Shown here in pieces: positions 1 through 64,000 of a stretch of 64,000 bases of DNA. A program made the position numbers and the translations under genes. Source of the stretch: Risungbinella massiliensis (GTDB lineage: Bacteria; Bacillota; Bacilli; Thermoactinomycetales; Thermoactinomycetaceae); assembly GCF_000942395.1 (NCBI RefSeq), contig NZ_LN812103.1, positions 281,000 to 344,999 on the forward strand, read 5' to 3'. The notes beneath the pieces were generated by a model. It made no database searches. It saw nothing but the letters and a program-made list of their open reading frames with translations, and was not told the origin of the DNA. Every line of letters begins with the position of its first letter. Positions within the stretch are counted from its first letter, which is position 1.

Positions 1-95
1 GCCGACTCGCTCTCTTTTTTTATGGTAAGAAAGGAAATAAGAAATTTTTATGGAAAAATTAGGAAATAAATTCGTTTGTTAGAAAGGCGATTTCC

Positions 96-1676
96 ATGAA
101 GATGGACCCAAAATGGCTCCTCATTTCTTTTCTTACGATGAGCTTTGCTACTTTTTATACTGAGGAGCTACCAGCGTTTAACCATGAAGTTTCTCAACAA
201 AACATTTATCTTTTTCCCTATGCGAAAAAAATAGGTACGAGCATTCAATACACACAAGCTGTCAACCAAGTTCAGATCGAGATGGAGTTGTCACGATATC
301 CCAAAAAGGAAGGTATTATCTGGATAAAAGTCTCTCAGCAGGATAGAGATGAAAGCATCCAACGTTTTTTCACTGTTCAGGGAGGGCGCTTTTCGCAAGC
401 TATAGATTTACCATTTGGGGAGGGTCTCTATGAAATAGAAGTTTTTGCTTCCAATTCGACTACCTCCTATTATCCCCTTGCGAAATGGACGATCTCGCAT
501 TCTGGGAAACGTGGTCTTCCGATTCAGACAGGCCTAACAGCTATTCGTGAAGGGCTGAGTTGGGAAGTTCCTACTATGAATCAGATGAATGAATCGACAT
601 TTCCTATCAAGATAAAGGTTGCGAATCCAACTCTATCTAGCATCTTGCTTCAAGTTCAAAAAGGATCGCAAATAGCGAAACGACTTCTCTACCTGAAAGG
701 TGGCAGTCTCGAATTAGAAGTCCCCTATTTATTTGGAGCGGGAACCTATCAAATTCAGTTGCTCGCACCTACCGAGGCTGATTCAACTCGTTATGAAGAG
801 ATGATCCGATTTTCACCTCAGACGACAGCCGATTTTGTGGCCAATCCAATTCAGTTTTATCAACCAGCAGAAGAGATTGGGCTTGATATTTTACAGCCAA
901 CAGTAGGAGGGGAGGAGATCGGAGAAAAATTCTTAGTGGATGCGGTGATGCACCGCCCTGTGGATCTCCAGGCAACTCCTTTTCTCGTGTTAGAAGTGAG
1001 CAAAGGGAAAGATCGTTCCTATTCTTATCTCCCGATAAGAGAGAAAAAGGTATCTGAGCAGGCAATTTTGCGCTTTGGAGAGGGCAAATATACGATTCGT
1101 TTGTTGAAACCTGATTTGCTGATGACACCTACTAATCAACTCCACTTACTTCCACTTGCAGAGTGGATTATAGAAAGTAAGCAAAATCCAGACAAACGAG
1201 ATCTGCTTCCGCAACAAGGCATAGAATCAGATCATGCCGAGATTATTAAACTAGCTACCATGATTACCAAACATGCAAAATCAAGCCGAGAAAAAGCGTA
1301 TCGAATCTATGAGTACGTGGCAACTCATATTGCCTATGATATGCAAAAAGCATCTGCTCCCATCTTTGATTGGCGATCATCGGCGATTCAGACTCTTCAA
1401 GATCAAAAGGCTACTTGTCAGGGCTATACTTATTTGGCAGTTGCCTTGCTACGAGCTTCTCAGATTTCAGCTAGAGTCGTAGAAGGGACGGTAGTGGGAG
1501 TACCACATGCTTGGGGTGAAGTCTGGCTAGACGGGAAATGGGTTCCCTTCGATGCAACATGGGGAGCGGGATATCTCACTCAATCAGGTATTTTTCATGC
1601 TGATTATAAAAAAGAGTATTTTGATCCATCGGAGACATCCTTTCGAGACCATCAGAGACTACGAGTAGTTTATTAG
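96..1676 (+). CDS. Exported transglutaminase-like domain protein
   Basis: A hydrophobic N-terminus (about residues 7-22) suggests export or membrane anchoring. Roughly residues 30-370 are beta-rich with internally similar segments (for example FGEGLYEIEVF, FGAGTYQIQLL, FGEGKYTIRLL), consistent with repeated Ig-like modules. The C-terminus is a transglutaminase-like fold with an apparent Cys441 (ATCQGY), His471 (PHAWGEVW), Asp486 (FDATWG) triad. Such proteins act as peptidases or cross-linkers at the cell surface; the substrate is unknown. The ATG start has an AAAGG-type site just upstream. Confidence 0.85.
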   Translation: MKMDPKWLLISFLTMSFATFYTEELPAFNHEVSQQNIYLFPYAKKIGTSIQYTQAVNQVQIEMELSRYPKKEGIIWIKVSQQDRDESIQRFFTVQGGRFSQAIDLPFGEGLYEIEVFASNSTTSYYPLAKWTISHSGKRGLPIQTGLTAIREGLSWEVPTMNQMNESTFPIKIKVANPTLSSILLQVQKGSQIAKRLLYLKGGSLELEVPYLFGAGTYQIQLLAPTEADSTRYEEMIRFSPQTTADFVANPIQFYQPAEEIGLDILQPTVGGEEIGEKFLVDAVMHRPVDLQATPFLVLEVSKGKDRSYSYLPIREKKVSEQAILRFGEGKYTIRLLKPDLLMTPTNQLHLLPLAEWIIESKQNPDKRDLLPQQGIESDHAEIIKLATMITKHAKSSREKAYRIYEYVATHIAYDMQKASAPIFDWRSSAIQTLQDQKATCQGYTYLAVALLRASQISARVVEGTVVGVPHAWGEVWLDGKWVPFDATWGAGYLTQSGIFHADYKKEYFDPSETSFRDHQRLRVVY

Positions 1677-1769
1677 GTCTCATTCTGGTACATTGAAGGA
1701 AACGATCCTAGTAGACATACAACAGCTGAAACGTGCGGAAGTTTCACTTGATCAAAAGGAGATATCGAG

Positions 1770-2693
1770 TTGTCAGAAGCAATATTTACCCATCAAGTAA
1801 CCTCAGATGAGAATGGTAAGATGTTACAACAGGTCTTGCAGAATAAATTCCGTTTTTCCCGCAAAATGCTTCGTCGTCTCAAGTTAGGGAATCTTGTCAC
1901 AGTAAATGGAGAAGTTCGTTATTTTTCTTCTCGAGTAGCAGAAGACGATCAGATTGTCATTCAAATGGAACCTGAGGAAGCAGAGTGGATTGAACCAGAA
2001 GAAATTCCGATTAATGTGATCCACGAGGATGAAGACTTGATCGTTCTGAATAAACAAGCTGGATTGGTAGTCCATCCAACGAAAGGTCACCCTACTGGTA
2101 CGCTTGCCAATGGGTTGCTCTGGTATTGGCAACAAAAAGGGGAGAACCGTAAAATCCGACCCGTTACAAGGTTGGATAAAGATACATCCGGTATTATGGT
2201 ACTTGCCAAACATGCTTATGCTCATGGATTTCTCGCACAACAAATGAAGAAAAAACGTTATGAACGATATTACTTAGCAGTGACAGATGGAACTCTTCCC
2301 CAAAAGGAAGGAATCATTGACTATCCGATCGGGCTACGAGAAGGGATGGGGATCCAGCGGGAGATTATTTCCGTTGAAGAGGGTGGAGATCATGCCATAA
2401 CTCATTTTCGTGTCGAAGAGCAGTTTGCCCAAAATACATTGGTACGTCTGTGGTTAGAGACAGGGCGTACTCATCAGATTCGGGTCCATTTATTGGCAAT
2501 GGGATATCCCATTATTGGCGATACCCTTTATAATCCGAATCCTCATCCACTAATGAATCGCCAAGCATTACATGCTACGAATCTAAAATTGCAACATCCA
2601 CGTACAGGTCAGTGGGTTAGTTGGAGCGCACCATTACCAGCAGACTATGAATATTTGTTACGAGAATTACGAGGTAACAAGGAGGGAGTCTAG
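1770..2693 (+). CDS. RluD-family 23S rRNA/tRNA pseudouridine synthase
   Basis: An N-terminal S4-like segment (FSRKMLRRLKLGNLVTVNGE, residues 30-50) is followed by the RluA/RluD catalytic core. The catalytic aspartate is Asp136 in RLDKDTSGIMVLAK, and the family motif GRTHQIRVHL lies further on. It isomerises specific uridines in structured RNA; the exact target cannot be read from sequence. The start is TTG with AAAGGAGAT 6-10 nt upstream. The stop abuts the ATG of the next gene, so the two are probably co-transcribed. Confidence 0.92.
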   Translation: MSEAIFTHQVTSDENGKMLQQVLQNKFRFSRKMLRRLKLGNLVTVNGEVRYFSSRVAEDDQIVIQMEPEEAEWIEPEEIPINVIHEDEDLIVLNKQAGLVVHPTKGHPTGTLANGLLWYWQQKGENRKIRPVTRLDKDTSGIMVLAKHAYAHGFLAQQMKKKRYERYYLAVTDGTLPQKEGIIDYPIGLREGMGIQREIISVEEGGDHAITHFRVEEQFAQNTLVRLWLETGRTHQIRVHLLAMGYPIIGDTLYNPNPHPLMNRQALHATNLKLQHPRTGQWVSWSAPLPADYEYLLRELRGNKEGV

Positions 2694-3455
2694 ATGGAGC
2701 AACGCGTAGCTTGGGTAGTAGGTGGAGTAACAGGACTGGGTGTTCCCGTGATCAAGATGCTTGCCCAAGAGGGATATAGTATTGTTTCCAATTATCGCAA
2801 GAGCGACCAAGCTGCCCGAGAGCTAGAGCATGAGCTTTCTTTGCAGGGAGTAGAATCGCTCTTTTTACGTGGAGATGTAAGTCGTTATGAAGAAGTACAG
2901 CAGATGATCGTCCAAGTGATGGAGCACTTTGGACGAGTCGATGTATTGGTCTGTACAGCGGGTCCCTTTACCTTTCGTCCAGTAGCGACCATTGACCATT
3001 CCTATGATCATTGGCGTCAGATGCTCGATGGCAATCTCTCTAGTGTTTTTTGGCTAACTAGTGAATTAATACCTGGTATGCGCGAGCGGGCTTGGGGAAG
3101 AGTGATTACCTTTGGCTTTCGTCAAGTCGAGCAAGTACCAGCAAGTGTTGGATTTGGTCCGTATGCAGCAGCAAAGACAGGGCTTGTCTCTCTCACTCGT
3201 ACATTGGCAGAAGAAGAGGCGAAACATGGGATCACAGTCAATATGATCTGTCCAGGAGACATCCGCCATCCATTCAAAGAAGGAACCATTCGCGAAGCAA
3301 AACAAGCAAGGGAGAAAAACAGTGTCCGGCCGGGATCGGGGGAGGATATTGCTCGTGTTGTACAATTTCTCGTCCATCCCAATTCTGACTATCTCTCTGG
3401 GATGATTATTCCAGTAACAGGTGGTTTCAGTCCTGTCTATTTTCCAGTAGAATAG
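2694..3455 (+). CDS. Short-chain dehydrogenase/reductase family protein
   Basis: A Rossmann fold is indicated by GGVTGLG (residues 10-16) and the active-site YAAAK (Tyr157, Lys161); the C-terminus has the usual PVTGG. The serine normally 13 residues before the tyrosine is replaced by glutamine (QVEQVPAS...GPY), so catalysis may be altered. The start is ATG immediately after the preceding stop, with AAGGAGGG upstream, indicating an operon with the pseudouridine synthase. The substrate is unknown. Confidence 0.85.
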   Translation: MEQRVAWVVGGVTGLGVPVIKMLAQEGYSIVSNYRKSDQAARELEHELSLQGVESLFLRGDVSRYEEVQQMIVQVMEHFGRVDVLVCTAGPFTFRPVATIDHSYDHWRQMLDGNLSSVFWLTSELIPGMRERAWGRVITFGFRQVEQVPASVGFGPYAAAKTGLVSLTRTLAEEEAKHGITVNMICPGDIRHPFKEGTIREAKQAREKNSVRPGSGEDIARVVQFLVHPNSDYLSGMIIPVTGGFSPVYFPVE

Positions 3456-3503
3456 AAAGGGATCTTATTGTAATATTGTTGTAATATTTTCACCGAATTA
3501 AAC

Positions 3504-3531
3504 GTGACAAGATTTTTCTTTCCGTTATAAT
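3504..3531 (+). promoter_or_regulatory. Probable sigma-A promoter of the PBP gene
   Basis: GTGACA (-35) and TATAAT (-10) are separated by 16 nt. Transcription would start near 3538 and leave a leader of about 200 nt before the penicillin-binding protein. Confidence 0.6.
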
Positions 3532-3736
3532 GTTTGCATGTGTCGATTCGTGCATTCTATGAATAAGAAAATATTTCTTCATTACAATGCACTAGATTTC
3601 ATAGAATGTAGAGAGCAAGAAGAGAGCATTTGTCAAGTTGCGCTCCAACACTTTCTGCGATATGGTATGGAATGCACAAACGCGAAGCGCGGCGAAATGG
3701 TTCAAACGGATGTAAAAATAGGAGGTAATAGATCAG

Positions 3737-6499
3737 ATGAATGATCGATTCAGAGGAAATGGGAGTGGTGGGAATGGTAGCCAATCCAATGGTGATAAAG
3801 CTACCTTCACACCACGAACTCGTAGTCAACGAGTAGGCCCATCTGGTAACCGTTCAAGTAGAGTTTCTCGATCAGGTACTCCGACTAGCCCTTGGAAACG
3901 ATTTTTTAATAAAAAATGGTTTACAGTAGTCGGGATTACGATTCTGTTACTAATTTTAGGTGGGTGTAGTGCTCTATATGCTGCAATCTCATCAGATCAA
4001 ATTGATATAGATAAAATTGATCAGATTGACTTCTCTTCTACGGTATATGGAGCGGACAAAAAAGAAGTTACCAAAATGGGTGCACTACGTGAAAAAATAA
4101 CATACGAAGAATTATCAAAATACAATAAAGACCTGATATTGGCCGTTGTGAAAACAGAAGATGAGCGTTTCTATGAACATAATGGGATTGACTTCTATGG
4201 TCTGGGTCGGGCTCTAGTGAAAGACGTTATGTGTCTTTGTTTTAAAGAGGGTGGTAGTACCATTACCATGCAGGTTGCGGGTAATATCTTGCAAGAGGAT
4301 CGTAGTCAAACGATTTCACGGAAATTAGCCGACTTTGCTGGAGCATGGGCGTTAGAAAGTAAAAAAACTAAAGAAGATATCATCATGGCTTATTTGAATT
4401 ATATCCCTTATGGAAACAACGTACAGGGAGTTCGATTAGCCTCTAAAATTTATTTTGGGAAAGATCCTGCTACGACGAAATTAGAGCCACAAGAAATTGC
4501 GATGTTAGTCGGAATTCCAAACGGACCAAGTATCTTTAACCCTTACACAGGTAAAACTGAAAGGGCAAAAAAACGTCGTGATTGGGTTCTGCAGAAAATG
4601 TCAGAGACTGCTCAAGATTTACCGCAGATTATTACAGAAGCAGAAGCGAAGAAATTAATGGAAACACCTTTGGGTGCAGATAAAAAGTTTTTAACTCAAT
4701 ATAAACCAGATAGATCCAAATACAGTGCCTATATTGATGCAATGAAGGCAGAAGCGAAGACATACTATGAATTGTCTGCTGAGGATTTGGAAAATGGTGG
4801 GTACAAGATCTATACAGGGATGGACCAGAAAGCGCAAGATGCAATGTTGGAAACAATTAATGAAAACAACAAACTTCTTGGGGATAAAGATCGATTAATG
4901 GATGCTGCTGCGACGATGTTAGATGCCAAGACTGGTTTAGTGAAAGCAATTAGTAGTGGAAAACAATACAAAACTGGATTCTTACAGTATGGAACGTATC
5001 CAATTCAGCCGGGGTCTACTATTAAACCGCTAGCAGTTTATAGCCCGATTATGGAAAAGGATCCTAAAAACTTTCATCCGAATACCATTTATAATGATAA
5101 AAATGATAAATCTACTTATTCCTACAATCCGAATAACTACAATAAAAAAGAAGCTGGGCAAGTACTTCTCAGAGAGGCTTTGGGAAGATCGTTGAACTTG
5201 ACACCAGCACATATTTTAGAGAAAAACATCGGAATAAAATACTCCGCTGAAAAAGTTCGAGAACTTGGGATCAAGTTAGAAAAGAACGATGAGAACTTAT
5301 CTCCTCTATCTCTAGGTGGTTTCACAAAAGGGATTTCCACCAAAGATATGGTGCAAGCTTACTCTGTCTACCCGAATATGGGCAAAGTGAAAAAAGCTCA
5401 TTTCATCATGGAAATCCGCGATAAAGCGGGTAACAAAGTCGAACCAAAAGTAGACTACAAGATGGATAAAGACGGTTTCCAGATTGATGAAGAGACAGAA
5501 AAAGCAAAACAAGTTTTTAAACCGCAAACAGCTTGGTGGTCTATTGAGATGATGCGAGATGTTTTCAAAAAGGACTACGGTACAGGTAAAAAATTTGATA
5601 TATCAGGATTAGATCTAGCTGGGAAAACTGGTACCACACAGGAGTCCGCAGAAGGTTGGATGGTCGGATATACCTCTGATACTGTGTTGGCGGTCGCCGT
5701 ATTTAATACCCGTGAAAATGGAAAAAGCGGGGACTTTGAAATAGGTGACGAAAAAGGTAAAATTTGGCGAGAGATTATGGTGGAATCCGGGATTAAGAGT
5801 AAAGACATGCAAAAACCAAGTGGTGTACAAGATCCACCAGCAGCTTTCAAAATAAACGACCTGAACCTTCAATTGAAACAAGAAGGGGAAAACGTAGTCG
5901 CTACTTGGAACAAACAAGATCCTACTCGGGTTCAATTTACACTAGAGCGTTCTACATCGAAAAGTGGTCCATGGGAGTCAGTTCCAACTAGTGGAAATAA
6001 AGCTGTAGACCCATTCCCATATCAGAATCTGGCCAACGACAGTGGAAATATCATCGACAATCTGTTTGGTAATGGGAATGGCAATGCCAAAAAGACTTAT
6101 TACTACAAACTGACTGCGAAAGATACGCAAGCTACCACGGATCCAAATGACCCAACCGATAATGGTAGTATGTCAAAAGAGGTAATTGCGTCAATCGAGG
6201 TTAAGCTCAACTCGAATGGTGATGAAGATAATCAAAAAAATCCTGACTGCTCCAAAGAAGAGAACAAAGATCATCCACAATGTAAGGATGACGGCAATGG
6301 CGGTGGGGATGAAAAAAAATACTCGAGAGCTGATTGTACTAAGCTTGTGATTACTGCTGGAATTAGTGGAGATCAAAGGAGAACGTGTGAGAAAGACCCA
6401 AACAAGTTTTTTGAAGAGAATCCACAGTACAAAGAATACGTTTATGATACCAATCAACAGTCAACTTTACCGGCTACTCGGCGTAATCTAATTGCATAA
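3737..6499 (+). CDS. Class A penicillin-binding protein (PBP1A/1B-like)
   Basis: Bifunctional peptidoglycan synthase. A basic, Gly/Ser/Asn-rich cytoplasmic tail (1-55) precedes one membrane helix (about 57-80). The glycosyltransferase domain (GT51) has catalytic Glu141 in KTEDERFYEHNG. The transpeptidase domain has Ser427 in PGSTIKP, an SLN motif and GKTGTT. The C-terminus carries a fibronectin-III-like module, then a low-complexity acidic tail with four cysteines (PDCSKEE, PQCKDD, ADCTK, RTCEKD), unusual for this family. The ATG is preceded by AGGAGGTAAT. It is monocistronic between its own promoter and terminator. Confidence 0.95.
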   Translation: MNDRFRGNGSGGNGSQSNGDKATFTPRTRSQRVGPSGNRSSRVSRSGTPTSPWKRFFNKKWFTVVGITILLLILGGCSALYAAISSDQIDIDKIDQIDFSSTVYGADKKEVTKMGALREKITYEELSKYNKDLILAVVKTEDERFYEHNGIDFYGLGRALVKDVMCLCFKEGGSTITMQVAGNILQEDRSQTISRKLADFAGAWALESKKTKEDIIMAYLNYIPYGNNVQGVRLASKIYFGKDPATTKLEPQEIAMLVGIPNGPSIFNPYTGKTERAKKRRDWVLQKMSETAQDLPQIITEAEAKKLMETPLGADKKFLTQYKPDRSKYSAYIDAMKAEAKTYYELSAEDLENGGYKIYTGMDQKAQDAMLETINENNKLLGDKDRLMDAAATMLDAKTGLVKAISSGKQYKTGFLQYGTYPIQPGSTIKPLAVYSPIMEKDPKNFHPNTIYNDKNDKSTYSYNPNNYNKKEAGQVLLREALGRSLNLTPAHILEKNIGIKYSAEKVRELGIKLEKNDENLSPLSLGGFTKGISTKDMVQAYSVYPNMGKVKKAHFIMEIRDKAGNKVEPKVDYKMDKDGFQIDEETEKAKQVFKPQTAWWSIEMMRDVFKKDYGTGKKFDISGLDLAGKTGTTQESAEGWMVGYTSDTVLAVAVFNTRENGKSGDFEIGDEKGKIWREIMVESGIKSKDMQKPSGVQDPPAAFKINDLNLQLKQEGENVVATWNKQDPTRVQFTLERSTSKSGPWESVPTSGNKAVDPFPYQNLANDSGNIIDNLFGNGNGNAKKTYYYKLTAKDTQATTDPNDPTDNGSMSKEVIASIEVKLNSNGDEDNQKNPDCSKEENKDHPQCKDDGNGGGDEKKYSRADCTKLVITAGISGDQRRTCEKDPNKFFEENPQYKEYVYDTNQQSTLPATRRNLIA

Positions 6500-6515
6500 C
6501 CACATATGTTTATCC

Positions 6516-6547
6516 AAACTCCCTTTCATAATAGAAAGGGAGTTTTT
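6516..6547 (+). terminator. Intrinsic terminator after the PBP gene
   Basis: ACTCCCTTTC pairs with GAAAGGGAGT across a 6-nt loop, followed by a U-run. Confidence 0.9.
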
Positions 6548-6616
6548 CTTTTGCTTCTAACTTGTCCTGCACCATCATAGATTGAAGTAACAGGAGTAGG
6601 ACAAGGGGAGATAAAG

Positions 6617-7654
6617 ATGAAAAAGGTCTGGCTCGCCTGTCGGATCGGGTTTACATATGCAGGGACTATTGTAGGAGCGGGATTTGCTTCTGGACAGGAA
6701 ATTCTTCAGTTTTTTACGTTATTTGGTTCATTTGGTTTTTGGGGGATTCTCCTTAGTACGTTTCTGTTTGCATGGCTTGGTCAACGCATATTGCAGTTTG
6801 GAGCGCGAACCAAAGCAAGCACTTATGAGGAACTAAACCGATATCTATTTGGAGAGAGAATTGGACGGCTGATCAATTTAGCTGTGGGAATTATGTTGTT
6901 TGGAGCCACCACTGCGATGATGTCAGGAGTTGGATCTCTATCTTCTGAACATCTGGGGATTTCTTTTCACTTAGGAGTCTTACTCACAACATTTCTTGCC
7001 TTCTTTGTGCTGATCCGTGGTATTGAAGGTATTATCTCCGTTAATTCCGTTGTAGTACCTCTTATGTTTGGCTTTATTCTGATGATTGGTTTTTATGCAT
7101 GGCTGAATGGAGAATGGACGGTCATTATGCAAAAGGATGTGATCCAAACAGGGGGCTCGTGGATCACTTCAGCCATTTTATATGTAGCGTTTAATCTGGT
7201 AATGGCACAAGCCGTTCTTGTACCACTGGGAAGTGCGGTGGAGAAGGAAGAAATCTGCAAGTTAGGGGCCTGGATTGGTGCTGGTTTGTTAGGGATTATG
7301 TTACTTGCTGGAGACTATGCGTTACAAGTGAACTTAGAGCAAGTGATCAATAAAGAGATTCCTATGGCCTATCTTGTGTATCCATTTGGTTTTTGGATCA
7401 AGGCAGCTTTTCTCCTTTTAATGTGGTCTGAGATCTTTACTACCTTGATCAGTAATGTATTTGGACTGACTGCCAAGTTACAAGAGATCTCTACTATTCG
7501 CCCAGTCCATTGGATGATGATTATCTTTATTCTTGGCTATGCTTTTTCTCTAATTGGGTTCCCTACTTTGGTAAAAGTACTTTACCCTGCTTTTGGATAC
7601 TGTGGTCTGTTATTGGTTGGGATGATGTTATTCCGTAATATTCCTACCAAATGA
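6617..7654 (+). CDS. YkvI-like polytopic membrane protein
   Basis: About ten hydrophobic helices and the N-terminal signature GTIVGAGFASGQEI match the YkvI (COG3949) family, distantly related to APC/SLC-type transporters. A branched-chain amino acid or sodium-coupled substrate is often assumed, but no substrate can be assigned. The start ATG follows AAGGGGAGATAAAG. The 3' end overlaps a convergent small gene by 27 bp. Confidence 0.85.
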   Translation: MKKVWLACRIGFTYAGTIVGAGFASGQEILQFFTLFGSFGFWGILLSTFLFAWLGQRILQFGARTKASTYEELNRYLFGERIGRLINLAVGIMLFGATTAMMSGVGSLSSEHLGISFHLGVLLTTFLAFFVLIRGIEGIISVNSVVVPLMFGFILMIGFYAWLNGEWTVIMQKDVIQTGGSWITSAILYVAFNLVMAQAVLVPLGSAVEKEEICKLGAWIGAGLLGIMLLAGDYALQVNLEQVINKEIPMAYLVYPFGFWIKAAFLLLMWSEIFTTLISNVFGLTAKLQEISTIRPVHWMMIIFILGYAFSLIGFPTLVKVLYPAFGYCGLLLVGMMLFRNIPTK

Positions 7655-7873
7655 AATGGAACTTCGTAAGTCACTCAAAAGGAGTTCATAAGCATCAGGG
7701 TCTTGGAAATGCTCTTTCGTCCAAGCCTTCTCTATATAGGAGACTAGTTCTTCTGTTGAGGAGAAGAATTGTCCTGTTGTATCCGCATTGCGTACCCAGT
7801 AACGGTTGTTATCTTCATCCGAAACTACTTCACAAGGAATCCAACTCAGATGAGACATTAGTTCACGTTCCAT
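7628..7873 (-). CDS. Small hypothetical protein (81 aa)
   Basis: Acidic soluble protein with no recognised family. GGAG lies 8 nt before its ATG, and its composition is more protein-like than the overlapping plus-strand frame (7651-7875), so the minus strand is chosen. It is convergent with the ykvI-like gene. Function unknown. Confidence 0.6.
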   Translation of the reverse strand: MERELMSHLSWIPCEVVSDEDNNRYWVRNADTTGQFFSSTEELVSYIEKAWTKEHFQDPDAYELLLSDLRSSISFGRNITE

Positions 7874-8010
7874 GAGATCATCTCCGTAATGTCCATTGAT
7901 TCAACTAACCATCAGAGTAGAACAAAGAGAAGATCTCTGCTGATGGAAGTTTTGCTTTACATTAGCCTGTCCGATGAACGCTATTTTTATGGTAGGGAGG
8001 TGAGAAAGAA

Positions 8011-8517
8011 GTGGAGTTTTTTCTGTTACTGATCTTGGTCTATCTAGTGGGGGCAATTCCATGGGAGAAGTGTCTTGGCTCTTCTTTTCGCAGAAACTTA
8101 ATTCTTTGGGTGCTTCTATTCGACTTTTTCTCTGCTGCGATTGTAGTTCTTCTTATATGGTGGGGCTTTGGCTTTTTTGCAGCACATCTTGCGGCGATCT
8201 TGGTCGTATTGGGCCAGATGTTTTCGTGTTTTTGCAAATTTCGTGAGCGTAGTGCTTATGCTGTAGCAGCAGGAGCTCTGCTCATCTTAAGTCCCGTACT
8301 AATCTTGGCTGGTCTCTTATTTTATCTACTTAGTCTACTGGTGACGAGATATATTATCCTTTCCAACTTTTTAGCTACCATTGCTGTGATTATTCTCTCG
8401 TTTGTATTGGCGACTCATGTGACTGTGTGGTTTCTTATTATAGGACTCGGTGCGTTATTGCTATTTCGACAACAAAAAAACTGGCGAAAGCGTTGGAGGA
8501 GAAGGAAGATTTTCTAA
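8011..8517 (+). CDS. PlsY-like integral membrane protein lacking catalytic motifs
   Basis: The opening VYLVGAIPWEKCLG and the block GQMFSCFCKFRER through LSPVLILAGLLFYLL to LVTRYIILSN follow glycerol-3-phosphate acyltransferase PlsY (YLLGSIP, GHMFPVF.F.GGKGVAT, ALSP, LTRY.SLAS). However, the SGNxGATN motif and about 25 residues around it are missing, and GGKGVAT has become RERSAYAV. Acyltransfer from acyl-phosphate is therefore unlikely. Length is 168 aa against about 200 for PlsY. GTG start with GGGAGGTGAG upstream. A regulatory or structural role is only a guess. Confidence 0.7.
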   Translation: MEFFLLLILVYLVGAIPWEKCLGSSFRRNLILWVLLFDFFSAAIVVLLIWWGFGFFAAHLAAILVVLGQMFSCFCKFRERSAYAVAAGALLILSPVLILAGLLFYLLSLLVTRYIILSNFLATIAVIILSFVLATHVTVWFLIIGLGALLLFRQQKNWRKRWRRRKIF

Positions 8518-8538
8518 AAGATCCCTTCTCCTCTATTG

Positions 8539-9333
8539 TTATGCGATCCGCCAGCTAATCTCATATCCTGCATGACTGCGAACTTGAAGTACGCCAGAGT
8601 CCAATATAAGATATTGCCCTTTTGTTCCGAGTATGGTTCCGGTGACGACCGGCTCTTTGGTTAGGTTATGCGAGACGATCTTGTCCGTTGAGACTTGCCC
8701 GGTATAGTGAAAATGTCGGGGCTCTTCGTCTAAAAGCAAATAGTTTTTTGCCCAATCCGGTACATAAGCAAAAGCTCGTTCACGCTCCCAGAGAAGATCG
8801 AGATCGTTTCCTTCGTTTTTGAGCATTTTCCGCCAATTGGTCTTGTCAGCAAAATTCTCAGAGAGATGATGCTCTATCATTCCAGCCAGTTTACGAGTAG
8901 GTACTTCTAAGATTGGGATCGCGGAGATCGCTCCCTGTGATAGCCAACGATTCATTTCTTGACCTTTTCTTGTAATCCCCACTTTTACCCCACTTGTCAG
9001 TGCTAGATAGACTATATGTGGCTGCATACAGTAACTCTCCCCAAAGGAGGGTTCTCGACAAGTTCCATGCTCAAAATGACAACGCTCTGGTCGCACGAAG
9101 CAAATATCGTTGTTGGCAGTAGTCGTAAAACAGGGGTAACAATATCCGCTTGCATAGGTCTTTCTTATATACTTTCCACAGGAGATACAGAACTTCCGAC
9201 CGGTATGCGTAATCTGAACCTCTGCGCCAAGATAATCGTCTAAGCAGATTTCTTCTTTTTTGGTCTGTAAAAAGGAGCGAATGGGTTGCTCCATCTCATG
9301 ACGGAGCGAGTGCAACAGATAGTTTTTGGTCAA
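8539..9333 (-). CDS. DUF2797 family zinc-binding protein
   Basis: It has a treble-clef-like CISCG...CYPC motif, further conserved Cys residues (CFVRPERC, CREPSFGESYC), and a GIY-YIG-reminiscent segment (VYLALTSGVKVGITRKG). This matches DUF2797 proteins, of unknown function and possibly nucleic-acid binding. I choose TTG at 9333 because GGAGGAG sits 5 nt upstream; an ATG 11 codons earlier has no good ribosome site. Confidence 0.8.
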   Translation of the reverse strand: MTKNYLLHSLRHEMEQPIRSFLQTKKEEICLDDYLGAEVQITHTGRKFCISCGKYIRKTYASGYCYPCFTTTANNDICFVRPERCHFEHGTCREPSFGESYCMQPHIVYLALTSGVKVGITRKGQEMNRWLSQGAISAIPILEVPTRKLAGMIEHHLSENFADKTNWRKMLKNEGNDLDLLWERERAFAYVPDWAKNYLLLDEEPRHFHYTGQVSTDKIVSHNLTKEPVVTGTILGTKGQYLILDSGVLQVRSHAGYEISWRIA

Positions 9334-9504
9334 GATAACTCCTCCGTTTCCTTCTATAGTGAACATGTCTATTGTACTGGAAAAAGGTTAATCTAGCGAT
9401 GGAATTCCGCTAAGAACATGTAAAATATGGATGGGATAGTTAAATAGTTGTTACATTAGTATGAATAGTAAGTCGATAACCTTTTTTTCGATAGATTATT
9501 TCTT

Positions 9505-9510
9505 TATAAT
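9505..9510 (+). promoter_or_regulatory. -10 box upstream of leader RNA copy 1
   Basis: TATAAT occurs 11 nt before the conserved GCTACCTACA that opens the leader. The second copy at 10196-10201 is placed alike, so transcripts probably begin at or close to this motif. No good -35 is visible. Confidence 0.5.
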
Positions 9511-9520
9511 GCAGAGTATC

Positions 9521-9639
9521 GCTACCTACAACCAACCTTTACCCAGTGAGATCGATCCATCTTGGGTGATCTGACTGGGTAAAGGTTGGGGAATACTCAA
9601 CCTTCCCAAATAACTTATTATTTGGAAGGGGAATGTATT
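9521..9639 (+). ncRNA. Structured 5' leader, copy 1 (riboswitch-like)
   Basis: After GCTACCTACA, 9532-9547 pairs perfectly over 16 bp with 9574-9589, capped by an inner hairpin (9550-9572). AAGGTTG (9582-9588) can instead pair with CAACCTT (9598-9604). CCTTCC (9601-9606) can pair with GGAAGG (9624-9629), which is the Shine-Dalgarno region of the gene starting at 9640. The last two pairings exclude each other, the layout of a translational switch. I do not recognise it as a known class. Confidence 0.75.
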
Positions 9640-10044
9640 ATGTTAACAATGGATTGGAAGGACTCTTATTACAAAAAAATTACCACTGACACAGTAAAGA
9701 ATATGGAGAGCAAAGAAGTACATCAATATTTTACGACAGTAATCGAGGCATTAGATACAGTTGAAAAATTAGAGCCAATCGCTTATATAGAATTAAAAAA
9801 AGCAAACCCAGCAGTTAATTTTGAACTGAATTTAGATATGATCTACTACAATATGGAACAACTTGTAATACAAGAAGTAGCTAACCTTGCTCAATATAAA
9901 GACCAGCAATTAATTGAAGAAGAAAAACAACCACTAGCCCTCTTAGTAAATGAAGCTGTCCACATGTTAAATAAAAAAGCTGGACTAGACCGAGAGGAAT
10001 CAAGAAAAGTAAAACAATACTTTCAAAACATGATATACCGTTAA
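9640..10044 (+). CDS. Hypothetical acidic protein under leader RNA copy 1
   Basis: 134 aa, mostly helical, no signal peptide, family not recognised. Start at ATG 9640 follows GGAAGGGG; an upstream in-frame TTG lies inside the leader structure and is rejected. It is distantly similar to the product at 10329: VHQYFTTVIEAL against VYQTFTALLLDL, FELNLDMIYYN against LLDEDLFYYEN, and LLVNEAVHMLNKKAG against IAVTNIYFLLTQAAG. The two therefore look like diverged paralogs. Confidence 0.75.
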   Translation: MLTMDWKDSYYKKITTDTVKNMESKEVHQYFTTVIEALDTVEKLEPIAYIELKKANPAVNFELNLDMIYYNMEQLVIQEVANLAQYKDQQLIEEEKQPLALLVNEAVHMLNKKAGLDREESRKVKQYFQNMIYR

Positions 10045-10050
10045 TATCTC

Positions 10051-10095
10051 GTAGGCAGCAGGACGACCTTTTATAAAAGGATCGTTCTTTTATTT
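10051..10095 (+). terminator. Conserved 3' block and terminator, copy 1
   Basis: GTAGGCAGCA is followed by ACGA-CCTTTTATAAAAGG-TCGT and a U-rich tail. The same block follows the second paralog. Confidence 0.8.
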
Positions 10096-10195
10096 TGTCT
10101 TGATTATGAAAGTAGTTTAGAAAGCAGTGGGATTTAGAGTTCAAAAGTTTTGTAAATTTACAGACAGAATACTTCTTTTCTTTGCATCGCTTCTC

Positions 10196-10201
10196 TATAA
10201 T
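10196..10201 (+). promoter_or_regulatory. -10 box upstream of leader RNA copy 2
   Basis: TATAAT lies 9 nt before GCTACCTACA; a weak TTCTTT sits 17 nt further upstream. Confidence 0.5.
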
Positions 10202-10209
10202 AAATATGT

Positions 10210-10328
10210 GCTACCTACACCTAATCTTGTACCCAGTGAGGTCATCCATAAGGGTAATCTGACTGGGTACAAGGTTGGGGCAACTCAACCTTCCCAACAT
10301 TATTAGAATATGGGAAGGAGAATGTACG
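10210..10328 (+). ncRNA. Structured 5' leader, copy 2 (riboswitch-like)
   Basis: Same architecture as the element at 9521. 10221-10237 pairs over 17 bp with 10262-10278, with G-U wobbles where copy 1 has Watson-Crick pairs. AAGGTTG (10271-10277) can pair with CAACCTT (10286-10292), and CCTTCCCA (10289-10296) with TGGGAAGG (10311-10318), covering the ribosome site of the gene at 10329. Both copies are 119 nt from GCTACC to the ATG. Confidence 0.75.
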
Positions 10329-10799
10329 ATGAGCAAAAACAAAGGATTCAATGGATCAAGTAAGGATCAGAACAAAAAAGGACTACAACTTGTCCCAAGA
10401 GAGGTCATTTCCGAAGAAAACGTAGTCCAATTAACAAAAGCGAAATCCGCAATTTCAAATCTAGAGATTACACCAGAAAATACACTTGCTATCGATTTGT
10501 CTAAGGTCTATCAAACATTTACAGCATTGTTGTTAGACCTAAAACAAAAATGCAAGGAAGAAGAAATTCTCCTCGATGAGGATCTCTTCTATTATGAAAA
10601 TCTAGTAGAAAATCTAATCACAGTTGGTCTCTATCGTATAAGAGGAATAGAAGATATAACATTAAAAAACAAAGAAAAAGAAAAATTTACGATTGCAGTT
10701 ACTAATATTTATTTTCTCTTAACCCAAGCAGCTGGTACGATGTCATTTGACGCTAGACAAGAGTCCAAAGATTATCGCCAGCGAATCAATGAGTTTTAG
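10329..10799 (+). CDS. Hypothetical protein under leader RNA copy 2
   Basis: 156 aa with a polar, Lys/Asn-rich N-terminus followed by a helical domain weakly resembling the product at 9640. No recognised family, signal peptide or membrane helix. Start ATG is preceded by GGAAGGAG inside the sequestering hairpin. The stop codon overlaps the conserved 3' GTAGGCAGC motif. Confidence 0.75.
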   Translation: MSKNKGFNGSSKDQNKKGLQLVPREVISEENVVQLTKAKSAISNLEITPENTLAIDLSKVYQTFTALLLDLKQKCKEEEILLDEDLFYYENLVENLITVGLYRIRGIEDITLKNKEKEKFTIAVTNIYFLLTQAAGTMSFDARQESKDYRQRINEF

Positions 10800-10850
10800 T
10801 AGGCAGCAGAACGACCTTTTAATATAAAAGGGTCGTTCTTTTATTTTGTT
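10799..10850 (+). terminator. Conserved 3' block and terminator, copy 2
   Basis: GTAGGCAGCA is followed by AACGACC-TTTTAATATAAAA-GGTCGTT and a U-rich run. It matches the block after the first paralog, with compensating stem differences. Confidence 0.8.
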
Positions 10851-10877
10851 TACATTTGGGATAGGAGGTTTTCAGTT

Positions 10878-10886
10878 ATGAATTGA
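10878..10886 (+). other. Two-codon ORF (ATG AAT TGA) with strong ribosome site
   Basis: GGAGG at 10864-10868, 9 nt spacing, then ATG-AAT-TGA, upstream of and in frame with the response regulator. It may be a regulatory start-stop element or a chance occurrence. Confidence 0.3.
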
Positions 10887-10967
10887 TTCGATACGATATT
10901 TTTAACCGTTTATAGCCTAGGAAAACTGACAGGAACTAAAATTGATATCGAGAAGAGGGATGTTCTA

Positions 10968-11660
10968 ATTTTTACTATTCTATTAGTAGAAGATGACCAA
11001 AATATAAACCGCTTACTTCAATCCCACCTCCAAAAGTATGGTTTTCAAGTGAGGGAGGTAACTAATTTTGAACAAGTACTTCAAACATTTCATAGAGTAA
11101 AACCTGATCTGGTATTGCTAGATGTTAACTTGCCAATGTATGACGGATTTTACTGGTGTCGTCAAATTCGCTCTTCTTCTAATTGCCCGATCCTGTTTCT
11201 CTCTGCTAGGGATGGCATGATGGATCAGGTTCTCGCATTGGAAAACGGGGCTGACGACTATATTACGAAGCCTTTTCATTATGAAATTGTAATTGCCAAG
11301 ATTCGAAGCCAGTTAAGAAGAGCATATGGAAGCTATGCCGGTGAGCGTACGATTGAGCTACAAGGGCTTTTTCTTTATCCAGAACGGTTGCAGATCACGC
11401 TTGGTGACAAGAAAATAGAGCTAACTAGAAAAGAGAGTCAGCTGTTGGAGATGTTGATGGAACGACCTATGCGAGTAGTAAGTCGAGATCGTCTATTGGA
11501 AAAGTTGTGGGACGATCAAGTGTTTATTGAGGAAAACACGCTAAATGTACATATTGCACGAGTACGAAAAAAACTACAGGAGATCGGGATTTTGGAGGCG
11601 ATTGAAACAGTGAGGGGTACAGGTTATCGAATGAAAGTTACGTGGGAAGATCCAATATGA
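10968..11660 (+). CDS. BceR-like OmpR-family response regulator
   Basis: Receiver domain (phospho-acceptor Asp52 in LLDVNLPMYDG, Lys in ITKPF) plus a C-terminal winged helix. The receiver's first strand, TILLVEDD, lies upstream of any ATG, GTG or TTG. The best start is ATT at 10968 (giving MFTILLVEDD) behind AGAGGGATG; starting at GTG 11049 would remove the first strand and acidic residues. The gene overlaps the kinase by 4 nt and heads a Bce-type antimicrobial-peptide sensing and detoxification module. Confidence 0.88.
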   Translation: MFTILLVEDDQNINRLLQSHLQKYGFQVREVTNFEQVLQTFHRVKPDLVLLDVNLPMYDGFYWCRQIRSSSNCPILFLSARDGMMDQVLALENGADDYITKPFHYEIVIAKIRSQLRRAYGSYAGERTIELQGLFLYPERLQITLGDKKIELTRKESQLLEMLMERPMRVVSRDRLLEKLWDDQVFIEENTLNVHIARVRKKLQEIGILEAIETVRGTGYRMKVTWEDPI

Positions 11661-12637
11661 AATTATTTTTACGAGAGCAAATTCCGCTTTTCGTGATGTT
11701 TCTCATCCAAATGCTCCTTATTCCCACACTATATTATGTAAACGGAGACCATGATCTGGACATATATGTCTATTCTCTTATCCTAAGTAGTCTTTTGTTG
11801 CTAGTTTATCTAGGGTTTCGCTATTTCACCTTACGGAACTTGTATCAACATTTGTCCCAGCCACTGGCTACATTAGATCAATCCATTCAAAAGACAGGCT
11901 ATGCACCACTTGCAGAAGCGGTAGATGACGTTTTGCATTCTCAATATTATCTTTACCAAACAGAGATACACCAAATTAAAAAAAAATTAGAGGATCATGT
12001 GATCTTTCTTCATCAGTGGGTACACCAGATGAAAACACCTGTGTCTGTGATCCAAATGACGATGGAAGAAGAAGGAGATGCGGTTTTTGACCAAATCCAA
12101 GAAGAAGTGGATCGTCTCCAAAAAGGATTAGAATTGGTGATGTATACTTCACGATTAGAGCAGTTTCAACATGATTTTCAAGTGGAAAAAGTGATGTTAA
12201 AAAGACTTGCCCAAGAAGTCGTATCGGAACATAAACGCTTTTTTATTCGAAAAAAGCTTTTTCCTATAGTAGAGATGGAAGAAGAGACAGCCGTCTACAC
12301 AGATGAAAAATGGCTCGCTTTTTTATTAGGACAACTAGTAATCAATGCCATTCGTTATACGACAGAGGCTGGTAGAAAAGTTTGGATAACAGGGCATTTA
12401 CGAGAGAATCAGGTTGTCCTAGAAGTAAGAGATCAGGGAGTTGGTATCCCAACCCAAGATCGAAAAAGGGTTTGGGAGCCATATTATACGGGGCAAAATG
12501 GCAGGCGATTTTCTGAATCAACAGGTATGGGACTCTATCTTGTATCAAAAGTATGTAGGCAATTGGGGCATCGAGTAGAGTTGGAATCCACTGTTGGCGA
12601 AGGAACGATGGTACGAATTCTCTTTTCGGGTAAATAG
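11657..12637 (+). CDS. BceS-like intramembrane-sensing histidine kinase
   Basis: Two N-terminal membrane helices with a very short extracellular loop (within residues 1-55), as in BceS-type kinases that sense through their ABC transporter. Phospho-acceptor His123 lies in WVHQMKTPVSVIQM; the ATPase domain has INAIRYT, DQGVGIP and GMGLYLV. Start is ATG overlapping the regulator stop (ATGA). Transporter genes follow after a hairpin. Confidence 0.9.
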   Translation: MKLFLREQIPLFVMFLIQMLLIPTLYYVNGDHDLDIYVYSLILSSLLLLVYLGFRYFTLRNLYQHLSQPLATLDQSIQKTGYAPLAEAVDDVLHSQYYLYQTEIHQIKKKLEDHVIFLHQWVHQMKTPVSVIQMTMEEEGDAVFDQIQEEVDRLQKGLELVMYTSRLEQFQHDFQVEKVMLKRLAQEVVSEHKRFFIRKKLFPIVEMEEETAVYTDEKWLAFLLGQLVINAIRYTTEAGRKVWITGHLRENQVVLEVRDQGVGIPTQDRKRVWEPYYTGQNGRRFSESTGMGLYLVSKVCRQLGHRVELESTVGEGTMVRILFSGK

Positions 12638-12665
12638 CCAACCTTAACGAGATGTAAGGTTGGCT
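12636..12665 (+). terminator. Hairpin between kinase and ABC genes
   Basis: AGCCAACCTTA pairs with TAAGGTTGGCT (11 bp) beginning in the kinase stop codon. No U-run follows, so it may attenuate or protect mRNA rather than terminate. Confidence 0.5.
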
Positions 12666-12785
12666 TCATGTAATCTGATAGTAAGGATAGGTCAGCTCCA
12701 GTAGAGTAGCAATATAAGCCCTACACTAAATTATTGAAGCGAAGAGATTCTGGACCTTCAGATGGAAAGAAAGGGAGTAATGAAA

Positions 12786-13556
12786 ATGGAAGTGCTACGG
12801 ATTAAGGAGCTGAACAAAGTTTATCCCGGAAAGGTAACGACCCAAGCGCTAAAAGATATTAATTTTACAGTGGAGCAAGGAGAGTTTGTTGGAATTATGG
12901 GGGCATCAGGTAGTGGAAAAACTACTCTGCTAAATATGGTAGCAACCATCGACTCACCTAGCTCAGGAGAAGTTTTTTTGAAAGGAGAGAACCCTTATAC
13001 CTTAAAGAAAGAGAAACTTGCTGAATTTCGTCGCCGGCAGCTAGGTTTTGTTTTTCAAGATTTTAACCTATTAGATACACTTACCATAGCGGAGAACATC
13101 GTGTTACCACTCACTTTGGACAAGAAAAGTGTAAACGAAATGAACCAAAAGTGTCTGGAGGTAGCAAAAAAACTAGGGATTGAACCAATTCTGGACAAGC
13201 GGACCTTTGAAATATCAGGAGGACAACGTCAACGTGCAGCAGTCGCTCGTGCTATTATTCATTCTCCTGCTTTGCTTTTGGCAGATGAACCAACAGGGGC
13301 ACTTGACTCCAAAACGTCTCGTGATGTGATGGAAATGATGGAGAAGATTAATAAAGAAGACGAGACAACGATGTTACTCGTGACACATGACCCGCTAGCC
13401 GCGAGTTACTGCGATCGTATCCTCTTTATCCAAGATGGAACGTTATATCGTGAAATTCATCGTGGTACTAGTCGCCAAGTTTTTTTCCAAGAGATCATCG
13501 ATATGCTCTCGTTTTTGGGAGGGAATGCGCATGAGCTTTCGAAAGTTCGCGTTTAA
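12786..13556 (+). CDS. BceA-like ABC transporter ATP-binding protein
   Basis: MacB/LolD-type ATPase with Walker A GASGSGKT (about residue 40), signature ISGGQRQR, Walker B LLLADEPTGAL and H-loop LVTHD. The C-terminal stretch with EIIDMLSFLGG is typical of Bce ATPases. The start is ambiguous: ATG at 12786 sits about 9 nt after AAAGGGAG, and in-frame ATGs at 12780 and 12762 are alternatives. It overlaps the permease by 26 bp. Confidence 0.92.
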   Translation: MEVLRIKELNKVYPGKVTTQALKDINFTVEQGEFVGIMGASGSGKTTLLNMVATIDSPSSGEVFLKGENPYTLKKEKLAEFRRRQLGFVFQDFNLLDTLTIAENIVLPLTLDKKSVNEMNQKCLEVAKKLGIEPILDKRTFEISGGQRQRAAVARAIIHSPALLLADEPTGALDSKTSRDVMEMMEKINKEDETTMLLVTHDPLAASYCDRILFIQDGTLYREIHRGTSRQVFFQEIIDMLSFLGGNAHELSKVRV

Positions 13557-15450
13557 TAACGTTCGACGTAACGCTTCTGCCTACAGTGCTTATTTTTTGA
13601 GTAGTACCTTTGCGGTGATGATCTTTTTTACCTATGCAATGTTTATCTTTCATCCTGAAATTGGACGGTCTCAAATGGGATTGCTGACCAAAAATTCGAT
13701 GGAATCTGCGGAGTATCTGATTTTCTTCTTCTCTTTCTTGTTTGTTCTATACTCTAATAGTGCGTTTCTCCATGCGAGAAAAAAGGAATTTGGTATTCTC
13801 ACGATCTTAGGAGCTTCTCAGAAGCAAATAAATGGTCTTGTTTTCTTAGAGAGTATGTTCATTGGTATGGCTTCCATTCTATCCGGGGTTGGTCTGGGAA
13901 CCATCTTGGCAAAGTTTTTCTTGACTTTGGGAGCCAAGGTGATCGAGATGCAAGAGCTTCCCCTGTATTTTCCTTGGAAAGCGATGGGGTTAACTGCATT
14001 AGCATTTGGTGTGCTTTTTCTGCTGATTGGGATTCTCACCTACTTTGCGTTACGGAAAAATCAGGTGTTAGAGATGCTACAAGGGTCCAATAAGCCAAAG
14101 AAAGAGCCTACTAGTTCGATCTTTTTCGTTATCTTGTCTCCTCTCCTTTTTCTAGGTGCGCTTTATATGATGGATCAACTGGAACTGTCTATGCGCAATA
14201 TTGCGATCTTTCTCGCACTAGGGATTTTGGGGACTTATTTTTTCTATACACAATTCACTCTTTTTGTTGTACAGAAGCTAAAACAGAATCGCTTCTTTTT
14301 CTGGAGAGGGATCAACCTGATCTGGATTTCCGAACTTGCTTTTAAAATCAAAGATAATGCACGGATGTTTTTTATGGTGACGATCATTATGGCGGCTGCT
14401 TGTACTACGGTTGGGGTTGTCATCACATATAGTAGTCAGTATGATCAACAATACAAGACGAATCCGTTTGCCTTTGGTCTCGTAATGGACGAAGATCCCC
14501 AGACAACAGAACAACACATCTTTTTAGAGAAAAAATTACAACAAAATCGAATTGATTTTACAAAGGTAGAAATTCCATTTTTCTTGATTCCACACAGACA
14601 AGATAATTATGTGCCTCTAATCAAGGAATCAGAATATAATCGAATAGCAAATTTATTGAAAGGAAAGAGCTTCAAACTAGTATCAAAGGAAACGATTCTG
14701 CTAGTTTCAGGGACGCTCGAGGAAAAAGAACGATCTAAGCTATTTAGTCAGAAAGAGATCTCGATCAAAGGTGAATCACTTCAAGTATTGGAACAGCTAG
14801 ATCAGTCTTTTATTCAGTATGGATATATGGTTTTAGTTTCGGATAAGTACTATGAAAAGCTAAAACAAAAGGTAGGAGAAGAAGGTGTGGAAGACTCGGT
14901 AGTTTCATATTATATACCGAGTTGGAATGGCAAAGGACTCCCTACTAATCAATCAGAGGAAGTTCAGTTTGGTAAGAGCTTGGTAGAAGAGTGGGAGCAA
15001 AAGGGACAAGCAGAGGGAATTCCATTTAGAATGGATATACGAGGTACCACTTATATTTATAGTAAAGAACGCCTCAACCTCACTAGCTTTATTGGAACGT
15101 TTATTGCAGCGGTCTTCTCTATCTTTACGGCTAGCTTTCTCTATTTTAAACTTTTTATCGATCTGACCCGAGACCAGCAGATGTATCATTCTCTCTCCAA
15201 AATTGGTTTAAGTTTGGAACAAATGAAGCGTTCTGCCTCCAGACAGATTGCGTTCCTTTTCTTTATTCCACTTGTAATAGCTGCTTTTCAAACCTGGATC
15301 GGTTTATCTTTATTAGAAGATCAGATCAATAAAGGAGATACCTTTTATCCAGTCTTGATTGCGATCGGTTTGTTTGCAGTAGCGCAAGTTGTTTATTTCT
15401 TAGTAGTTCGGGCTCGATTCATTAACTTACTAAAACGGGTGATGGTATAA
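13531..15450 (+). CDS. BceB-like FtsX-family permease
   Basis: About ten membrane helices with FtsX-like blocks (KKEFGILTILGAS, TFAVMIFFTYAMF) and a large extracellular region (about residues 310-510) between helices 7 and 8. This is the Bce permease design that binds peptide-lipid II complexes and signals to the kinase. ATG at 13531 has GGGAGG at the right distance; earlier in-frame starts lie inside the ATPase gene. The peptide recognised is unknown. Confidence 0.9.
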   Translation: MSFRKFAFNNVRRNASAYSAYFLSSTFAVMIFFTYAMFIFHPEIGRSQMGLLTKNSMESAEYLIFFFSFLFVLYSNSAFLHARKKEFGILTILGASQKQINGLVFLESMFIGMASILSGVGLGTILAKFFLTLGAKVIEMQELPLYFPWKAMGLTALAFGVLFLLIGILTYFALRKNQVLEMLQGSNKPKKEPTSSIFFVILSPLLFLGALYMMDQLELSMRNIAIFLALGILGTYFFYTQFTLFVVQKLKQNRFFFWRGINLIWISELAFKIKDNARMFFMVTIIMAAACTTVGVVITYSSQYDQQYKTNPFAFGLVMDEDPQTTEQHIFLEKKLQQNRIDFTKVEIPFFLIPHRQDNYVPLIKESEYNRIANLLKGKSFKLVSKETILLVSGTLEEKERSKLFSQKEISIKGESLQVLEQLDQSFIQYGYMVLVSDKYYEKLKQKVGEEGVEDSVVSYYIPSWNGKGLPTNQSEEVQFGKSLVEEWEQKGQAEGIPFRMDIRGTTYIYSKERLNLTSFIGTFIAAVFSIFTASFLYFKLFIDLTRDQQMYHSLSKIGLSLEQMKRSASRQIAFLFFIPLVIAAFQTWIGLSLLEDQINKGDTFYPVLIAIGLFAVAQVVYFLVVRARFINLLKRVMV

Positions 15451-15459
15451 TAGAAAAAG

Positions 15460-15499
15460 AAATCCCCTCTTCCGATCACCAGATTGGAAAGGGGATTTT
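15460..15499. terminator. Bidirectional terminator
   Basis: AAATCCCCT-TTCC pairs with GGAA-AGGGGATTT; U-runs exist on both strands. It serves the Bce operon and the convergent hydrolase. Confidence 0.85.
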
Positions 15500-15501
15500 G
15501 C

Positions 15502-16356
15502 TTATTTTATGGTTGGGAGATGCTCTTGGTAAAACTCCACAGTATACCCAATCGCCTCTTCTAACATAGGACTTATCGTAATAAGGGGATGACTGCTACC
15601 AAAAGTATGATCGCCACTTATAATGAGCTGTAGATCAGAATGAGGAGCGATGCGATCCAATCGTTTGGCACCTTCCACAATTCGTTCTTTATCTGCAGTT
15701 CCTACGACTGCAAGTACTGGACGGCTATCTAATGCAAATCGATTGAGAAAGGCAAAACGATCTTGGTTGGCTTGGATATCCTCTATCACTTCTTTGGTAA
15801 CAGGGAGTTGTTGCTTCGTACGAACGTTCTCGATATAGGCGACTCCTTTTTCCATTATCTCCTGGATGGTCTTTTCTTCCCAAAAGAGCACTTCGGCAAC
15901 ACTATTCCAGACGACCGCACAATTAATAGACGGATCATCTAATGTATAAATAAGAGCATTGGCTCCTCCTCGACTATGACCGAAGAGACCTACTTTGGTA
16001 ACATCGCAAAGTTCCGCATATGGTAGATCACCATCTCGTAGAGCTTTTAGAACCGTAGCGATATCTTCTTGTTCACGTGAGAAAGTGTTGCGACCAAATT
16101 TGTCTAGATTGGTTACCTCTTCATCTGCTTGATCGTATTCGACGCCATTCATTGAGAAGTTAAAGCTGATTACTACATAGCCTTCTTTTGCAAGTCTTTT
16201 GGCCAAAGTAGGGAAGAATCCCCAGCTTTTAAATGCCTTAAATCCATGTAGGAGCAGGATGACGGGAGCTTTTCCTTGTGGTTTAGTCGGAGCTAAGATA
16301 TCTCCTGTGATTATCCGATTGTCTTTCCCAAGTTCCAAGCGAAACACTTGTTTCAC
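15502..16356 (-). CDS. Alpha/beta hydrolase
   Basis: Dienelactone-hydrolase or prolyl-oligopeptidase-like serine hydrolase. Oxyanion region LLHGFKAFKSWGFFP, nucleophile elbow GHSRGG, acid in GTADKERIV and histidine in SGDHTFG. No signal peptide, so cytoplasmic. GTG start with AGGAGGG 7 nt upstream. Substrate unknown, probably a small ester. Confidence 0.88.
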   Translation of the reverse strand: MKQVFRLELGKDNRIITGDILAPTKPQGKAPVILLLHGFKAFKSWGFFPTLAKRLAKEGYVVISFNFSMNGVEYDQADEEVTNLDKFGRNTFSREQEDIATVLKALRDGDLPYAELCDVTKVGLFGHSRGGANALIYTLDDPSINCAVVWNSVAEVLFWEEKTIQEIMEKGVAYIENVRTKQQLPVTKEVIEDIQANQDRFAFLNRFALDSRPVLAVVGTADKERIVEGAKRLDRIAPHSDLQLIISGDHTFGSSHPLITISPMLEEAIGYTVEFYQEHLPTIK

Positions 16357-16380
16357 TTACGATCCCTCCTGTTAGTCGAA

Positions 16381-16409
16381 TTGTATAGGCTTTCACTCTA
16401 CTATATAAT
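16381..16409 (+). promoter_or_regulatory. Sigma-A promoter of the cobalamin operon
   Basis: TTGTAT, 17 nt, TATAAT. It lies just upstream of the riboswitch. Confidence 0.7.
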
Positions 16410-16457
16410 GAAAAGGAACGAAATGAGTTAGAAAAGGGTCTTTTTTGGAGAAGTGTA

Positions 16458-16625
16458 TTCTAGTATTCTCTAAAAAGCGAAGAGGGAAGCCGGTGTAACT
16501 CCGGCGCGGTCCCGCCACTGTAAATGGGGAGGACGATGTGATAGACCACTGTCCGCTTGGATGGGAAGGTACATCATTCCTATGAACCATGAGCCAGGAG
16601 ACCTGCCTTTTTCTGATCAGCCGTT
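16458..16625 (+). ncRNA. Cobalamin riboswitch
   Basis: Diagnostic blocks are all present: GAAGCCGGTGTAACTCCGGC, GCGGTCCCGCCACTGTAA and the B12 box GCCAGGAGACCTGCC (16593-16607). It precedes a B12 importer operon and should lower expression when adenosylcobalamin is plentiful. Outer limits are approximate. Confidence 0.95.
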
Positions 16626-16689
16626 CTCCTTCGAGGAAAAGGAGTGGCGCGCACAAGAGTTGGTACATACAGCACTTGGCATGCCTCCT

Positions 16690-16723
16690 ACCTTGGTACC
16701 TCGAATAGGTGTCAAGGTTTTTT
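16690..16723 (+). terminator. Riboswitch expression-platform terminator
   Basis: CCTTGGTACCT pairs with AGGTGTCAAGG (one mismatch region) followed by TTTTTT, placed between the B12 box and the first gene. This fits transcriptional control by ligand-induced termination. Confidence 0.75.
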
Positions 16724-16757
16724 GCTGTGAAATGAAATTAGAGGAGGAACCAACCAG

Positions 16758-17687
16758 ATGAAAATCCGTTCTCTTTGGATTAGTATGATGATGGTGCTTT
16801 TGGTTGTGATGGGTGTAGCTTGTCAGCCAGCTGCTGAGCAAGATAAAAGTTGGTCCACACCAAGAAAGCCAGATTCGATTAATTATCCTATTTCCGTCGT
16901 CGATCAATCTGGACAAAAACTGACGATAGAGAAAGAACCACAGCGGATTGTTTCGCTGATTCCAAGTAATACGGAGCTTGCCTATGCGCTTCAATTAGAT
17001 CAAAAGATGGTAGGCGTAACTGCTAACGACGATTATCCAGAACAAGTGAAGAGTCTACCTAAAGTAGGAGATCTGAATATTAATATCGAGCAGGTGATGG
17101 CTCAAAAACCGGATCTCGTGCTCGCTTCTCCATTAAATGGGAAAGAGACCATTACCAAACTCCAACAACTGGGAGTTCCCGTATTGGTGCTAAATGCAGA
17201 GAGTTTAAAAGAGGTATATGCATCCATTAATATCTTATCTCAAGTAACCAACCGAACTTATATAGCAGATCAAGTAGTAGCCAATATGCAGGCGAAGTTA
17301 CGAAATGTTGCTGCGTTATTAACTCAAGTTCCACAAGAAAAACGGTTAAAAGTATGGATGGACGATTCATCGTTTTATACACCAGGTTCTGGAACACTCC
17401 AAAATGAATTAATAGAACTTGCAGGCGGAAAAAACGTGGCAGCTTCTCAAAAAGGGTGGGTTCAAGTATCAGCAGAGCAAGTGATTGGTTGGAACCCAGA
17501 TGCGATACTCTTCACATATGGAGATCCTAAATCAGTAGAAAGTCGTCCGGGATGGAATCAGATCAAAGCCGTACAGCAAAAGAAGTATATTACAGTGGAC
17601 GCTAACTTGATCAGTCGGCCTGGACCTCGGGTTATAGATGGAGTGGAACAGATGGCGAAACAACTATATCCGGAGCTCTTCCGATGA
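16758..17687 (+). CDS. btuF: Cobalamin ABC transporter substrate-binding lipoprotein
   Basis: Signal peptide with lipobox GVAC (Cys about residue 22), then a periplasmic-binding-protein fold of the BtuF/FhuD class (RIVSLIPSNTELAYAL, ISRPGPRVIDGVEQMA). Behind the cobalamin riboswitch it is best read as the B12 or cobinamide receptor, anchored on the outer membrane face. GAGGAGG precedes the ATG. It overlaps the permease by 4 nt. Confidence 0.88.
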   Translation: MKIRSLWISMMMVLLVVMGVACQPAAEQDKSWSTPRKPDSINYPISVVDQSGQKLTIEKEPQRIVSLIPSNTELAYALQLDQKMVGVTANDDYPEQVKSLPKVGDLNINIEQVMAQKPDLVLASPLNGKETITKLQQLGVPVLVLNAESLKEVYASINILSQVTNRTYIADQVVANMQAKLRNVAALLTQVPQEKRLKVWMDDSSFYTPGSGTLQNELIELAGGKNVAASQKGWVQVSAEQVIGWNPDAILFTYGDPKSVESRPGWNQIKAVQQKKYITVDANLISRPGPRVIDGVEQMAKQLYPELFR

Positions 17688-18685
17688 GTCGGCAAAAGCT
17701 TTTATTATGGAGCGGAGGAGTTATCCTCTGCTTTTTCTTTGTTTTTTTCCTTTCGATGATGATCGGGAGTGAATTTTACTCAGCTCAACTAGTAGGACAA
17801 GTAATTCTCCATCATCTAGGATTTCCTATATCGGAGCCAAACTTCTTAGCAGATGTGATTCTTTGGAAGTTGCGATTTCCTCGTATTGTCTTTGCTGGGG
17901 TAGTAGGAGCTGCACTGGCTATTGCGGGTACTATGTATCAAGGACTACTACGTAATCCACTCGCTGATCCTTACATTCTTGGTGTTTCCTCGGGTGCTTC
18001 TGTAGGAGCAGTGCTTGCTATTTTGATGGGTTTAGCTACATGGGCTGTTGTCGGAGCCTCTTTTGCAGCTGCTTTAATAGCACTTTTGATGGTGTTACTC
18101 ATTGCTGGAAAACGACTAAATACCCACACGCTAATCCTTTCAGGGGTAGTTGTGCATGCTTTTTTTGGTGCAATTCTTACCTATGCCATTTCGCAATCAG
18201 ATGAGGAATTACCGAGAATTCAGTTTTGGCTAATGGGGAGTTTTACTTTACGAGATTGGAATGATGTGTGGATCCTGACTCCTGTGTTACTTCTTGCTAG
18301 TGGGATCGCTTGGTCCCTTAGTCGTGAGCTCAATCTCTTTTCGCTTGGTGAACGCACTGCAGCTAATGTCGGTGTCTCTGTGAGACGTATTCGTCTCATT
18401 TTGCTTCTGACTGCCTCCCTTTTGACAGCTGTTTCGGTTGCTGTATCGGGTATGATTGGCTTTGTAGGACTCGTAATCCCTCATGTGCTTCGTTTAATCA
18501 TAGGAGCAGATCACAGGAGACTATTACCTTTAGCAGCGATAGCAGGAGCGATTTTTTTGATTGGAGCCGATACGATTGCTCGTTCAGTCCTGTCTCCACG
18601 AGAGTTACCGATTGGAGTGGTAACCGCTTTTCTCGGTGCACCATTTTTTGCCTTTCTTCTACGCCAAAATCGGAATCTGGATTAA
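17684..18685 (+). CDS. btuC: Cobalamin ABC transporter permease (FecCD family)
   Basis: About ten helices with FecCD/BtuC signatures: GAALAIAGTMYQGLLRNPLADP, LGVSSGAS, GMIGFVGLVIPHVLR, ELPIGVVTAFLGAPFF. It forms the membrane channel of the B12 importer with the neighbouring receptor and ATPase. The ATG overlaps the btuF stop. Confidence 0.9.
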   Translation: MSRQKLLLWSGGVILCFFFVFFLSMMIGSEFYSAQLVGQVILHHLGFPISEPNFLADVILWKLRFPRIVFAGVVGAALAIAGTMYQGLLRNPLADPYILGVSSGASVGAVLAILMGLATWAVVGASFAAALIALLMVLLIAGKRLNTHTLILSGVVVHAFFGAILTYAISQSDEELPRIQFWLMGSFTLRDWNDVWILTPVLLLASGIAWSLSRELNLFSLGERTAANVGVSVRRIRLILLLTASLLTAVSVAVSGMIGFVGLVIPHVLRLIIGADHRRLLPLAAIAGAIFLIGADTIARSVLSPRELPIGVVTAFLGAPFFAFLLRQNRNLD

Positions 18686-18700
18686 AAAGGATGAGTCATC

Positions 18701-19471
18701 ATGCTAGAAGCTCATAACGTTACCTATCTTCATTCAACAGGGGCAGGAGTTCGAGAAATAGATTTTGTTGCCAGAGTAGGGCAGACAGTGGGAATTATAG
18801 GCCCTAATGGTTCAGGAAAAAGTACTCTACTTCGCTTATTACATCAAGAATTACGACCACAATCCGGAGAGGTTTTGCTAGATAGCAAGCCGTTGTCACA
18901 ACTTACAAGTAAAGAACGGGCAGTTCAGATTGCAGTCCTCACACAAGAGGGACTAACCGAATTAGGTTTTTCTACAGAGGATCTCGTTAAGATGGGGAGA
19001 TATCCACATCAGAGTCGGTGGTCTTTGTGGGAGGAGAAAGATCAACAAGTGGTAAATCTCTCTATGGAAGCCACCGATACGACCCATTTTCGCGATCGAT
19101 GGCTCCATTCCATGAGTGGGGGAGAGAGACAGCGAGTAGCCATCGCCAAATCCTATGCCCAAGAACCTGCCTATCTCCTATTAGATGAACCTACCACTTA
19201 CCTCGATTTACGTTATCAGTGGCGACTGTTGCGTATGTTACAAGATTGGAAAGAGCGGCATCAAAAAACGCTGATTCTTGTGCTGCACGATATGAATCTA
19301 GCAGCTCTCTTTTGTGATCAAATCTATCTGCTTCAAGCTGGAAGGTTAGTGGCAGTTGGAACCCCTACAGAAGTGCTGACCCAGTCTGTATTAGAACAAG
19401 TCTATGAGACCCGTTTGGAAGTGATTGACCATCCTACGTATCATGTACCACAAATATTATACGGAGAGTAA
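18701..19471 (+). CDS. btuD: Cobalamin ABC transporter ATP-binding protein
   Basis: Walker A GPNGSGKST, Q-loop VLTQEG, signature MSGGERQRVA, Walker B LLLDEPTTYLD, H-loop VLHDMN. FepC/BtuD class energising subunit, 15 nt downstream of the permease. The C-terminal extension (EVLTQSVLEQVYETRLEV) is usual for this class. Confidence 0.9.
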   Translation: MLEAHNVTYLHSTGAGVREIDFVARVGQTVGIIGPNGSGKSTLLRLLHQELRPQSGEVLLDSKPLSQLTSKERAVQIAVLTQEGLTELGFSTEDLVKMGRYPHQSRWSLWEEKDQQVVNLSMEATDTTHFRDRWLHSMSGGERQRVAIAKSYAQEPAYLLLDEPTTYLDLRYQWRLLRMLQDWKERHQKTLILVLHDMNLAALFCDQIYLLQAGRLVAVGTPTEVLTQSVLEQVYETRLEVIDHPTYHVPQILYGE

Positions 19472-19495
19472 CAAAGTGGAGAGGGGAATGGTTAA

Positions 19496-20068
19496 ATGAA
19501 GATCTATACACGTACTGGAGATGAGGGCAAGACTCATGTAGTAGGCGGGCGTGTGATGAAAGATGATGTTCGAGTGGAAGCGTATGGTACAGTAGATGAA
19601 TTAAATGCGTTTCTCGGGGAAGCGATTAGCCGACTTACAACAGACCGCCATCAAGATCTTATCCAAGATTTGACCGACATCCAGCATGAGCTATTTGATG
19701 CAGGTGGTGATTTGGCCCAAGTGGGAAAAAATCGCCAATATCGAGTATCTGCTGAGATGACAGCACGATTAGAAAAATGGATCGATCGCTACGATAGCGA
19801 ATGTTCCCCACTTCAGCGGTTTATCCTACCAGGAGGGACTGCACTGTCGAGCGCATTTCATATTTGCCGAGTGGTGGCAAGGCGTGCTGAGCGTCAAGTA
19901 GTCACTCTCTGCCAAGAACAAGAGACCAACGAGGAAGTTCGTAAATACCTTAACCGATTATCCGACTTTTTCTTTACTATTGCCAGAGTAGCCAATGTCC
20001 GAGAAAATGTACCCGATGTAGAATATAAACGAGGTGGACAAGTATTTCGTACGGACTCTACCGATTAA
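19496..20068 (+). CDS. PduO-type cob(I)alamin adenosyltransferase
   Basis: N-terminal KIYTRTGDEGKTHVVGG and central VDELNAFLG, FILPGGT, HICRVVARRAER(Q)V are hallmark motifs of ATP:cob(I)alamin adenosyltransferase. It converts imported corrinoid to adenosylcobalamin, the ligand of the riboswitch controlling the operon, so the set forms an import-activation-feedback circuit. Confidence 0.93.
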   Translation: MKIYTRTGDEGKTHVVGGRVMKDDVRVEAYGTVDELNAFLGEAISRLTTDRHQDLIQDLTDIQHELFDAGGDLAQVGKNRQYRVSAEMTARLEKWIDRYDSECSPLQRFILPGGTALSSAFHICRVVARRAERQVVTLCQEQETNEEVRKYLNRLSDFFFTIARVANVRENVPDVEYKRGGQVFRTDSTD

Positions 20069-20084
20069 GAGAAAGGATGTTTTG

Positions 20085-20438
20085 ATGCTACAAGTTTATC
20101 TATATCCGAAATGTGGCACCTGCCGCAAAGCCAAAAAATACTTAGAAGAGCATGGTATTTCTTTTCAAGAGATCCACATTGTAGAGAATCCTCCAAGCAA
20201 AGAAAAACTAGCAGAGATGGTCCAAGCTAGCGGTCTTCCGCTCCAAAAATTCTTTAATACGAGTGGACAAAAATACCGTGAACTAGGACTTTCTCAAAAG
20301 TTAAAAGAGATGAGCGATGAGGAAAAGCTGTCCTTACTGGCTTCTGATGGAATGTTGATTAAGCGACCACTTGCTACAGATGGAACCAAGGTAACTGTAG
20401 GTTTTAAGGAAGAAGAATATCAAGAAAAATGGGCATAA
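20085..20438 (+). CDS. Spx/ArsC-family thioredoxin-fold protein (YusI-like)
   Basis: 117 aa; CGTC (residues 10-13) in YPKCGTCRKAKKYL and the closing LLIKRP-like MLIKRPLATDG follow the Spx/MgsR/ArsC-like family. The start is ATG at 20085 with GAAAGGA upstream, shortly after the adenosyltransferase, so it is likely in the B12 operon. It may be a redox or reductase protein; a corrinoid role is only inferred from position. Confidence 0.8.
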   Translation: MLQVYLYPKCGTCRKAKKYLEEHGISFQEIHIVENPPSKEKLAEMVQASGLPLQKFFNTSGQKYRELGLSQKLKEMSDEEKLSLLASDGMLIKRPLATDGTKVTVGFKEEEYQEKWA

Positions 20439-20444
20439 CCGTGG

Positions 20445-20478
20445 AAGAAGACTGCTTATAATGGTGGTCTTCTTTTTT
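20445..20478 (+). terminator. Terminator of the cobalamin operon
   Basis: GAAGAAGACTGC against GTGGTCTTCTTT, with a T6 run. Confidence 0.85.
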
Positions 20479-20497
20479 GTGTCTGTTTCATGACTAG

Positions 20498-20527
20498 GGA
20501 ACCGTAATGTCTTATTTAGGATCATAG
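20498..20527 (+). promoter_or_regulatory. ECF-type promoter, cassette 1
   Basis: GGAAC, 18 nt, ATCATAG, 28 nt before the sigma-factor start. The same GAAC-N18-TC box recurs before the other two cassettes. Confidence 0.65.
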
Positions 20528-20555
20528 TTAATAGAAGAGAAAAGGGGGGACTCTG

Positions 20556-21077
20556 TTGCAAGAGATCGAACAGATGGTGGTCAAAGCACAGCAAGGTGAT
20601 CAACATGCCTTTGCTGAGTTGATTCGCTCAATACATAAAGTATCATACCGGTTAGCCAAATCCATCTTGGCGAAAGACGAAGATTGTGCGGACGCGATGC
20701 AAGAAGCGATTATTAAAGCATATCAGAATTTAGAGCAGCTACGAGAGCCCAAATATTTTAAGAGTTGGTTCTCTAAAATCTTAATCCATCAATGCTATCG
20801 CCTTCATAATAAGAGGAAAAAAGTAATTTCCTTACAGGATGCTCAGCAGGAGATACCTGTCCAAGAAGCCTATGAGAGAGTAGAGTTCCGAGATTTGGTT
20901 AGTAGATTAGAAGAACCGTTCCGACTGGTTGTGACGCTCTATTATCTCGAAAAATATTCCCTTCAAGAAGTAGCGGACTTACTCGAATTACCATCTGGAA
21001 CGGTCAAGTCACGTCTCTATCGAGCGAGGCAGATGCTACAGAACTTTTTAGAGGCAAAGGAGGTTCACACGATATGA
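20556..21077 (+). CDS. ECF RNA polymerase sigma factor (cassette 1)
   Basis: 173 aa with sigma-2 (DCADAMQEAIIKAYQNLEQL) and sigma-4 (YSLQEVADLLELPSGTVKSRLYRAR) regions separated by a short linker. TTG start after AAAGGGGGGA. It overlaps the DUF4179 gene by 4 nt, the usual sigma/anti-sigma arrangement. About 60% similar by eye to the sigma at 24903. Confidence 0.93.
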   Translation: MQEIEQMVVKAQQGDQHAFAELIRSIHKVSYRLAKSILAKDEDCADAMQEAIIKAYQNLEQLREPKYFKSWFSKILIHQCYRLHNKRKKVISLQDAQQEIPVQEAYERVEFRDLVSRLEEPFRLVVTLYYLEKYSLQEVADLLELPSGTVKSRLYRARQMLQNFLEAKEVHTI

Positions 21078-22522
21078 CATCCATGGAGAAAAAATTAGAT
21101 CAATCCTTTGATGAGTTGGAGCAAGAAGAGATTATGGTACCAGCTGTTTTTCTGCAAAAGATGGAGGAAACATTAGAGAATCTGCCACCAAAGGAAACAG
21201 GCAATGGAGTAGATCTACCTAAGAAAAAGAAGCGCAAATGGTGGGTGTACGCAGCATCGGTAGCATCTTTTCTAGTAGCTGGGTTTGTGACGACATACAG
21301 TATATCGGCGGATTTCAAGGAGTATGTGAAGAATCTATTTCCTGTTAATGATTCGGGTTATCAAAAGGCACAGCAGGAAGGTTTAGTAGAATCTCTCCAA
21401 TTAACTGCCACTGATAAAGGTTATACCATTGAGATCAAAGAGTTATTAGTAGAAGGGCGGCGTGTCTCCGTAGTCTATGAGATCAAAAATGAAAAAGGAG
21501 AGTCTGTCCCATACTCTGCTTTATTTAGCGCGGTGAATACACAATGGCATGCATATATCGTAGATCCTCAAACTAAAAAAGAAAAAGAGATTTGGATCAA
21601 TGATATACAAAATGCTAATAATAGGAAAGGAATTGGAACAGGATTGCTCACACTAGAGTCGCCAACTGAGATACCAGATAAAGCGGTTTTTAAATTGGAA
21701 GTAAATCATTTGTGGAAAGAGGGTAATTATGTAAGTCCGAAAATTGCAGATATTGATGTTCGAGGTACATGGAATTTTTCTATCCCAATTGATTTAACTA
21801 AAGCAAAAGCAAAACAAAAGACTGGAATGGGATCGGAAAGAATACAGTTGTCTACTGGAGAATTTTTTGTGGAGAGTTTAGAATTATTGACTAGTCAAAC
21901 TGTATTAAAAACAACTTTTGTAGGTGAGGGTGGTGAATCACCAGAAACGAGGGAGATGGCGGAATACCAATTACTAGATGATAAAGGGAATCTTTTGTTT
22001 TCTAATGAGAATTGGCATATTTTGCAGAAATATCATAATAATGATTTTCTGAAAAGTCGTGTAGGCGGAATGCATATAGACAAAAAATATGTAGATACAT
22101 ATGAATTTGCCATCTTTCCACCATCTTCTTACTTCACATATCGTCTTCATGCTTTATGGATTAAGCAAATGTTGGATCAGAAAGTCCTCTATCAACCGAA
22201 TACTCATTTCCAAACAGAAGCAGGCAATTTTACTGTTGGATCATTGCAAAAAGGAAAACATGGTACAAAAGAGCTTGTTCTACAAGGAGAGATAAAAGAC
22301 GGCTATGGTGATATGAAGTTTCATTTCTATGACCAGAATGGAAAGTTGACTGGGTATGCAGAGGTTATGCCTATGCAATTGTTGCATGGCAACGGGAAGG
22401 CAGTTATTTCTACCTCCATTCCTAACAACGACACTAAAACTACTACAATCATGTTGGATTCGATTGCGAAACGGATCCCAATCAACAAAGACATTAAGAT
22501 TGTTCCACAACCAGCTAAGTAA
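21074..22522 (+). CDS. DUF4179 anti-sigma factor (cassette 1)
   Basis: Cytoplasmic N-terminal segment (1-55, presumably sigma-binding), one membrane helix (about 57-77) and a large extracellular beta-rich DUF4179 region ending ...KIVPQPAK. It is expected to hold the sigma inactive until an envelope signal arrives. Paralogous along its length to the product at 25421. Confidence 0.85.
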   Translation: MTSMEKKLDQSFDELEQEEIMVPAVFLQKMEETLENLPPKETGNGVDLPKKKKRKWWVYAASVASFLVAGFVTTYSISADFKEYVKNLFPVNDSGYQKAQQEGLVESLQLTATDKGYTIEIKELLVEGRRVSVVYEIKNEKGESVPYSALFSAVNTQWHAYIVDPQTKKEKEIWINDIQNANNRKGIGTGLLTLESPTEIPDKAVFKLEVNHLWKEGNYVSPKIADIDVRGTWNFSIPIDLTKAKAKQKTGMGSERIQLSTGEFFVESLELLTSQTVLKTTFVGEGGESPETREMAEYQLLDDKGNLLFSNENWHILQKYHNNDFLKSRVGGMHIDKKYVDTYEFAIFPPSSYFTYRLHALWIKQMLDQKVLYQPNTHFQTEAGNFTVGSLQKGKHGTKELVLQGEIKDGYGDMKFHFYDQNGKLTGYAEVMPMQLLHGNGKAVISTSIPNNDTKTTTIMLDSIAKRIPINKDIKIVPQPAK

Positions 22523-22529
22523 ACTATCG

Positions 22530-22570
22530 CCTCCACTCATATCCCGTGAGTGGAGGGTTTTATTTTTATC
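22530..22570 (+). terminator. Terminator of ECF cassette 1
   Basis: CCTCCACTCA pairs with TGAGTGGAGG; TTTTATTTTT follows. Confidence 0.9.
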
Positions 22571-22705
22571 ATGTTAACTTCAAAATAGGATGAACCTTTT
22601 TAGTATGAAATCGCTCTAATAAGTAACGAGCAAAATTCCCGACTTAGTTAATACCCATTATCATTTTACAGAAGATACACAAAAAGAAGGGATGGTGTTG
22701 AATTT

Positions 22706-22867
22706 ATGCTTCGATTTTTAACCCAAATCGCACCACATTTTTTGGATCCAGATCTGGATATGGTACAAGGTTATCTTCTGGTAGGTTTGCTAGAGGCACA
22801 AGAAAATATTCTTATTCTACCAACCAAGATAGAAAATACAGATCCTAATTTTTCAATTGGTATGTAA
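22706..22867 (+). CDS. Possible small protein (53 aa)
   Basis: ATG-initiated frame with protein-like composition (begins MLRFLTQIAPHFLDPDLDM). A GGGATGG lies about 13 nt upstream, which is not ideal. No family recognised. It may be a small gene or a remnant. Confidence 0.35.
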   Translation: MLRFLTQIAPHFLDPDLDMVQGYLLVGLLEAQENILILPTKIENTDPNFSIGM

Positions 22868-22904
22868 TTTTCGGATTCTCTTAGGATAAGACTAAATATA
22901 GCTT

Positions 22905-23032
22905 GTTGCATTAATCCAAGTTAAACGTAGGCGCGCCGCCGGTTTTCCCGCTTATGATCTGCTCCAGCTCCCTATCGCTCATAGTCGCATCTCAAAAGGG
23001 GAAAACCTCTGTCTTAGGGCTAATTATGCAAC
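22905..23032 (-). repeat. Miniature inverted-repeat element, long copy
   Basis: Ends in GTTGCAT...ATGCAAC terminal inverted repeats and is 128 bp. Its ends match three 56-58 bp copies at 31046, 52915 and 57585. The extra internal part contains GGTTTTCCCC/GGGAAAACC and, on the minus strand, a 23-codon open frame starting MSDRELEQII and ending GAPTFNLD just before the terminal repeat. Confidence 0.75.
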
Positions 23033-23067
23033 ATGCTCTAAATATTGAAATGACAAACATCCTAGAC

Positions 23068-23957
23068 TTAGCCTCGTATATTGTTCTTTTCCCATGCCTG
23101 CCGAGCCAATGCGAAAGTCCCACATAATCCTGCATTATCGCCAAGTCCTGGTGCTACGATATAGGAATCAATCTTCTTTAAGATACGGTCATTCTGAATA
23201 TATCCATTTAGCATCTCTAATACATGATGGCGAATAAGCGGAAAAAGTTGCTCTTGGTTCATTACACCACCACCGAGGATCACTCGTTTGGGAGAGAGGA
23301 ACAAAATAGCGTGTACGACCGCTTGCGCTAGATAATAGGCTTCGATCTCCCAGACGATGTTTTCTGTTGCTAGTTCATCTCCACTTTCTCCCCAGCGCTT
23401 CCGGATTGCTGGGCCTGATGCCATGCCTTCCAAACAATCACCGTGAAATGGACAATTTCCTTCAAATAGATCTTGAGGGTGGCGCTTTACAGGAATATGC
23501 CCCATTTCTGGATGTACCAGCCCATGTATCAGTTTTCCTTCCGACAAGACTCCCCCGCCAATTCCAGTACCAACAGTTATGTAGATGCAGCTATCTAACC
23601 CAACAGCAGCTCCCCAAGTAGCTTCTCCTAATGCGGCTACGTTCACGTCTGTATCCCAACCCATTGGAATCGAAAAATGTTTTTTCATCTCTGTTAAAAA
23701 AGGATAATTTGCCCATCCTGATTTGGGTGTAGTAGTAATCTGTCCATAAGTGGGGCTCTTCGGATCAGGGTCTATAGGACCAAACGAACCGATGCCAATC
23801 GCTTCTGGATTATGCTTTTGGAAAAAAGCTACACCTGAGCGATTGTCTCCTCAGGAGAGGTAGTAGGAAAACTGACCCGCTCTAAAATCTCCCCGTACTC
23901 ATTTCCTATACCACAGACAAATTTGGTTCCTCCTGCTTCAATGCCACCTAAAAACAT
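23068..23957 (-). pseudogene. Frameshifted ROK-family fructokinase
   Basis: Begins GGIEAGGTKF (ATG at 23957 with GAGGAG) and continues with ROK motifs TVGTGIGGG, EMGHIPV and a zinc-site-like CPFHGDCLEG. Near 23833 the frame ends at TAG; a single missing base (in GCTCAGGTGTAGC) restores VAFFQKHNPEAIGIGSFGP and the rest. The downstream open frame (23068-23688) alone lacks the ATP-binding N-terminus. Sequencing error is possible. Confidence 0.8.
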
Positions 23958-24126
23958 GATGAGATCTCCTCGTTTTCTCTTAAATAGTATTGGTAGGATC
24001 TAAAAGTCCATTATGTTTTATTCTATTGTATGTCTCCTAAAAAGAGCCGTCTAGTTGACAAGGCAAGCTGTACATTTCTCCCACTTGTTAATATTTAAGA
24101 TTGATTGTGTCACCTTTGTGAGCACA

Positions 24127-24155
24127 GAACGTAACCCCCTCGTTCTGGATCTAAT
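24127..24155 (+). promoter_or_regulatory. ECF-type promoter, cassette 2 (collapsed)
   Basis: GAAC, 18 nt, ATCTAAT; same spacing as before cassettes 1 and 3. Confidence 0.5.
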
Positions 24156-24188
24156 GTATAAATAGATAGGATTAGAGGAGGGGAGAAT

Positions 24189-24536
24189 TTGGCGAAACAA
24201 GAGCTTCTTGTAAAAAGAGCCCAAAAAGGGGATCAGTCAGCATTTGTAGAGCTGATCGATCAAAGTGAGCAATCCCTATACCATGTGGCAATTGCAATCC
24301 TAAAAAAGGATGAAGATTGCGTTGATGCTATACAAGATACGATTTTAAAAGCCTATCAAAAGTTAGTTCAATTAAAGAAACCCAAACATTTTCAAACATG
24401 GCTAACCAGAATTTTAATTAATCAATGTTACAAGATCTTCAATCAACGAAAAAAAGTAATCAATCTCTCCGATACAGCTAAGTCAATGTGGAAGGACATA
24501 CGTTCCGTATTGAATCTCCACATATTAAAGAAATAG
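24189..24536 (+). pseudogene. Truncated ECF sigma factor (sigma-2 only)
   Basis: The first about 97 residues align with the intact ECF sigmas (KRAQKGDQSAFVELI, DCVDAIQDTILKAYQ, ILINQCYK, KKVINLSD). Similarity stops near 24475, where the frame runs out of phase into anti-sigma sequence. Region sigma-4 is absent, so -35 recognition should be lost. Retained TTG start and GAGGGGAGA ribosome site. Confidence 0.8.
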
Positions 24537-24784
24537 ACGGATACCAGTTTTTAAATGTAATTAGTACTCCAAGTAATGAATTTAATAATATGAAAGTCCG
24601 ATTCTATGATGCAAAAGGAAATGAGACTGCAAGAGGAACATTACGTGGAAATATATCAGATAGCATGATCCTGATTGACAGTACACGTAATTGGGATAGT
24701 ACAACCACTATGGTGATCGAATTGATATCTAAACGTTATCCTGTCAATTGGGAGACCAAGATCTACCCGCAACCGGCCAAATAG
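24488..24784 (+). pseudogene. 3' remnant of a DUF4179 anti-sigma gene
   Basis: Encodes only the last about 98 residues (VEGHTFRIES... NWETKIYPQPAK), matching the ends of the anti-sigmas at 21074 and 25421 (QPAK). It starts immediately after the sigma fragment, in a different frame. One deletion of roughly 1.4 kb between a sigma gene and its anti-sigma gene explains both. Confidence 0.8.
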
Positions 24785-24798
24785 CTTGTTATTATACA

Positions 24799-24825
24799 AC
24801 CACAGGGGTAAGCTCTGTGGTTTTT
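24799..24825 (+). terminator. Terminator of collapsed cassette 2
   Basis: ACCACAG/CTGTGGT stem with T5. Confidence 0.8.
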
Positions 24826-24844
24826 GTCTATTTCTTGAAGCCGT

Positions 24845-24873
24845 GAACGATTTCCCTTTTGTATGACTCATAG
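24845..24873 (+). promoter_or_regulatory. ECF-type promoter, cassette 3
   Basis: TGAAC, 18 nt, CTCATAG; 29 nt before the sigma start. Confidence 0.65.
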
Positions 24874-24902
24874 TGATAGCAAAAGTAAAAGGGGGTTCTC
24901 CT

Positions 24903-25424
24903 TTGATAGAGGTCGAGCAGCTAGTAACCAAAGCTCAATCAGGCGATCATCACGCTTATGCTGAATTAATTCGCTCCATCCATTCTATATTGTATCGGGT
25001 GTCCAAGACTATCTTACGAAGTGATGAAGATTGTGCCGATGCCATCCAAGAAGCAATCTGGAAAGCATATCAAAACTTAGATCAATTGCAGGAGAGGAAA
25101 TATTTTAAAAGTTGGATCATCAAGATTCTAATCCACCAGTGTTACAAACTGAGTAAGAGACAAAATAATGTGATCTCTTTACAAGAGACCAAACAAGAGA
25201 TACCGGTTCAAGCTCCTTACGATCAGATAGAACTACAAGAAATGATCGATCGATTAGAAGAACCATACCGCTTGGTAATCTCGCTCTATTATCGTGAAAA
25301 GTATACGATGCGTGAAATAGGAGAGATGTTGGAAGTACCGGAGGGTACGATCAAATCTCGGCTCCATAAAGCGAGGCAGATCCTACAGCGTTACTTTGAA
25401 GCAAAGGAGGCGTACTCTCTATGA
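24903..25424 (+). CDS. ECF RNA polymerase sigma factor (cassette 3)
   Basis: 173 aa when started at TTG 24903 (after AAAAGGGGG), equal in length to cassette 1. Sigma-2 (DCADAIQEAIWKAYQNLDQL) and sigma-4 (YTMREIGEMLEVPEGTIKSRLHKAR) are intact. It overlaps the anti-sigma start by 4 nt. Confidence 0.93.
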   Translation: MIEVEQLVTKAQSGDHHAYAELIRSIHSILYRVSKTILRSDEDCADAIQEAIWKAYQNLDQLQERKYFKSWIIKILIHQCYKLSKRQNNVISLQETKQEIPVQAPYDQIELQEMIDRLEEPYRLVISLYYREKYTMREIGEMLEVPEGTIKSRLHKARQILQRYFEAKEAYSL

Positions 25425-26890
25425 AATCAAATCCAAAATTAGAACAAGCATTGGAAAACTGGGGCAACAAAGAAGTGGAAGTACCGGATGTCGTTGTTCA
25501 AAAGATGGAAGATATGTTAGGGAAGATTGCGGTGGAACAAGAGAAGAAAAGGAAGGGAGAAAGGGAGCTGGAAGAAAAAGTAGTCGCAATGGATATGGTG
25601 CCAAAGAAGCGAAAAAGATGGAGGTATGCAGTAGCGGCAGCTTCATTTATTTTAGCTGGACTAGTGACAACATACTATACTTCGGCTGCTTTTCAGGATC
25701 TGGTTCATAAGATACTACCAGTGACATTAGATAAAGGCTTCCAAAAAGCGGATGAAAGCGGTTTGGTTGAGAAGAAACGTTATCAAGTGACGGATAACGG
25801 AGTTACGATCGAAATACAGGAAGTGATGGCAGATCAAGGTATGATCAAAATTGTCTATGATGCTTGGAAAGATAATGGAGAGAAAATTGGGGCAATTTCG
25901 TTAGATGCTGCTTTCCTGAACAGAAAAAATATTCAAGCTCATGATGCAAAAACAAAACGTCTGGTAGTTGTATTCCTGAAAGGCTGGGGGGTAGCTAATG
26001 ATAGTGAGAATAGAGATGGAAAGGTATCTCCTGATCAACGAGGGATCATTACATTCCAAGTGGAGGATACCGATGTTCAAAAAATCATTCTAAAACTACA
26101 TGTTAAGCATATTAGGCCGGAAAACGGAAAACGAGATTTAATAGAGGGTGATTGGAGATTTACCATCCCAATCGATTTCACGAAATCTCAGACATTACAG
26201 AATATAGCAAGCGGAGGAACATATCAAGCACCAGATGGGAATTTTTTGATAGTATCGAAGTTGGATCTGAGACCAAGTCACACTATTTTAACGACTCGCA
26301 GTAAATATGTGTTGAATCCCAATGGATATAACTACCCATTTGAAATTTTAGATGATAAAGGAAATGTAATCTATTCCAATACCGATGATCAGGATAATGA
26401 CAAACAAGTAGATCGACCAGTGTACATGAAAGGAGGTAGTGGAGACGAAGACCCAAAAACTGGTGATATGGTATTTGAAGGGGTTTTTACACCATTTCCA
26501 ACATCTTCTTTCTACACTTTCCGACTAAAAGGTAATTGGTTACCTGTTACGATAGCGAAGACTTTCCCCCTACAAAAAGGAACCAAAATGTCGGTTGAGG
26601 GAGCCGAACTAGTGGTTCAAGATTTGTATATTGGCGCAGATGGACAAAAAACAATAAAGATTAAAGCCAACATTCATGATGGATATGACGCTGCTGTTGT
26701 AAGCATTGGCAATGAGAATGGTAGAATAGGACCATTTGTCATTAATAAAGCAAAATTGGTCAACGGATCTATTGAATTTAACTGGAAGCCAGAATATGAG
26801 ACTCCTCATTCATTACTGCATGTAGATCGAATTAGTAAAGGAAATCTGATAAATTGGGAGACGAAACTCATCCCACAACCAGCAAAATAA
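25421..26890 (+). CDS. DUF4179 anti-sigma factor (cassette 3)
   Basis: Basic cytoplasmic N-terminus, a single membrane helix (about residues 66-86, YAVAAASFILAGLVTTYYTSA) and an extracellular DUF4179 domain. Same layout and C-terminus (NWETKLIPQPAK) as its paralogs, but sensor sequence strongly diverged, suggesting a different signal. Confidence 0.85.
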   Translation: MKSNPKLEQALENWGNKEVEVPDVVVQKMEDMLGKIAVEQEKKRKGERELEEKVVAMDMVPKKRKRWRYAVAAASFILAGLVTTYYTSAAFQDLVHKILPVTLDKGFQKADESGLVEKKRYQVTDNGVTIEIQEVMADQGMIKIVYDAWKDNGEKIGAISLDAAFLNRKNIQAHDAKTKRLVVVFLKGWGVANDSENRDGKVSPDQRGIITFQVEDTDVQKIILKLHVKHIRPENGKRDLIEGDWRFTIPIDFTKSQTLQNIASGGTYQAPDGNFLIVSKLDLRPSHTILTTRSKYVLNPNGYNYPFEILDDKGNVIYSNTDDQDNDKQVDRPVYMKGGSGDEDPKTGDMVFEGVFTPFPTSSFYTFRLKGNWLPVTIAKTFPLQKGTKMSVEGAELVVQDLYIGADGQKTIKIKANIHDGYDAAVVSIGNENGRIGPFVINKAKLVNGSIEFNWKPEYETPHSLLHVDRISKGNLINWETKLIPQPAK

Positions 26891-26934
26891 ACACAACCCG
26901 CAGGCATTGATTGCCATGCGGGTTGTGTTCTTTA
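26891..26934. terminator. Bidirectional terminator
   Basis: ACACAACCCGCAGGCA pairs with TGCCATGCGGGTTGTGT; it lies between the anti-sigma and the convergent AIM24 gene. Confidence 0.85.
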
Positions 26935-27744
26935 TACAGTTGGAGCTGGGAAATAGATTGGTTCGGTAGGAGCGATCCAAAGGGTACCTGTTCCGCTGAA
27001 GGTTTGGAGGTATCCTTCTCCACTAGTAGCAGAGCCGAGCAAAGACTTAGCAGAACGTTCTACTGTAAAGGAGATGCCACCTGTACGAAGAAGGGCAAAG
27101 TTGCCATCCACTTGGACACGCTCGTTGTTCAGTTGTAATTTCATAATTTCATTTGCCGGAACTGGAGATTTCATGATTGCGATCCCAGTGCCACTTAGTT
27201 TCGTTTGGAAGAGACCTTCTCCACCTTTGAGAGCAGAAGAGATACTTTTTTGCATAGCAGTTCCCACTTCTACGGTTGCTTCACAAGCAAAGAACATCCC
27301 TTTGTCTACGATAATTTCTTCGTTTTGTAAGTGATAGACAAGATAATGTTCAAAAGAAGGCTCTAAGTAAATTTCTCCTGTTCCTACATAGGAAGGTTTA
27401 AAAGCTGACTCATTGTTTAGCATAGAACCAGCAAGTTTCCCCATCAGTCCGGAAACACCGCCAACATCATTCTGACTTTGAATGTGTCCTTTCAAGAACT
27501 GAAGCGCACCAGCTTCCATGATGACTTTCCCATTATTCATCACGATCCGGACTTGTTTTAAGCGCCCGCCAGCACGTTGTTGGAAGTAATATTGTCCAGC
27601 TTGAAGAGGAGCATATTCTAGAATCTCAAATGAAGCAGTAGCACCTTGAGCGGAGTCAATTACACGAAAAGGTGCATTGGATGTGTTTTGAGAAGGTTGG
27701 TTATTAGGTGGTTGTTGAAACGGATTTCCAAAAGTTGAATTCAC
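26932..27744 (-). CDS. AIM24 (TIGR00266/DUF124) family protein
   Basis: Pro/Gln/Asn-rich N-terminus (1-30) followed by a beta-rich AIM24 domain with many Gly turns (GGEGLFQTKLSGTGIAIM, SGEGYLQTFSGTGTLWIAP). Bacterial members have no established biochemical role. GGGAGG-type site upstream; monocistronic. Confidence 0.85.
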   Translation of the reverse strand: MNSTFGNPFQQPPNNQPSQNTSNAPFRVIDSAQGATASFEILEYAPLQAGQYYFQQRAGGRLKQVRIVMNNGKVIMEAGALQFLKGHIQSQNDVGGVSGLMGKLAGSMLNNESAFKPSYVGTGEIYLEPSFEHYLVYHLQNEEIIVDKGMFFACEATVEVGTAMQKSISSALKGGEGLFQTKLSGTGIAIMKSPVPANEIMKLQLNNERVQVDGNFALLRTGGISFTVERSAKSLLGSATSGEGYLQTFSGTGTLWIAPTEPIYFPAPTV

Positions 27745-28110
27745 GTTCGTTCCTCCCGGATAATTGGTGAGCTTGTGAAGTATAGGGAGATAGCTGCTAA
27801 ATACACAAGCTACTATTGCCTATATTATAACATTTAAGAGAAGTTAGAATGAGAACAACATTGCTTCGCATTAAAAATTTTTCTAGTTTACAATAGTGGC
27901 TTTGTCACAGAGCAAAGTAGTATAAATTTTATAATCCTGCAAAATACTGAGATAGAACGAAACAAGTAATTGATAAATCTTTTCAGATTAGATTAAGTAT
28001 AATATTGCATTGACTTTAAACTGGGACAGATGGTACGCTATTGGTTGTTCAAAAGATACCGCTTCTTTTAGAAGCAAATACGTTTTATACATATAGGAGG
28101 AATTAGTTCC
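27745..28110. other. Intergenic region between AIM24 and peroxiredoxin genes
   Basis: AT-rich divergent spacer of 366 bp. It contains TATAAT-like words (for example TATAAT at 27998-28003) but no convincing paired -35. No ORF or hairpin stands out. Confidence 0.5.
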
Positions 28111-28650
28111 ATGGCTACACGTCTTGTTGGTACACAAGCACCAGACTTTACTCTAGATAGCACTAAAAATCTAGAGACTCTTGCTGAAAAGGTAAGTCTG
28201 AAAGACTATGAAGGCAAATGGCTCGTTCTTTTCTTCTATCCAATGGATTTTACCTTTGTATGTCCAACTGAAATTACCGCGTTAAGCGATCGATATGATG
28301 AATTCCAAGATTTAGACTGTGATATCTTGGGAGTAAGCACTGACACCAAATATTCTCACCGTGCATGGATCAACACCCCACGTGAAGAGAACGGTCTAGG
28401 TCATATCAACTACCCATTGGCAGCAGACCCAAGCCTCAAAATTAGCCGTGAATACGGTGTTCTTCTCGAAGAAGAAGGAATTGCAATGCGTGGTCTGTTC
28501 ATCATCGACCCTGAAGGTACCATTCGTTACCAAGTTGTTACCGATGACAACGTTGGTCGTAGCGTAGATGAAACGATCCGTGTATTGTCTGCTCTACAAT
28601 CCGGTGGACTCTGTGCAGCAGACTGGAAACCAGGTCAAAAGAACCTGTAA
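28111..28650 (+). CDS. 2-Cys peroxiredoxin (AhpC/TSA family)
   Basis: Peroxidatic Cys51 in DFTFVCPTE and resolving Cys168 in GGLCAADWKPG near the C-terminus define a typical 2-Cys peroxiredoxin, reducing H2O2 and organic peroxides in the cytoplasm. TAGGAGGAATT ribosome site. The next gene, another thioredoxin-fold protein, may be its reductant. Confidence 0.93.
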   Translation: MATRLVGTQAPDFTLDSTKNLETLAEKVSLKDYEGKWLVLFFYPMDFTFVCPTEITALSDRYDEFQDLDCDILGVSTDTKYSHRAWINTPREENGLGHINYPLAADPSLKISREYGVLLEEEGIAMRGLFIIDPEGTIRYQVVTDDNVGRSVDETIRVLSALQSGGLCAADWKPGQKNL

Positions 28651-28684
28651 TCATAACTGACCCACAAAGGGTTCCTTAAATGAG

Positions 28685-28712
28685 AAGACCTAGCCCTTGT
28701 GTTAGGTCTTTT
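28685..28712 (+). terminator. Terminator after peroxiredoxin
   Basis: AAGACCTA/TTAGGTCTT stem, then a pyrimidine-rich tail. Confidence 0.75.
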
Positions 28713-28751
28713 CTTTCCTTTGAAAGTAAATCTATTTAGGAGGTTATCTAT

Positions 28752-29198
28752 ATGCCAATGCGATTACGTACCCCAATGCCTGAGATCAAAGGCGTTACCA
28801 AATGGGTGAATGGAGAAGTATCCCAAGAAACACTTGCTGATAAACCTGTGTTGGTTCATTTCTGGTCTATTAGCTGCCACATGTGTAAAGCCAGCTTTCC
28901 AGAAGTAAAACAAATGCGCGAAGATCATCCAGAGCTAGAAATGATCGGGATTCATATGCCTCGTTCAGAGAAAGATACGGATATCGATGCTGTTTTAGAA
29001 ACAATTGAGAAATACGGATTGGAGCATCCACAAGCCATTGACAATGAGCACAATGTGGTAGATGCTTTTGAAAACGAGTTCGTCCCAGCATTCTATCTTT
29101 TTGACCGCAAGGGCGTTCTTCGTCACCGTTCCGCTGGAGAAAAAGCGCTCTCCATGTTAAAAAAACCATTAGAGCGTGTCTTAGGCGAAACAGAATAA
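28752..29198 (+). CDS. TlpA-like thioredoxin-fold protein
   Basis: 148 aa, thioredoxin fold with an SCHMCKASFPE active site (Cys42 and Cys45), without signal peptide or anchor, so cytoplasmic. TlpA/ResA-like redoxin domain, probably a thiol-disulfide reductant. TAGGAGG before the ATG. Confidence 0.85.
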   Translation: MPMRLRTPMPEIKGVTKWVNGEVSQETLADKPVLVHFWSISCHMCKASFPEVKQMREDHPELEMIGIHMPRSEKDTDIDAVLETIEKYGLEHPQAIDNEHNVVDAFENEFVPAFYLFDRKGVLRHRSAGEKALSMLKKPLERVLGETE

Positions 29199-29231
29199 CC
29201 AAAGTTTTAAGGAGATTAGGAGGATCAACAG

Positions 29232-29615
29232 ATGAATTTACCAGCAGAATTACGTTATACGGTAGAGCACGAATGGGTAAAAACAGAAGGTTCCAACAAA
29301 GTACGGGTAGGAATTACCGATTTTGCACAGTCTGAACTTGGCGACATCGTATTTGTGGAACTACCATCTGTAGGAGATGAGATCACTATTAATGAACCTT
29401 TTGGTAGTGTAGAATCCGTTAAAACTGTCTCCGAGCTTTATGCACCTCTAAGTGGAACTGTTGTAGAAGTAAACGGCGAACTAGAAGAATCTCCAGAGAA
29501 TGTCAATGACGAGCCATACGGTAATGGTTGGATGATCGTAGTCGAGATATCTGACGAGAGTCAGCTGAGCTCACTTCTTTCTGCTGAGCAATACCAAGAA
29601 AGTATTGAAGACTAA
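29232..29615 (+). CDS. gcvH: Glycine cleavage system H protein
   Basis: 127 aa; lipoylation site Lys64 in [13 protein letters not shown], and conserved [19 protein letters not shown]. It shuttles the aminomethyl group, and in Firmicutes also serves as octanoate carrier in lipoate assembly, relevant to the E2 protein encoded at 45804. No P or T proteins are nearby. Confidence 0.96.
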
Positions 29616-29631
29616 TAATGGTAATAGCGAG

Positions 29632-29665
29632 AACCCAGTCTAATGATGTTAGCTGGGTTTTTTTA
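29632..29665 (+). terminator. Terminator after gcvH
   Basis: AACCCAG-CTAA pairs with TTAG-CTGGGTT, followed by T7. Confidence 0.9.
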
Positions 29666-29676
29666 TTGCAGTATAT

Positions 29677-29923
29677 ATGGGAAAGGGATTGATTTTTTGA
29701 TGATATTTCCAGACGTAAAGTCAATATCTGGCGAACAGAAAAAAGTCATCCAACATGGTTACATATTACAAATGATGTATTTCAAAACATTGTGCTTTCC
29801 AAGGAGACAGCCCAAAAACTATCCGAGTTTTTTCAGGGTCCATTATATGAACGAGTAAAACAATGGGATGTACAGATAGCAACTGATCTTGTAGCAAAGT
29901 GTAAAGAATGGTTCAAATATTAA
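29677..29923 (+). pseudogene. Frameshifted small gene (unknown family)
   Basis: An ATG frame MGKGLIF runs into TGA at a T6 tract (29691-29698). Removing one T joins it to an open frame with convincing protein composition (RRKVNIWRTEKSHPTWLHI ... TDLVAKCKEWFKY, ending at 29923). No good ribosome site is visible. Family not recognised. Confidence 0.45.
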
Positions 29924-30089
29924 TACCTAACAAAATTAACGTAAGTGGGATATATGAATCGTCTAAAAAATAAAACTAGCCCGATTTGTCCAACTTTGCT
30001 ATTTGGTGAGTTTTTTCCACGAGTTGTGGAATAACTATAAAAACCAAGCGACGGTTTCCCTCATAAGATAAACAGACGAGGTGAGAAGA

Positions 30090-30338
30090 ATGGAAAACAA
30101 TGAAGCAAATAATCAGCAAAAGTGGAATATCACTCGCAAAGTAACTGCCAAGATGGAATCTGGAAATATGGTTTTTTACCACAACAACCAAGCGATAGGT
30201 AAAATGAGCATGGGTGGTGAAGGGGGACTTGAGATGTATGATGGGTACATGATGGAGAATGAGTCCATCTACTCTTTAGGCGAATATATCCCGCATCAAG
30301 ACTACTATGCTCACAATTGTGATATGGGTTGGTGCTGA
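30090..30338 (+). CDS. Small hypothetical protein (82 aa)
   Basis: Start at ATG 30090 behind GAGGTGAGA. Polar N-terminus, then a Gly/Met/Tyr-rich segment (GKMSMGGEGGLEMYDGYMM) and a C-terminus with two cysteines (HNCDMGWC). No family recognised. Confidence 0.7.
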   Translation: MENNEANNQQKWNITRKVTAKMESGNMVFYHNNQAIGKMSMGGEGGLEMYDGYMMENESIYSLGEYIPHQDYYAHNCDMGWC

Positions 30339-30512
30339 AGACAAGAGGGATAAGCTGTCCAAAAGTCAGCTTATCCTTTCTGTCAAAAAATACGAAAATT
30401 TGTTCGGTTTTGCGTTTTGAAAACAGTTAGTGTGGTAAAATAATCTGTACTTCCACCATCTTCTCATCTTGAGAATTACCAAAATCATTTGGGGAAAGAG
30501 GAGGGGAAATAC

Positions 30513-30929
30513 ATGATCTACTGCTGTGGGGCGAGCATGATTGGAACCATTGATGCGATGCGTAAGAAATCCATCAAAGTCAATCGAGTACCGCTTCTAT
30601 TCTGTCCAGTCTGCCATGATGTGAAGGTTCACCCAGCTATCAAGGAGCAATTTGATCTGGTTCTGGAGTATGCACTAGAAGATCGTGTCCATGAGACTAC
30701 CCTCTATGAACAAATAGACCCCGACATGATAAAAAGATGGCGCGAAGATTGCTTCAGTTTCCAAGGAGATGATCTGGAGGTAACGATACGCGAGCAAATC
30801 GACTTGGCCCTCGATCTACTACGAATATCCAAAGCGGATCAACAGTGGGCAGAGGAGCTCAAGACTCGATTGAAAGTGCTCAGCCAACGTCTTCATCAAC
30901 TGGAGCAGCAAAAGGAGTCAACTAAATAA
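30513..30929 (+). CDS. Hypothetical protein with N-terminal Cys pairs
   Basis: 138 aa from ATG 30513 (GAGGAGGGG upstream). MIYCCGASMIG and LLFCPVCHDVKVH could form a zinc ribbon; the remainder is helical and acidic with a coiled-coil-like C-terminus (about 90-135). Function unknown. Confidence 0.75.
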   Translation: MIYCCGASMIGTIDAMRKKSIKVNRVPLLFCPVCHDVKVHPAIKEQFDLVLEYALEDRVHETTLYEQIDPDMIKRWREDCFSFQGDDLEVTIREQIDLALDLLRISKADQQWAEELKTRLKVLSQRLHQLEQQKESTK

Positions 30930-30935
30930 GGTGAT

Positions 30936-30967
30936 GGGTGCTGGTCAAGTTGATCAGCACCCTTTTT
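30936..30967 (+). terminator. Intrinsic terminator
   Basis: GGGTGCTG-TCA pairs with TGA-CAGCACCC, T5 follows. Confidence 0.9.
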
Positions 30968-31045
30968 CTATATCAGATGGATGGTCTGAGTCTATAACAA
31001 AGGAGAATGACTCGACCTTGGAAGACTTAAATGAAGGTAGAGCAT

Positions 31046-31103
31046 GTTGCATAATGAACCCAAAGCCAGAGGTGTGCCTATGCTTAACTTGGTCTAATGC
31101 AAC
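31046..31103 (+). repeat. Miniature inverted-repeat element, short copy
   Basis: 58 bp bounded by GTTGCAT and ATGCAAC-type ends, with inner AAAGCCAGAGGTG and CCTATGCTTAACTTGG. Homologous to the ends of the 128-bp copy at 22905. Confidence 0.75.
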
Positions 31104-31114
31104 AGAGAACGGTA

Positions 31115-31147
31115 AATAAAAAACCAATTCCCTATATCGGAAATTGG
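31115..31147 (-). terminator. Terminator of the uridine kinase gene
   Basis: CCAATT-CC/GG-AATTGG stem followed on the minus strand by a U-run. Confidence 0.85.
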
Positions 31148-31155
31148 CGTGGTTA

Positions 31156-31773
31156 CTATTTTTTTAAATATGTTTTTATTTGATTCAATAATAAATTGAT
31201 TGCTACTTGATTATGTCCACCTTCTGGAATGATCACATCAGCATATCGTTTGGTTGGTTCAATAAATTGCAGATGCATAGGTCGTACCACAGTTAAATAT
31301 TGCTCGATTACAGAATCTAATGATCTGCCTCTCTCTGCAATATCTCGTTCGATACGACGCAAGATTCGAACGTCTGCATCCGTATCTACAAAAACCTTGA
31401 GATCTAGCAGATTTCGGATTCGTTCATCTTCCAATATCAAAATTCCTTCTAATACGATAATGTCTTTGGGCTCCACTGTCTGTGTGTCACTTGCACGAGT
31501 GTGTTGTGCGTAATCATACTGTGGCTTTTCAACTGTTTGTCGATCTAGCAATTGAAGAACCTGTTCCACTAATAATTCATTATCAAAAGCAAAAGGATGG
31601 TCATAATTGGTTTTTAGTCGTTCTTCCATCGGAAGGTGATCCTGATTTTTGTAATAACTATCTTGTTCAATCAGTAAAACGGATTCTGAAAAAGATTCTA
31701 CTAGTTTGCGAGCGACGGTTGTCTTTCCAGAGCCTGTCCCTCCAGCAACACCGATTACAATAGGTCTACTCAT
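31156..31773 (-). CDS. udk: Uridine kinase
   Basis: P-loop GGTGSGKTT (residues 10-18), [21 protein letters not shown] and the lid region [10 protein letters not shown] are diagnostic of uridine/cytidine kinase, which phosphorylates both nucleosides for pyrimidine salvage. 205 aa, typical length. Own terminator. Confidence 0.95.
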
Positions 31774-32033
31774 TTTGGCGCCTCCAACAAATTCATTGTT
31801 TCATAAAAAGTATTTTCTATGTATATTTCTATAAAAGTTGAGGTGAATAATGCATAGATATATAGGATAAACGATACTATTTCTATTTTAAACAAAAAAA
31901 TACTCAATACACTATAAAATATCTAGATTATGTAGGCGATATTTTATCTTGAATAGTAAAATCGCTTAATGGTATATAAATAAAACAAGCTTGCTTTCAA
32001 TTGAATGCAGGCTTGTTTTATGTTGGACAAAAG
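31774..32033. other. Intergenic region with a hairpin
   Basis: AT-rich sequence upstream of the uridine kinase gene; no ORF. The hairpin at 31982-32020 (AAACAAGC-TGC / GCA-GCTTGTTT) lies just beyond the decayed permease gene and looks like its old terminator. Confidence 0.5.
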
Positions 32034-32430
32034 TTATTCTGATAACTCTTTTAATGTATCACTCAACTTAAATTGTTTTAGTTGGAAAGTAGATAATAGG
32101 GCAGCAAATACCGAGGAAAATACTGACAGCTGTCAATTGACCTATTAACATAAACGGAAAGGTTATATTTGTTAACTCTAAGCTAGATAGGACAATATAC
32201 CCTAAGGATACTCCGCAATGCCCCAAATGAAACCAGAGATCAGCCCTAGAAGGATTCCTTCTAACAAGATCACTTTGGATAATTGATTGGGAATTGCCCC
32301 CACTGCGCGTATGACACTGATTTCTGCACGTCTTTCATGAATACTTGCCACGATAGAATTCATAAATCCCAATACCCGAAATAATAAATACAGTTAATTG
32401 AATCGTATCAGGAAATTTATCAGCCCACTA
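32034..32430 (-). pseudogene. Decayed FtsX-family ABC permease (C-terminal part)
   Basis: Minus-strand frames give FPDTIQLTVFIISGIG, then FMNSIVASIHERRAEISVIR and AVGAIPNQLSKVILLEGILL (MacB/FtsX C-terminal signature), then VSLGYIVLSSLEL, then LKQFKLSDTLKELSE and a stop. At least three frameshifts separate the blocks and the N-terminal part is missing. Confidence 0.75.
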
Positions 32431-32500
32431 TTAATGAAATTGGCAGGAGGGATTACTTTTGGTAAAGTCAAAATATATACTCAATAATAGAGGAGCATAA

Positions 32501-32640
32501 ATGAAAAATAAAATAAAACTACAAATAATAGGATTAGTAAGAGGGCATATTCTTGCTTGTATCTTATTTACCGTTACTTACTATTCCCTCTGTCAATACT
32601 GGGGATTGGAAATAAGATTATACCAAAGGGAAAAAGCTTT
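32501..32640 (+). pseudogene. Possible gene fragment, membrane-protein-like
   Basis: AGAGGAGCATAA precedes an ATG and about 47 codons with a hydrophobic stretch (HILACILFTVTYYSLCQYW). The frame then runs into the pckA terminator hairpin. Probably a truncated gene; may not be real. Confidence 0.3.
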
Positions 32641-32671
32641 TTGCTTTGGGGTTCCAAAGCAAAAAGCTTTT
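32632..32671 (-). terminator. Terminator of pckA
   Basis: Long hairpin: AAAAGCTTTTTGCTTTGG pairs perfectly with its complement across a 4-nt loop. Confidence 0.85.
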
Positions 32672-32692
32672 GTTATTAACATGAGATTTGGT

Positions 32693-34267
32693 TTAAACTT
32701 TTGGACCTGATTCTTGAACTTCTGCCGATACTCCTTGGAACTTCGAAAAGTTTTCTTGGAAGCGCTTGGCTAATTCTTTCGCTTTTTGATCATAGGCAGC
32801 TTGATCTTCCCAAGTATTGCGTGGTTGTAGCAACTCGCTAGGAACATTTGGACACTCGTTCGGGATATGAAGTCCAAAGATCGGGTCTTGTGTATAAGGG
32901 ACCTCTTTTAATTCTCCGGCGATGGCAGCAGATACCATAGCACGGGTGTGTTTTAGGTTCATTCGGTTGCCTACTCCATAGGCACCACCTGTCCATCCAG
33001 TGTTGACGAGATAGACTTGAACGTCGTGTTCCACCATCTTCTTCCCTAGCATTTCTGCGTAAACATGTGCTGGTCTTGGTAAGAATGGAGCACCAAAACA
33101 GGTAGAGAAAGTAGCTTCAGGCTCTGTAACGCCACGTTCGGTACCAGCAAGTTTACTAGTGTATCCAGAGAGGAAATGATACATTGCTTGTTCTTTGGTT
33201 AGTCTAGAGATCGGAGGTAATACTCCAAAAGCATCTGCGGTCAGGAACAAGATCACATTAGGATGACCAGATGTGCCAGGTATAACGGCATTTGGGATAT
33301 AATCGATTGGATAAGCAGCTCTGGTATTTTCCGTCAAGGAGCCATCTGCATAGTTTGGAACCCGGTTTTCATCGAGGGCTACATTTTCTAGGACAGATCC
33401 AAAACGGACAGCTTGCCAGATTTGTGGTTCCTTCTCTTGAGTAAGTCCGATACATTTGGCATAACAGCCACCTTCAAAGTTAAAGACACCATTTTCGGAC
33501 CAGCCATGCTCGTCATCTCCGATTAATTGACGATTAGGATCAGCAGAGAGAGTAGTTTTTCCAGTACCAGAAAGTCCAAAGAAAAGCGACACATCTCCTT
33601 TTTCTCCTACATTGGCGGAGCAGTGCATAGGAAGTACATTACGATCTGGAAGTAGATAGTTAAGTACACTAAAAATTGATTTTTTCATTTCACCAGCGTA
33701 GTGTGTTCCCGCAATTACTACTACTTTTCGTTCAAAGCTGATTCCAATAAAGGTTTTGGAGCGTACCCCGTCTTGTTCTGGATCAACTTGGAAATTAGGA
33801 ACATTGATTACAGTGAACTCTGCTTGGTAGTTGGTTAGCTCCTCTTTGCTAGGACGAATGAAAAGTTGACGAACAAATAAGTTATGCCAAGCATATTCTG
33901 TAAGAACTCGTACTGGTAGACGATAACTTGGATCTGCACCTGCAAAACCATCAAACACAAAGAGTTCTTTTTCACGTAGATATTGTTCTAGCCGTGCGTA
34001 AATCTTTTCAAATTTCTCTATTTCGAGTGGTTGATTAACTGCTCCCCAGTCGATCTGATCTTGGATATTCTCTTCCACTGTTAGGTAACGATCTTTGGGA
34101 GAACGACCTGTAAATTCGCCTGTCGTTGCACGTAGAGCACCTTCGCTAGTCAAGGTCGCTTCTTTACGGGTTACCGCCTCTTCGACTAATTGCGCAACAG
34201 ATAAGTTTTGATGTAGGGTTCCTTTTAGCTCCAGTGTAGTAGCTAGAGGCCGTAGTACCATGCTCAT
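32693..34267 (-). CDS. pckA: Phosphoenolpyruvate carboxykinase (ATP)
   Basis: 524 aa, full length. Kinase-1a P-loop [14 protein letters not shown], substrate and metal motifs GDDEHGW and [12 protein letters not shown], and [10 protein letters not shown]. It converts oxaloacetate and ATP to PEP, the first gluconeogenic step. Start ATG at 34267 is four codons... no closer than the upstream ATG-AGC pair; AAAGGATG lies about 9 nt before it. Monocistronic. Confidence 0.97.
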
Positions 34268-34614
34268 GAATCAACCATCCTTTATTTTGAGATTTAACAT
34301 ATTTTGGATTAGGTAAAATGAATGTGATATATTAATTACATCAAAAGTATAACATATTTAAAAGGATATGTACCATGTTTTTCCCATGTGCTGGATAAAA
34401 GGAAAAAAAGGCTATGAAATAGTAGGGAAACAAGAGATTAAAGTATAATTTTATATAAAATGGTTCTTCTAACTTTTGGTATGTTTGGATGAATGAGTTG
34501 CAAAAGTTGTTAATATATTAGGATTATCAGGGGTTTGTAGAAACTACTATGATTGACAAGGTCAAGGAATAGTGGTATCTTCGAACAGAATGAATTACAC
34601 GTGGGAGTGTTAGG
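34268..34614. other. Divergent intergenic region pckA / S1-domain gene
   Basis: 347 bp, AT-rich. The only clear signal is the plus-strand promoter at 34553. The minus-strand pckA promoter and any glucose-control site could not be placed with confidence. Confidence 0.5.
34553..34581 (+). promoter_or_regulatory. Sigma-A promoter of the S1-domain gene
   Basis: TTGACA, 17 nt, TATCTT; 34 nt before the start codon. Confidence 0.7.
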
Positions 34615-35016
34615 ATGAGCGAGTTAAAGGAAGGGACCGTCGTAACAGGAGAAGTGATTTCCGTTAAGCCATTCGGGGCTTTCGTCAAACTAGAATCAGG
34701 TGAGACTGGTTTGGTTCACATCTCCCAAATCTCTACTAAATATGTAGAAAAAGTCGAAGATGTCCTTCAAGTAGGTACTAATGTAAAAGCGAAGGTGCTT
34801 TCCATTGATCCATCGGGTAAGATTTCTTTATCCATGAAAGCGCTGATGAGCGAAGAGCGCCCACAACGTGAGCGTAGAGGCGGTGGAGATCGTCGTGGCG
34901 GTGGTCGCGGTGGCAACAAAAATCCCGGTGACTTTGAAGACATGATGAAAAAGTGGATGAAAAGTTCGGAGGAACGTCTCAGCGCACTCGCAGCGAAACA
35001 GAAGAAAAACCGCTAA
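34615..35016 (+). CDS. S1-domain RNA-binding protein (YugI-like)
   Basis: One S1/OB-fold domain (residues 5-75: GTVVTGEVISVKPFGAFVKL, GLVHISQIS, GKISLSMKA) followed by an Arg/Gly-rich RGG-like segment (about 80-103) and a short helical tail. Resembles the general stress protein 13/YugI group, associated with ribosomes. It has its own promoter and terminator. Confidence 0.9.
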   Translation: MSELKEGTVVTGEVISVKPFGAFVKLESGETGLVHISQISTKYVEKVEDVLQVGTNVKAKVLSIDPSGKISLSMKALMSEERPQRERRGGGDRRGGGRGGNKNPGDFEDMMKKWMKSSEERLSALAAKQKKNR

Positions 35017-35048
35017 ATGGGACAGTTCTCCTTTTCGCATAGATGAAC

Positions 35049-35090
35049 AAAAAGCCTCTCTTTTACCGGGAACGGTAGGAGAGGCTTTTT
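35049..35090. terminator. Bidirectional terminator
   Basis: AAAAAGCCTCTC pairs with GAGAGGCTTTTT; shared with the convergent methyltransferase gene. Confidence 0.9.
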
Positions 35091-35698
35091 GTTGTAGTCT
35101 CATCTGTTCGTTTTTCGATCGTCAGTAGTGATGGAGCAGAGGGACGGTTCCAGATTTGATACCAAGAAACAAAGTAATGATAGGAAAGTTGTTTTGCCCA
35201 GAGTAGGACTTGATCTGCCTCATCCTGTCCACCTTCATGCCCTGTATAAATTGCCACTGTCAAAACACCATTTCGATGTAAGAACTCCAAAGAAGTAGTA
35301 AGGGCAGGAATCGTTGTCCCTGCCAAGGTTTTCAGTGAAGTGTCGCAACCAGGTAGATATCCGAGGTTAAACATAATTGCTGTAACTTGCCCTACCAGAT
35401 TCGCTGGAAGAAGGGTATTCATCTTTGCATGATTCCCTAGTATTAATTTGTATTGACCGGATGGGATACCCTGCCCAACTAGTTTTTGTTTCGTTGCAAC
35501 AAGTGCCTCCTTTTGTATATCCAGCGCATAGAGCTGACCATTGCCATCAAGTTGGTTTACGAGAAAAAGGCTATCATTGCCATTTCCCATCGTTCCATCG
35601 ATTACATAGATCGAAGAACGGGGAGATCGCTTTTTTTGATGAACAATGGCATGTGTGACTATGTCTTTGGCATGTTCCAAGATATTTCGTGAAATCAT
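35063..35698 (-). CDS. MnmM/YtqB-like tRNA methyltransferase
   Basis: Class I SAM-dependent methyltransferase: SAM motif YVIDGTMGNGNDSLFL, then MFNLGYLPGCD and YTGHEGGQDE, matching YtqB, characterised in B. subtilis as MnmM, the last methylation of mnm5s2U34 in tRNA. ATG at 35698 overlaps the stop of the upstream radical SAM gene by 4 nt, so the pair is co-translated. Confidence 0.88.
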   Translation of the reverse strand: MISRNILEHAKDIVTHAIVHQKKRSPRSSIYVIDGTMGNGNDSLFLVNQLDGNGQLYALDIQKEALVATKQKLVGQGIPSGQYKLILGNHAKMNTLLPANLVGQVTAIMFNLGYLPGCDTSLKTLAGTTIPALTTSLEFLHRNGVLTVAIYTGHEGGQDEADQVLLWAKQLSYHYFVSWYQIWNRPSAPSLLTIEKRTDETTTKSLSYRSR

Positions 35699-36684
35699 CG
35701 AATAAAGGCCTCCAACTGAGCACGATTTCTCACTACTGCTCGTTTTCCTTGCCAAGAGTTTCGGAGTTTCATCTCTTTATCGATTCCATTGAGAACATCC
35801 CATTTGTTGGTGCTCCACATAGGGCCAACAAGTAGATTTGGCGGTCCGTCTCCTGTAATTCGCTGAATGATCACATCAGGTGGGAGCATTTCCAGAGAAT
35901 CACAGACAAGTTTTACATATTGATCCCGATCGAGGAATTCTAATAATCCTTCCTCAAATTGTTTCATCATGGGTGTCTTTTTGAGTAGGTGTAATAGGTG
36001 GATCTTAATCCCTTGTATATCCATATGAGCACAGGCTTCCACCGTTTCGAGCATCATCTGTTCGGTCTCCTGTGGTAGCCCATGGATAATATGAACACAT
36101 GTATTGATTCCGTGTTTGCGCAGTTTATCTACCCCATCTACAAAACATTGGAAGTCATGAGCTCGATTGATGAGATCGGATGTTTTTTCGTGGATTGTCT
36201 GTAGACCAAGCTCTACCCAAAGATAGGTACGTTGGTTTAGTTCGGCAAGGTACTCTACTACATCATCTGGAAGACAATCGGGTCTTGTAGCAATGGAGAG
36301 CCCAACCACTCCTTCTTGTTCCAGAATTGCTTCATACATCTGGCGTAGCTCTTCAACTGGTGCATAGGTGTTGCTAAAAGCTTGGAAATATCCGAGATAT
36401 TGGGCTTCGGGCCATTTTTGATGCATGCGGGTTTTTATGTCGTGGAACTGCTTGACCAAATCGTCACGACGTCTACCAGCAAAGTCACCTGAACCTCTAG
36501 GGCTACAAAATGTGCAGCCTCCTGTCGTTATGTTTCCATCGCGGTTTGGACAGGAGAAGCCCCCATCGAGTGCAACTTTAAACACTTTTTGTGAGAAAAC
36601 AGATCGTAAATGATAATTCCATGTATGATAGCGCTTTTCATTCCATAAGCGCAGGGTATCAAAAGTTTGGGTTTGATTTAGCAT
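35695..36684 (-). CDS. Radical SAM protein YtqA (MnmL-like)
   Basis: The 4Fe-4S motif is CPNRDGNITTGGCTFC (Cx9-type spacing typical of TIGR01212/YtqA), with radical SAM barrel motifs later (WVELGLQTIHEKT, HIIHGLPQET). YtqA is linked to the same wobble-uridine pathway as YtqB, consistent with the overlap. Start at ATG 36684 behind AGAGGAAC; the frame is open further upstream but without a ribosome site. 329 aa. Confidence 0.88.
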   Translation of the reverse strand: MLNQTQTFDTLRLWNEKRYHTWNYHLRSVFSQKVFKVALDGGFSCPNRDGNITTGGCTFCSPRGSGDFAGRRRDDLVKQFHDIKTRMHQKWPEAQYLGYFQAFSNTYAPVEELRQMYEAILEQEGVVGLSIATRPDCLPDDVVEYLAELNQRTYLWVELGLQTIHEKTSDLINRAHDFQCFVDGVDKLRKHGINTCVHIIHGLPQETEQMMLETVEACAHMDIQGIKIHLLHLLKKTPMMKQFEEGLLEFLDRDQYVKLVCDSLEMLPPDVIIQRITGDGPPNLLVGPMWSTNKWDVLNGIDKEMKLRNSWQGKRAVVRNRAQLEAFIR

Positions 36685-36891
36685 AGGTAGTTCCTCTCTT
36701 TCTCTTGATCTCATTATATATGATCTTTCAGAGCAGCCAAAAGGAGTAGAGGAGTAGTATTTTGGACATGTTCGGATTGATCTCCTTTTTATAAAATAGA
36801 ATAGAGAATCTCTTTTAGATGAAAAGAATGGAACCAACGGTTATTCAGCATAAAAAGTTTGCACTATTCTATTTAAGGGGGATGATATGTC

Positions 36892-37737
36892 ATGTTCCGC
36901 AAAAATTTGTACGTATGGGGAATCGGAGTCGTATTACTAGCAGGATGTTCTTTGCTACCTGCTGAAAAGGAGACCAAGGCACCTGTTCCAGTGAAACATA
37001 TAGTTGTAATACCCGAACCGCCAAAAGATCTCTCAGCATTTGGGAGATTAAAATCGTCGATTGAAGCTACCAAAAAAGAGCTAGGATATCACTACGAGAT
37101 AAAAGGAACGCAAGTGTATAAAGACAACCCTAATAGTCCTGTCACGTTCCAATCGACGGGCGTAGAAACTTTTACTCCGTATACACAACAGTTCGAACTG
37201 CAATACAGTGGGTTGCGGGAAAAAATATGGACAGTTGGAGAGACTACTTATACTCAATCCAATACGGGAAAAATAGAAAAGATGCCATATGTCCAAGGCG
37301 ATGCACACGGTTCTCCAACGGAAATCATTCGACGCTTACAACTAATGAGTGATCATATACAAAGTGGGACTGTTCCCAAGGAAGTAGTACAGATGAAGGA
37401 AGAGGGAGAAAGTATCGAGCTTACGATCCAAGCAGATCAAGTAGCTTCTCTTCGAGAGATGATCGAAGGGATAGAACGAAAACGATCGAAGATAGATCCA
37501 CCAGAAGTTCAAGTAGAAAAAACAGAGGTGAAGCAATATCAAGTAAAAATATGGATTTCAAAACAGTCAGAGAAAATAGAACGTCTCTCGGTTTTGCAGG
37601 AGTTATACACACCATCTACCTATGGACCGATCTCGTTTACACAGACTACAGAAGTGACAGTAAAAGAGCCTTTTGTAGGTTCTATTCAAGTACCTGCCGA
37701 GATTCAAACACAAGCAAAGTCGGTTACAGCGAACTAA
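36892..37737 (+). CDS. Secreted lipoprotein, LolA/LppX-like fold possible
   Basis: Signal peptide with lipobox LLAGC (Cys about 19). The remainder is polar and beta-rich with repeated YxxxGT and Thr/Gln-rich strands, like DUF6612-type lipoproteins; family assignment is tentative. AAGGGGGATG is upstream of the ATG. Confidence 0.75.
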   Translation: MFRKNLYVWGIGVVLLAGCSLLPAEKETKAPVPVKHIVVIPEPPKDLSAFGRLKSSIEATKKELGYHYEIKGTQVYKDNPNSPVTFQSTGVETFTPYTQQFELQYSGLREKIWTVGETTYTQSNTGKIEKMPYVQGDAHGSPTEIIRRLQLMSDHIQSGTVPKEVVQMKEEGESIELTIQADQVASLREMIEGIERKRSKIDPPEVQVEKTEVKQYQVKIWISKQSEKIERLSVLQELYTPSTYGPISFTQTTEVTVKEPFVGSIQVPAEIQTQAKSVTAN

Positions 37738-37755
37738 AAGAAGAAAGTATAAAAA

Positions 37756-37786
37756 AGGCTGATGTCAAATGACATGAGCCTGTTTT
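37756..37786 (+). terminator. Intrinsic terminator
   Basis: AGGCT-ATGTCA pairs with TGACAT-AGCCT across two bases; GTTTTG follows. Confidence 0.75.
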
Positions 37787-37969
37787 GTGATGAGATATAA
37801 TAGAAGCATCTTTGGAAGCATTTGAAATTGTTTCTTCTTTAGAAAATACTTGACAGGAGAGCCTGTTTTTGACGAAAGTAGTAAGAGTCATGCTAACTAG
37901 TTTCTTCTATATAATACGAAATAGACTTTGTTGGTAGCATACACTTATCTCAAAAGGCGGTGATTCACT

Positions 37970-38848
37970 GTGTACAAAGTAGCAACAACTCAGTACGAAC
38001 TCCAACCTCTCCTATCGATCGAAGAGTTCTGGCATAACATAGAAGTAGATATCCAAGAAGCCGCACACTCCGAAGCAGACTTAATTGTCTTTCCGGAGTA
38101 TCTTACGGCCCATTTACTAGCTTTGGAGCCATTGATGACCCATGAACAAGCTTGTCAGTATTTAAATTCATTTACAGAACAATACCTGACCTTTTTTACA
38201 GAGAAGAGCAAACAATATCAGTTGATGATCTTGGCAGGAACTCATATTCACCATATGGCAGGAAAAGGTTTTATCAATGAGGCTTTTCTCTTTTTCCCAG
38301 ATGGAACCTTCCGTACCCAACCGAAAGTCCATCTAACACCAGAAGAACAGAAACTTTGGAAACTAGCACCAGGGGAAGAAGTAGAAGTAATCGATACCCC
38401 AATTGGTCGTGTAGCAATCCTGACTTGTTACGATATTGAGTTTCCGGAGCTATCTCGTATCGTGACAGACCTTGGAGCGGAATTGATCCTATGTCCTAGC
38501 TATACCGATACGATTGCCGGCTACTACCGTGTTCGTCACTGTGCCCAAGCCCGTGCTATTGAGAATCAACGGTTTGTGGTGCTATCTGGAATCGTGGGTG
38601 AACTACCTCATATTCCACAAATTGACACAGGTTATTGTCGTGCAGGTGTCTTTTCCCCATGCGATCATCCATTTCCTGCAGATGGTGTAATTGCAATCGG
38701 AGAAGGCGAAGAGAACCGTCTTGTCATTGCCGAGTTACAGATGGATGAACTCCGTCAGAATTGGGAGTTAGGACAAGTAGCTCCGTTTCGTGACCGTAAA
38801 CCGGAACTTTATGATCGATTGCGTGTTAAAGCAAAACCAAACAGCTGA
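37970..38848 (+). CDS. Carbon-nitrogen (nitrilase-family) hydrolase
   Basis: Catalytic Glu in VFPEYL, Lys in PKVHLTPEE and Cys in LTCYDIEFPEL give the nitrilase-superfamily triad. 292 aa, cytoplasmic amidase or omega-amidase class; substrate unknown. GTG start with AAAGGCGGTGA upstream. Confidence 0.9.
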   Translation: MYKVATTQYELQPLLSIEEFWHNIEVDIQEAAHSEADLIVFPEYLTAHLLALEPLMTHEQACQYLNSFTEQYLTFFTEKSKQYQLMILAGTHIHHMAGKGFINEAFLFFPDGTFRTQPKVHLTPEEQKLWKLAPGEEVEVIDTPIGRVAILTCYDIEFPELSRIVTDLGAELILCPSYTDTIAGYYRVRHCAQARAIENQRFVVLSGIVGELPHIPQIDTGYCRAGVFSPCDHPFPADGVIAIGEGEENRLVIAELQMDELRQNWELGQVAPFRDRKPELYDRLRVKAKPNS

Positions 38849-38933
38849 TTACTGAATAAGACCATATCAAAAGAAGAGCAGCTAATCTTTTTTTGGGATT
38901 GATTTAGCTTCTAAGTCATACAAAATGAAAGAG

Positions 38934-38970
38934 AAGTACCACCAACCTTCATTCTAGGTAGGTGGTACTT
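38934..38970 (+). promoter_or_regulatory. Leader hairpin before the DxDxDG protein
   Basis: AAGTACCACC pairs perfectly with GGTGGTACTT (10 bp) and the loop can extend it (AACCT/AGGT). It ends 8 nt before the GGAG ribosome site and has no U-run, so translational or mRNA-stability control is as likely as termination. Confidence 0.5.
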
Positions 38971-38991
38971 CCCCCATTGGAGTGTATTGAT

Positions 38992-40473
38992 ATGATGAAA
39001 AAAATCATTCTATTTGCACCATTTGTTGTTATTTTAATCTTTGGTCTGCTAATTGCATTTACTAATCTATTTATATTTGAACCTACTTACATGGATCTAC
39101 AAAAAGACGCCCAAGAATTTATCCCAAGAGGAGCAAAAATACTCACTCATGAAGAGGGGAAAAATCTTGCGATGTGGGATATGGATGAGGATCAGATCCA
39201 AGAGGGGATAGTTGTCTATGAGCACCCCAAAACGAAGCAACGAGAGGTACTCATTCTGAAGAAGAAAGTAATAGGGTACGATGTGACAAAATTCCCGATC
39301 TCCGGAAAGGATCCAGTGAAAGAGACTTTTTTTCAGGACGTGACAGGAGATCGTAAACCCGAATTGGTGATGAGAGAACAAAAGCCACAGGGCGAGGAAG
39401 GGACAGAAGAAACGCAACCAGAAATGAACCAGAGTGAACGATTAGTGGTATATCAAGTTCAAACCAATCCAAAAGAGGATAAGTTCCAAGTGGTCACACT
39501 AGGAGAGCTTCAAGGGGAACAAGTTCTTTTAACTGATTTAGATAACAATGGAATCAACGAAGCGATTGTCATCGAACAACAAAAAGATGCTGAATCATAT
39601 GGAGAACGTAATTTTATAGCGAAGTTATACCAATCCAAACAAAATCGCTTGGAACTAGTCCAGACGATGGATCTGGGAATGTCTAACTGGCTTACGGTTT
39701 ACTATTCGCCATTAGATAAAACTGGGAGAAAAGGTTTGATATTAGATAAACAAGTAGGAGTTCACTCACAAACTTTTTCTTTAATAGTAATGAAGGATGG
39801 TCAACTGGTAGATACCGCCCAGGATCAGGGTCATGCAGTGGAAATATACAATAACTATCCAAAATCTCCAATGGATATCAATAAAGATGGTATTTTAGAT
39901 ATTCCATTCGGAAAACCCGATCATCGGTCGTCTATTCTGCCGCTTTCTAACGCAGAGATGCGATATATTTACGAGTGGCAAAACTTCATAGCAGATAATC
40001 GTTTGGTAGAAGTATCGAGATCCATCTCTGGACATGGTTTTGATTGGATTGTTCCAGAGCAGTGGAAAAATATTTCCATGGATGTTGTAGATTTTGATAC
40101 TTCTAGATCACTGGGAACGTCTTTAATTCCTAGCAATCTAGATGAAGGTCCAAGTAGTCCGTTCTTGGTTATCGTTTCTGTGCTGAAAAAAGCAGACTTA
40201 GATAAATATCAGAAAAAAGAAAACAACACTCTTGTGCTAGATGAATTCGAAGATTTTGTATTCGTCGGTCATTATCAAGAAGAGAAAAATATGGATCATT
40301 ATCCGAATACGAAAAAGATCATCATCGACCAAGCGGAATTGAAGAAGAACATTGTATTGTGGGAGGAAGAAGAATTAAAGCAAGCTCTAGGTAGGTTTGA
40401 TGAGATGTTGGAGTTAAACATTCGATATGGGAATGTCGTTGAAGACGAAGAGCAGGTAAGTAACCACCATTAG
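38992..40473 (+). CDS. Membrane-anchored protein with DxDxDG-like loops (paralog A)
   Basis: One N-terminal membrane helix (about 6-26), then an extracellular region with Asp-rich loops (DMDEDQIQEG, DVTGDRKPEL, DLDNNGINEA, DINKDGILDI) resembling FG-GAP/VCBS or calcium-binding repeats. Parallels the product at 41690 throughout (AQEFIPRGAKIL against AKEFIPSGVRML; SGHGFDWIVPEQWKN against TGLGFDWVIPSSWEN). ATG 38992 has GGAG 9 nt upstream. Function unknown. Confidence 0.75.
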   Translation: MMKKIILFAPFVVILIFGLLIAFTNLFIFEPTYMDLQKDAQEFIPRGAKILTHEEGKNLAMWDMDEDQIQEGIVVYEHPKTKQREVLILKKKVIGYDVTKFPISGKDPVKETFFQDVTGDRKPELVMREQKPQGEEGTEETQPEMNQSERLVVYQVQTNPKEDKFQVVTLGELQGEQVLLTDLDNNGINEAIVIEQQKDAESYGERNFIAKLYQSKQNRLELVQTMDLGMSNWLTVYYSPLDKTGRKGLILDKQVGVHSQTFSLIVMKDGQLVDTAQDQGHAVEIYNNYPKSPMDINKDGILDIPFGKPDHRSSILPLSNAEMRYIYEWQNFIADNRLVEVSRSISGHGFDWIVPEQWKNISMDVVDFDTSRSLGTSLIPSNLDEGPSSPFLVIVSVLKKADLDKYQKKENNTLVLDEFEDFVFVGHYQEEKNMDHYPNTKKIIIDQAELKKNIVLWEEEELKQALGRFDEMLELNIRYGNVVEDEEQVSNHH

Positions 40474-40583
40474 AGGTTGTGAATGGTGGATTCGTTTTTA
40501 AATACTATATATCGAAATGTAATCAGAGCTACTAACTTAGTAGCTCTGATTATCTGTTAGAGATAGATATTTTAGTTTCTAAT

Positions 40584-41225
40584 CTATAATCTTTCACCAT
40601 GTTTTTCGCAATTTTGGTAAAAGGTTATGTAGGTTTGATCAGCTTCTTCTTCATTTACAATACAGCCACGTATCACTTCTTTTAAACTGTTGATATCACC
40701 TGAACTCGATGCTACCGAAGCTTGGAATACTTGTTTGCTAGGAACTCGTGACCAATCTAGCTTATAACCTGCTTGTAACGCTAGACAGCGTATGAACTCT
40801 CTTTGTGATCGCCCATTCCCTTCACGAAATGGATGTAGCATATTGATCTCGGCCATATAAAAAGCAGCCCGTTTTGAAAAGTCCTCTAAAGGTAGACCTT
40901 GTAAGCATTTTTCACGGTGTAATGACCCAAAAATATCATGGGCTACATCTTGCAAATAGATAGTTCTAGCAAACCAAGTATTTTGTTTTGCGATATCCAC
41001 TTCGCGCAATGCACCAGCCCACTCATATATATCTTGAAAGATAAATTGATGTATCTGTTGAAGGTGTTCTAAATTGAATTTACCGTAGATAGGAGATTTT
41101 TGTAGTTGGGCTAAGCGCTTTAATGTATAGAGTGCCTCCATTGTGAACAACTCTGTGTACTCTCTCATATGAAATTCATTGATCAAAACGTCACTGTTTG
41201 GATATGAGTAGGATTTAGGAGCCAT
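40584..41225 (-). CDS. Fic/DOC family toxin-like protein
   Basis: Fic domain with the complete active-site motif HPFREGNGRSQR, compatible with AMP transfer from ATP onto a target hydroxyl. It carries no N-terminal inhibitory helix of its own; the helix is supplied by the gene immediately upstream. Start ATG overlaps the antitoxin stop (TAATG), with AAAGGAG inside the antitoxin gene. Confidence 0.92.
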   Translation of the reverse strand: MAPKSYSYPNSDVLINEFHMREYTELFTMEALYTLKRLAQLQKSPIYGKFNLEHLQQIHQFIFQDIYEWAGALREVDIAKQNTWFARTIYLQDVAHDIFGSLHREKCLQGLPLEDFSKRAAFYMAEINMLHPFREGNGRSQREFIRCLALQAGYKLDWSRVPSKQVFQASVASSSGDINSLKEVIRGCIVNEEEADQTYITFYQNCEKHGERL

Positions 41226-41431
41226 TAGCGATCTCCTTTGGGTTTGATCGATGCTTTTTTGGCCAGTTCGATAGCACGGATATGAAAATCTTGATCATCT
41301 AGTTCTCCAAGTAAATTGGCTTTTACAAGGTCTTCTTCTTCTCTTGTTAGTTCAATGCCCTCTATCGCTAAATTGGCTTTTGCTTCTCTTAGTAGTTGTT
41401 CTAAATTTTCTGAGGTAAATTTGTTTGTCAT
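41225..41431 (-). CDS. VbhA-like antitoxin of the Fic protein
   Basis: 68 aa from ATG 41431 (GGAGAGGAAG). LREAKANLAIEGIELTREEEDLV resembles the VbhA inhibitory helix ([S/T]xxxE[G/N]) with Glu-Gly present but Asn in the Ser/Thr position. In such systems the Glu blocks ATP orientation in the toxin. Overlap with the Fic gene supports pairing. Confidence 0.85.
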   Translation of the reverse strand: MTNKFTSENLEQLLREAKANLAIEGIELTREEEDLVKANLLGELDDQDFHIRAIELAKKASIKPKGDR

Positions 41432-41689
41432 TGCTTCCTCTCCTTCGGAAAACAAATATAGCATATCGGGTAAGTCGAAAAAATGTAGAAAGGAATGTTT
41501 GAGTGGGATTATAATATAGAAGTTCTTATGCTCCAATGAAAAGATCTATTTACAAGAATCTTATTGTCAGAAGGAGATCTAGGTTTTATTCAATAGAGAT
41601 AAAGATATTTATATTATTTTTAAAATCTATCAGTACTTACAAAAAAATAGGAACAGTTTGATAAAAACAACAAGAGAGTGGTTTTCAAT

Positions 41690-43147
41690 ATGAAGAAAAA
41701 ATTTGTGCTATTAGCACCATTTATAGTGATTGCAATATGTGCCGTGTTATTTGTATATCGGAATATTTTTGTAATAGAACCGGCATTTGCTGAGTTACAA
41801 GAGGATGCGAAGGAGTTTATCCCAAGTGGAGTAAGAATGTTAGCTCAAGACCCAGAACAAAATCTATCTATGTGGGATTTAGACGGGGATCAGAAAAAAG
41901 AGGGAATTGCGGTTTACGAGTATCCAGCTACAAAACAAAAAGAGATCCTTGTAATGAAAAAGAAGGTAATAGGATATGAGGTTACCAAGACGCCTGTAAA
42001 TGTACAGGACGAGGTCAAAGAAGTAAAGGTACAAGATTTATCTGGAGATAAAATTCCGGAAATTACGCTTATTCGGGAATCGAGACAAGAAGGAATGCAG
42101 CCACCTTATTTTAGAGATAAAGTGAGTCAAAATGCATTTATCCTTACCATGAATCCAAAATCGCCTACACTAGGCTTTCAACAGATTGCATACGTAAAAG
42201 GAACTACCATATTCCAAACAGATCTAGATCATAACCAGATAGAAGAATTAGTAGTGCTGGAGATGACGAGTTATCCAGAATATGAAGATGGGGATTATCA
42301 ACCTGGTAAAGCAAAAGCAAAGTTACTTCAATTGAAGGACAATCAGTTGACTACGATTCAAGAGATAGACTTGGGAGAGCTTAATGCCATCTATTCTCAC
42401 TTAGGAAAGATCGATAGTAGTGGGCGCAAAGGTATTGTGGTTGCAAAACCATATGGAAACGATCAGGAAGTAGATGATAGAGGTGCATATAATGTTTTGG
42501 TTATGCAAGACGGGAAGCTAATGGACCTTTTGGAAACTACTTCGTTTAGAATAGACAATATTTCATTTAAAGATATGTTGGACATAAATAAAGACGATAT
42601 TTTAGATATTCCAGTTTTTACATATGAAGGTACAGGACCTAAGTTTGAATTTACTACTCCAATTGTTCACTGGTATAACTTTACTGCAGATAATCAAAGG
42701 ATTAAAGTAGCCGAGTCTGTAACGGGACTAGGGTTCGACTGGGTTATTCCAAGCAGTTGGGAAAACTTAGCGCTTAAGCAACATAGAGACGCAACTTCAA
42801 CATATTTTGGTTCATGTTTGACTATTAATCCAGAAAAAATAGAAATGATGTGTCTTTATATAACTAAGAAACAAGATATATCCTATTTTAGTGAGTATGA
42901 GTATCATGTTCTGGATACATACCAAGATTACATTGTTATAGGATATATGAATCAATTAGATGCTAGCATAGCGAACAATTATCCACAAACAAACAAGGTG
43001 TTAAAAGAACAACTTAATTTAAAAAACCAAATGTTGTTATGGGGTGAATCGGAGCGAAAGATTGCAATGAAAACATTTGAAGAAATATTAAAACACAGTG
43101 CGATTATGAACCCTCATGGCGAAGGTCTCTACGAGGATGACCTATAA
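41690..43147 (+). CDS. Membrane-anchored protein with DxDxDG-like loops (paralog B)
   Basis: Single N-terminal helix then extracellular Asp-rich loops (DLDGDQKKEG, DLSGDKIPEI, DLDHNQIEEL, DINKDDILDI). Homologous to the product at 38992 in the same order and spacing. ATG at 41690 follows a weak GAGAGTGG. Function unknown. Confidence 0.75.
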   Translation: MKKKFVLLAPFIVIAICAVLFVYRNIFVIEPAFAELQEDAKEFIPSGVRMLAQDPEQNLSMWDLDGDQKKEGIAVYEYPATKQKEILVMKKKVIGYEVTKTPVNVQDEVKEVKVQDLSGDKIPEITLIRESRQEGMQPPYFRDKVSQNAFILTMNPKSPTLGFQQIAYVKGTTIFQTDLDHNQIEELVVLEMTSYPEYEDGDYQPGKAKAKLLQLKDNQLTTIQEIDLGELNAIYSHLGKIDSSGRKGIVVAKPYGNDQEVDDRGAYNVLVMQDGKLMDLLETTSFRIDNISFKDMLDINKDDILDIPVFTYEGTGPKFEFTTPIVHWYNFTADNQRIKVAESVTGLGFDWVIPSSWENLALKQHRDATSTYFGSCLTINPEKIEMMCLYITKKQDISYFSEYEYHVLDTYQDYIVIGYMNQLDASIANNYPQTNKVLKEQLNLKNQMLLWGESERKIAMKTFEEILKHSAIMNPHGEGLYEDDL

Positions 43148-43169
43148 CTTCGTATAATCAGTCCACCCA

Positions 43170-43200
43170 CCCGATCACAAAATGTGATGCGGGTTTTTTT
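43170..43200 (+). terminator. Intrinsic terminator
   Basis: CCCG-ATCACA pairs with TGTGAT-CGGG, T7 follows. Confidence 0.88.
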
Positions 43201-43248
43201 GTGTATTATCCAGCATAAACGCACATCCTAAGCAAGACTCCCTGTTCA

Positions 43249-43276
43249 TTGACAATTATTCCGGATGGTGTATGAT
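43249..43276 (+). promoter_or_regulatory. Sigma-A promoter of the pyruvate dehydrogenase operon
   Basis: TTGACA, 16 nt, TATGAT. The leader is about 150 nt and contains an ACTGT-TATAGT-ACAGT dyad near 43347. Confidence 0.7.
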
Positions 43277-43408
43277 AGTTCTAGATGTGGTTGTAATATA
43301 TGTGGAATTATAAGCGGATTCTACAAATCGGAGATTTTAAGCAGACTGTTATAGTACAGTTTGCCTATCAGATTATAACAGTTTAACGAGCGAAAGCTCC
43401 CCACATAA

Positions 43409-44539
<1,131 letters not shown>

Positions 44540-44542
44540 TCC

Positions 44543-45520
44543 ATGGCAACAATGACAATGGTAAAAGCCATTAATGATGCAATGCGTGTGGCTTTAGAAA
44601 AAGATCCTAACGTACTCCTTTTCGGGGAAGACGTAGGGAAAAACGGTGGGGTTTTCCGTGCATCAGAAGGTCTTCAAGCACAATTTGGCGCAGACCGTGT
44701 AATGGATACACCACTTGCTGAGTCCGGTATTGGTGGACTTGCTCTGGGTCTTGGGATGCAAGGTTTCCGTCCTATTGCCGAGGTCCAATTTATCGGGTTT
44801 ATCTATGAAGTATTGGATTCCATTGTGAACCAAGCACCTCGTATGCGTTACCGTACAGGAGGTCGCTTTACTTCTCCAATCGTGTTCCGTACTCCGTTTG
44901 GTGCTGGGGTTAAAACTCCTGAGTTCCATGGAGATAGCTTGGAAGGTACCATTGCACAAACTCCTGGGATCAAAGTAGTAATTCCTTCGAATCCATACGA
45001 TGCAAAAGGTCTGCTCTTGTCTGCGATTAAAGACAATGACCCTGTCTTCTTTATGGAACACTTGAAGTTGTACTTCTCTGCAAAAGGCGAAGTACCAGAA
45101 GGTGAATACTACGTTCCACTAGGTAAAGCAAACGTAGCTCGTGAAGGGAAAGATGTTACGGTTATTACCTATGGAGCGATGGTTCACACTGCGCTCAAAG
45201 CAGCAGAACTTGCTGAAAAAGAAGGTCACTCCATTGAAGTAATCGACCTTCGTACGGTTAGCCCAATCGATATCGATACGATCGTAGAGTCGGTTGAGAA
45301 AACCAACCGTGCGATTGTACTGACGGAAGCTCCTCAACAAGCTGGGGTAGCTGCAGAAGTAATCGCGCAAATCAATGAGAAAGCATTGCTAAGCCTAGAA
45401 GCTCCAGTCGTTCGACTTACTGGACCTAATACTCACATGCCTTTCCCACTGCTTGAGGATCAATGGCTCCACAATCCACAATCTGTGGCAAAAGCAGTAA
45501 AAGACCTCATGAATTTCTAA
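44543..45520 (+). CDS. pdhB: Pyruvate dehydrogenase E1 component, beta subunit
   Basis: 325 aa; [31 protein letters not shown] and the C-terminal transketolase domain ([15 protein letters not shown]) are typical. Starts 3 nt after pdhA with AAGGAGGGG. Confidence 0.96.
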
Positions 45521-45542
45521 AAGCATAGTTCGTTATTCTAGA

Positions 45543-45568
45543 GCGGTGGTTGCCTGTGGTACCACCGC
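45543..45568 (+). promoter_or_regulatory. Hairpin in the pdhB-pdhC gap
   Basis: GCGGTGGT pairs perfectly with ACCACCGC over a 10-nt loop, without a U-run. It lies in a 283-nt non-coding gap inside the operon and may set mRNA processing or attenuation. Confidence 0.5.
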
Positions 45569-45803
45569 CTAGCATATGAGTTTAGCGTTTCGCTTAGAAA
45601 GGTGTGCGTTGGAGGGTAATGAACCCTGCTTTGCGATAGGTACACACTTATTGGAAGCCAGAATATCGATATTTCGTGCTTTTTTACGTAGGCTGTACCA
45701 GATGTGTAAAGATGTGTTAGCGAAATTACGAAATAGAGGCAAGGCCATACCAAATACGTCAATAGTACGATCACAGTTTGATACATGTAGGGAGGAAATA
45801 AGC

Positions 45804-47105
45804 GTGGCAGCATTTGAATTTAAGTTGCCGGACGTGGGAGAAGGTATCCACGAAGGTGAAATCGTAAAGTTGCTCGTCAAAGAAGGCGACAAGATTGAAG
45901 AGTTCGAGCCATTTGCGGAAGTACAAACGGACAAAGCAGTAGTAGAGATTCCTTCTCCTGTTACTGGTGTAGTAAAACAATTGAAAGTAGCTGAAGGGGA
46001 AGTAGCTCTCGTTCATTCTACTATCGCTGTAATTGATATTGAAGGCGATGCTCCTGTAGATCCACATGCTCCTGCTGAAGAAGAGCCTGGTGCAGAAGTG
46101 GTAAAACAAGAAATTGCAAAACAAGAAGCTCAGGAAACAGCAGCTCCAGCACCTGCAGCTGAATCTACTGAGAAAAAACGCGTTCTAGCGATGCCATCTG
46201 TGCGGAAATTGGCTCGTGAACTCGGCGTCGACATTACGAAAGTGACTGGCTCTGCGAAACATGGCCGAATCACTGCGGAAGATGTAGAGAAATTTGCAGC
46301 TGATGGCGAAGAAACTCGTATAACAGAAGCTCCAAAAGAAGAAGAAAAAGTGGCAGCACCAGCAAAAACTGAACCAGCAGCACCAACCGCAGTTGTAGCA
46401 GGTGGACAAGAAGAGCGTATTCCACTCAAAGGAATTCGCAAAACGATCTCCCGTCGTATGGTGGAAAGCCGCCAAACTTCTGCACACATCACTTTGATGG
46501 ATGAAGTAGATGTGACCGAGTTGATCGAACTTCGCAAATGGGGTAAAGAACAAGCTGCCAACCGTGGCGTGAAACTTACCTATTTGCCTTTCATCATGAA
46601 AGCGGTAGTCGGTGCTTTGCGTGACTTCCCAACATTGAACGCTTCCATCGACGCAGAGAACGAAGAGATTGTGATCAAGAAGTACTACCATATCGGAATG
46701 GCAGCAGCTACCGACAATGGTCTGATGGTTCCAGTATTGAAAGATGCAGATCGCAAATCAATCTTTGATCTAGCTGGAGAACTTACTGACAAAGCAGTTC
46801 GTGCACGTGACATGAAACTGGCTCCAGATGAACTCAAAGGTAGCACCTTTACCATCTCTAGCCTTGGAAACATGGGCGGAACTTTCTTTACGCCAATTAT
46901 TAACCAACCAGAAGTTGCGATCTTGGGCGTGGGCGCAATCAAAGAAAAACCAGTTGTCCACAACGGAGAAGTTGCAGTTCGTTCCATCCTCCACCTCTCG
47001 CTCTCGGTGGATCATCGACTCATCGACGGAGATGTTGCAGCACGCTTCCTGACCCGTCTGAAGAGCCTATTGGAGAGCCCAAATCTATTGATGATGGAGA
47101 TGTGA
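45804..47105 (+). CDS. pdhC: Dihydrolipoyl acetyltransferase (E2) of pyruvate dehydrogenase
   Basis: 433 aa: one lipoyl domain (Lys44 in VQTDKAVVEIPS), an Ala/Pro/Glu linker, a peripheral-subunit-binding domain (AMPSVRKLARELGV ... GRITAEDV), a second linker and the catalytic core with DHRLIDGDVAARF. GTG at 45804 follows AGGGAGG; the frame is open upstream to 45576, but that extension has no E2 similarity. Confidence 0.95.
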   Translation: MAAFEFKLPDVGEGIHEGEIVKLLVKEGDKIEEFEPFAEVQTDKAVVEIPSPVTGVVKQLKVAEGEVALVHSTIAVIDIEGDAPVDPHAPAEEEPGAEVVKQEIAKQEAQETAAPAPAAESTEKKRVLAMPSVRKLARELGVDITKVTGSAKHGRITAEDVEKFAADGEETRITEAPKEEEKVAAPAKTEPAAPTAVVAGGQEERIPLKGIRKTISRRMVESRQTSAHITLMDEVDVTELIELRKWGKEQAANRGVKLTYLPFIMKAVVGALRDFPTLNASIDAENEEIVIKKYYHIGMAAATDNGLMVPVLKDADRKSIFDLAGELTDKAVRARDMKLAPDELKGSTFTISSLGNMGGTFFTPIINQPEVAILGVGAIKEKPVVHNGEVAVRSILHLSLSVDHRLIDGDVAARFLTRLKSLLESPNLLMMEM

Positions 47106-47109
47106 TCAA

Positions 47110-48534
47110 ATGGTAGTAGGAGATTTAGCACAAGAAGTAGACGTATTGGTTGTCGGTGCCGGTCCTGGTGGATATGTAGCAGCGATCCGTGCAGCTCAAT
47201 TGGGTAAAAGTGTTACGATCGTAGATAAAGATGAATTGGGTGGAGTATGTCTGAACCGTGGATGTATCCCATCCAAAGCAATCATCAGCGCTTCAGAGCG
47301 TTTTCAACACATCCGCGAAGCAGAAGAAGTGGGCTTGGAAGTAACTGGTGAGATTAAAGTTCAAATGGCAAAATTGATGGAGTGGAAAAATGGCGTAGTC
47401 AAGAAATTGACCGGCGGTGTAAAAGGGCTCCTCAAAGGAAATGGCGTAGACATCGTATCCGGAGATGTATTCTTCTCTGACAGTAAAACGGCTCGTGTCG
47501 TTACTGATACTTCTAGCCAATCCTATAAATTCAACCAATGTATCATTGCGACTGGCTCTCGTCCTGCTGAACTGCCCATTCTTCCTTTTGATCAAAAACG
47601 CATTCTTTCTTCCACCGAAGCATTGAACTTGCAAGAAGTACCAAACAAACTGATTGTTGTAGGTGGTGGTTACATTGGTCTAGAGCTAGGTACTGCTTAT
47701 GCAAAACTAGGCGCTGAAGTAACCATTCTCGAAGGAACCAAGTCTCTGTTGCCAGGTACCGATGCAGCTCTGACCAAAATGGTAACTCGTAAGCTCAAAA
47801 AATTGGGTGTAACTGTCATTACCGAAGCAATGGTTGAAGGTGGAGAAAACAAGGGTGACTCCGTCGAAGTAAAAGCTACTGTCAAAGGCGAACAAAAAAC
47901 CTTTACAGCAGACTATGCTTTGGTTTCTATCGGTCGTAAGCCAAACACAGAAGAGATTGGTCTCGATATCTTAGGTGTCGAAACCGATGAGCGTGGATTT
48001 ATTAAAATCGACAACCAATGCAAAACAACCGCAGCTGACATCTATGCGATCGGTGACTGTGCTGGTGGATATCTTCTTGCACACAAAGCAAGTTACGAAG
48101 GAAAAATTGCCGCAGAAGTGATCGCAGGTAAAAACAGTGCCATCGACTTCCAAGCAATGCCTTTTGTTATCTTCTCTGATCCAGAGATTGCATACACGGG
48201 ATTAACCGAAGACCAAGCAAAAGAAGAAGGATACGAGCCAATCGTAAGCCGTTTCGCTTTTGCTGCCAATGGTCGTGCACTATCGCTTAACAACGCAGAT
48301 GGTTTCTACCAAATCGTTGCAGACAAAGAGACTAAGCAAGTACTTGGTGTTCAGATCGTAGGTCCAGAAGCATCCACTCTCATTTCGGAAGCAGTATTAG
48401 CCATTGAAATGGGTGCGAATGCAGAAGATATCGAGCTAACCATTCATCCTCACCCTACTTTGGGCGAAGTAGCGATGGAAGCAGCTGAAGGTATCTTTGG
48501 TCATGCGATTCATTCAGTGAATAAAAAACGGTAA
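47110..48534 (+). CDS. lpdA: Dihydrolipoamide dehydrogenase (E3)
   Basis: 474 aa FAD flavoprotein: GAGPGGYVAAI, redox disulfide GGVCLNRGCIPSKA, NAD-binding GGGYIGLELG, and C-terminal HPHPTLGE with the active-site His-Glu. It reoxidises the E2 lipoamide. Starts 4 nt after pdhC. Confidence 0.97.
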   Translation: MVVGDLAQEVDVLVVGAGPGGYVAAIRAAQLGKSVTIVDKDELGGVCLNRGCIPSKAIISASERFQHIREAEEVGLEVTGEIKVQMAKLMEWKNGVVKKLTGGVKGLLKGNGVDIVSGDVFFSDSKTARVVTDTSSQSYKFNQCIIATGSRPAELPILPFDQKRILSSTEALNLQEVPNKLIVVGGGYIGLELGTAYAKLGAEVTILEGTKSLLPGTDAALTKMVTRKLKKLGVTVITEAMVEGGENKGDSVEVKATVKGEQKTFTADYALVSIGRKPNTEEIGLDILGVETDERGFIKIDNQCKTTAADIYAIGDCAGGYLLAHKASYEGKIAAEVIAGKNSAIDFQAMPFVIFSDPEIAYTGLTEDQAKEEGYEPIVSRFAFAANGRALSLNNADGFYQIVADKETKQVLGVQIVGPEASTLISEAVLAIEMGANAEDIELTIHPHPTLGEVAMEAAEGIFGHAIHSVNKKR

Positions 48535-48540
48535 ATTAGA

Positions 48541-48577
48541 AAACCCTTCACTTTATTTCAGAAGTGAGGGGTTTTTT
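48541..48577 (+). terminator. Terminator of the pdh operon
   Basis: AAACCCTTCACTT pairs with AAGTGA-GGGTTT; T-run follows. Confidence 0.9.
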
Positions 48578-48734
48578 AAAAAAGCATCGGCTTTTGGGGA
48601 CAAGGCGAGGCGCTTGCAACCGTGTTACTATCATATAAATACTAATACTTGTCCCTTTTCTTATTAACAGACTAACGAAACCCCAGTACATATTCGTCTA
48701 TGTATTCCTAATGTTTTTTGCTCACAATATTTAC

Positions 48735-48932
48735 ATGACAACGCATAATGTGCGATTTTTGCCCATTAATCCTAAAGCAAAAATCGATGTTTTGGTGGAG
48801 TGTGACTATTTTGATTCTCGTAGAGAAGCTCAACACTATTATGATCGTCATAAGAAATGGAACCTAGCGAAAGTGAGTCGCTTAGATCGAGTTCGTGATG
48901 GAAGAGCTTTTGAGCATTGGGATTATGATTAG
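48735..48932 (+). CDS. Small hypothetical protein (65 aa)
   Basis: Charged and aromatic (begins MTTHNVRFLPINPKAKID, ends EHWDYD) with a basic helical middle. No clear ribosome site; an upstream in-frame ATG at 48711 is an alternative. Not recognised, possibly a small nucleic-acid-associated protein. Confidence 0.5.
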   Translation: MTTHNVRFLPINPKAKIDVLVECDYFDSRREAQHYYDRHKKWNLAKVSRLDRVRDGRAFEHWDYD

Positions 48933-48979
48933 TAAGAAGCTAGTTGCTTGATGATGGAAAGATCATAGTGTAATGTTTA

Positions 48980-49008
48980 TTGCCAATTTATTCGAATTAG
49001 CATACAAT
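48980..49008 (+). promoter_or_regulatory. Promoter of the TetR-family gene
   Basis: TTGCCA, 17 nt, TACAAT. Confidence 0.65.
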
Positions 49009-49013
49009 TAAAT

Positions 49014-49035
49014 TGACAGTAAGTGCTGACAGTCA
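49014..49035 (+). promoter_or_regulatory. Candidate TetR-family operator 1
   Basis: 22-bp imperfect dyad of the form TGACxGTxAGxxCTxACxGTCA, starting 6 nt after the -10 box. A related dyad precedes the MFS gene, suggesting autorepression. Confidence 0.5.
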
Positions 49036-49054
49036 CATCAGGAAGGAAGAGAGA

Positions 49055-49645
49055 ATGGGTAGCAGTAAAAATCTTAGTAGTAGTGATAAACTGTTATTGG
49101 CAGCGATCGATTTAATTGCCGAGAAAGGATACAAAGGTGTTTCTACCCAAGAAATTGCTTCGGCAGCGGGTTTAAGCGAAAAGACTCTATTTCGTCACTT
49201 TGGAAGTAAACGAAATCTTTTGGAATCAGCGTTTGACCGTTTTCATTATGCCGAAGAAATGACAAAGCTGTTTAGCGAAAAGCTCGTGTGGGATTTGCAA
49301 ACGGATTTGCTTCTAATTAGCCGAACCTACCATGAAATGATGAATCGCAACCGGAAAATGATTATGATCAGCATTAAGGAAGAAGGGCATTTACCTGGAT
49401 TTCTTGAAAGAACACAAAAGCATCCTCGACAACTGCTGGAAATTTTGACTAATTATTTTAACACGATGTATGAGAAGAAAAAGTTAATTCAAACAGACCC
49501 ACAGTTGCAGGCAATGTTATTTATGATGATGCACTTTGGCGCTTTTATGAACAACTTAGATGCCAACACCAATTTTTCAACCATATCACTAGAGGCATTT
49601 ATAACAGAGAGTGTGCAGACATTTGCTAGGGCTTTAACTCCCTAG
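49055..49645 (+). CDS. TetR/AcrR-family transcriptional regulator
   Basis: 197 aa from ATG 49055 (GGAAGGAAG). The N-terminal helix-turn-helix STQEIASAAGLSEKTLFRHFGSK is textbook TetR. The C-terminal ligand domain is unclassified. It probably represses itself and the adjacent efflux gene. Confidence 0.92.
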   Translation: MGSSKNLSSSDKLLLAAIDLIAEKGYKGVSTQEIASAAGLSEKTLFRHFGSKRNLLESAFDRFHYAEEMTKLFSEKLVWDLQTDLLLISRTYHEMMNRNRKMIMISIKEEGHLPGFLERTQKHPRQLLEILTNYFNTMYEKKKLIQTDPQLQAMLFMMMHFGAFMNNLDANTNFSTISLEAFITESVQTFARALTP

Positions 49646-49662
49646 TTTTTTGTAAAGTAGAA

Positions 49663-49684
49663 TGTCAGTCAGTACAGACGGTCA
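49663..49684 (+). promoter_or_regulatory. Candidate TetR-family operator 2
   Basis: 22-bp dyad TGxCxGTCxGTACxGACxGxCA, overlapping the start of a TAGAAT -10-like box before the MFS gene; half-sites resemble operator 1. Confidence 0.5.
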
Positions 49685-49713
49685 AGATTTGGAACGAAAG
49701 GTGGTTATCGAGT

Positions 49714-51093
49714 TTGCAGGTCGAAGGCTCAAATCAAATAGGAGAGAAATTAATACGTATTTTGATGTTTACTCTGGCTCTATCAGCAATGAACGTGTTG
49801 ATGTTCAATTTCGTACTTTCTGACATACGTGAAGCTTTTCATCTTACTACTGCACAAGTAAGTTGGGTCACTTCGTCGTATTCTTTGATATATGGCATCG
49901 GAACTGTCATTTATGGAAAGTTGGCTGATCGATACAAACTCCAAAACTTAGTAACGTATGGATTGGGATTTATGGCCTTTGGTTCGCTAATCGGTCTTGT
50001 GTCCCAAACTTTTTGGATGGTGTTGGTCGGAAGGTGCTTGCAGGCGATCGGAGCAGCAGTCATTCCAGCAACTGCTATGCTAATTCCAGTTCGATACTTT
50101 GCTCCAGAACGTCGAGGTGCAGCGACAGGAATGGCTTTTGTAGGTTTATCTCTTGGGAGTGCTCTTGGCCCTGTTGTTTCTGCTTTTATTGTAAGTGTGA
50201 CACATTGGCGCTGGTTGTTTTGTATCTCTCTGCTCATTTTAATTACTATTCCTTTTTATCGTAAATATCTAAAGGATGAGCAAGAGGGGATACCTAGTAA
50301 TTTTGATTGGATTGGCGGTATGTTGTTAGCTACTACAGTAACATTCCTACTACTAGGTGTTACAAGTGGTATATGGTGGTTTCCAATCTTCGGCTTGATC
50401 ACTGGTATAATGTTCGTCCTACGTATTCAATATGTTTCGGAACCGTTTGTTCAACCTATGTTGTTTCGAAATAAAAGCTATACTCTTCGGTTAACGATTG
50501 CTTTTCTCATAAGTGGAATTGGATTTTCCCTTCATTTTCTAAGTCCATTATTGTTGGCTCATGTACATCAGCTAACACCTAGCTGGATTGGGTTTGTTAT
50601 GGTTCCTGCTGCGATAGCCTCCGCCATTTTAGGTAGAAAAGGCGGTAAATTGGCAGATTTGAAAGGAAATTCATTTCTCTTTTTTGTTGCGTCTGGATCA
50701 TTAGTGGCTTGCTTTAGCTTGCTTTCCACTTTTATTGGAGTATCTGCTGTATGGATTGCAATCTTTTTGATCTTTGGTAATGTGGGGCAAACATTTATGA
50801 TGATCGCTTTGGCTAACTCCGTATCTATGACCTTGCATAAAGAACAGGCTGGAGTGGGAATGGGACTACTATCCATGATCAACTTCATTGCAGGAGCAGT
50901 GGCTTCAGGCGTTTATGGTAAAGTGGTCGATCTTGGTTCTGATGTTCGATTCAATCCTATCAACTTTTATCCTACCGGCTCTGTTTATAGCAATATTTTT
51001 CTTGTTCTTACTATGCTACATGTAGGGATTCTGGTGTTTTATTATTTGCAGTTTGGAAAAGTAGAAAGGAAAAGTGTCCCGTTGGAAGGTTAG
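49714..51093 (+). CDS. MFS drug efflux transporter (DHA2-like)
   Basis: 459 aa with 12-14 predicted helices; loop motif GKLADRYKLQ (motif A-like) and GAAVIPATAMLIPVRYFAPERRGAATG (antiporter motif region) suit proton-driven multidrug export. TTG start with AAAGGTGG upstream. Clustered with the TetR-family gene. Substrate unknown. Confidence 0.88.
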   Translation: MQVEGSNQIGEKLIRILMFTLALSAMNVLMFNFVLSDIREAFHLTTAQVSWVTSSYSLIYGIGTVIYGKLADRYKLQNLVTYGLGFMAFGSLIGLVSQTFWMVLVGRCLQAIGAAVIPATAMLIPVRYFAPERRGAATGMAFVGLSLGSALGPVVSAFIVSVTHWRWLFCISLLILITIPFYRKYLKDEQEGIPSNFDWIGGMLLATTVTFLLLGVTSGIWWFPIFGLITGIMFVLRIQYVSEPFVQPMLFRNKSYTLRLTIAFLISGIGFSLHFLSPLLLAHVHQLTPSWIGFVMVPAAIASAILGRKGGKLADLKGNSFLFFVASGSLVACFSLLSTFIGVSAVWIAIFLIFGNVGQTFMMIALANSVSMTLHKEQAGVGMGLLSMINFIAGAVASGVYGKVVDLGSDVRFNPINFYPTGSVYSNIFLVLTMLHVGILVFYYLQFGKVERKSVPLEG

Positions 51094-51142
51094 AGGCTGG
51101 GTTTCATCATCTGAATATATAGATAAGGAAAGGTGAGGACGA

Positions 51143-51451
51143 ATGATACTAGAAACACTAAGAAAGTATCTTCTTAGTTGGGATGGAGTCAGTGAGCATG
51201 AACATCGTTTTGGAGGAGTAGAATTTCGTTATCAAAATAAAGAATTAGGCCATCTTCATGGAGAGCAACTTGCTGATCTTCCATTCCCTAAATCTGTTCG
51301 AGATGAACTCATTGAAACAAAACAGGCAGAACCGCATCACGTTCTTCCAAACTCAGGATGGGTAAGTTTTCGAATGAAAGGAGAGGAAGATATTCCACAC
51401 TTGCTAAAGCTGTTTAAAATGCAATATGACAGACTTTCTGCTAAAAGATAA
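51143..51451 (+). CDS. DUF5519/luciferase-family small protein
   Basis: 102 aa; GVSEHEHRFGGVEFR, ELGHLHGEQLADLPFPKSVRDELI and HHVLPNSGWVSFRM fit the DUF5519 family, often called luciferase domain-containing, with no demonstrated activity. AAAGGTGAGG upstream. Confidence 0.8.
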   Translation: MILETLRKYLLSWDGVSEHEHRFGGVEFRYQNKELGHLHGEQLADLPFPKSVRDELIETKQAEPHHVLPNSGWVSFRMKGEEDIPHLLKLFKMQYDRLSAKR

Positions 51452-51649
51452 TAAAAAAGTACTACTAGCTGGAGATAAGTAGAGATGAACCAAATAAAAT
51501 AATTCACTTGGACAAAGAGGCTATTAGACCTCTTTCGTTGCCAGGCAAAATATAAAATATTTATCAATTTTCTTTTGAGAGAAAAAGAGTCGATATAATA
51601 ATAATTAAAGTAGCGCTCCACCAATTCAGAATATAAGGAGCTGGTATTG

Positions 51650-51865
51650 ATGAAACAAACAAAGAAAAGAAGCTCTTTTCTCGACTTCTTCCGATGGAAC
51701 AAATCAAAAAAGAAAAATGCTCAAAAAAACAAAAATAAACTTGGTAGTCATGATTCTACCCATTCTGAATCCATGGTGTATGGTACTCTTTGTTCAGGTA
51801 GTGGATTTAGCAGTGGATTTGATAGTTGTAGCGGTGGATTTGATGGCGGTGGCGGTTGTTTTTAA
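51650..51865 (+). CDS. Small basic protein with Gly/Ser/Cys-rich tail
   Basis: 71 aa; Lys-rich first half, then SMVYGTLCSGSGFSSGFDSC and a GGFDGGGGCF end with three cysteines. AAGGAG before the ATG. Short Bacillales proteins with such tails are common but uncharacterised. Confidence 0.65.
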   Translation: MKQTKKRSSFLDFFRWNKSKKKNAQKNKNKLGSHDSTHSESMVYGTLCSGSGFSSGFDSCSGGFDGGGGCF

Positions 51866-51943
51866 GATTTGCAAACGGGAATTCGCCCATTTCAATGGCG
51901 ATGTAGTTCACAAGAACCCTTTTGGGATATAAATAAACAAAAA

Positions 51944-51984
51944 GCCTGCTTTCTTGGATTATTTTACAACCATGATAGCAGGCT
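51944..51984 (+). terminator. Possible terminator
   Basis: AAGCCTGCT against AGCAGGCT with a long loop and a pyrimidine tail. Confidence 0.5.
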
Positions 51985-52262
51985 CTTTCCTTTCCTTTAT
52001 ATGTTATATCGTAAAACAAAAAAACCACAGCCTCTGCCGACCTCCAATATACATTGAACCAATTTCTGAAATCTCTCTTTCCTTTTTCTTATCTTTATAG
52101 TAGAATAATAATTCGAAAGAGTACAAAAATACTCTTTCCTCTCTTGCAATAATTTTCTGCTGGTAGTCCCCTGTATTTTCTTTTCTACTTTGAAAAAAGA
52201 ATACAGGGGGCAATCAGCAGAGCCAGCTGATTGCTCCTCACATCATAAGAGGAGTGATCATC

Positions 52263-52799
52263 ATGTTTTTTAATATGTTTAGAGGTTATAGTCAGGCAGA
52301 TATTCAACTTTTGGAGAGAGTGGTATTTGCCGAAGCCCAAGGGGAGCCATATCAAGGACAAGTAGCAGTGGCTGCAGTAATATTAAACCGATTAAAAAGC
52401 CCAGACTTTCCTAATACAATATCCCAGATTATTTACCAACCAAGTGCTTTTGAATCAGTTACAAATGGTTCTATATGGTGGAAGCAACCAAATGAAAGTG
52501 CCAAAAGAGCCGTACAGGATGCCATTAATGGATCTGATCCATCAGGTGGCGCACTGTTCTTCTTCAACCCAAGAACTGCAACATCTCCTTGGGTCAAAAA
52601 CGAACTTGTAACGATCAAAACAATCGGTAAGCATGCATTCGCCATAAAGAAAAAGAAGCCGCCACAACGGAATGGCTACACAAATAACAGCTATACCTAT
52701 GGCAATTTTAACAACGGTTATAACAATGGCTACAACTATGACAATTATAATAACGGATACAACAATAATGGCTGGCAGTGGGAACGTCTACCTGACTAA
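52263..52799 (+). CDS. SleB/CwlJ-type cell wall hydrolase
   Basis: The Hydrolase_2 domain (residues 8-130) has catalytic-region FAEAQGEPYQGQVAVAAVILNR and FESV/FFFNP motifs, as in spore cortex-lytic SleB/CwlJ. There is no signal peptide, as in CwlJ. The C-terminus is a low-complexity Asn/Tyr/Gly repeat (NNGYNNGYNYDNYNNGYNN). ATG 52263 has AGAGGAG about 9 nt upstream. Confidence 0.88.
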   Translation: MFFNMFRGYSQADIQLLERVVFAEAQGEPYQGQVAVAAVILNRLKSPDFPNTISQIIYQPSAFESVTNGSIWWKQPNESAKRAVQDAINGSDPSGGALFFFNPRTATSPWVKNELVTIKTIGKHAFAIKKKKPPQRNGYTNNSYTYGNFNNGYNNGYNYDNYNNGYNNNGWQWERLPD

Positions 52800-52820
52800 T
52801 AGTCCCCAAATTATTGCAAG

Positions 52821-52858
52821 ATAGAGAGATACCACTTGGTGTCTCTCTATTTATTTTT
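52821..52858 (+). terminator. Terminator of the hydrolase gene
   Basis: ATAGAGAGA-ACCA pairs with TGGT-TCTCTCTAT; U-rich tail. Confidence 0.85.
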
Positions 52859-52914
52859 GGTACCAAAAAGGGGAATGAAGAAGTCGAAGGTTAAGTGGTG
52901 TTGCTTTTTATTAT

Positions 52915-52970
52915 GTTCATAATTAGCCTAAAGCCAGAGGTGCGCCTATGTTTAACTTGATTTATGGAAC
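52915..52970 (+). repeat. Miniature inverted-repeat element, short copy (decayed ends)
   Basis: 56 bp matching the copy at 57585 (AGCCTAAAGCCAGAGG, GCCTATG-TTAACTTGATTTATG), with a base missing or changed in each terminal repeat. Confidence 0.7.
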
Positions 52971-53030
52971 AAGCTCATTATAAATTTGTATAATGTACGT
53001 CAATTGGCGATTTCCCTTCAACTAATAAAA

Positions 53031-53065
53031 AAACCACTTCTAAACATGGTGATCAGAAGTGGTTT
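53031..53065 (-). terminator. Terminator of the zinc-ribbon gene
   Basis: AAACCACTTCT/AGAAGTGGTTT stem with a U-run on the minus strand. Confidence 0.8.
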
Positions 53066-53137
53066 ATCTACAATTAATTAAGAAGATACTATCCAGTTGG
53101 ATAGTATCTATTACAAAAAAGGCTAATAAAAAACTAT

Positions 53138-53344
53138 TTAGTAGATGTCGTGTCGTTTACTACCACATTCGAGACACTTCCATCTGTTTGGACGGATGGA
53201 GATTGCCTTATGTTCCGTATAGTATTCACATTCACCACAGCGCATTTGCCGCTTATCGCCTTTTTTGATTTCATCCTCTGTATTCATGTTTGTAATTACA
53301 AATAATGTTGCGTTGCTTTTGGATCGTTTCTTCTTCTTTGCCAT
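53138..53344 (-). CDS. Small zinc-ribbon protein (68 aa)
   Basis: Lys-rich N-terminus, then CGEC and CLEC pairs 20 residues apart, a rubredoxin-like zinc ribbon (RQMRCGECEYYTEH ... WKCLECGSKRHDIY). Ribosome site AAGGAGGTC is 8 nt before ATG and lies within a pairing leader. Function unknown; nucleic-acid binding is plausible. Confidence 0.8.
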   Translation of the reverse strand: MAKKKKRSKSNATLFVITNMNTEDEIKKGDKRQMRCGECEYYTEHKAISIRPNRWKCLECGSKRHDIY

Positions 53345-53466
53345 GATAATGACCTCCTTGAATCTCTACAGAAAAGGAGGCTGGATTTAGTTACTTTATC
53401 TCATCAGAGGATAAATAGCGTAACTATGTCCAGCCCATCATCTGTAGGATGAGTTGGACATAGTCC
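53345..53466 (-). ncRNA. Two-state structured leader of the zinc-ribbon gene
   Basis: State 1: CTATGTCCA/TGGACATAG (53455-53463 with 53424-53432), extended by six more pairs, plus CCTCCTT (53374-53380) pairing with the Shine-Dalgarno AAGGAGG (53353-53359). State 2: GGCTGGA/TCCAGCC (53429-53435 with 53379-53385) enclosing GTTACG-type stem 53420-53426/53388-53394 and 53410-53415/53395-53400, which frees the ribosome site. Segments are shared, so the states exclude each other. Confidence 0.65.
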
Positions 53467-53529
53467 ACATATTTAGTATAGTGGAAAACAAATCGTATTT
53501 ATACGAAAAGTATGTCAAATCATAAAAAA

Positions 53530-53569
53530 GTCCAGGTAGATACTGCGGTACAACAGTATCTACCTAGAC
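53530..53569 (-). terminator. Terminator of the ywaF-like gene
   Basis: GTCTAGGTAGATAC pairs with GTATCTACCTGGAC, then a U6 run; the stem begins inside the stop codon region. Confidence 0.9.
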
Positions 53570-54309
53570 ATTAGTTTCTCTTTGGAATTATGGAGCCGGT
53601 TTCTCTTAAATGGTAAATACATGATAAGGCAAACGAAGAGAACGACAATCTCTAAACTAAGGATATACCATGGATGTGGACCTAAATAATCATAAAGTGT
53701 TGGATAATGTGGTTTACGAGCTAGATACATGTAGTTTCCACCGGTACCCCAATTGATGAGTCCAACAAACAGAGCAATTGAATTGAGATAGAAAAAAGTT
53801 CGAATAATGCTTTTGGAAGATGGTATCCAATCATCTACCCACAACAAAAAGAAACAAGCATAGACGATCGTAATATGACTTAGCATAAAGCCAATGTAGT
53901 GAAAGTGAGGAAAGTTATGAGGTAGTTCAGGTGTGAGGATGGCGAAGGTACCACCTGCAATGCCAATATAGTAGAGAAAGTCAAATGGCTTTCTTTGTCG
54001 GGTTAGAAATACATAAATAGCAATGAATCCTGAGATACTACATAATTGGAGTGGTAAATCGCTGGCTAAGTTCAATTTTGCTTGGGGTGCTTTCCAGATA
54101 TACCAATACAGCTCTCCAAAAATAAGAAAGAAAACGAAAAGATAGCGTATTGTCGTGTTAATCCGTTCTTTTTTTAGCCAATGACGAGAGCAAAATAGGA
54201 GCGTTAGACCCAAAAAAAATAGAAAAATGGTCCAAAGATGAACACTAGAGAATGTGATAAACGGGTCATCTGTCTGACGGTAACGAAACCACTCAGGAAA
54301 GTTTCCCAT
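53560..54309 (-). CDS. YwaF/TIGR02206 family membrane protein
   Basis: 249 aa with about seven helices; PLQLCSISGF, HYIGFMLSHITIVYACFFL and GGNYMYLARKP..YPTLYDYLGPHPWYIL match TIGR02206. Role unknown. ATG at 54309 follows GAGGAGG; an ATG 14 codons earlier is less well placed. Confidence 0.88.
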   Translation of the reverse strand: MGNFPEWFRYRQTDDPFITFSSVHLWTIFLFFLGLTLLFCSRHWLKKERINTTIRYLFVFFLIFGELYWYIWKAPQAKLNLASDLPLQLCSISGFIAIYVFLTRQRKPFDFLYYIGIAGGTFAILTPELPHNFPHFHYIGFMLSHITIVYACFFLLWVDDWIPSSKSIIRTFFYLNSIALFVGLINWGTGGNYMYLARKPHYPTLYDYLGPHPWYILSLEIVVLFVCLIMYLPFKRNRLHNSKEKLMSR

Positions 54310-54685
54310 CAAACTGCCTCCTCTAGAGAGTGAATTTGAGTTAGTTTTCATTAATATTTTATACTATTTTGTTAATTCGTAAAAATACATGAAAAATGAA
54401 GAAATTTATACTTAGTATATGTATGTTAAAGAGGGGATTCGTCAAGGGCTTTTCATTTACTGGAGTTCTTTATTCAAACTGATGTAACTATCTTAACCTA
54501 AAGGCGACTATATTATCCCATGAGTATTGTTTTTGCGTTTTAACTTAGGAGGGATCGAGATGAGAAAATAGAGATATCCAAACTAGATCATGGAGTAGTA
54601 GAAGATAATTGGAAGTGAGATATAAAAAAGAGAGCTTTCTAAGTAGAAAGCTCTCTTTTTTATATCCTCTGAAAATAAAGCTAGA
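54310..54685. other. Intergenic region with broken mini-gene and palindrome
   Basis: Upstream half is AT-rich without clear signal. At 54548-54562 TAGGAGGGA precedes ATG-AGA-AAA-TAG; the +1 frame reads EKIEISKLDHGVVEDNWK and stops at 54618, directly before the palindromic terminator. Confidence 0.5.
54619..54666. terminator. Perfect 23-bp palindromic bidirectional terminator
   Basis: GATATAAAAAAGAGAGCTTT... continues to a perfect inverted repeat of 23 bp with a 2-base centre, with U-runs on both strands. It can serve the yolD-like gene and the upstream plus-strand transcript. Confidence 0.85.
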
Positions 54686-54976
54686 TTATAAAACCTCTAC
54701 GTTCATCACCAATCCAAAATCAATCTCACGTTTGATCGTGCCATTTCGTAATATTAGATGGCGTTCTTCTGGATCAATGGATTTTATGTAGCCACAATAT
54801 TGTTGTAATCCAAATTGGCTCTGACAGACGACGAGTAATGGACGATTCTGTTCATATGCCTGCTGGATACGAATGCTAAGTAATAAGTAATCGTCAGGAG
54901 TATAAGTGGATTGACAAGGATCATCTTGTCGCATCCAATCTAAATCACCAGGGTGTACAAAGCGATTTTCTAACAT
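54686..54976 (-). CDS. YolD-like family protein
   Basis: 96 aa; C-terminal half CGYIKSIDPEERHLILRNGTIKREIDFGLVMNVEVL matches the YolD-like pattern, a small SH3-like fold often associated with Y-family DNA polymerase genes. No polymerase gene is adjacent here. Confidence 0.75.
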   Translation of the reverse strand: MLENRFVHPGDLDWMRQDDPCQSTYTPDDYLLLSIRIQQAYEQNRPLLVVCQSQFGLQQYCGYIKSIDPEERHLILRNGTIKREIDFGLVMNVEVL

Positions 54977-55095
54977 GGTATCACTCTCCGAACGCGTGTT
55001 CTTGTTTAGTTGTTCTCATTATAACTAGAACAAACGTTCGTGACAAGAGGAAGAACAGAATTTTTTTCCAGAGATTTGTTCATTCTGAATACAAC

Positions 55096-55129
55096 AAAAA
55101 AGACCACTCCATTATGGAGTAGTCTTTTT
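55096..55129 (-). terminator. Terminator of the tRNA gene
   Basis: AAAAAGAC-ACTCC pairs with GGAGT-GTCTTTTT. Confidence 0.85.
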
Positions 55130-55134
55130 CATGA

Positions 55135-55208
55135 TCGGGACGACAGGATTCGAACCTGCGACCCCCTGGTCCCAAACCAGGTGCTCTACCAAGCTGAGCC
55201 ACGTCCCG
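55135..55208 (-). tRNA. tRNA-Pro (anticodon TGG)
   Basis: Acceptor CGGGACG/CGTCCCG with discriminator A, D-loop GGCTCAGCTTGGTAGAGC, anticodon stem-loop CTGGTTTGGGACCAG and T-loop GGTTCGAATCC. 74 nt, CCA not encoded. Its own terminator follows. Confidence 0.97.
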
Positions 55209-55338
55209 TTATCAATTTTCCAGTTTATGGTGTTAGTTCGTAACCACAAGGAATAATATACTCCCTTTCCGAGTAGAAGTCAACCATTTATTTCAAAGAC
55301 TAATCGTTTAAGATAAAAGAAAAGGAGGAGAAATAACG

Positions 55339-55734
55339 ATGAAAACTAGTATCCAGATAGAGGTTCGTCCAACCGAAATCGACGTAATGGGGCATGTGAA
55401 TAATGCAAAATACCTAGAATATATCGAATGGAGCCGTGAAATTTGGTATAACCAGGCAGGCGTGCCATTTGATCAGCTGACTGAGATGGGAATTGGTACT
55501 GTTACCGTACGGATTGAGATTGATTACCGCAAAGAGGCAACCCTTGGACAGAAACTCACTGTGACTACTGAGCCGAAACACCGTGGAAGAAGTAGCTTTG
55601 TTTTTTACCAAACAATTTCTAATGAGCAAGGGGAATTAGTGGCTGAGGCAGAAGTGACGAGTGTGACCATTGATCTGAAGGAGCGCAAAAGTAGACCATT
55701 ACCAGAGGAGATTGCGAAGTGGTTTGGGAAATAG
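55339..55734 (+). CDS. Acyl-CoA thioesterase (4HBT hotdog fold)
   Basis: 131 aa; VRPTEIDVMGHVNNAKYLEYIEWSRE is the YbgC/FadM-like hotdog signature with Asp and His catalytic positions. Hydrolyses acyl-CoA thioesters; chain preference unknown. AAAGGAGGAG upstream. Confidence 0.9.
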   Translation: MKTSIQIEVRPTEIDVMGHVNNAKYLEYIEWSREIWYNQAGVPFDQLTEMGIGTVTVRIEIDYRKEATLGQKLTVTTEPKHRGRSSFVFYQTISNEQGELVAEAEVTSVTIDLKERKSRPLPEEIAKWFGK

Positions 55735-55832
55735 CGAAAGGTTATGAGATAATAAAATATTCCGGATTCCATCCTGCTAAAACTCATAGAAAAACCCTCG
55801 TAAGAAAGTCTCTACAAGGGCGTTTTCTCGCA

Positions 55833-56054
55833 CTATTTTTTTAGGCTTTTTAACTCGTCCAGCACGCCTTCGATTTCCATCATGGTAAGTTGTTGCTTTT
55901 TGACGATCATCTCATAGATCTCTAATAGCTCTGAATAGCTAGCAAGATCAAAGTCTTCAGGGCGAATTAAGGACGCGTTTACTAGTTTGAGACGGCTTTT
56001 GATCTCTTCGACTAGTAGGACGAGGTTTTCCTCAGAAGCAGTTTGGAAATTCAT
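55833..56054 (-). CDS. UPF0435/DUF1128 protein (YfkK-like)
   Basis: 73 aa helical protein; LVEEIKSRLKLVNASLIRPEDF and YSELLEIYEMIVKKQQLTMMEI match UPF0435. Function unknown. A weak terminator-like stem follows at about 55790-55827. Confidence 0.88.
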   Translation of the reverse strand: MNFQTASEENLVLLVEEIKSRLKLVNASLIRPEDFDLASYSELLEIYEMIVKKQQLTMMEIEGVLDELKSLKK

Positions 56055-56146
56055 GAATTCGATCCTTTCCTAAGTGTTCTCTCTATTGTAGCGAAAAGAG
56101 AGACAGAAATGTAGAGTTTAAAACCGAAAGATTAAGGTGGGAGATA

Positions 56147-56551
56147 GTGAGTAGCTATCCTGAGCAGTATCTAGCATTTTTTTACCATTTTCACACCACA
56201 AGAGATTATTTCGAGTGTCATGAAGTGTTAGAGGACCTTTGGTTGGAATGTGGACGGGATATATTTTATCAGGGATTGCTGCAAGTAGCTGTAGCACTCT
56301 ATCATCATCGTAATGGTAACGTAGGTGGAGCACGGAAGATGCTTTTGGCAGCCAAACGAAAGTTAGCACTATATCCGAGTACATGGGAAGGAGTAGATTT
56401 AGCTGATCTCTTATCCAAGATAGAACAATACCAGGATCAGATGGAGAATGGGAAAATAGATCTAGATGATGCTCCATGGAATTCGTTTCGTCTAGTATTA
56501 GATAACCAGTTAATTCAACAGATAAAAGAGCAGTTTCCTGAGTATTCGTAG
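56147..56551 (+). CDS. DUF309 domain protein
   Basis: 134 aa; FHTTRDYFECHEVLEDLWLE and FYQGLLQVAVALYHHRNGN are the DUF309 core (conserved His/Glu, possibly metal binding). GTG start after AGGTGGGAG. The long opposite-strand frame is a shadow. Function unknown. Confidence 0.88.
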   Translation: MSSYPEQYLAFFYHFHTTRDYFECHEVLEDLWLECGRDIFYQGLLQVAVALYHHRNGNVGGARKMLLAAKRKLALYPSTWEGVDLADLLSKIEQYQDQMENGKIDLDDAPWNSFRLVLDNQLIQQIKEQFPEYS

Positions 56552-56581
56552 GATACACTGCTCTTTTACTATTAATGTAAC

Positions 56582-57178
56582 TTATTTTATTTCTCCAGAA
56601 ATATAGTATTTCATGATCGCCAGCGTCTCACGTAGTTTGTGGAAGGGACCAAAAAGTACGTGAGAGTGAGTTGGATAAGGAACCGCTGTCAGTTGAAGCT
56701 GTTTTGTAATCTGAAGCGCACGGTACATATGATAGTCGTGGGTGACCACAATTACTTCTTTGGAACCATTCAAAAACTTTACTGAATTTTGGATGTTTTC
56801 CAATGTATTGTGTGACTCTGTCTCAAGTATTAGATGCTCATTTGGAACCCCTTGATCAACGAGGAAACGCCGCATTGCCTCTGCTTCGGTTAGTCGATCA
56901 CGGGAACCAAGCCCACCACTTAAAATCAGGCGATCTACTTTTCCTTCATCCATTAGTTTCTTTGCTGTTAGCAAACGTTCTTTTAGAGCTGGAGAAGGTT
57001 CATTATCCCAAAGAGCAGCTCCCAGTACGATGGCGGTTTTGGGAGCTGACTGTGGGAGCGAATCGAGGTCATCATAGCGAGAAACAGTCCAGTAAAGGAA
57101 GCCAACTACCGTTATGATAACAATCATGATTGGAACTCCGATAATCCAAAACCATTTAGAAGTATAAAGGGTAGACAA
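56582..57178 (-). CDS. YdcF/SanA/DUF218 membrane-anchored protein
   Basis: One N-terminal helix (about 8-30) then a DUF218 fold: AIVLGAALWDNEPSPALKERLLTA, LILSGGLG, TEAEAMRRFL, ETESHNTLENI, VTHDYHMYRAL. ElyC/SanA relatives influence cell envelope integrity. TTG at 57178 has AAAGGAGA 7 nt upstream and is preferred over the TTG 12 codons earlier. It follows the HesB-like gene closely. Confidence 0.85.
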   Translation of the reverse strand: MSTLYTSKWFWIIGVPIMIVIITVVGFLYWTVSRYDDLDSLPQSAPKTAIVLGAALWDNEPSPALKERLLTAKKLMDEGKVDRLILSGGLGSRDRLTEAEAMRRFLVDQGVPNEHLILETESHNTLENIQNSVKFLNGSKEVIVVTHDYHMYRALQITKQLQLTAVPYPTHSHVLFGPFHKLRETLAIMKYYISGEIK

Positions 57179-57192
57179 TTTAATTCTCCTTT

Positions 57193-57513
57193 CTACAAAG
57201 GAGGTAGCTGGCAATCAGAGAGAAATGGTGGATTAGGGTGGTATATTGAAAATCGGTTATTTTCATGTTGAAAGTCGATTACAAGCCCCTCCATCCAAAC
57301 CCGATCTACAGATGGAAAAGTAAACAGAATTCCTTCTATGAGAACCTCTTCCCAAGCAGGATGTCGTTCCGTAATCTCCAATGCAAAGGAAGGTGTACTA
57401 CATCCTGAAGTGAGAGGGATAACACGGAATGCTAATTTCTCACCTGATGATTGTTCGTCATGAAGTAAGATGAGTAGTTTGGCAATAGCTAGGGGAGTGA
57501 TGGTAGTGTTCAA
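57193..57513 (-). CDS. HesB/YqkB-like protein (iron-sulfur biosynthesis fold)
   Basis: 106 aa; ITPLAIAKLL, FRVIPLTSGCSTPSFALEITE and VWMEGLVIDF fit the HesB/IscA-related YqkB family. Only one of the usual cluster cysteines (SGC) is in place, plus a C-terminal SDC, so cluster binding is uncertain. Confidence 0.75.
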   Translation of the reverse strand: MNTTITPLAIAKLLILLHDEQSSGEKLAFRVIPLTSGCSTPSFALEITERHPAWEEVLIEGILFTFPSVDRVWMEGLVIDFQHENNRFSIYHPNPPFLSDCQLPPL

Positions 57514-57930
57514 TGATAGACAGCTCCTTTCCCTGGGTCATATTGTAGCATATAGAACCTGTTGAGTTAGATGAGATAGATCATATTGCATAATGAGCCT
57601 AAAGCCAGAGGATTGCCTATGTCTAACTTTGATTTATGCAACGAGTTATAGATAGATTAAATGTATAGTTAGCCTTTTCATTAGTAGAATAAGGTCTAAT
57701 TATATTTCTCTGCTCCTACTATTTAACACTAGTTATACAAAAGAACTTGCTAATATGGCAGGCACTTCCTCGTTTTACGCTCCATGAATCATAGCAATCG
57801 TCTTTACTCAAACTAGGGTAGCTCGCTTTTTATGTAATCTATACATAGCGACCATTTCAGGGGATGCAAATTTTTGATAGAATGGAAAAGACGTTGAGAA
57901 AGTCGATCCTATTTAAAGAGGTGTACATAT
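57514..57930. other. Intergenic region holding a repeat copy
   Basis: Divergent spacer; holds the short inverted-repeat element (57585-57642). A TAGAAT box about 45 nt before tpx may be its -10; the rest has no ORF or clear structure. Confidence 0.5.
57585..57642 (+). repeat. Miniature inverted-repeat element, short copy
   Basis: 58 bp, TTGCATAAT...ATTTATGCAA terminal inverted repeats, inner AGCCTAAAGCCAGAGG and GCCTATG. Confidence 0.75.
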
Positions 57931-58446
57931 ATGGCAACGAAACGTGAAGCAGCTATTACGTTCAAAGGTAATGCGAAAACATTGGTTGGTCCAGAGATTA
58001 AAGTAGGGGACAAAGCACCAGCTTTTACCGTCCTTGCAAATGATCTTTCTCCTGTGACACTTGCAGATAGCAAAGGGGCAGTACGCCTTATCTCAGTCGT
58101 ACCATCTGTAGATACAGGTGTTTGTGATCTCCAAACTCGCAAATTCAATGAAGAAGCAGCCAACCTGAATGGTGTAGAAGTACTAACGATCAGCATGGAT
58201 CTTCCATTTGCACAAAAACGCTGGTGTGGAGCAGCGGGTCTTGAAAACGCAAAAGTTCTTTCTGATCATCGTGAAGCTTCTTTCGGGACCGCTTTCGGTG
58301 TTCTGATTGAAGATATGAGACTTCTTGCACGTGCAGTGTTTGTTGTAGATGCCAATGACACTGTAACCTATGTAGAATACGTACCAGAAGCTACGAATCA
58401 TCCAAACTATGAAGCAGCTTTGGAAGCAGCCAAAAAAGCTCTGTAA
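57931..58446 (+). CDS. tpx: Thiol peroxidase (atypical 2-Cys peroxiredoxin)
   Basis: 171 aa; peroxidatic Cys65 in [19 protein letters not shown] and resolving Cys99 in KRWCGAAG, as in Tpx. It reduces lipid and organic peroxides with thioredoxin. AAAGAGGTG before the ATG; own terminator. Confidence 0.96.
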
Positions 58447-58473
58447 AGTTAGATTACAAATTATATCTTTCAA

Positions 58474-58510
58474 AAAAGACCCATCAACACGATTGGGTCT
58501 TTTCATTTTT
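58474..58510 (+). terminator. Terminator after tpx
   Basis: AAAAGACCCA/TGGGTCTTTT stem, U-rich tail. Confidence 0.88.
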
Positions 58511-58896
58511 TTTAAAATTGAATAGTATATCCAAGCAGCTACTGAATTGGTTATTGGAGAGTATAAAGAGAGACAGTACGGTGATAAATAATTTGAATAG
58601 TAAGTTAGTTCGTGAGGTATTTAGAGCAAATGCTAAGTTATACAAGAAATAAGACGAACTTGTGAAAAATAAGTCCGTTTTTTTAAAAAGTGATAATTTT
58701 TGGTGATATGGGGAAATTATAACAGGAATTAAGCGACTTTTATAGAAAGGTAAATAATGGATTCTATTATAGGAGTGAGCATTCTTTTTTAAGGTTAGAA
58801 AAAGTGAAGGATTTTTGTCTATTATACGTGACCTATCTTTCCCAAAAAGAGCTCATGCTATCATGGTAGATATCATCTTATATTTTTTCTGAAAGG
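58511..58896. other. Intergenic region with possible remnant ORF
   Basis: A 44-codon open frame (TTG 58518 to stop 58650-58652, ending LVREVFRANAKLYKK) has protein-like composition but no ribosome site. A terminator-like stem (ACG-ACTT / AAGT-CGT, then T7) follows at 58654-58686. The rest is AT-rich. Confidence 0.3.
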
Positions 58897-58908
58897 GTGG
58901 AGATATCC

Positions 58909-59703
58909 TTGTGGATCGAATGGTCACATGTTACTAAAATGTATCAGTCACAAACAGAACACCATCCAACTTATCGTCGACGTTCTCATCCACATCGAGG
59001 TTTGCTCGACTTTTCTGCTACGGTACATCCAGGTGTTACAGTTGTCTTAGGACCAGAAGGTTCTGGTAAATCGACTTTGTTACGTGTTACGTCAACTTGG
59101 ATGGTACCAGATGATGGGCGAATTGCTTTCGGTTCCGAGCATCTGTGGTCCAAAGCAGCTGCTTTTCAAGATCCGCAGGCAAGTTTTATACAACAACGGA
59201 TTTCCTATGTACCAGATACCATCGAAATTATGGATGAGATGGAAGTAGAAGAATCGTTGCGAATGATTGCCTATTTTCATCAACTTCCGAGAGCACGACA
59301 AAAGTGTAAGGAGATGATCGCTCGTTGGGGACTAGCTGCCGCTAGACGAAAGCGATTATCTGAATTACAAGGTGCAGAATTAAAACGTTATCTTCTTGCG
59401 CAAGCTCTCCTCCCAGACCCTCCCTATTTGCTTTTAGATGAACCGACTCATATGCTTGATTCCCTTGGAAAACAATTACTTCTAGAAGAGATTCAAAATC
59501 AACCAAAAGATCGAATTACCTTAATCGTCACCCAAGATTTACATTTTGCCGAGTGTGCTGATGATCTCATGTTACTTGAACAAGGATCTTGTCGTAGATA
59601 TGGCAAGCGAAAATGGTTAACTGCAAGTGTTCCAGATGGTAGTGTTGCCGCTTGGTACCATGCGATGCAAGCGTTTTCTCACCTACGAACTTCTCAACAG
59701 TAA
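58909..59703 (+). CDS. Stand-alone ABC-type ATPase with degenerate motifs
   Basis: Walker A GPEGSGKST and Walker B YLLLDEPTHML are intact, but the signature reads LSELQGAELK instead of LSGGQ, and the H-loop histidine is glutamine (LIVTQDL). Basic N-terminal insertion (HHPTYRRRSHPHRG). No permease neighbours. TTG at 58909 follows AAAGGGTGGAG; GTG at 58897 is the alternative. Transport role uncertain. Confidence 0.8.
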   Translation: MWIEWSHVTKMYQSQTEHHPTYRRRSHPHRGLLDFSATVHPGVTVVLGPEGSGKSTLLRVTSTWMVPDDGRIAFGSEHLWSKAAAFQDPQASFIQQRISYVPDTIEIMDEMEVEESLRMIAYFHQLPRARQKCKEMIARWGLAAARRKRLSELQGAELKRYLLAQALLPDPPYLLLDEPTHMLDSLGKQLLLEEIQNQPKDRITLIVTQDLHFAECADDLMLLEQGSCRRYGKRKWLTASVPDGSVAAWYHAMQAFSHLRTSQQ

Positions 59704-59736
59704 CACAGCTCTTATAACCTTATCTTTTTTCAAAAA

Positions 59737-59765
59737 AACTCCAACCGTTTTGAGCGGTTGGAGTT
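59737..59765. terminator. Bidirectional terminator
   Basis: AACTCCAACCG pairs with CGGTTGGAGTT. Confidence 0.85.
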
Positions 59766-59783
59766 GATTATATGTGGTTGTCC

Positions 59784-60023
59784 TTAACTGACACGTCTTC
59801 TTTTTAAATTCACATACATCCCAATCAAATAAGGTAGCAGAGACAAAAAGAGAGTGCTGGAGGTGAGCGCGATAAATTTTAGGGAGAGTTTATCTTCTAA
59901 TATCCCAATAATGGACATCCAAACCATCTCCAAAGCCCCTTTCAAAACATCTTTGTTTCTATTGTACAGAGAGATTGTGAAAAGAAAATAGGATTCGTAT
60001 ATCAAAAATGTAAACTCTCTCAT
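59784..60023 (-). CDS. Small membrane protein (79 aa)
   Basis: Two hydrophobic segments (about 34-44 and 50-70) and a basic C-terminus (NLKRRRVS). It starts 5 nt after the CDF stop with a weak AGGTG, so may be translationally coupled. No family recognised. Confidence 0.55.
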   Translation of the reverse strand: MREFTFLIYESYFLFTISLYNRNKDVLKGALEMVWMSIIGILEDKLSLKFIALTSSTLFLSLLPYLIGMYVNLKRRRVS

Positions 60024-60028
60024 CGCAC

Positions 60029-60928
60029 CTATTCATTACTCCAAAAAGGGGGACCACAGGTCAACTGTTGTGGTTCAACATGGATCTGAATATGGGAGAT
60101 TTGGAAATTTCGTTTTAGGAGATCCTCCATTTCTTCTGTGATCAAGTGACTTTCGTAGACGGTGAGTTCTGGATGAACATGGATATCAATATCGAGAAGC
60201 AGGTCTTTACCATGGACTCTACCTTTTATGTCTGCGACTTGAGAGACACCCTCTATTTGACAGATCTGATGATAGATTTGGTCTAATACTTCGGTGTTAA
60301 TCCCATCTGACAAATTATGTGAGGATTCTTGGAAAATGTCATAGGCTGTTTTTAGGATGATCAAACCAACGATGAGTGCTGTAATCGAATCTAGCCATGC
60401 CATTTGAAACTGAGCAGCGATAATTCCAATAGCAGCTCCTATACTAACGAGAGCATCGGATAAATTATCTTTTGCTGCAGCCATTACTGCTTGGCTTTGG
60501 GTTTTCTTTGCAATTCGTACGTTAATCTGATAGACCAAACCCATGACCAATGCACCAAAGAGACAGACCCAGATGGCAATCGGGTCTGGATGATCGGTCG
60601 GTCCTAGTACTATTTTCTGTCCAGCAGAAAAGAGCACTTCTAACCCTACAACAAACATGATGAAAGATGCAACGAGAGAGGAGATTGTTTCGGCACGGCG
60701 ATGTCCGTAGGGGTGGTCTGAATCGGGTGGTTTTACAGCTAGGCGTAAACCGATGAGAACTGCAACAGATGCTAGAATGTCAGTAGAATTGTTCCAGCCA
60801 TCTGCAGTAAGTGCTTCAGAATGTGCGATATATCCAATGGTAAGTTTTAAAATAGATAAACATATGTATGAGAAAATACTAAGTAAGGCAGCACTCTGAT
60901 TGAGTTTGGCTGACTTTTGGTTGTGCAA
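60029..60928 (-). CDS. Cation diffusion facilitator (CDF) transporter
   Basis: 299 aa from TTG 60928 (GGGAGG 10 nt upstream); the longer frame to 61039 lacks a better start. Six helices, metal-site motif in TADGWNNSTDIL (Asn in place of the more common His-Asp pattern is family variation) and DNLSDALVS, plus a C-terminal cytoplasmic domain (DIDIHVHPELTV). Probably exports Mn2+, Zn2+ or Fe2+ in exchange for protons. Confidence 0.92.
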   Translation of the reverse strand: MHNQKSAKLNQSAALLSIFSYICLSILKLTIGYIAHSEALTADGWNNSTDILASVAVLIGLRLAVKPPDSDHPYGHRRAETISSLVASFIMFVVGLEVLFSAGQKIVLGPTDHPDPIAIWVCLFGALVMGLVYQINVRIAKKTQSQAVMAAAKDNLSDALVSIGAAIGIIAAQFQMAWLDSITALIVGLIILKTAYDIFQESSHNLSDGINTEVLDQIYHQICQIEGVSQVADIKGRVHGKDLLLDIDIHVHPELTVYESHLITEEMEDLLKRNFQISHIQIHVEPQQLTCGPPFWSNE

Positions 60929-61135
60929 GTTATCAATACCTCCCTTGAGCTTATTTAGGATAACAAGGGAGATCCGAGTGGGTCTAGAGAAAAGTTGTTT
61001 TATTGGGAGAGAAAAGAAGAGGGGATACAAAAAAGACATCGTAAGGAAAAATGATTGGTATAGGGAAAAATAATTGGTTAGAATATCTCATAGAAAAGTA
61101 AATGGTAGAGCAAATAAGCTAAATTTCGATCCTAA

Positions 61136-61176
61136 AAATAGATCAGCTAGTCTCCAGTTGACTAGCTGATCTATTT
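61136..61176 (-). terminator. Terminator of the desKR genes
   Basis: AAATAGATCAGCTAGT pairs with ACTAGCTGATCTATTT; the stem overlaps the desR stop codon. Confidence 0.85.
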
Positions 61177-61770
61177 AAACCATCCCTTTTCTTTTGAGCG
61201 TACAATAGCCTCAATCCGATTACTTACATCGAGTTTATCTAGGATCACCGAGATATAGTTGCGAACAGTTCCCGTTGTAATATAGAGTTGACTGGCTATT
61301 TCTTTTGTGTTTTTTCCATCAGCCATTAATCCAAGAACTTGGTTTTCCCGTTCGGTTAACGGATTTTCTTCTTCATAAGCCATGTCGACCAATTCAGGAG
61401 AATAGACACGGCGACCGTCCATAATAACCCGAATGGAATTAGCTAACTCTTCACTAGGACTATCTTTTAGCAGATAACCGCTGACATTTGCTTTTCGAGC
61501 TCTTGCAAAATAACCACTGCGGGCAAATGTTGTTAAGATGATGACTTTACATTTTTTATCTCTAATCTCTTCTGCAACTTCAAGCCCTGTTTTGAGCGGC
61601 ATTTCAATATCCATGATACTAACATCTGGATCGAGACTGTTTACCAAGGATAATGCTTCTTCTCCATTTCTAGCTTTTCCGACCACTTCCATATCTTCTT
61701 CCAAATCAAGGAGAGAACCCAGTGCTCCTAGCAACATCTGCTGATCTTCGGCAATGACAATTCGTATCAT
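61171..61770 (-). CDS. desR: DesR-like NarL-family response regulator
   Basis: 199 aa; receiver with phospho-acceptor in SIMDIEMPLKTG and a LuxR-type helix-turn-helix (LTERENQVLGLMADGKNTKEIASQL). Its position after a DesK-like kinase and a desaturase gene indicates control of membrane fluidity by activating the desaturase gene in the cold. Confidence 0.92.
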   Translation of the reverse strand: MIRIVIAEDQQMLLGALGSLLDLEEDMEVVGKARNGEEALSLVNSLDPDVSIMDIEMPLKTGLEVAEEIRDKKCKVIILTTFARSGYFARARKANVSGYLLKDSPSEELANSIRVIMDGRRVYSPELVDMAYEEENPLTERENQVLGLMADGKNTKEIASQLYITTGTVRNYISVILDKLDVSNRIEAIVRSKEKGWFK

Positions 61771-61781
61771 TCCAATCCCTC

Positions 61782-62903
61782 CTATACTGAATATTTGATA
61801 GCATTGGGAACAGTCATATATATAGTGGTTCCATGGGATGTTGATTCGATCTCTAAATTCCCATTTAGAAATTCAAGCCGTTCCTTCATTCCCTGTAGCC
61901 CATTCCCTTTATAAAAATCTTTCTTATGAAAACCCACACCATTATCTTGGACTTTCATGTGTAACCCATTTCGTAACTGCTCAATAAAAAGAGTGCAAAC
62001 AGTGGCCTTGCTATGTTTCACCACATTGGTCACAGCTTCTTTGAGACACATACTCAAAACACTTTCAACTAATAATGGAGTACTAGTCAGTTTCGTGTTT
62101 CCTTCCAGCTTAAATTCCATCTCTGCTGCATGTAAAATTTGCTGAATATGGAAGATTTCCTTTTCTAACTTTACTCCTCGCATTTCCGATACCATTTCCC
62201 GCACTTCTTTTAGAGCTGTTCTAGCTGTTTGGCGAATATCCTCTATCTCTTTTTTGGCATCCTCTGGTTTTAAAAAGATTAACTTTCCTGCCAAATCACT
62301 TTTTAGACCAATCAATGATAATTTTTGCCCTAATGTATCATGAAGATCGCGGGCAATCCGTTGTCGTTCCTCTATTTTACCTAACTCTGCAATCCGCTTA
62401 TGAGCGTCTTCTAATTGGCCTTCTAATTGTTCCTGTCTAATTCGGTTATACGTATTGAATGGTAATAGAATAACAGCCATTATACATATAACAATAAATG
62501 GGAGCTGTGAGAAGAAGATTGGATTTTTGTTGATAAATCCAACATTGATAACAGCAATAGTACTAACAAGATGAATGATATAAAACGTATAAAATCCAAC
62601 TGTGTTTTTAATGTTGCCAATGAAAAATGCTAAGAAAAGGGAGAAATAAACATAACCATATAAGATGGTCATAATGACCGAAATCACAATTTGTACTGAC
62701 GTCCAAACATAGACGATCCATCCCTTGGAAATAAAAGAAAAACGATAAGAAATAAAAAATAGAATAATGATAGTAACGCCAATAACAATTTCTAAAGTGG
62801 AAGATGATTTAAAAATAAAATAAAAAGGTAAAATACAGAAAATGATCCAAACATACAAACTAAGTCCGGTATTTTTGGGAAAAATTTGATACCACTTTTC
62901 CAT
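61782..62903 (-). CDS. desK: DesK-like thermosensor histidine kinase
   Basis: 373 aa; about five N-terminal helices (residues 10-160), coiled-coil linker and HisKA_3 domain with ARDLHDTLGQKLSLIGLKSDLA, then ATPase motifs VTNVVKHS and DNGVGF. In the B. subtilis system DesK senses bilayer thickness and fluidity. 11 nt separate it from desR. Confidence 0.93.
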   Translation of the reverse strand: MEKWYQIFPKNTGLSLYVWIIFCILPFYFIFKSSSTLEIVIGVTIIILFFISYRFSFISKGWIVYVWTSVQIVISVIMTILYGYVYFSLFLAFFIGNIKNTVGFYTFYIIHLVSTIAVINVGFINKNPIFFSQLPFIVICIMAVILLPFNTYNRIRQEQLEGQLEDAHKRIAELGKIEERQRIARDLHDTLGQKLSLIGLKSDLAGKLIFLKPEDAKKEIEDIRQTARTALKEVREMVSEMRGVKLEKEIFHIQQILHAAEMEFKLEGNTKLTSTPLLVESVLSMCLKEAVTNVVKHSKATVCTLFIEQLRNGLHMKVQDNGVGFHKKDFYKGNGLQGMKERLEFLNGNLEIESTSHGTTIYMTVPNAIKYSV

Positions 62904-62993
62904 AAGGACCCCTCTCTCAAATTTCTTTTATTATGCAAAGTATGTTGCCTAATAGATAATTTAGCCAGAGATTTTTGAGTAATGGAAGTGATT

Positions 62994-63024
62994 AAACCCA
63001 TTCAATTTGTAATCGAATGGGTTT
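62994..63024 (-). terminator. Possible terminator after the desaturase
   Basis: AAACCCATTC/GAATGGGTTT stem but a poor U-tail; read-through into desK is plausible. Confidence 0.55.
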
Positions 63025-63036
63025 TGGTTGATTCTT

Positions 63037-64000
63037 CTATTTTTCTTGCAGGATGGTTTGTTGTTCTGTTCTCAAAGTCTGATTTTTTTCTTTGAGAAGG
63101 TGTTTGATTTCCTTAAAGCTGATAAACGTTTTATTTTTACTGTCCCAAAGACGGAAACGCAACGCTTTTAAGCTTGATCCGATCGTAATAGTTGTGGCTT
63201 TCTGAAGCTCCAAGGTAGAATCATGAACTTTTTCAAGATGGTAGTTCGGTACTTTTGGGCTTAGGTGATGGACATGATGAAACCCAATGTTACCAGTTAT
63301 CCATTGCAAAATCTTTGGAAGTTTATAGTAGGAGCTGCCATCAATTGCAGCTTTTACATAATCCCAATTTTCCTGATCCTCGAAATAAGAATCCTCAAAT
63401 TGATGTTGTACATAAAACAACCAGATTCCAAGTGATCCAGCAATAAAGAGGATAGGGAGCTGAACTAAGAGAAAGGTTTGCCAGCCAATTGCCCAACACA
63501 TGAAAGCATAAATGCTTATAATAGATAGATTCGTAATGTAGGTGTTGATACGTTCTTTTTTGTTCGCGTCCCTATGATTCAAACGATTAGAGATTAGATA
63601 AAGATAAATTGGCCCCAGTCCAAACATGACGATTGGATTGCGGTATAATCTGTACGATAAACGCTCCCAAAAAGAAGCCGCAACGTACTCATCCACCGTC
63701 ATAATCCAGACATCACCGGTTCCGCGTTTGTTTAAATTACTGCTAGTAGCATGATGAATCGAATGATCATGTTTCCATTTCTCATAAGGAAACATGGTAA
63801 TTATTCCTGTAATCGTACCAATAATGGAGTTTAATTTTCTGTTTTTAAAAAAAGACTGATGGCAACAATCATGGAAAATAATGAAAATCCTAATAACAAA
63901 TCCAGCCGTAACCACAGCAAAGGCAAGGGTTAACCAGTATGAGATCTTAAGACTTTGATATGAAGCAAACCAGAGTAAGAAAAACAATGGAATAGTATTA
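63037..64000 (-). CDS. des: Membrane fatty acid desaturase (partial, 5' end outside window)
   Basis: Three His boxes FHDCCHQ, HDHSIHHATS and HHVHH and several membrane helices identify an acyl-lipid desaturase like B. subtilis Des (delta-5). The frame stays open to the window edge, where NTIPLFFLLWF fits the family, so the first about 30 residues lie outside. Expected regulon target of DesR. Confidence 0.93.
   Translation of the reverse strand, partial: NTIPLFFLLWFASYQSLKISYWLTLAFAVVTAGFVIRIFIIFHDCCHQSFFKNRKLNSIIGTITGIITMFPYEKWKHDHSIHHATSSNLNKRGTGDVWIMTVDEYVAASFWERLSYRLYRNPIVMFGLGPIYLYLISNRLNHRDANKKERINTYITNLSIISIYAFMCWAIGWQTFLLVQLPILFIAGSLGIWLFYVQHQFEDSYFEDQENWDYVKAAIDGSSYYKLPKILQWITGNIGFHHVHHLSPKVPNYHLEKVHDSTLELQKATTITIGSSLKALRFRLWDSKNKTFISFKEIKHLLKEKNQTLRTEQQTILQEK

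What the first reader, a model, noticed from the sequence alone, without database searches (positions are those of the whole stretch)
9505..10850. Duplicated structured-RNA leader module controlling two diverged paralogs
Seen: two 119-nt leaders (9521, 10210) share the opening GCTACCTACA, a 16-17 bp hairpin whose paired changes keep pairing (CC/GG against CT/GG wobble, TTT/AAA against TTGT/ACAA), a capped inner hairpin, and a Shine-Dalgarno hairpin. The downstream proteins resemble each other only faintly, so the RNA is better conserved than the protein. Inference: an undescribed cis-regulatory RNA class, possibly a riboswitch or protein-binding autoregulatory leader. It does not match any leader class I know.
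Basis: partly seen in the sequence, partly recalled or inferred. Interest (0 to 1): 0.85.

Follow-up and report, generated by a model that had tools for sequence, protein, structure and literature searches.

The report
Paired self-closing mRNAs for orphan proteins
Two neighbouring bacterial genes share an elaborate folded RNA start and a matching RNA end that are predicted to zip together into a closed, translation-blocked message, an arrangement known from a few toxin mRNAs but here in front of unknown, non-toxin-like proteins found in no other genome searched.

Summary
Two ~119-nt leaders (9521-9639, 10210-10328) are 87% identical. Each has a 16-18 bp hairpin capped by an inner hairpin, then a hairpin sequestering the Shine-Dalgarno (SD) sequence. 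Seven substitutions and four indels separate the hairpins, yet pairing is kept (simulated chance at most 0.0007). The downstream proteins are remote paralogues.

The 3' UTR plus terminator is conserved even better (45/47). The 'unpaired' opening GCTACCTAC is complementary (8/9) to GTAGGCAGC just before the terminator, in both copies. Full-transcript folding closes the message 5' to 3' with probability near 1 (chance of such a complement ~0.002). The big hairpin's 3' arm can also pair with the anti-SD strand, freeing the SD if the 5' arm is removed.

Best reading: a closed, translation-blocked mRNA, opened by processing or binding. It works like hok/AapA mRNAs but is not a type I toxin-antitoxin. 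This is inferred, not shown.

The 'new RNA class' claim fails its own test so far: no homologue of RNA or proteins in the genome samples searched (61-399 genomes each), nor in viral, phage and plasmid sets. No Rfam match. A riboswitch has no support.

The parts
9505..9510 (+). -10 box TATAAT of copy 1 (no clear -35)
   Evidence: Sequence; same element before copy 2; the sigma-70 consensus scan does not report it, since no good -35 lies at the right distance
9521..9529 (+). Copy 1: 5' strand of the end-closing helix, GCTACCTAC
   Evidence: Full-transcript fold, pairing probability ~1 at 8 of 9 positions
9532..9589 (+). Copy 1: main hairpin, 16 bp outer helix plus inner hairpin
9582..9591 (+). 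Copy 1: AAGGTTGGGG, 3' arm that can pair with the 5' arm or with CTCAACCTT
9595..9609 (+). Copy 1: ACTCAACCTTCCCAA, anti-Shine-Dalgarno / alternative-pairing strand, identical in both copies
9624..9631 (+). Copy 1: Shine-Dalgarno GGAAGGGG, sequestered
9640..10044 (+). Copy 1: coding sequence, 134 aa, helical protein without known family
10051..10059 (+). Copy 1: 3' strand of the end-closing helix, GTAGGCAGC
10060..10096 (+). Copy 1: intrinsic terminator hairpin and T-rich tail
10196..10201 (+). -10 box TATAAT of copy 2
10210..10218 (+). Copy 2: 5' strand of the end-closing helix, GCTACCTAC
10220..10279 (+). Copy 2: main hairpin, 18 bp outer helix plus inner hairpin
10271..10280 (+). Copy 2: AAGGTTGGGG, dual-pairing 3' arm
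10283..10297 (+). Copy 2: ACTCAACCTTCCCAA, anti-Shine-Dalgarno / alternative-pairing strand
10313..10320 (+). Copy 2: Shine-Dalgarno GGAAGGAG, sequestered
10329..10799 (+). Copy 2: coding sequence, 156 aa, helical protein, remote paralogue of copy 1
10799..10807 (+). Copy 2: 3' strand of the end-closing helix, GTAGGCAGC (starts at the last base of the stop codon)
10808..10847 (+). Copy 2: intrinsic terminator hairpin and T-rich tail

Best explanation
Each copy is a short, self-contained transcription unit whose mRNA folds shut. The 5' end (GCUACCUAC) pairs with GUAGGCAGC directly before the terminator, so the closing helix can stack between the terminator hairpin and the large 5' hairpin, and both mRNA ends are buried. 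The Shine-Dalgarno is held in a second hairpin. The full-length mRNA would therefore be long-lived and poorly translated. It becomes translatable when the 5' arm of the large hairpin is removed or captured, for instance by double-strand (RNase III) cleavage of the long stem or by a trans-acting RNA or protein. The freed 3' arm AAGGUUGGGG then pairs with CUCAACCUU and loosens the anti-Shine-Dalgarno strand. Shown by sequence and computation: the conserved elements, pairing-preserving differences, predicted closure, and predicted alternative pairing with raised Shine-Dalgarno accessibility. Inferred: mRNA stability, translational silence, and the trigger. The products are remote helical paralogues of unknown function, which have diverged much further than their RNA ends.
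For: Strong local folds. Structure kept through 7 substitutions and 4 indels, p at most 0.0007. Conservation is confined to the transcript ends: leader 87%, 3' UTR/terminator 45/47, CDS DNA at shuffle level. The 3' conserved block starts at the closing-helix G and the 5' block at GCTACC. Full-transcript folds pair 5' and 3' ends with probability ~1 in both copies; chance of an 8/9 complement in a 30-nt 3' UTR is 0.0022, and 0.0005-0.0045 by duplex energy. Blocking or removing the 5' arm shifts the fold to the alternative hairpin and raises Shine-Dalgarno unpaired probability from near 0 to roughly 0.3-0.8 at its central bases. The 3' arm and anti-SD strand are identical in both copies while the 5' arm has drifted through G-U wobbles. 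Precedents: 5'-3' closed, silent mRNAs opened by processing (PMC6733600) and 5'-3' UTR pairing feeding RNase III (PMC3868564).
Against: Only two sequences, copies of each other, so there is no cross-species covariation. The closing helix does not vary between copies, so its pairing is untested by covariation, and it was found after looking. The alternative hairpin is far weaker than the main hairpin, so it needs an active trigger that has not been identified. Freed Shine-Dalgarno accessibility is only partial, least in copy 1. No transcription start or expression data; the -35 is poor.
Confidence: 0.45

Rival explanations
1. A plain stabilising and translation-damping leader: the 5' hairpin protects the mRNA and the SD hairpin lowers translation. 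The 5'-3' complementarity and the alternative pairing are incidental.
For: The stable hairpin near the 5' end and the SD hairpin are the best-supported parts. The 8/9 complement could be a post-hoc find.
Against: Does not explain the perfect conservation of the otherwise unpaired GCTACCTACA, nor the 3' UTR conserved at 45/47, nor the conserved ACTCAA upstream of the anti-SD core.
Confidence: 0.25
2. A protein-binding autoregulatory leader: one or both encoded proteins, or another regulator, bind the hairpin and shift the SD between its two pairings.
For: Two paralogous proteins share one leader; the capped long hairpin and the dual-pairing strand would suit a protein switch.
Against: The proteins have no recognisable RNA-binding family or fold and have diverged to 22-26% identity while the RNA stayed 87% identical, which fits poorly with each protein reading its own leader.
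Confidence: 0.13
3. The ends were homogenised by gene conversion or a recent cassette exchange between neighbours, and the leader is conserved because it is young rather than functional.
For: Conservation stops abruptly at both ends of the coding sequence, and the terminator, which rarely needs an exact sequence, is 45/47 identical.
Against: The differences that did accumulate in the hairpin preserve pairing far beyond chance, which conversion alone does not explain. It can add to, rather than replace, selection.
Confidence: 0.1
4. A metabolite riboswitch of a new class.
For: Structured leader with SD sequestration before a gene, no Rfam match.
Against: Nearly all of the structure is a long unbroken helix with no conserved multi-loop pocket; the loop of the inner hairpin is not conserved; no homologues before related genes; downstream proteins are not enzymes or transporters of a known kind.
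Confidence: 0.03

Closest known systems
hok / AapA type I toxin mRNAs with a 5'-3' long-distance interaction (PMC6733600)
   Same: Predicted pairing of mRNA 5' and 3' ends, SD held by an anti-SD sequence, alternative folds exposed after removal of one strand.
   Different: Proteins are 134 and 156 aa and helical, not small hydrophobic toxins. No antisense RNA is evident. The closing helix here lies just before the terminator. The SD is locked by a local hairpin rather than by the 3' end.
icaR mRNA of Staphylococcus aureus (PMC3868564)
   Same: 5' UTR and 3' UTR of one Gram-positive mRNA base-pair with each other; double-stranded RNase III substrate.
   Different: In icaR the 3' UTR pairs with the SD itself. 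Here it pairs with the extreme 5' end, and the RNase III candidate is a local hairpin. This 3' UTR is short.
Phage lambda cIII leader (from general knowledge, not looked up here)
   Same: Two mutually exclusive folds of a leader, one hiding and one exposing the SD, with RNase III as the switch.
   Different: No sequence relation was tested; here the default hairpin is far more stable than the alternative.

Membership tests
Type I toxin-antitoxin mRNA (hok/AapA-like) | Small (under ~60 aa) hydrophobic toxin | tested here: not met
   134 and 156 aa, charged proteins predicted helical
Type I toxin-antitoxin mRNA (hok/AapA-like) | Antisense RNA antitoxin over or beside the gene | tested here: inconclusive
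   One promoter-like site on the minus strand of copy 1 (9646-9617), none reported for copy 2; fewer promoter-like sites than in shuffles
Type I toxin-antitoxin mRNA (hok/AapA-like) | 5'-3' long-distance closure of the full-length mRNA | tested here: met
   Predicted with probability ~1 in both copies; prediction only
Type I toxin-antitoxin mRNA (hok/AapA-like) | Sequestered Shine-Dalgarno in the full-length mRNA | tested here: met
   Central SD bases unpaired with probability near 0 in the leader-plus-start-of-CDS fold; prediction only
icaR-type 5'-3' UTR regulation | 3' UTR motif pairs with the Shine-Dalgarno | tested here: not met
   3' UTR pairs with the 5' end; SD pairs locally
Any Rfam family | Match at or above the gathering score | tested here: not met
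   No Rfam 15 family matches 9400-10900 at gathering score; relaxed search gives only weak, implausible hits
Riboswitch class | Conserved aptamer found before related genes in several species | tested here: not met
   No homologues in the samples searched; other species of this genus were not available
Riboswitch class | Ligand-induced conformational change | not testable with these tools
   Needs in-line probing or SHAPE

The most novel reading that the evidence does not exclude
A lineage-specific mRNA architecture, not previously described as far as I could find, in which the transcript's two ends and its terminator form one coaxial stack, and a single dual-pairing strand couples end processing to Shine-Dalgarno release. 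It is used to hold ready, stable, silent messages for rapidly diverging non-toxin proteins: hok-like control outside toxin-antitoxin systems.
Probability: 0.25. Interest if true: 0.72.

Novelty: new variant of a known kind. Interest (0 to 1): 0.5.

Why it matters
5'-3' closed, translation-blocked mRNAs are known from a handful of toxin genes, and 5'-3' UTR pairing from icaR. A duplicated example before orphan proteins that do not look like toxins would suggest this control is more general in Gram-positive bacteria, and would show RNA ends held constant while the protein between them changes almost beyond recognition. It is also a compact test case, because two natural variants of the same switch sit side by side.

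Tried and rejected
Rfam at gathering and relaxed thresholds: only weak, implausible hits. Protein homologues in Pfam, NCBIfam, PHROGs, PADLOC, PDB sequences and viral contigs (both proteins), plasmids (protein 1 only) and phages (protein 2 only): none credible (weak hits in L045 and L058 contain stop codons). DNA search of plasmids and phages: none. Fold search: no match with E at or below 0.001; the VIA-align best Z of 9.2 is in the range common for helical bundles and the top rows are designed proteins. Covariance-model hits elsewhere (L017 23.7 bits, L060, L061) occur at or below the rate expected by chance over ~400 genomes. L017 shares only ACTCAACCTTCC and an SD hairpin. Viral pattern hits to GCTACCTACA lack the hairpin. 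Synteny: the region upstream of DUF2797 is not conserved in family members. An antisense promoter was considered; it is not supported beyond chance. The single genome-contig scan went to the DUF2797 neighbour and did not help, so the new RNA and proteins were never scanned against that collection. The terminal complementarity as inverted repeats of a mobile element was considered: only two copies exist in the genome, and the -10 box and terminator outside the repeats are part of the repeated unit, so it is not favoured.

Full report
Observation. They align at 100/115 identical positions, against a shuffle maximum of 73%. Each folds far better than shuffled sequence: z -8.0 and -6.8, 0 of 200 shuffles as low. 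The main hairpin is 16 bp (9532-9589) in copy 1 and 18 bp (10220-10279) in copy 2, capped by an inner hairpin. A further hairpin holds the Shine-Dalgarno (SD).

Structure-preserving change. Between copies the hairpins differ by 7 substitutions, 2 insertions and 2 deletions. The insertions are a matched G and C, one in each arm. In the outer helix two C-to-U changes stay paired as G-U and an A-G mismatch becomes C-G. Simulating the same number of changes on copy 1 gives a hairpin as stable as copy 2 in 0.03-0.07% of trials. Two sequences cannot give a phylogenetic covariation test, but the fold has clearly been kept.

Dividing the two cassettes by region, the leader is 87% identical and the 3' UTR with terminator 45/47, while the coding DNA between them is at shuffle level. 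The proteins are nonetheless probably related: single-comparison E 0.004, 1/2000 shuffles, and similar helix order in the two AlphaFold models, which are of low to moderate confidence (mean pLDDT 76.6 and 66.2) and were folded on a shared two-row alignment, so they are not independent. The conserved blocks begin at GCTACC at the 5' end and at GTAGGCAGC in the 3' UTR. These two strings are complementary at 8 of 9 positions.

Closure. Folding each whole transcript pairs the 5' end (9521-9529; 10210-10218) with 10051-10059 or 10799-10807 at probability ~1, flush against the terminator hairpin, with 1-2 nt to the main hairpin on the other side. A random 30-nt 3' UTR holds such a complement with probability 0.0022. 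By duplex energy, 0.05-0.45% of shuffled or window 10-mers do as well. This was found after looking, and the helix is invariant between copies, so it is suggestive, not proven.

A possible switch. The 3' arm of the main hairpin, AAGGUUGGGG, and the strand ACUCAACCUUCCCAA are identical in both copies while the 5' arm has drifted. If the 5' arm is blocked or cut off, the 3' arm pairs with CUCAACCUU. The SD's central bases then rise from near 0 to roughly 0.3-0.8 unpaired. At equilibrium the main hairpin wins by a wide margin, so opening would need cleavage (the long duplex is a plausible RNase III substrate) or capture of the 5' arm. The trigger is inference.

Distribution. The own genome has only these two copies (for the 3' end). 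No relative has the leader or the proteins by direct search. The covariance model R1 finds nothing above the chance rate in samples of 61, 399, 398 and 395 genomes, partly overlapping. A protein profile search of 399 genomes finds nothing credible, nor do the viral, phage and plasmid collections. No other genome of the same genus appeared among the relatives searched, so the element may be genus-specific. The genes are AT-rich (32-34% G+C against 40% for the window) but show a coding signal in frame, as expected for lineage-specific orphans. The surrounding genes are mostly chromosomal housekeeping genes, with a two-component/ABC module just downstream.

Comparison. It works most like hok and AapA mRNAs, which are closed by 5'-3' pairing and opened by 3' processing (PMC6733600), and like icaR, whose 3' UTR pairs with its 5' UTR (PMC3868564). 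It is not a member of the first, because the proteins are not small hydrophobic toxins and no antisense RNA is evident. It differs from icaR because the SD is not the 3' UTR's target. No Rfam family matches.

Verdict. The regulatory mechanism is a reasoned inference at about 45%. The claim of an RNA class is unproven because no homologue was found. Scored as a new variant of a known kind.

Noticed in passing
16419-16624 (+): Cobalamin riboswitch (132 bits) before a gene set at 16758-19471 that reads like a B12-type binding protein, permease and ATPase.
   Followed up: no
20556-22522 and 24873-26890 (+): Two similar gene pairs, each a sigma-factor-like protein followed by a predicted membrane protein, apparently a duplicated sigma / anti-sigma module.
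   Followed up: no
9586-9639 and 10275-10328 (+): In both leaders the reading frame is open upstream of the ATG to a TTG inside the hairpin's 3' arm (MGNTQPSQ.., MGQLNLPN..). No suitably spaced ribosome-binding site, so probably not translated.
   Followed up: partly
L017:1501-1620 (-): A distant genome of the same class has ACTCAACCTTCC pairing with a Shine-Dalgarno GCGGAAGGGG before a short protein; likely chance, but a similar SD lock.
   Followed up: partly
38962-40473 and 41678-43147 (+): Two paralogous predicted secreted or membrane-anchored proteins flank a Fic-like gene (40584-41225, minus strand).
   Followed up: no
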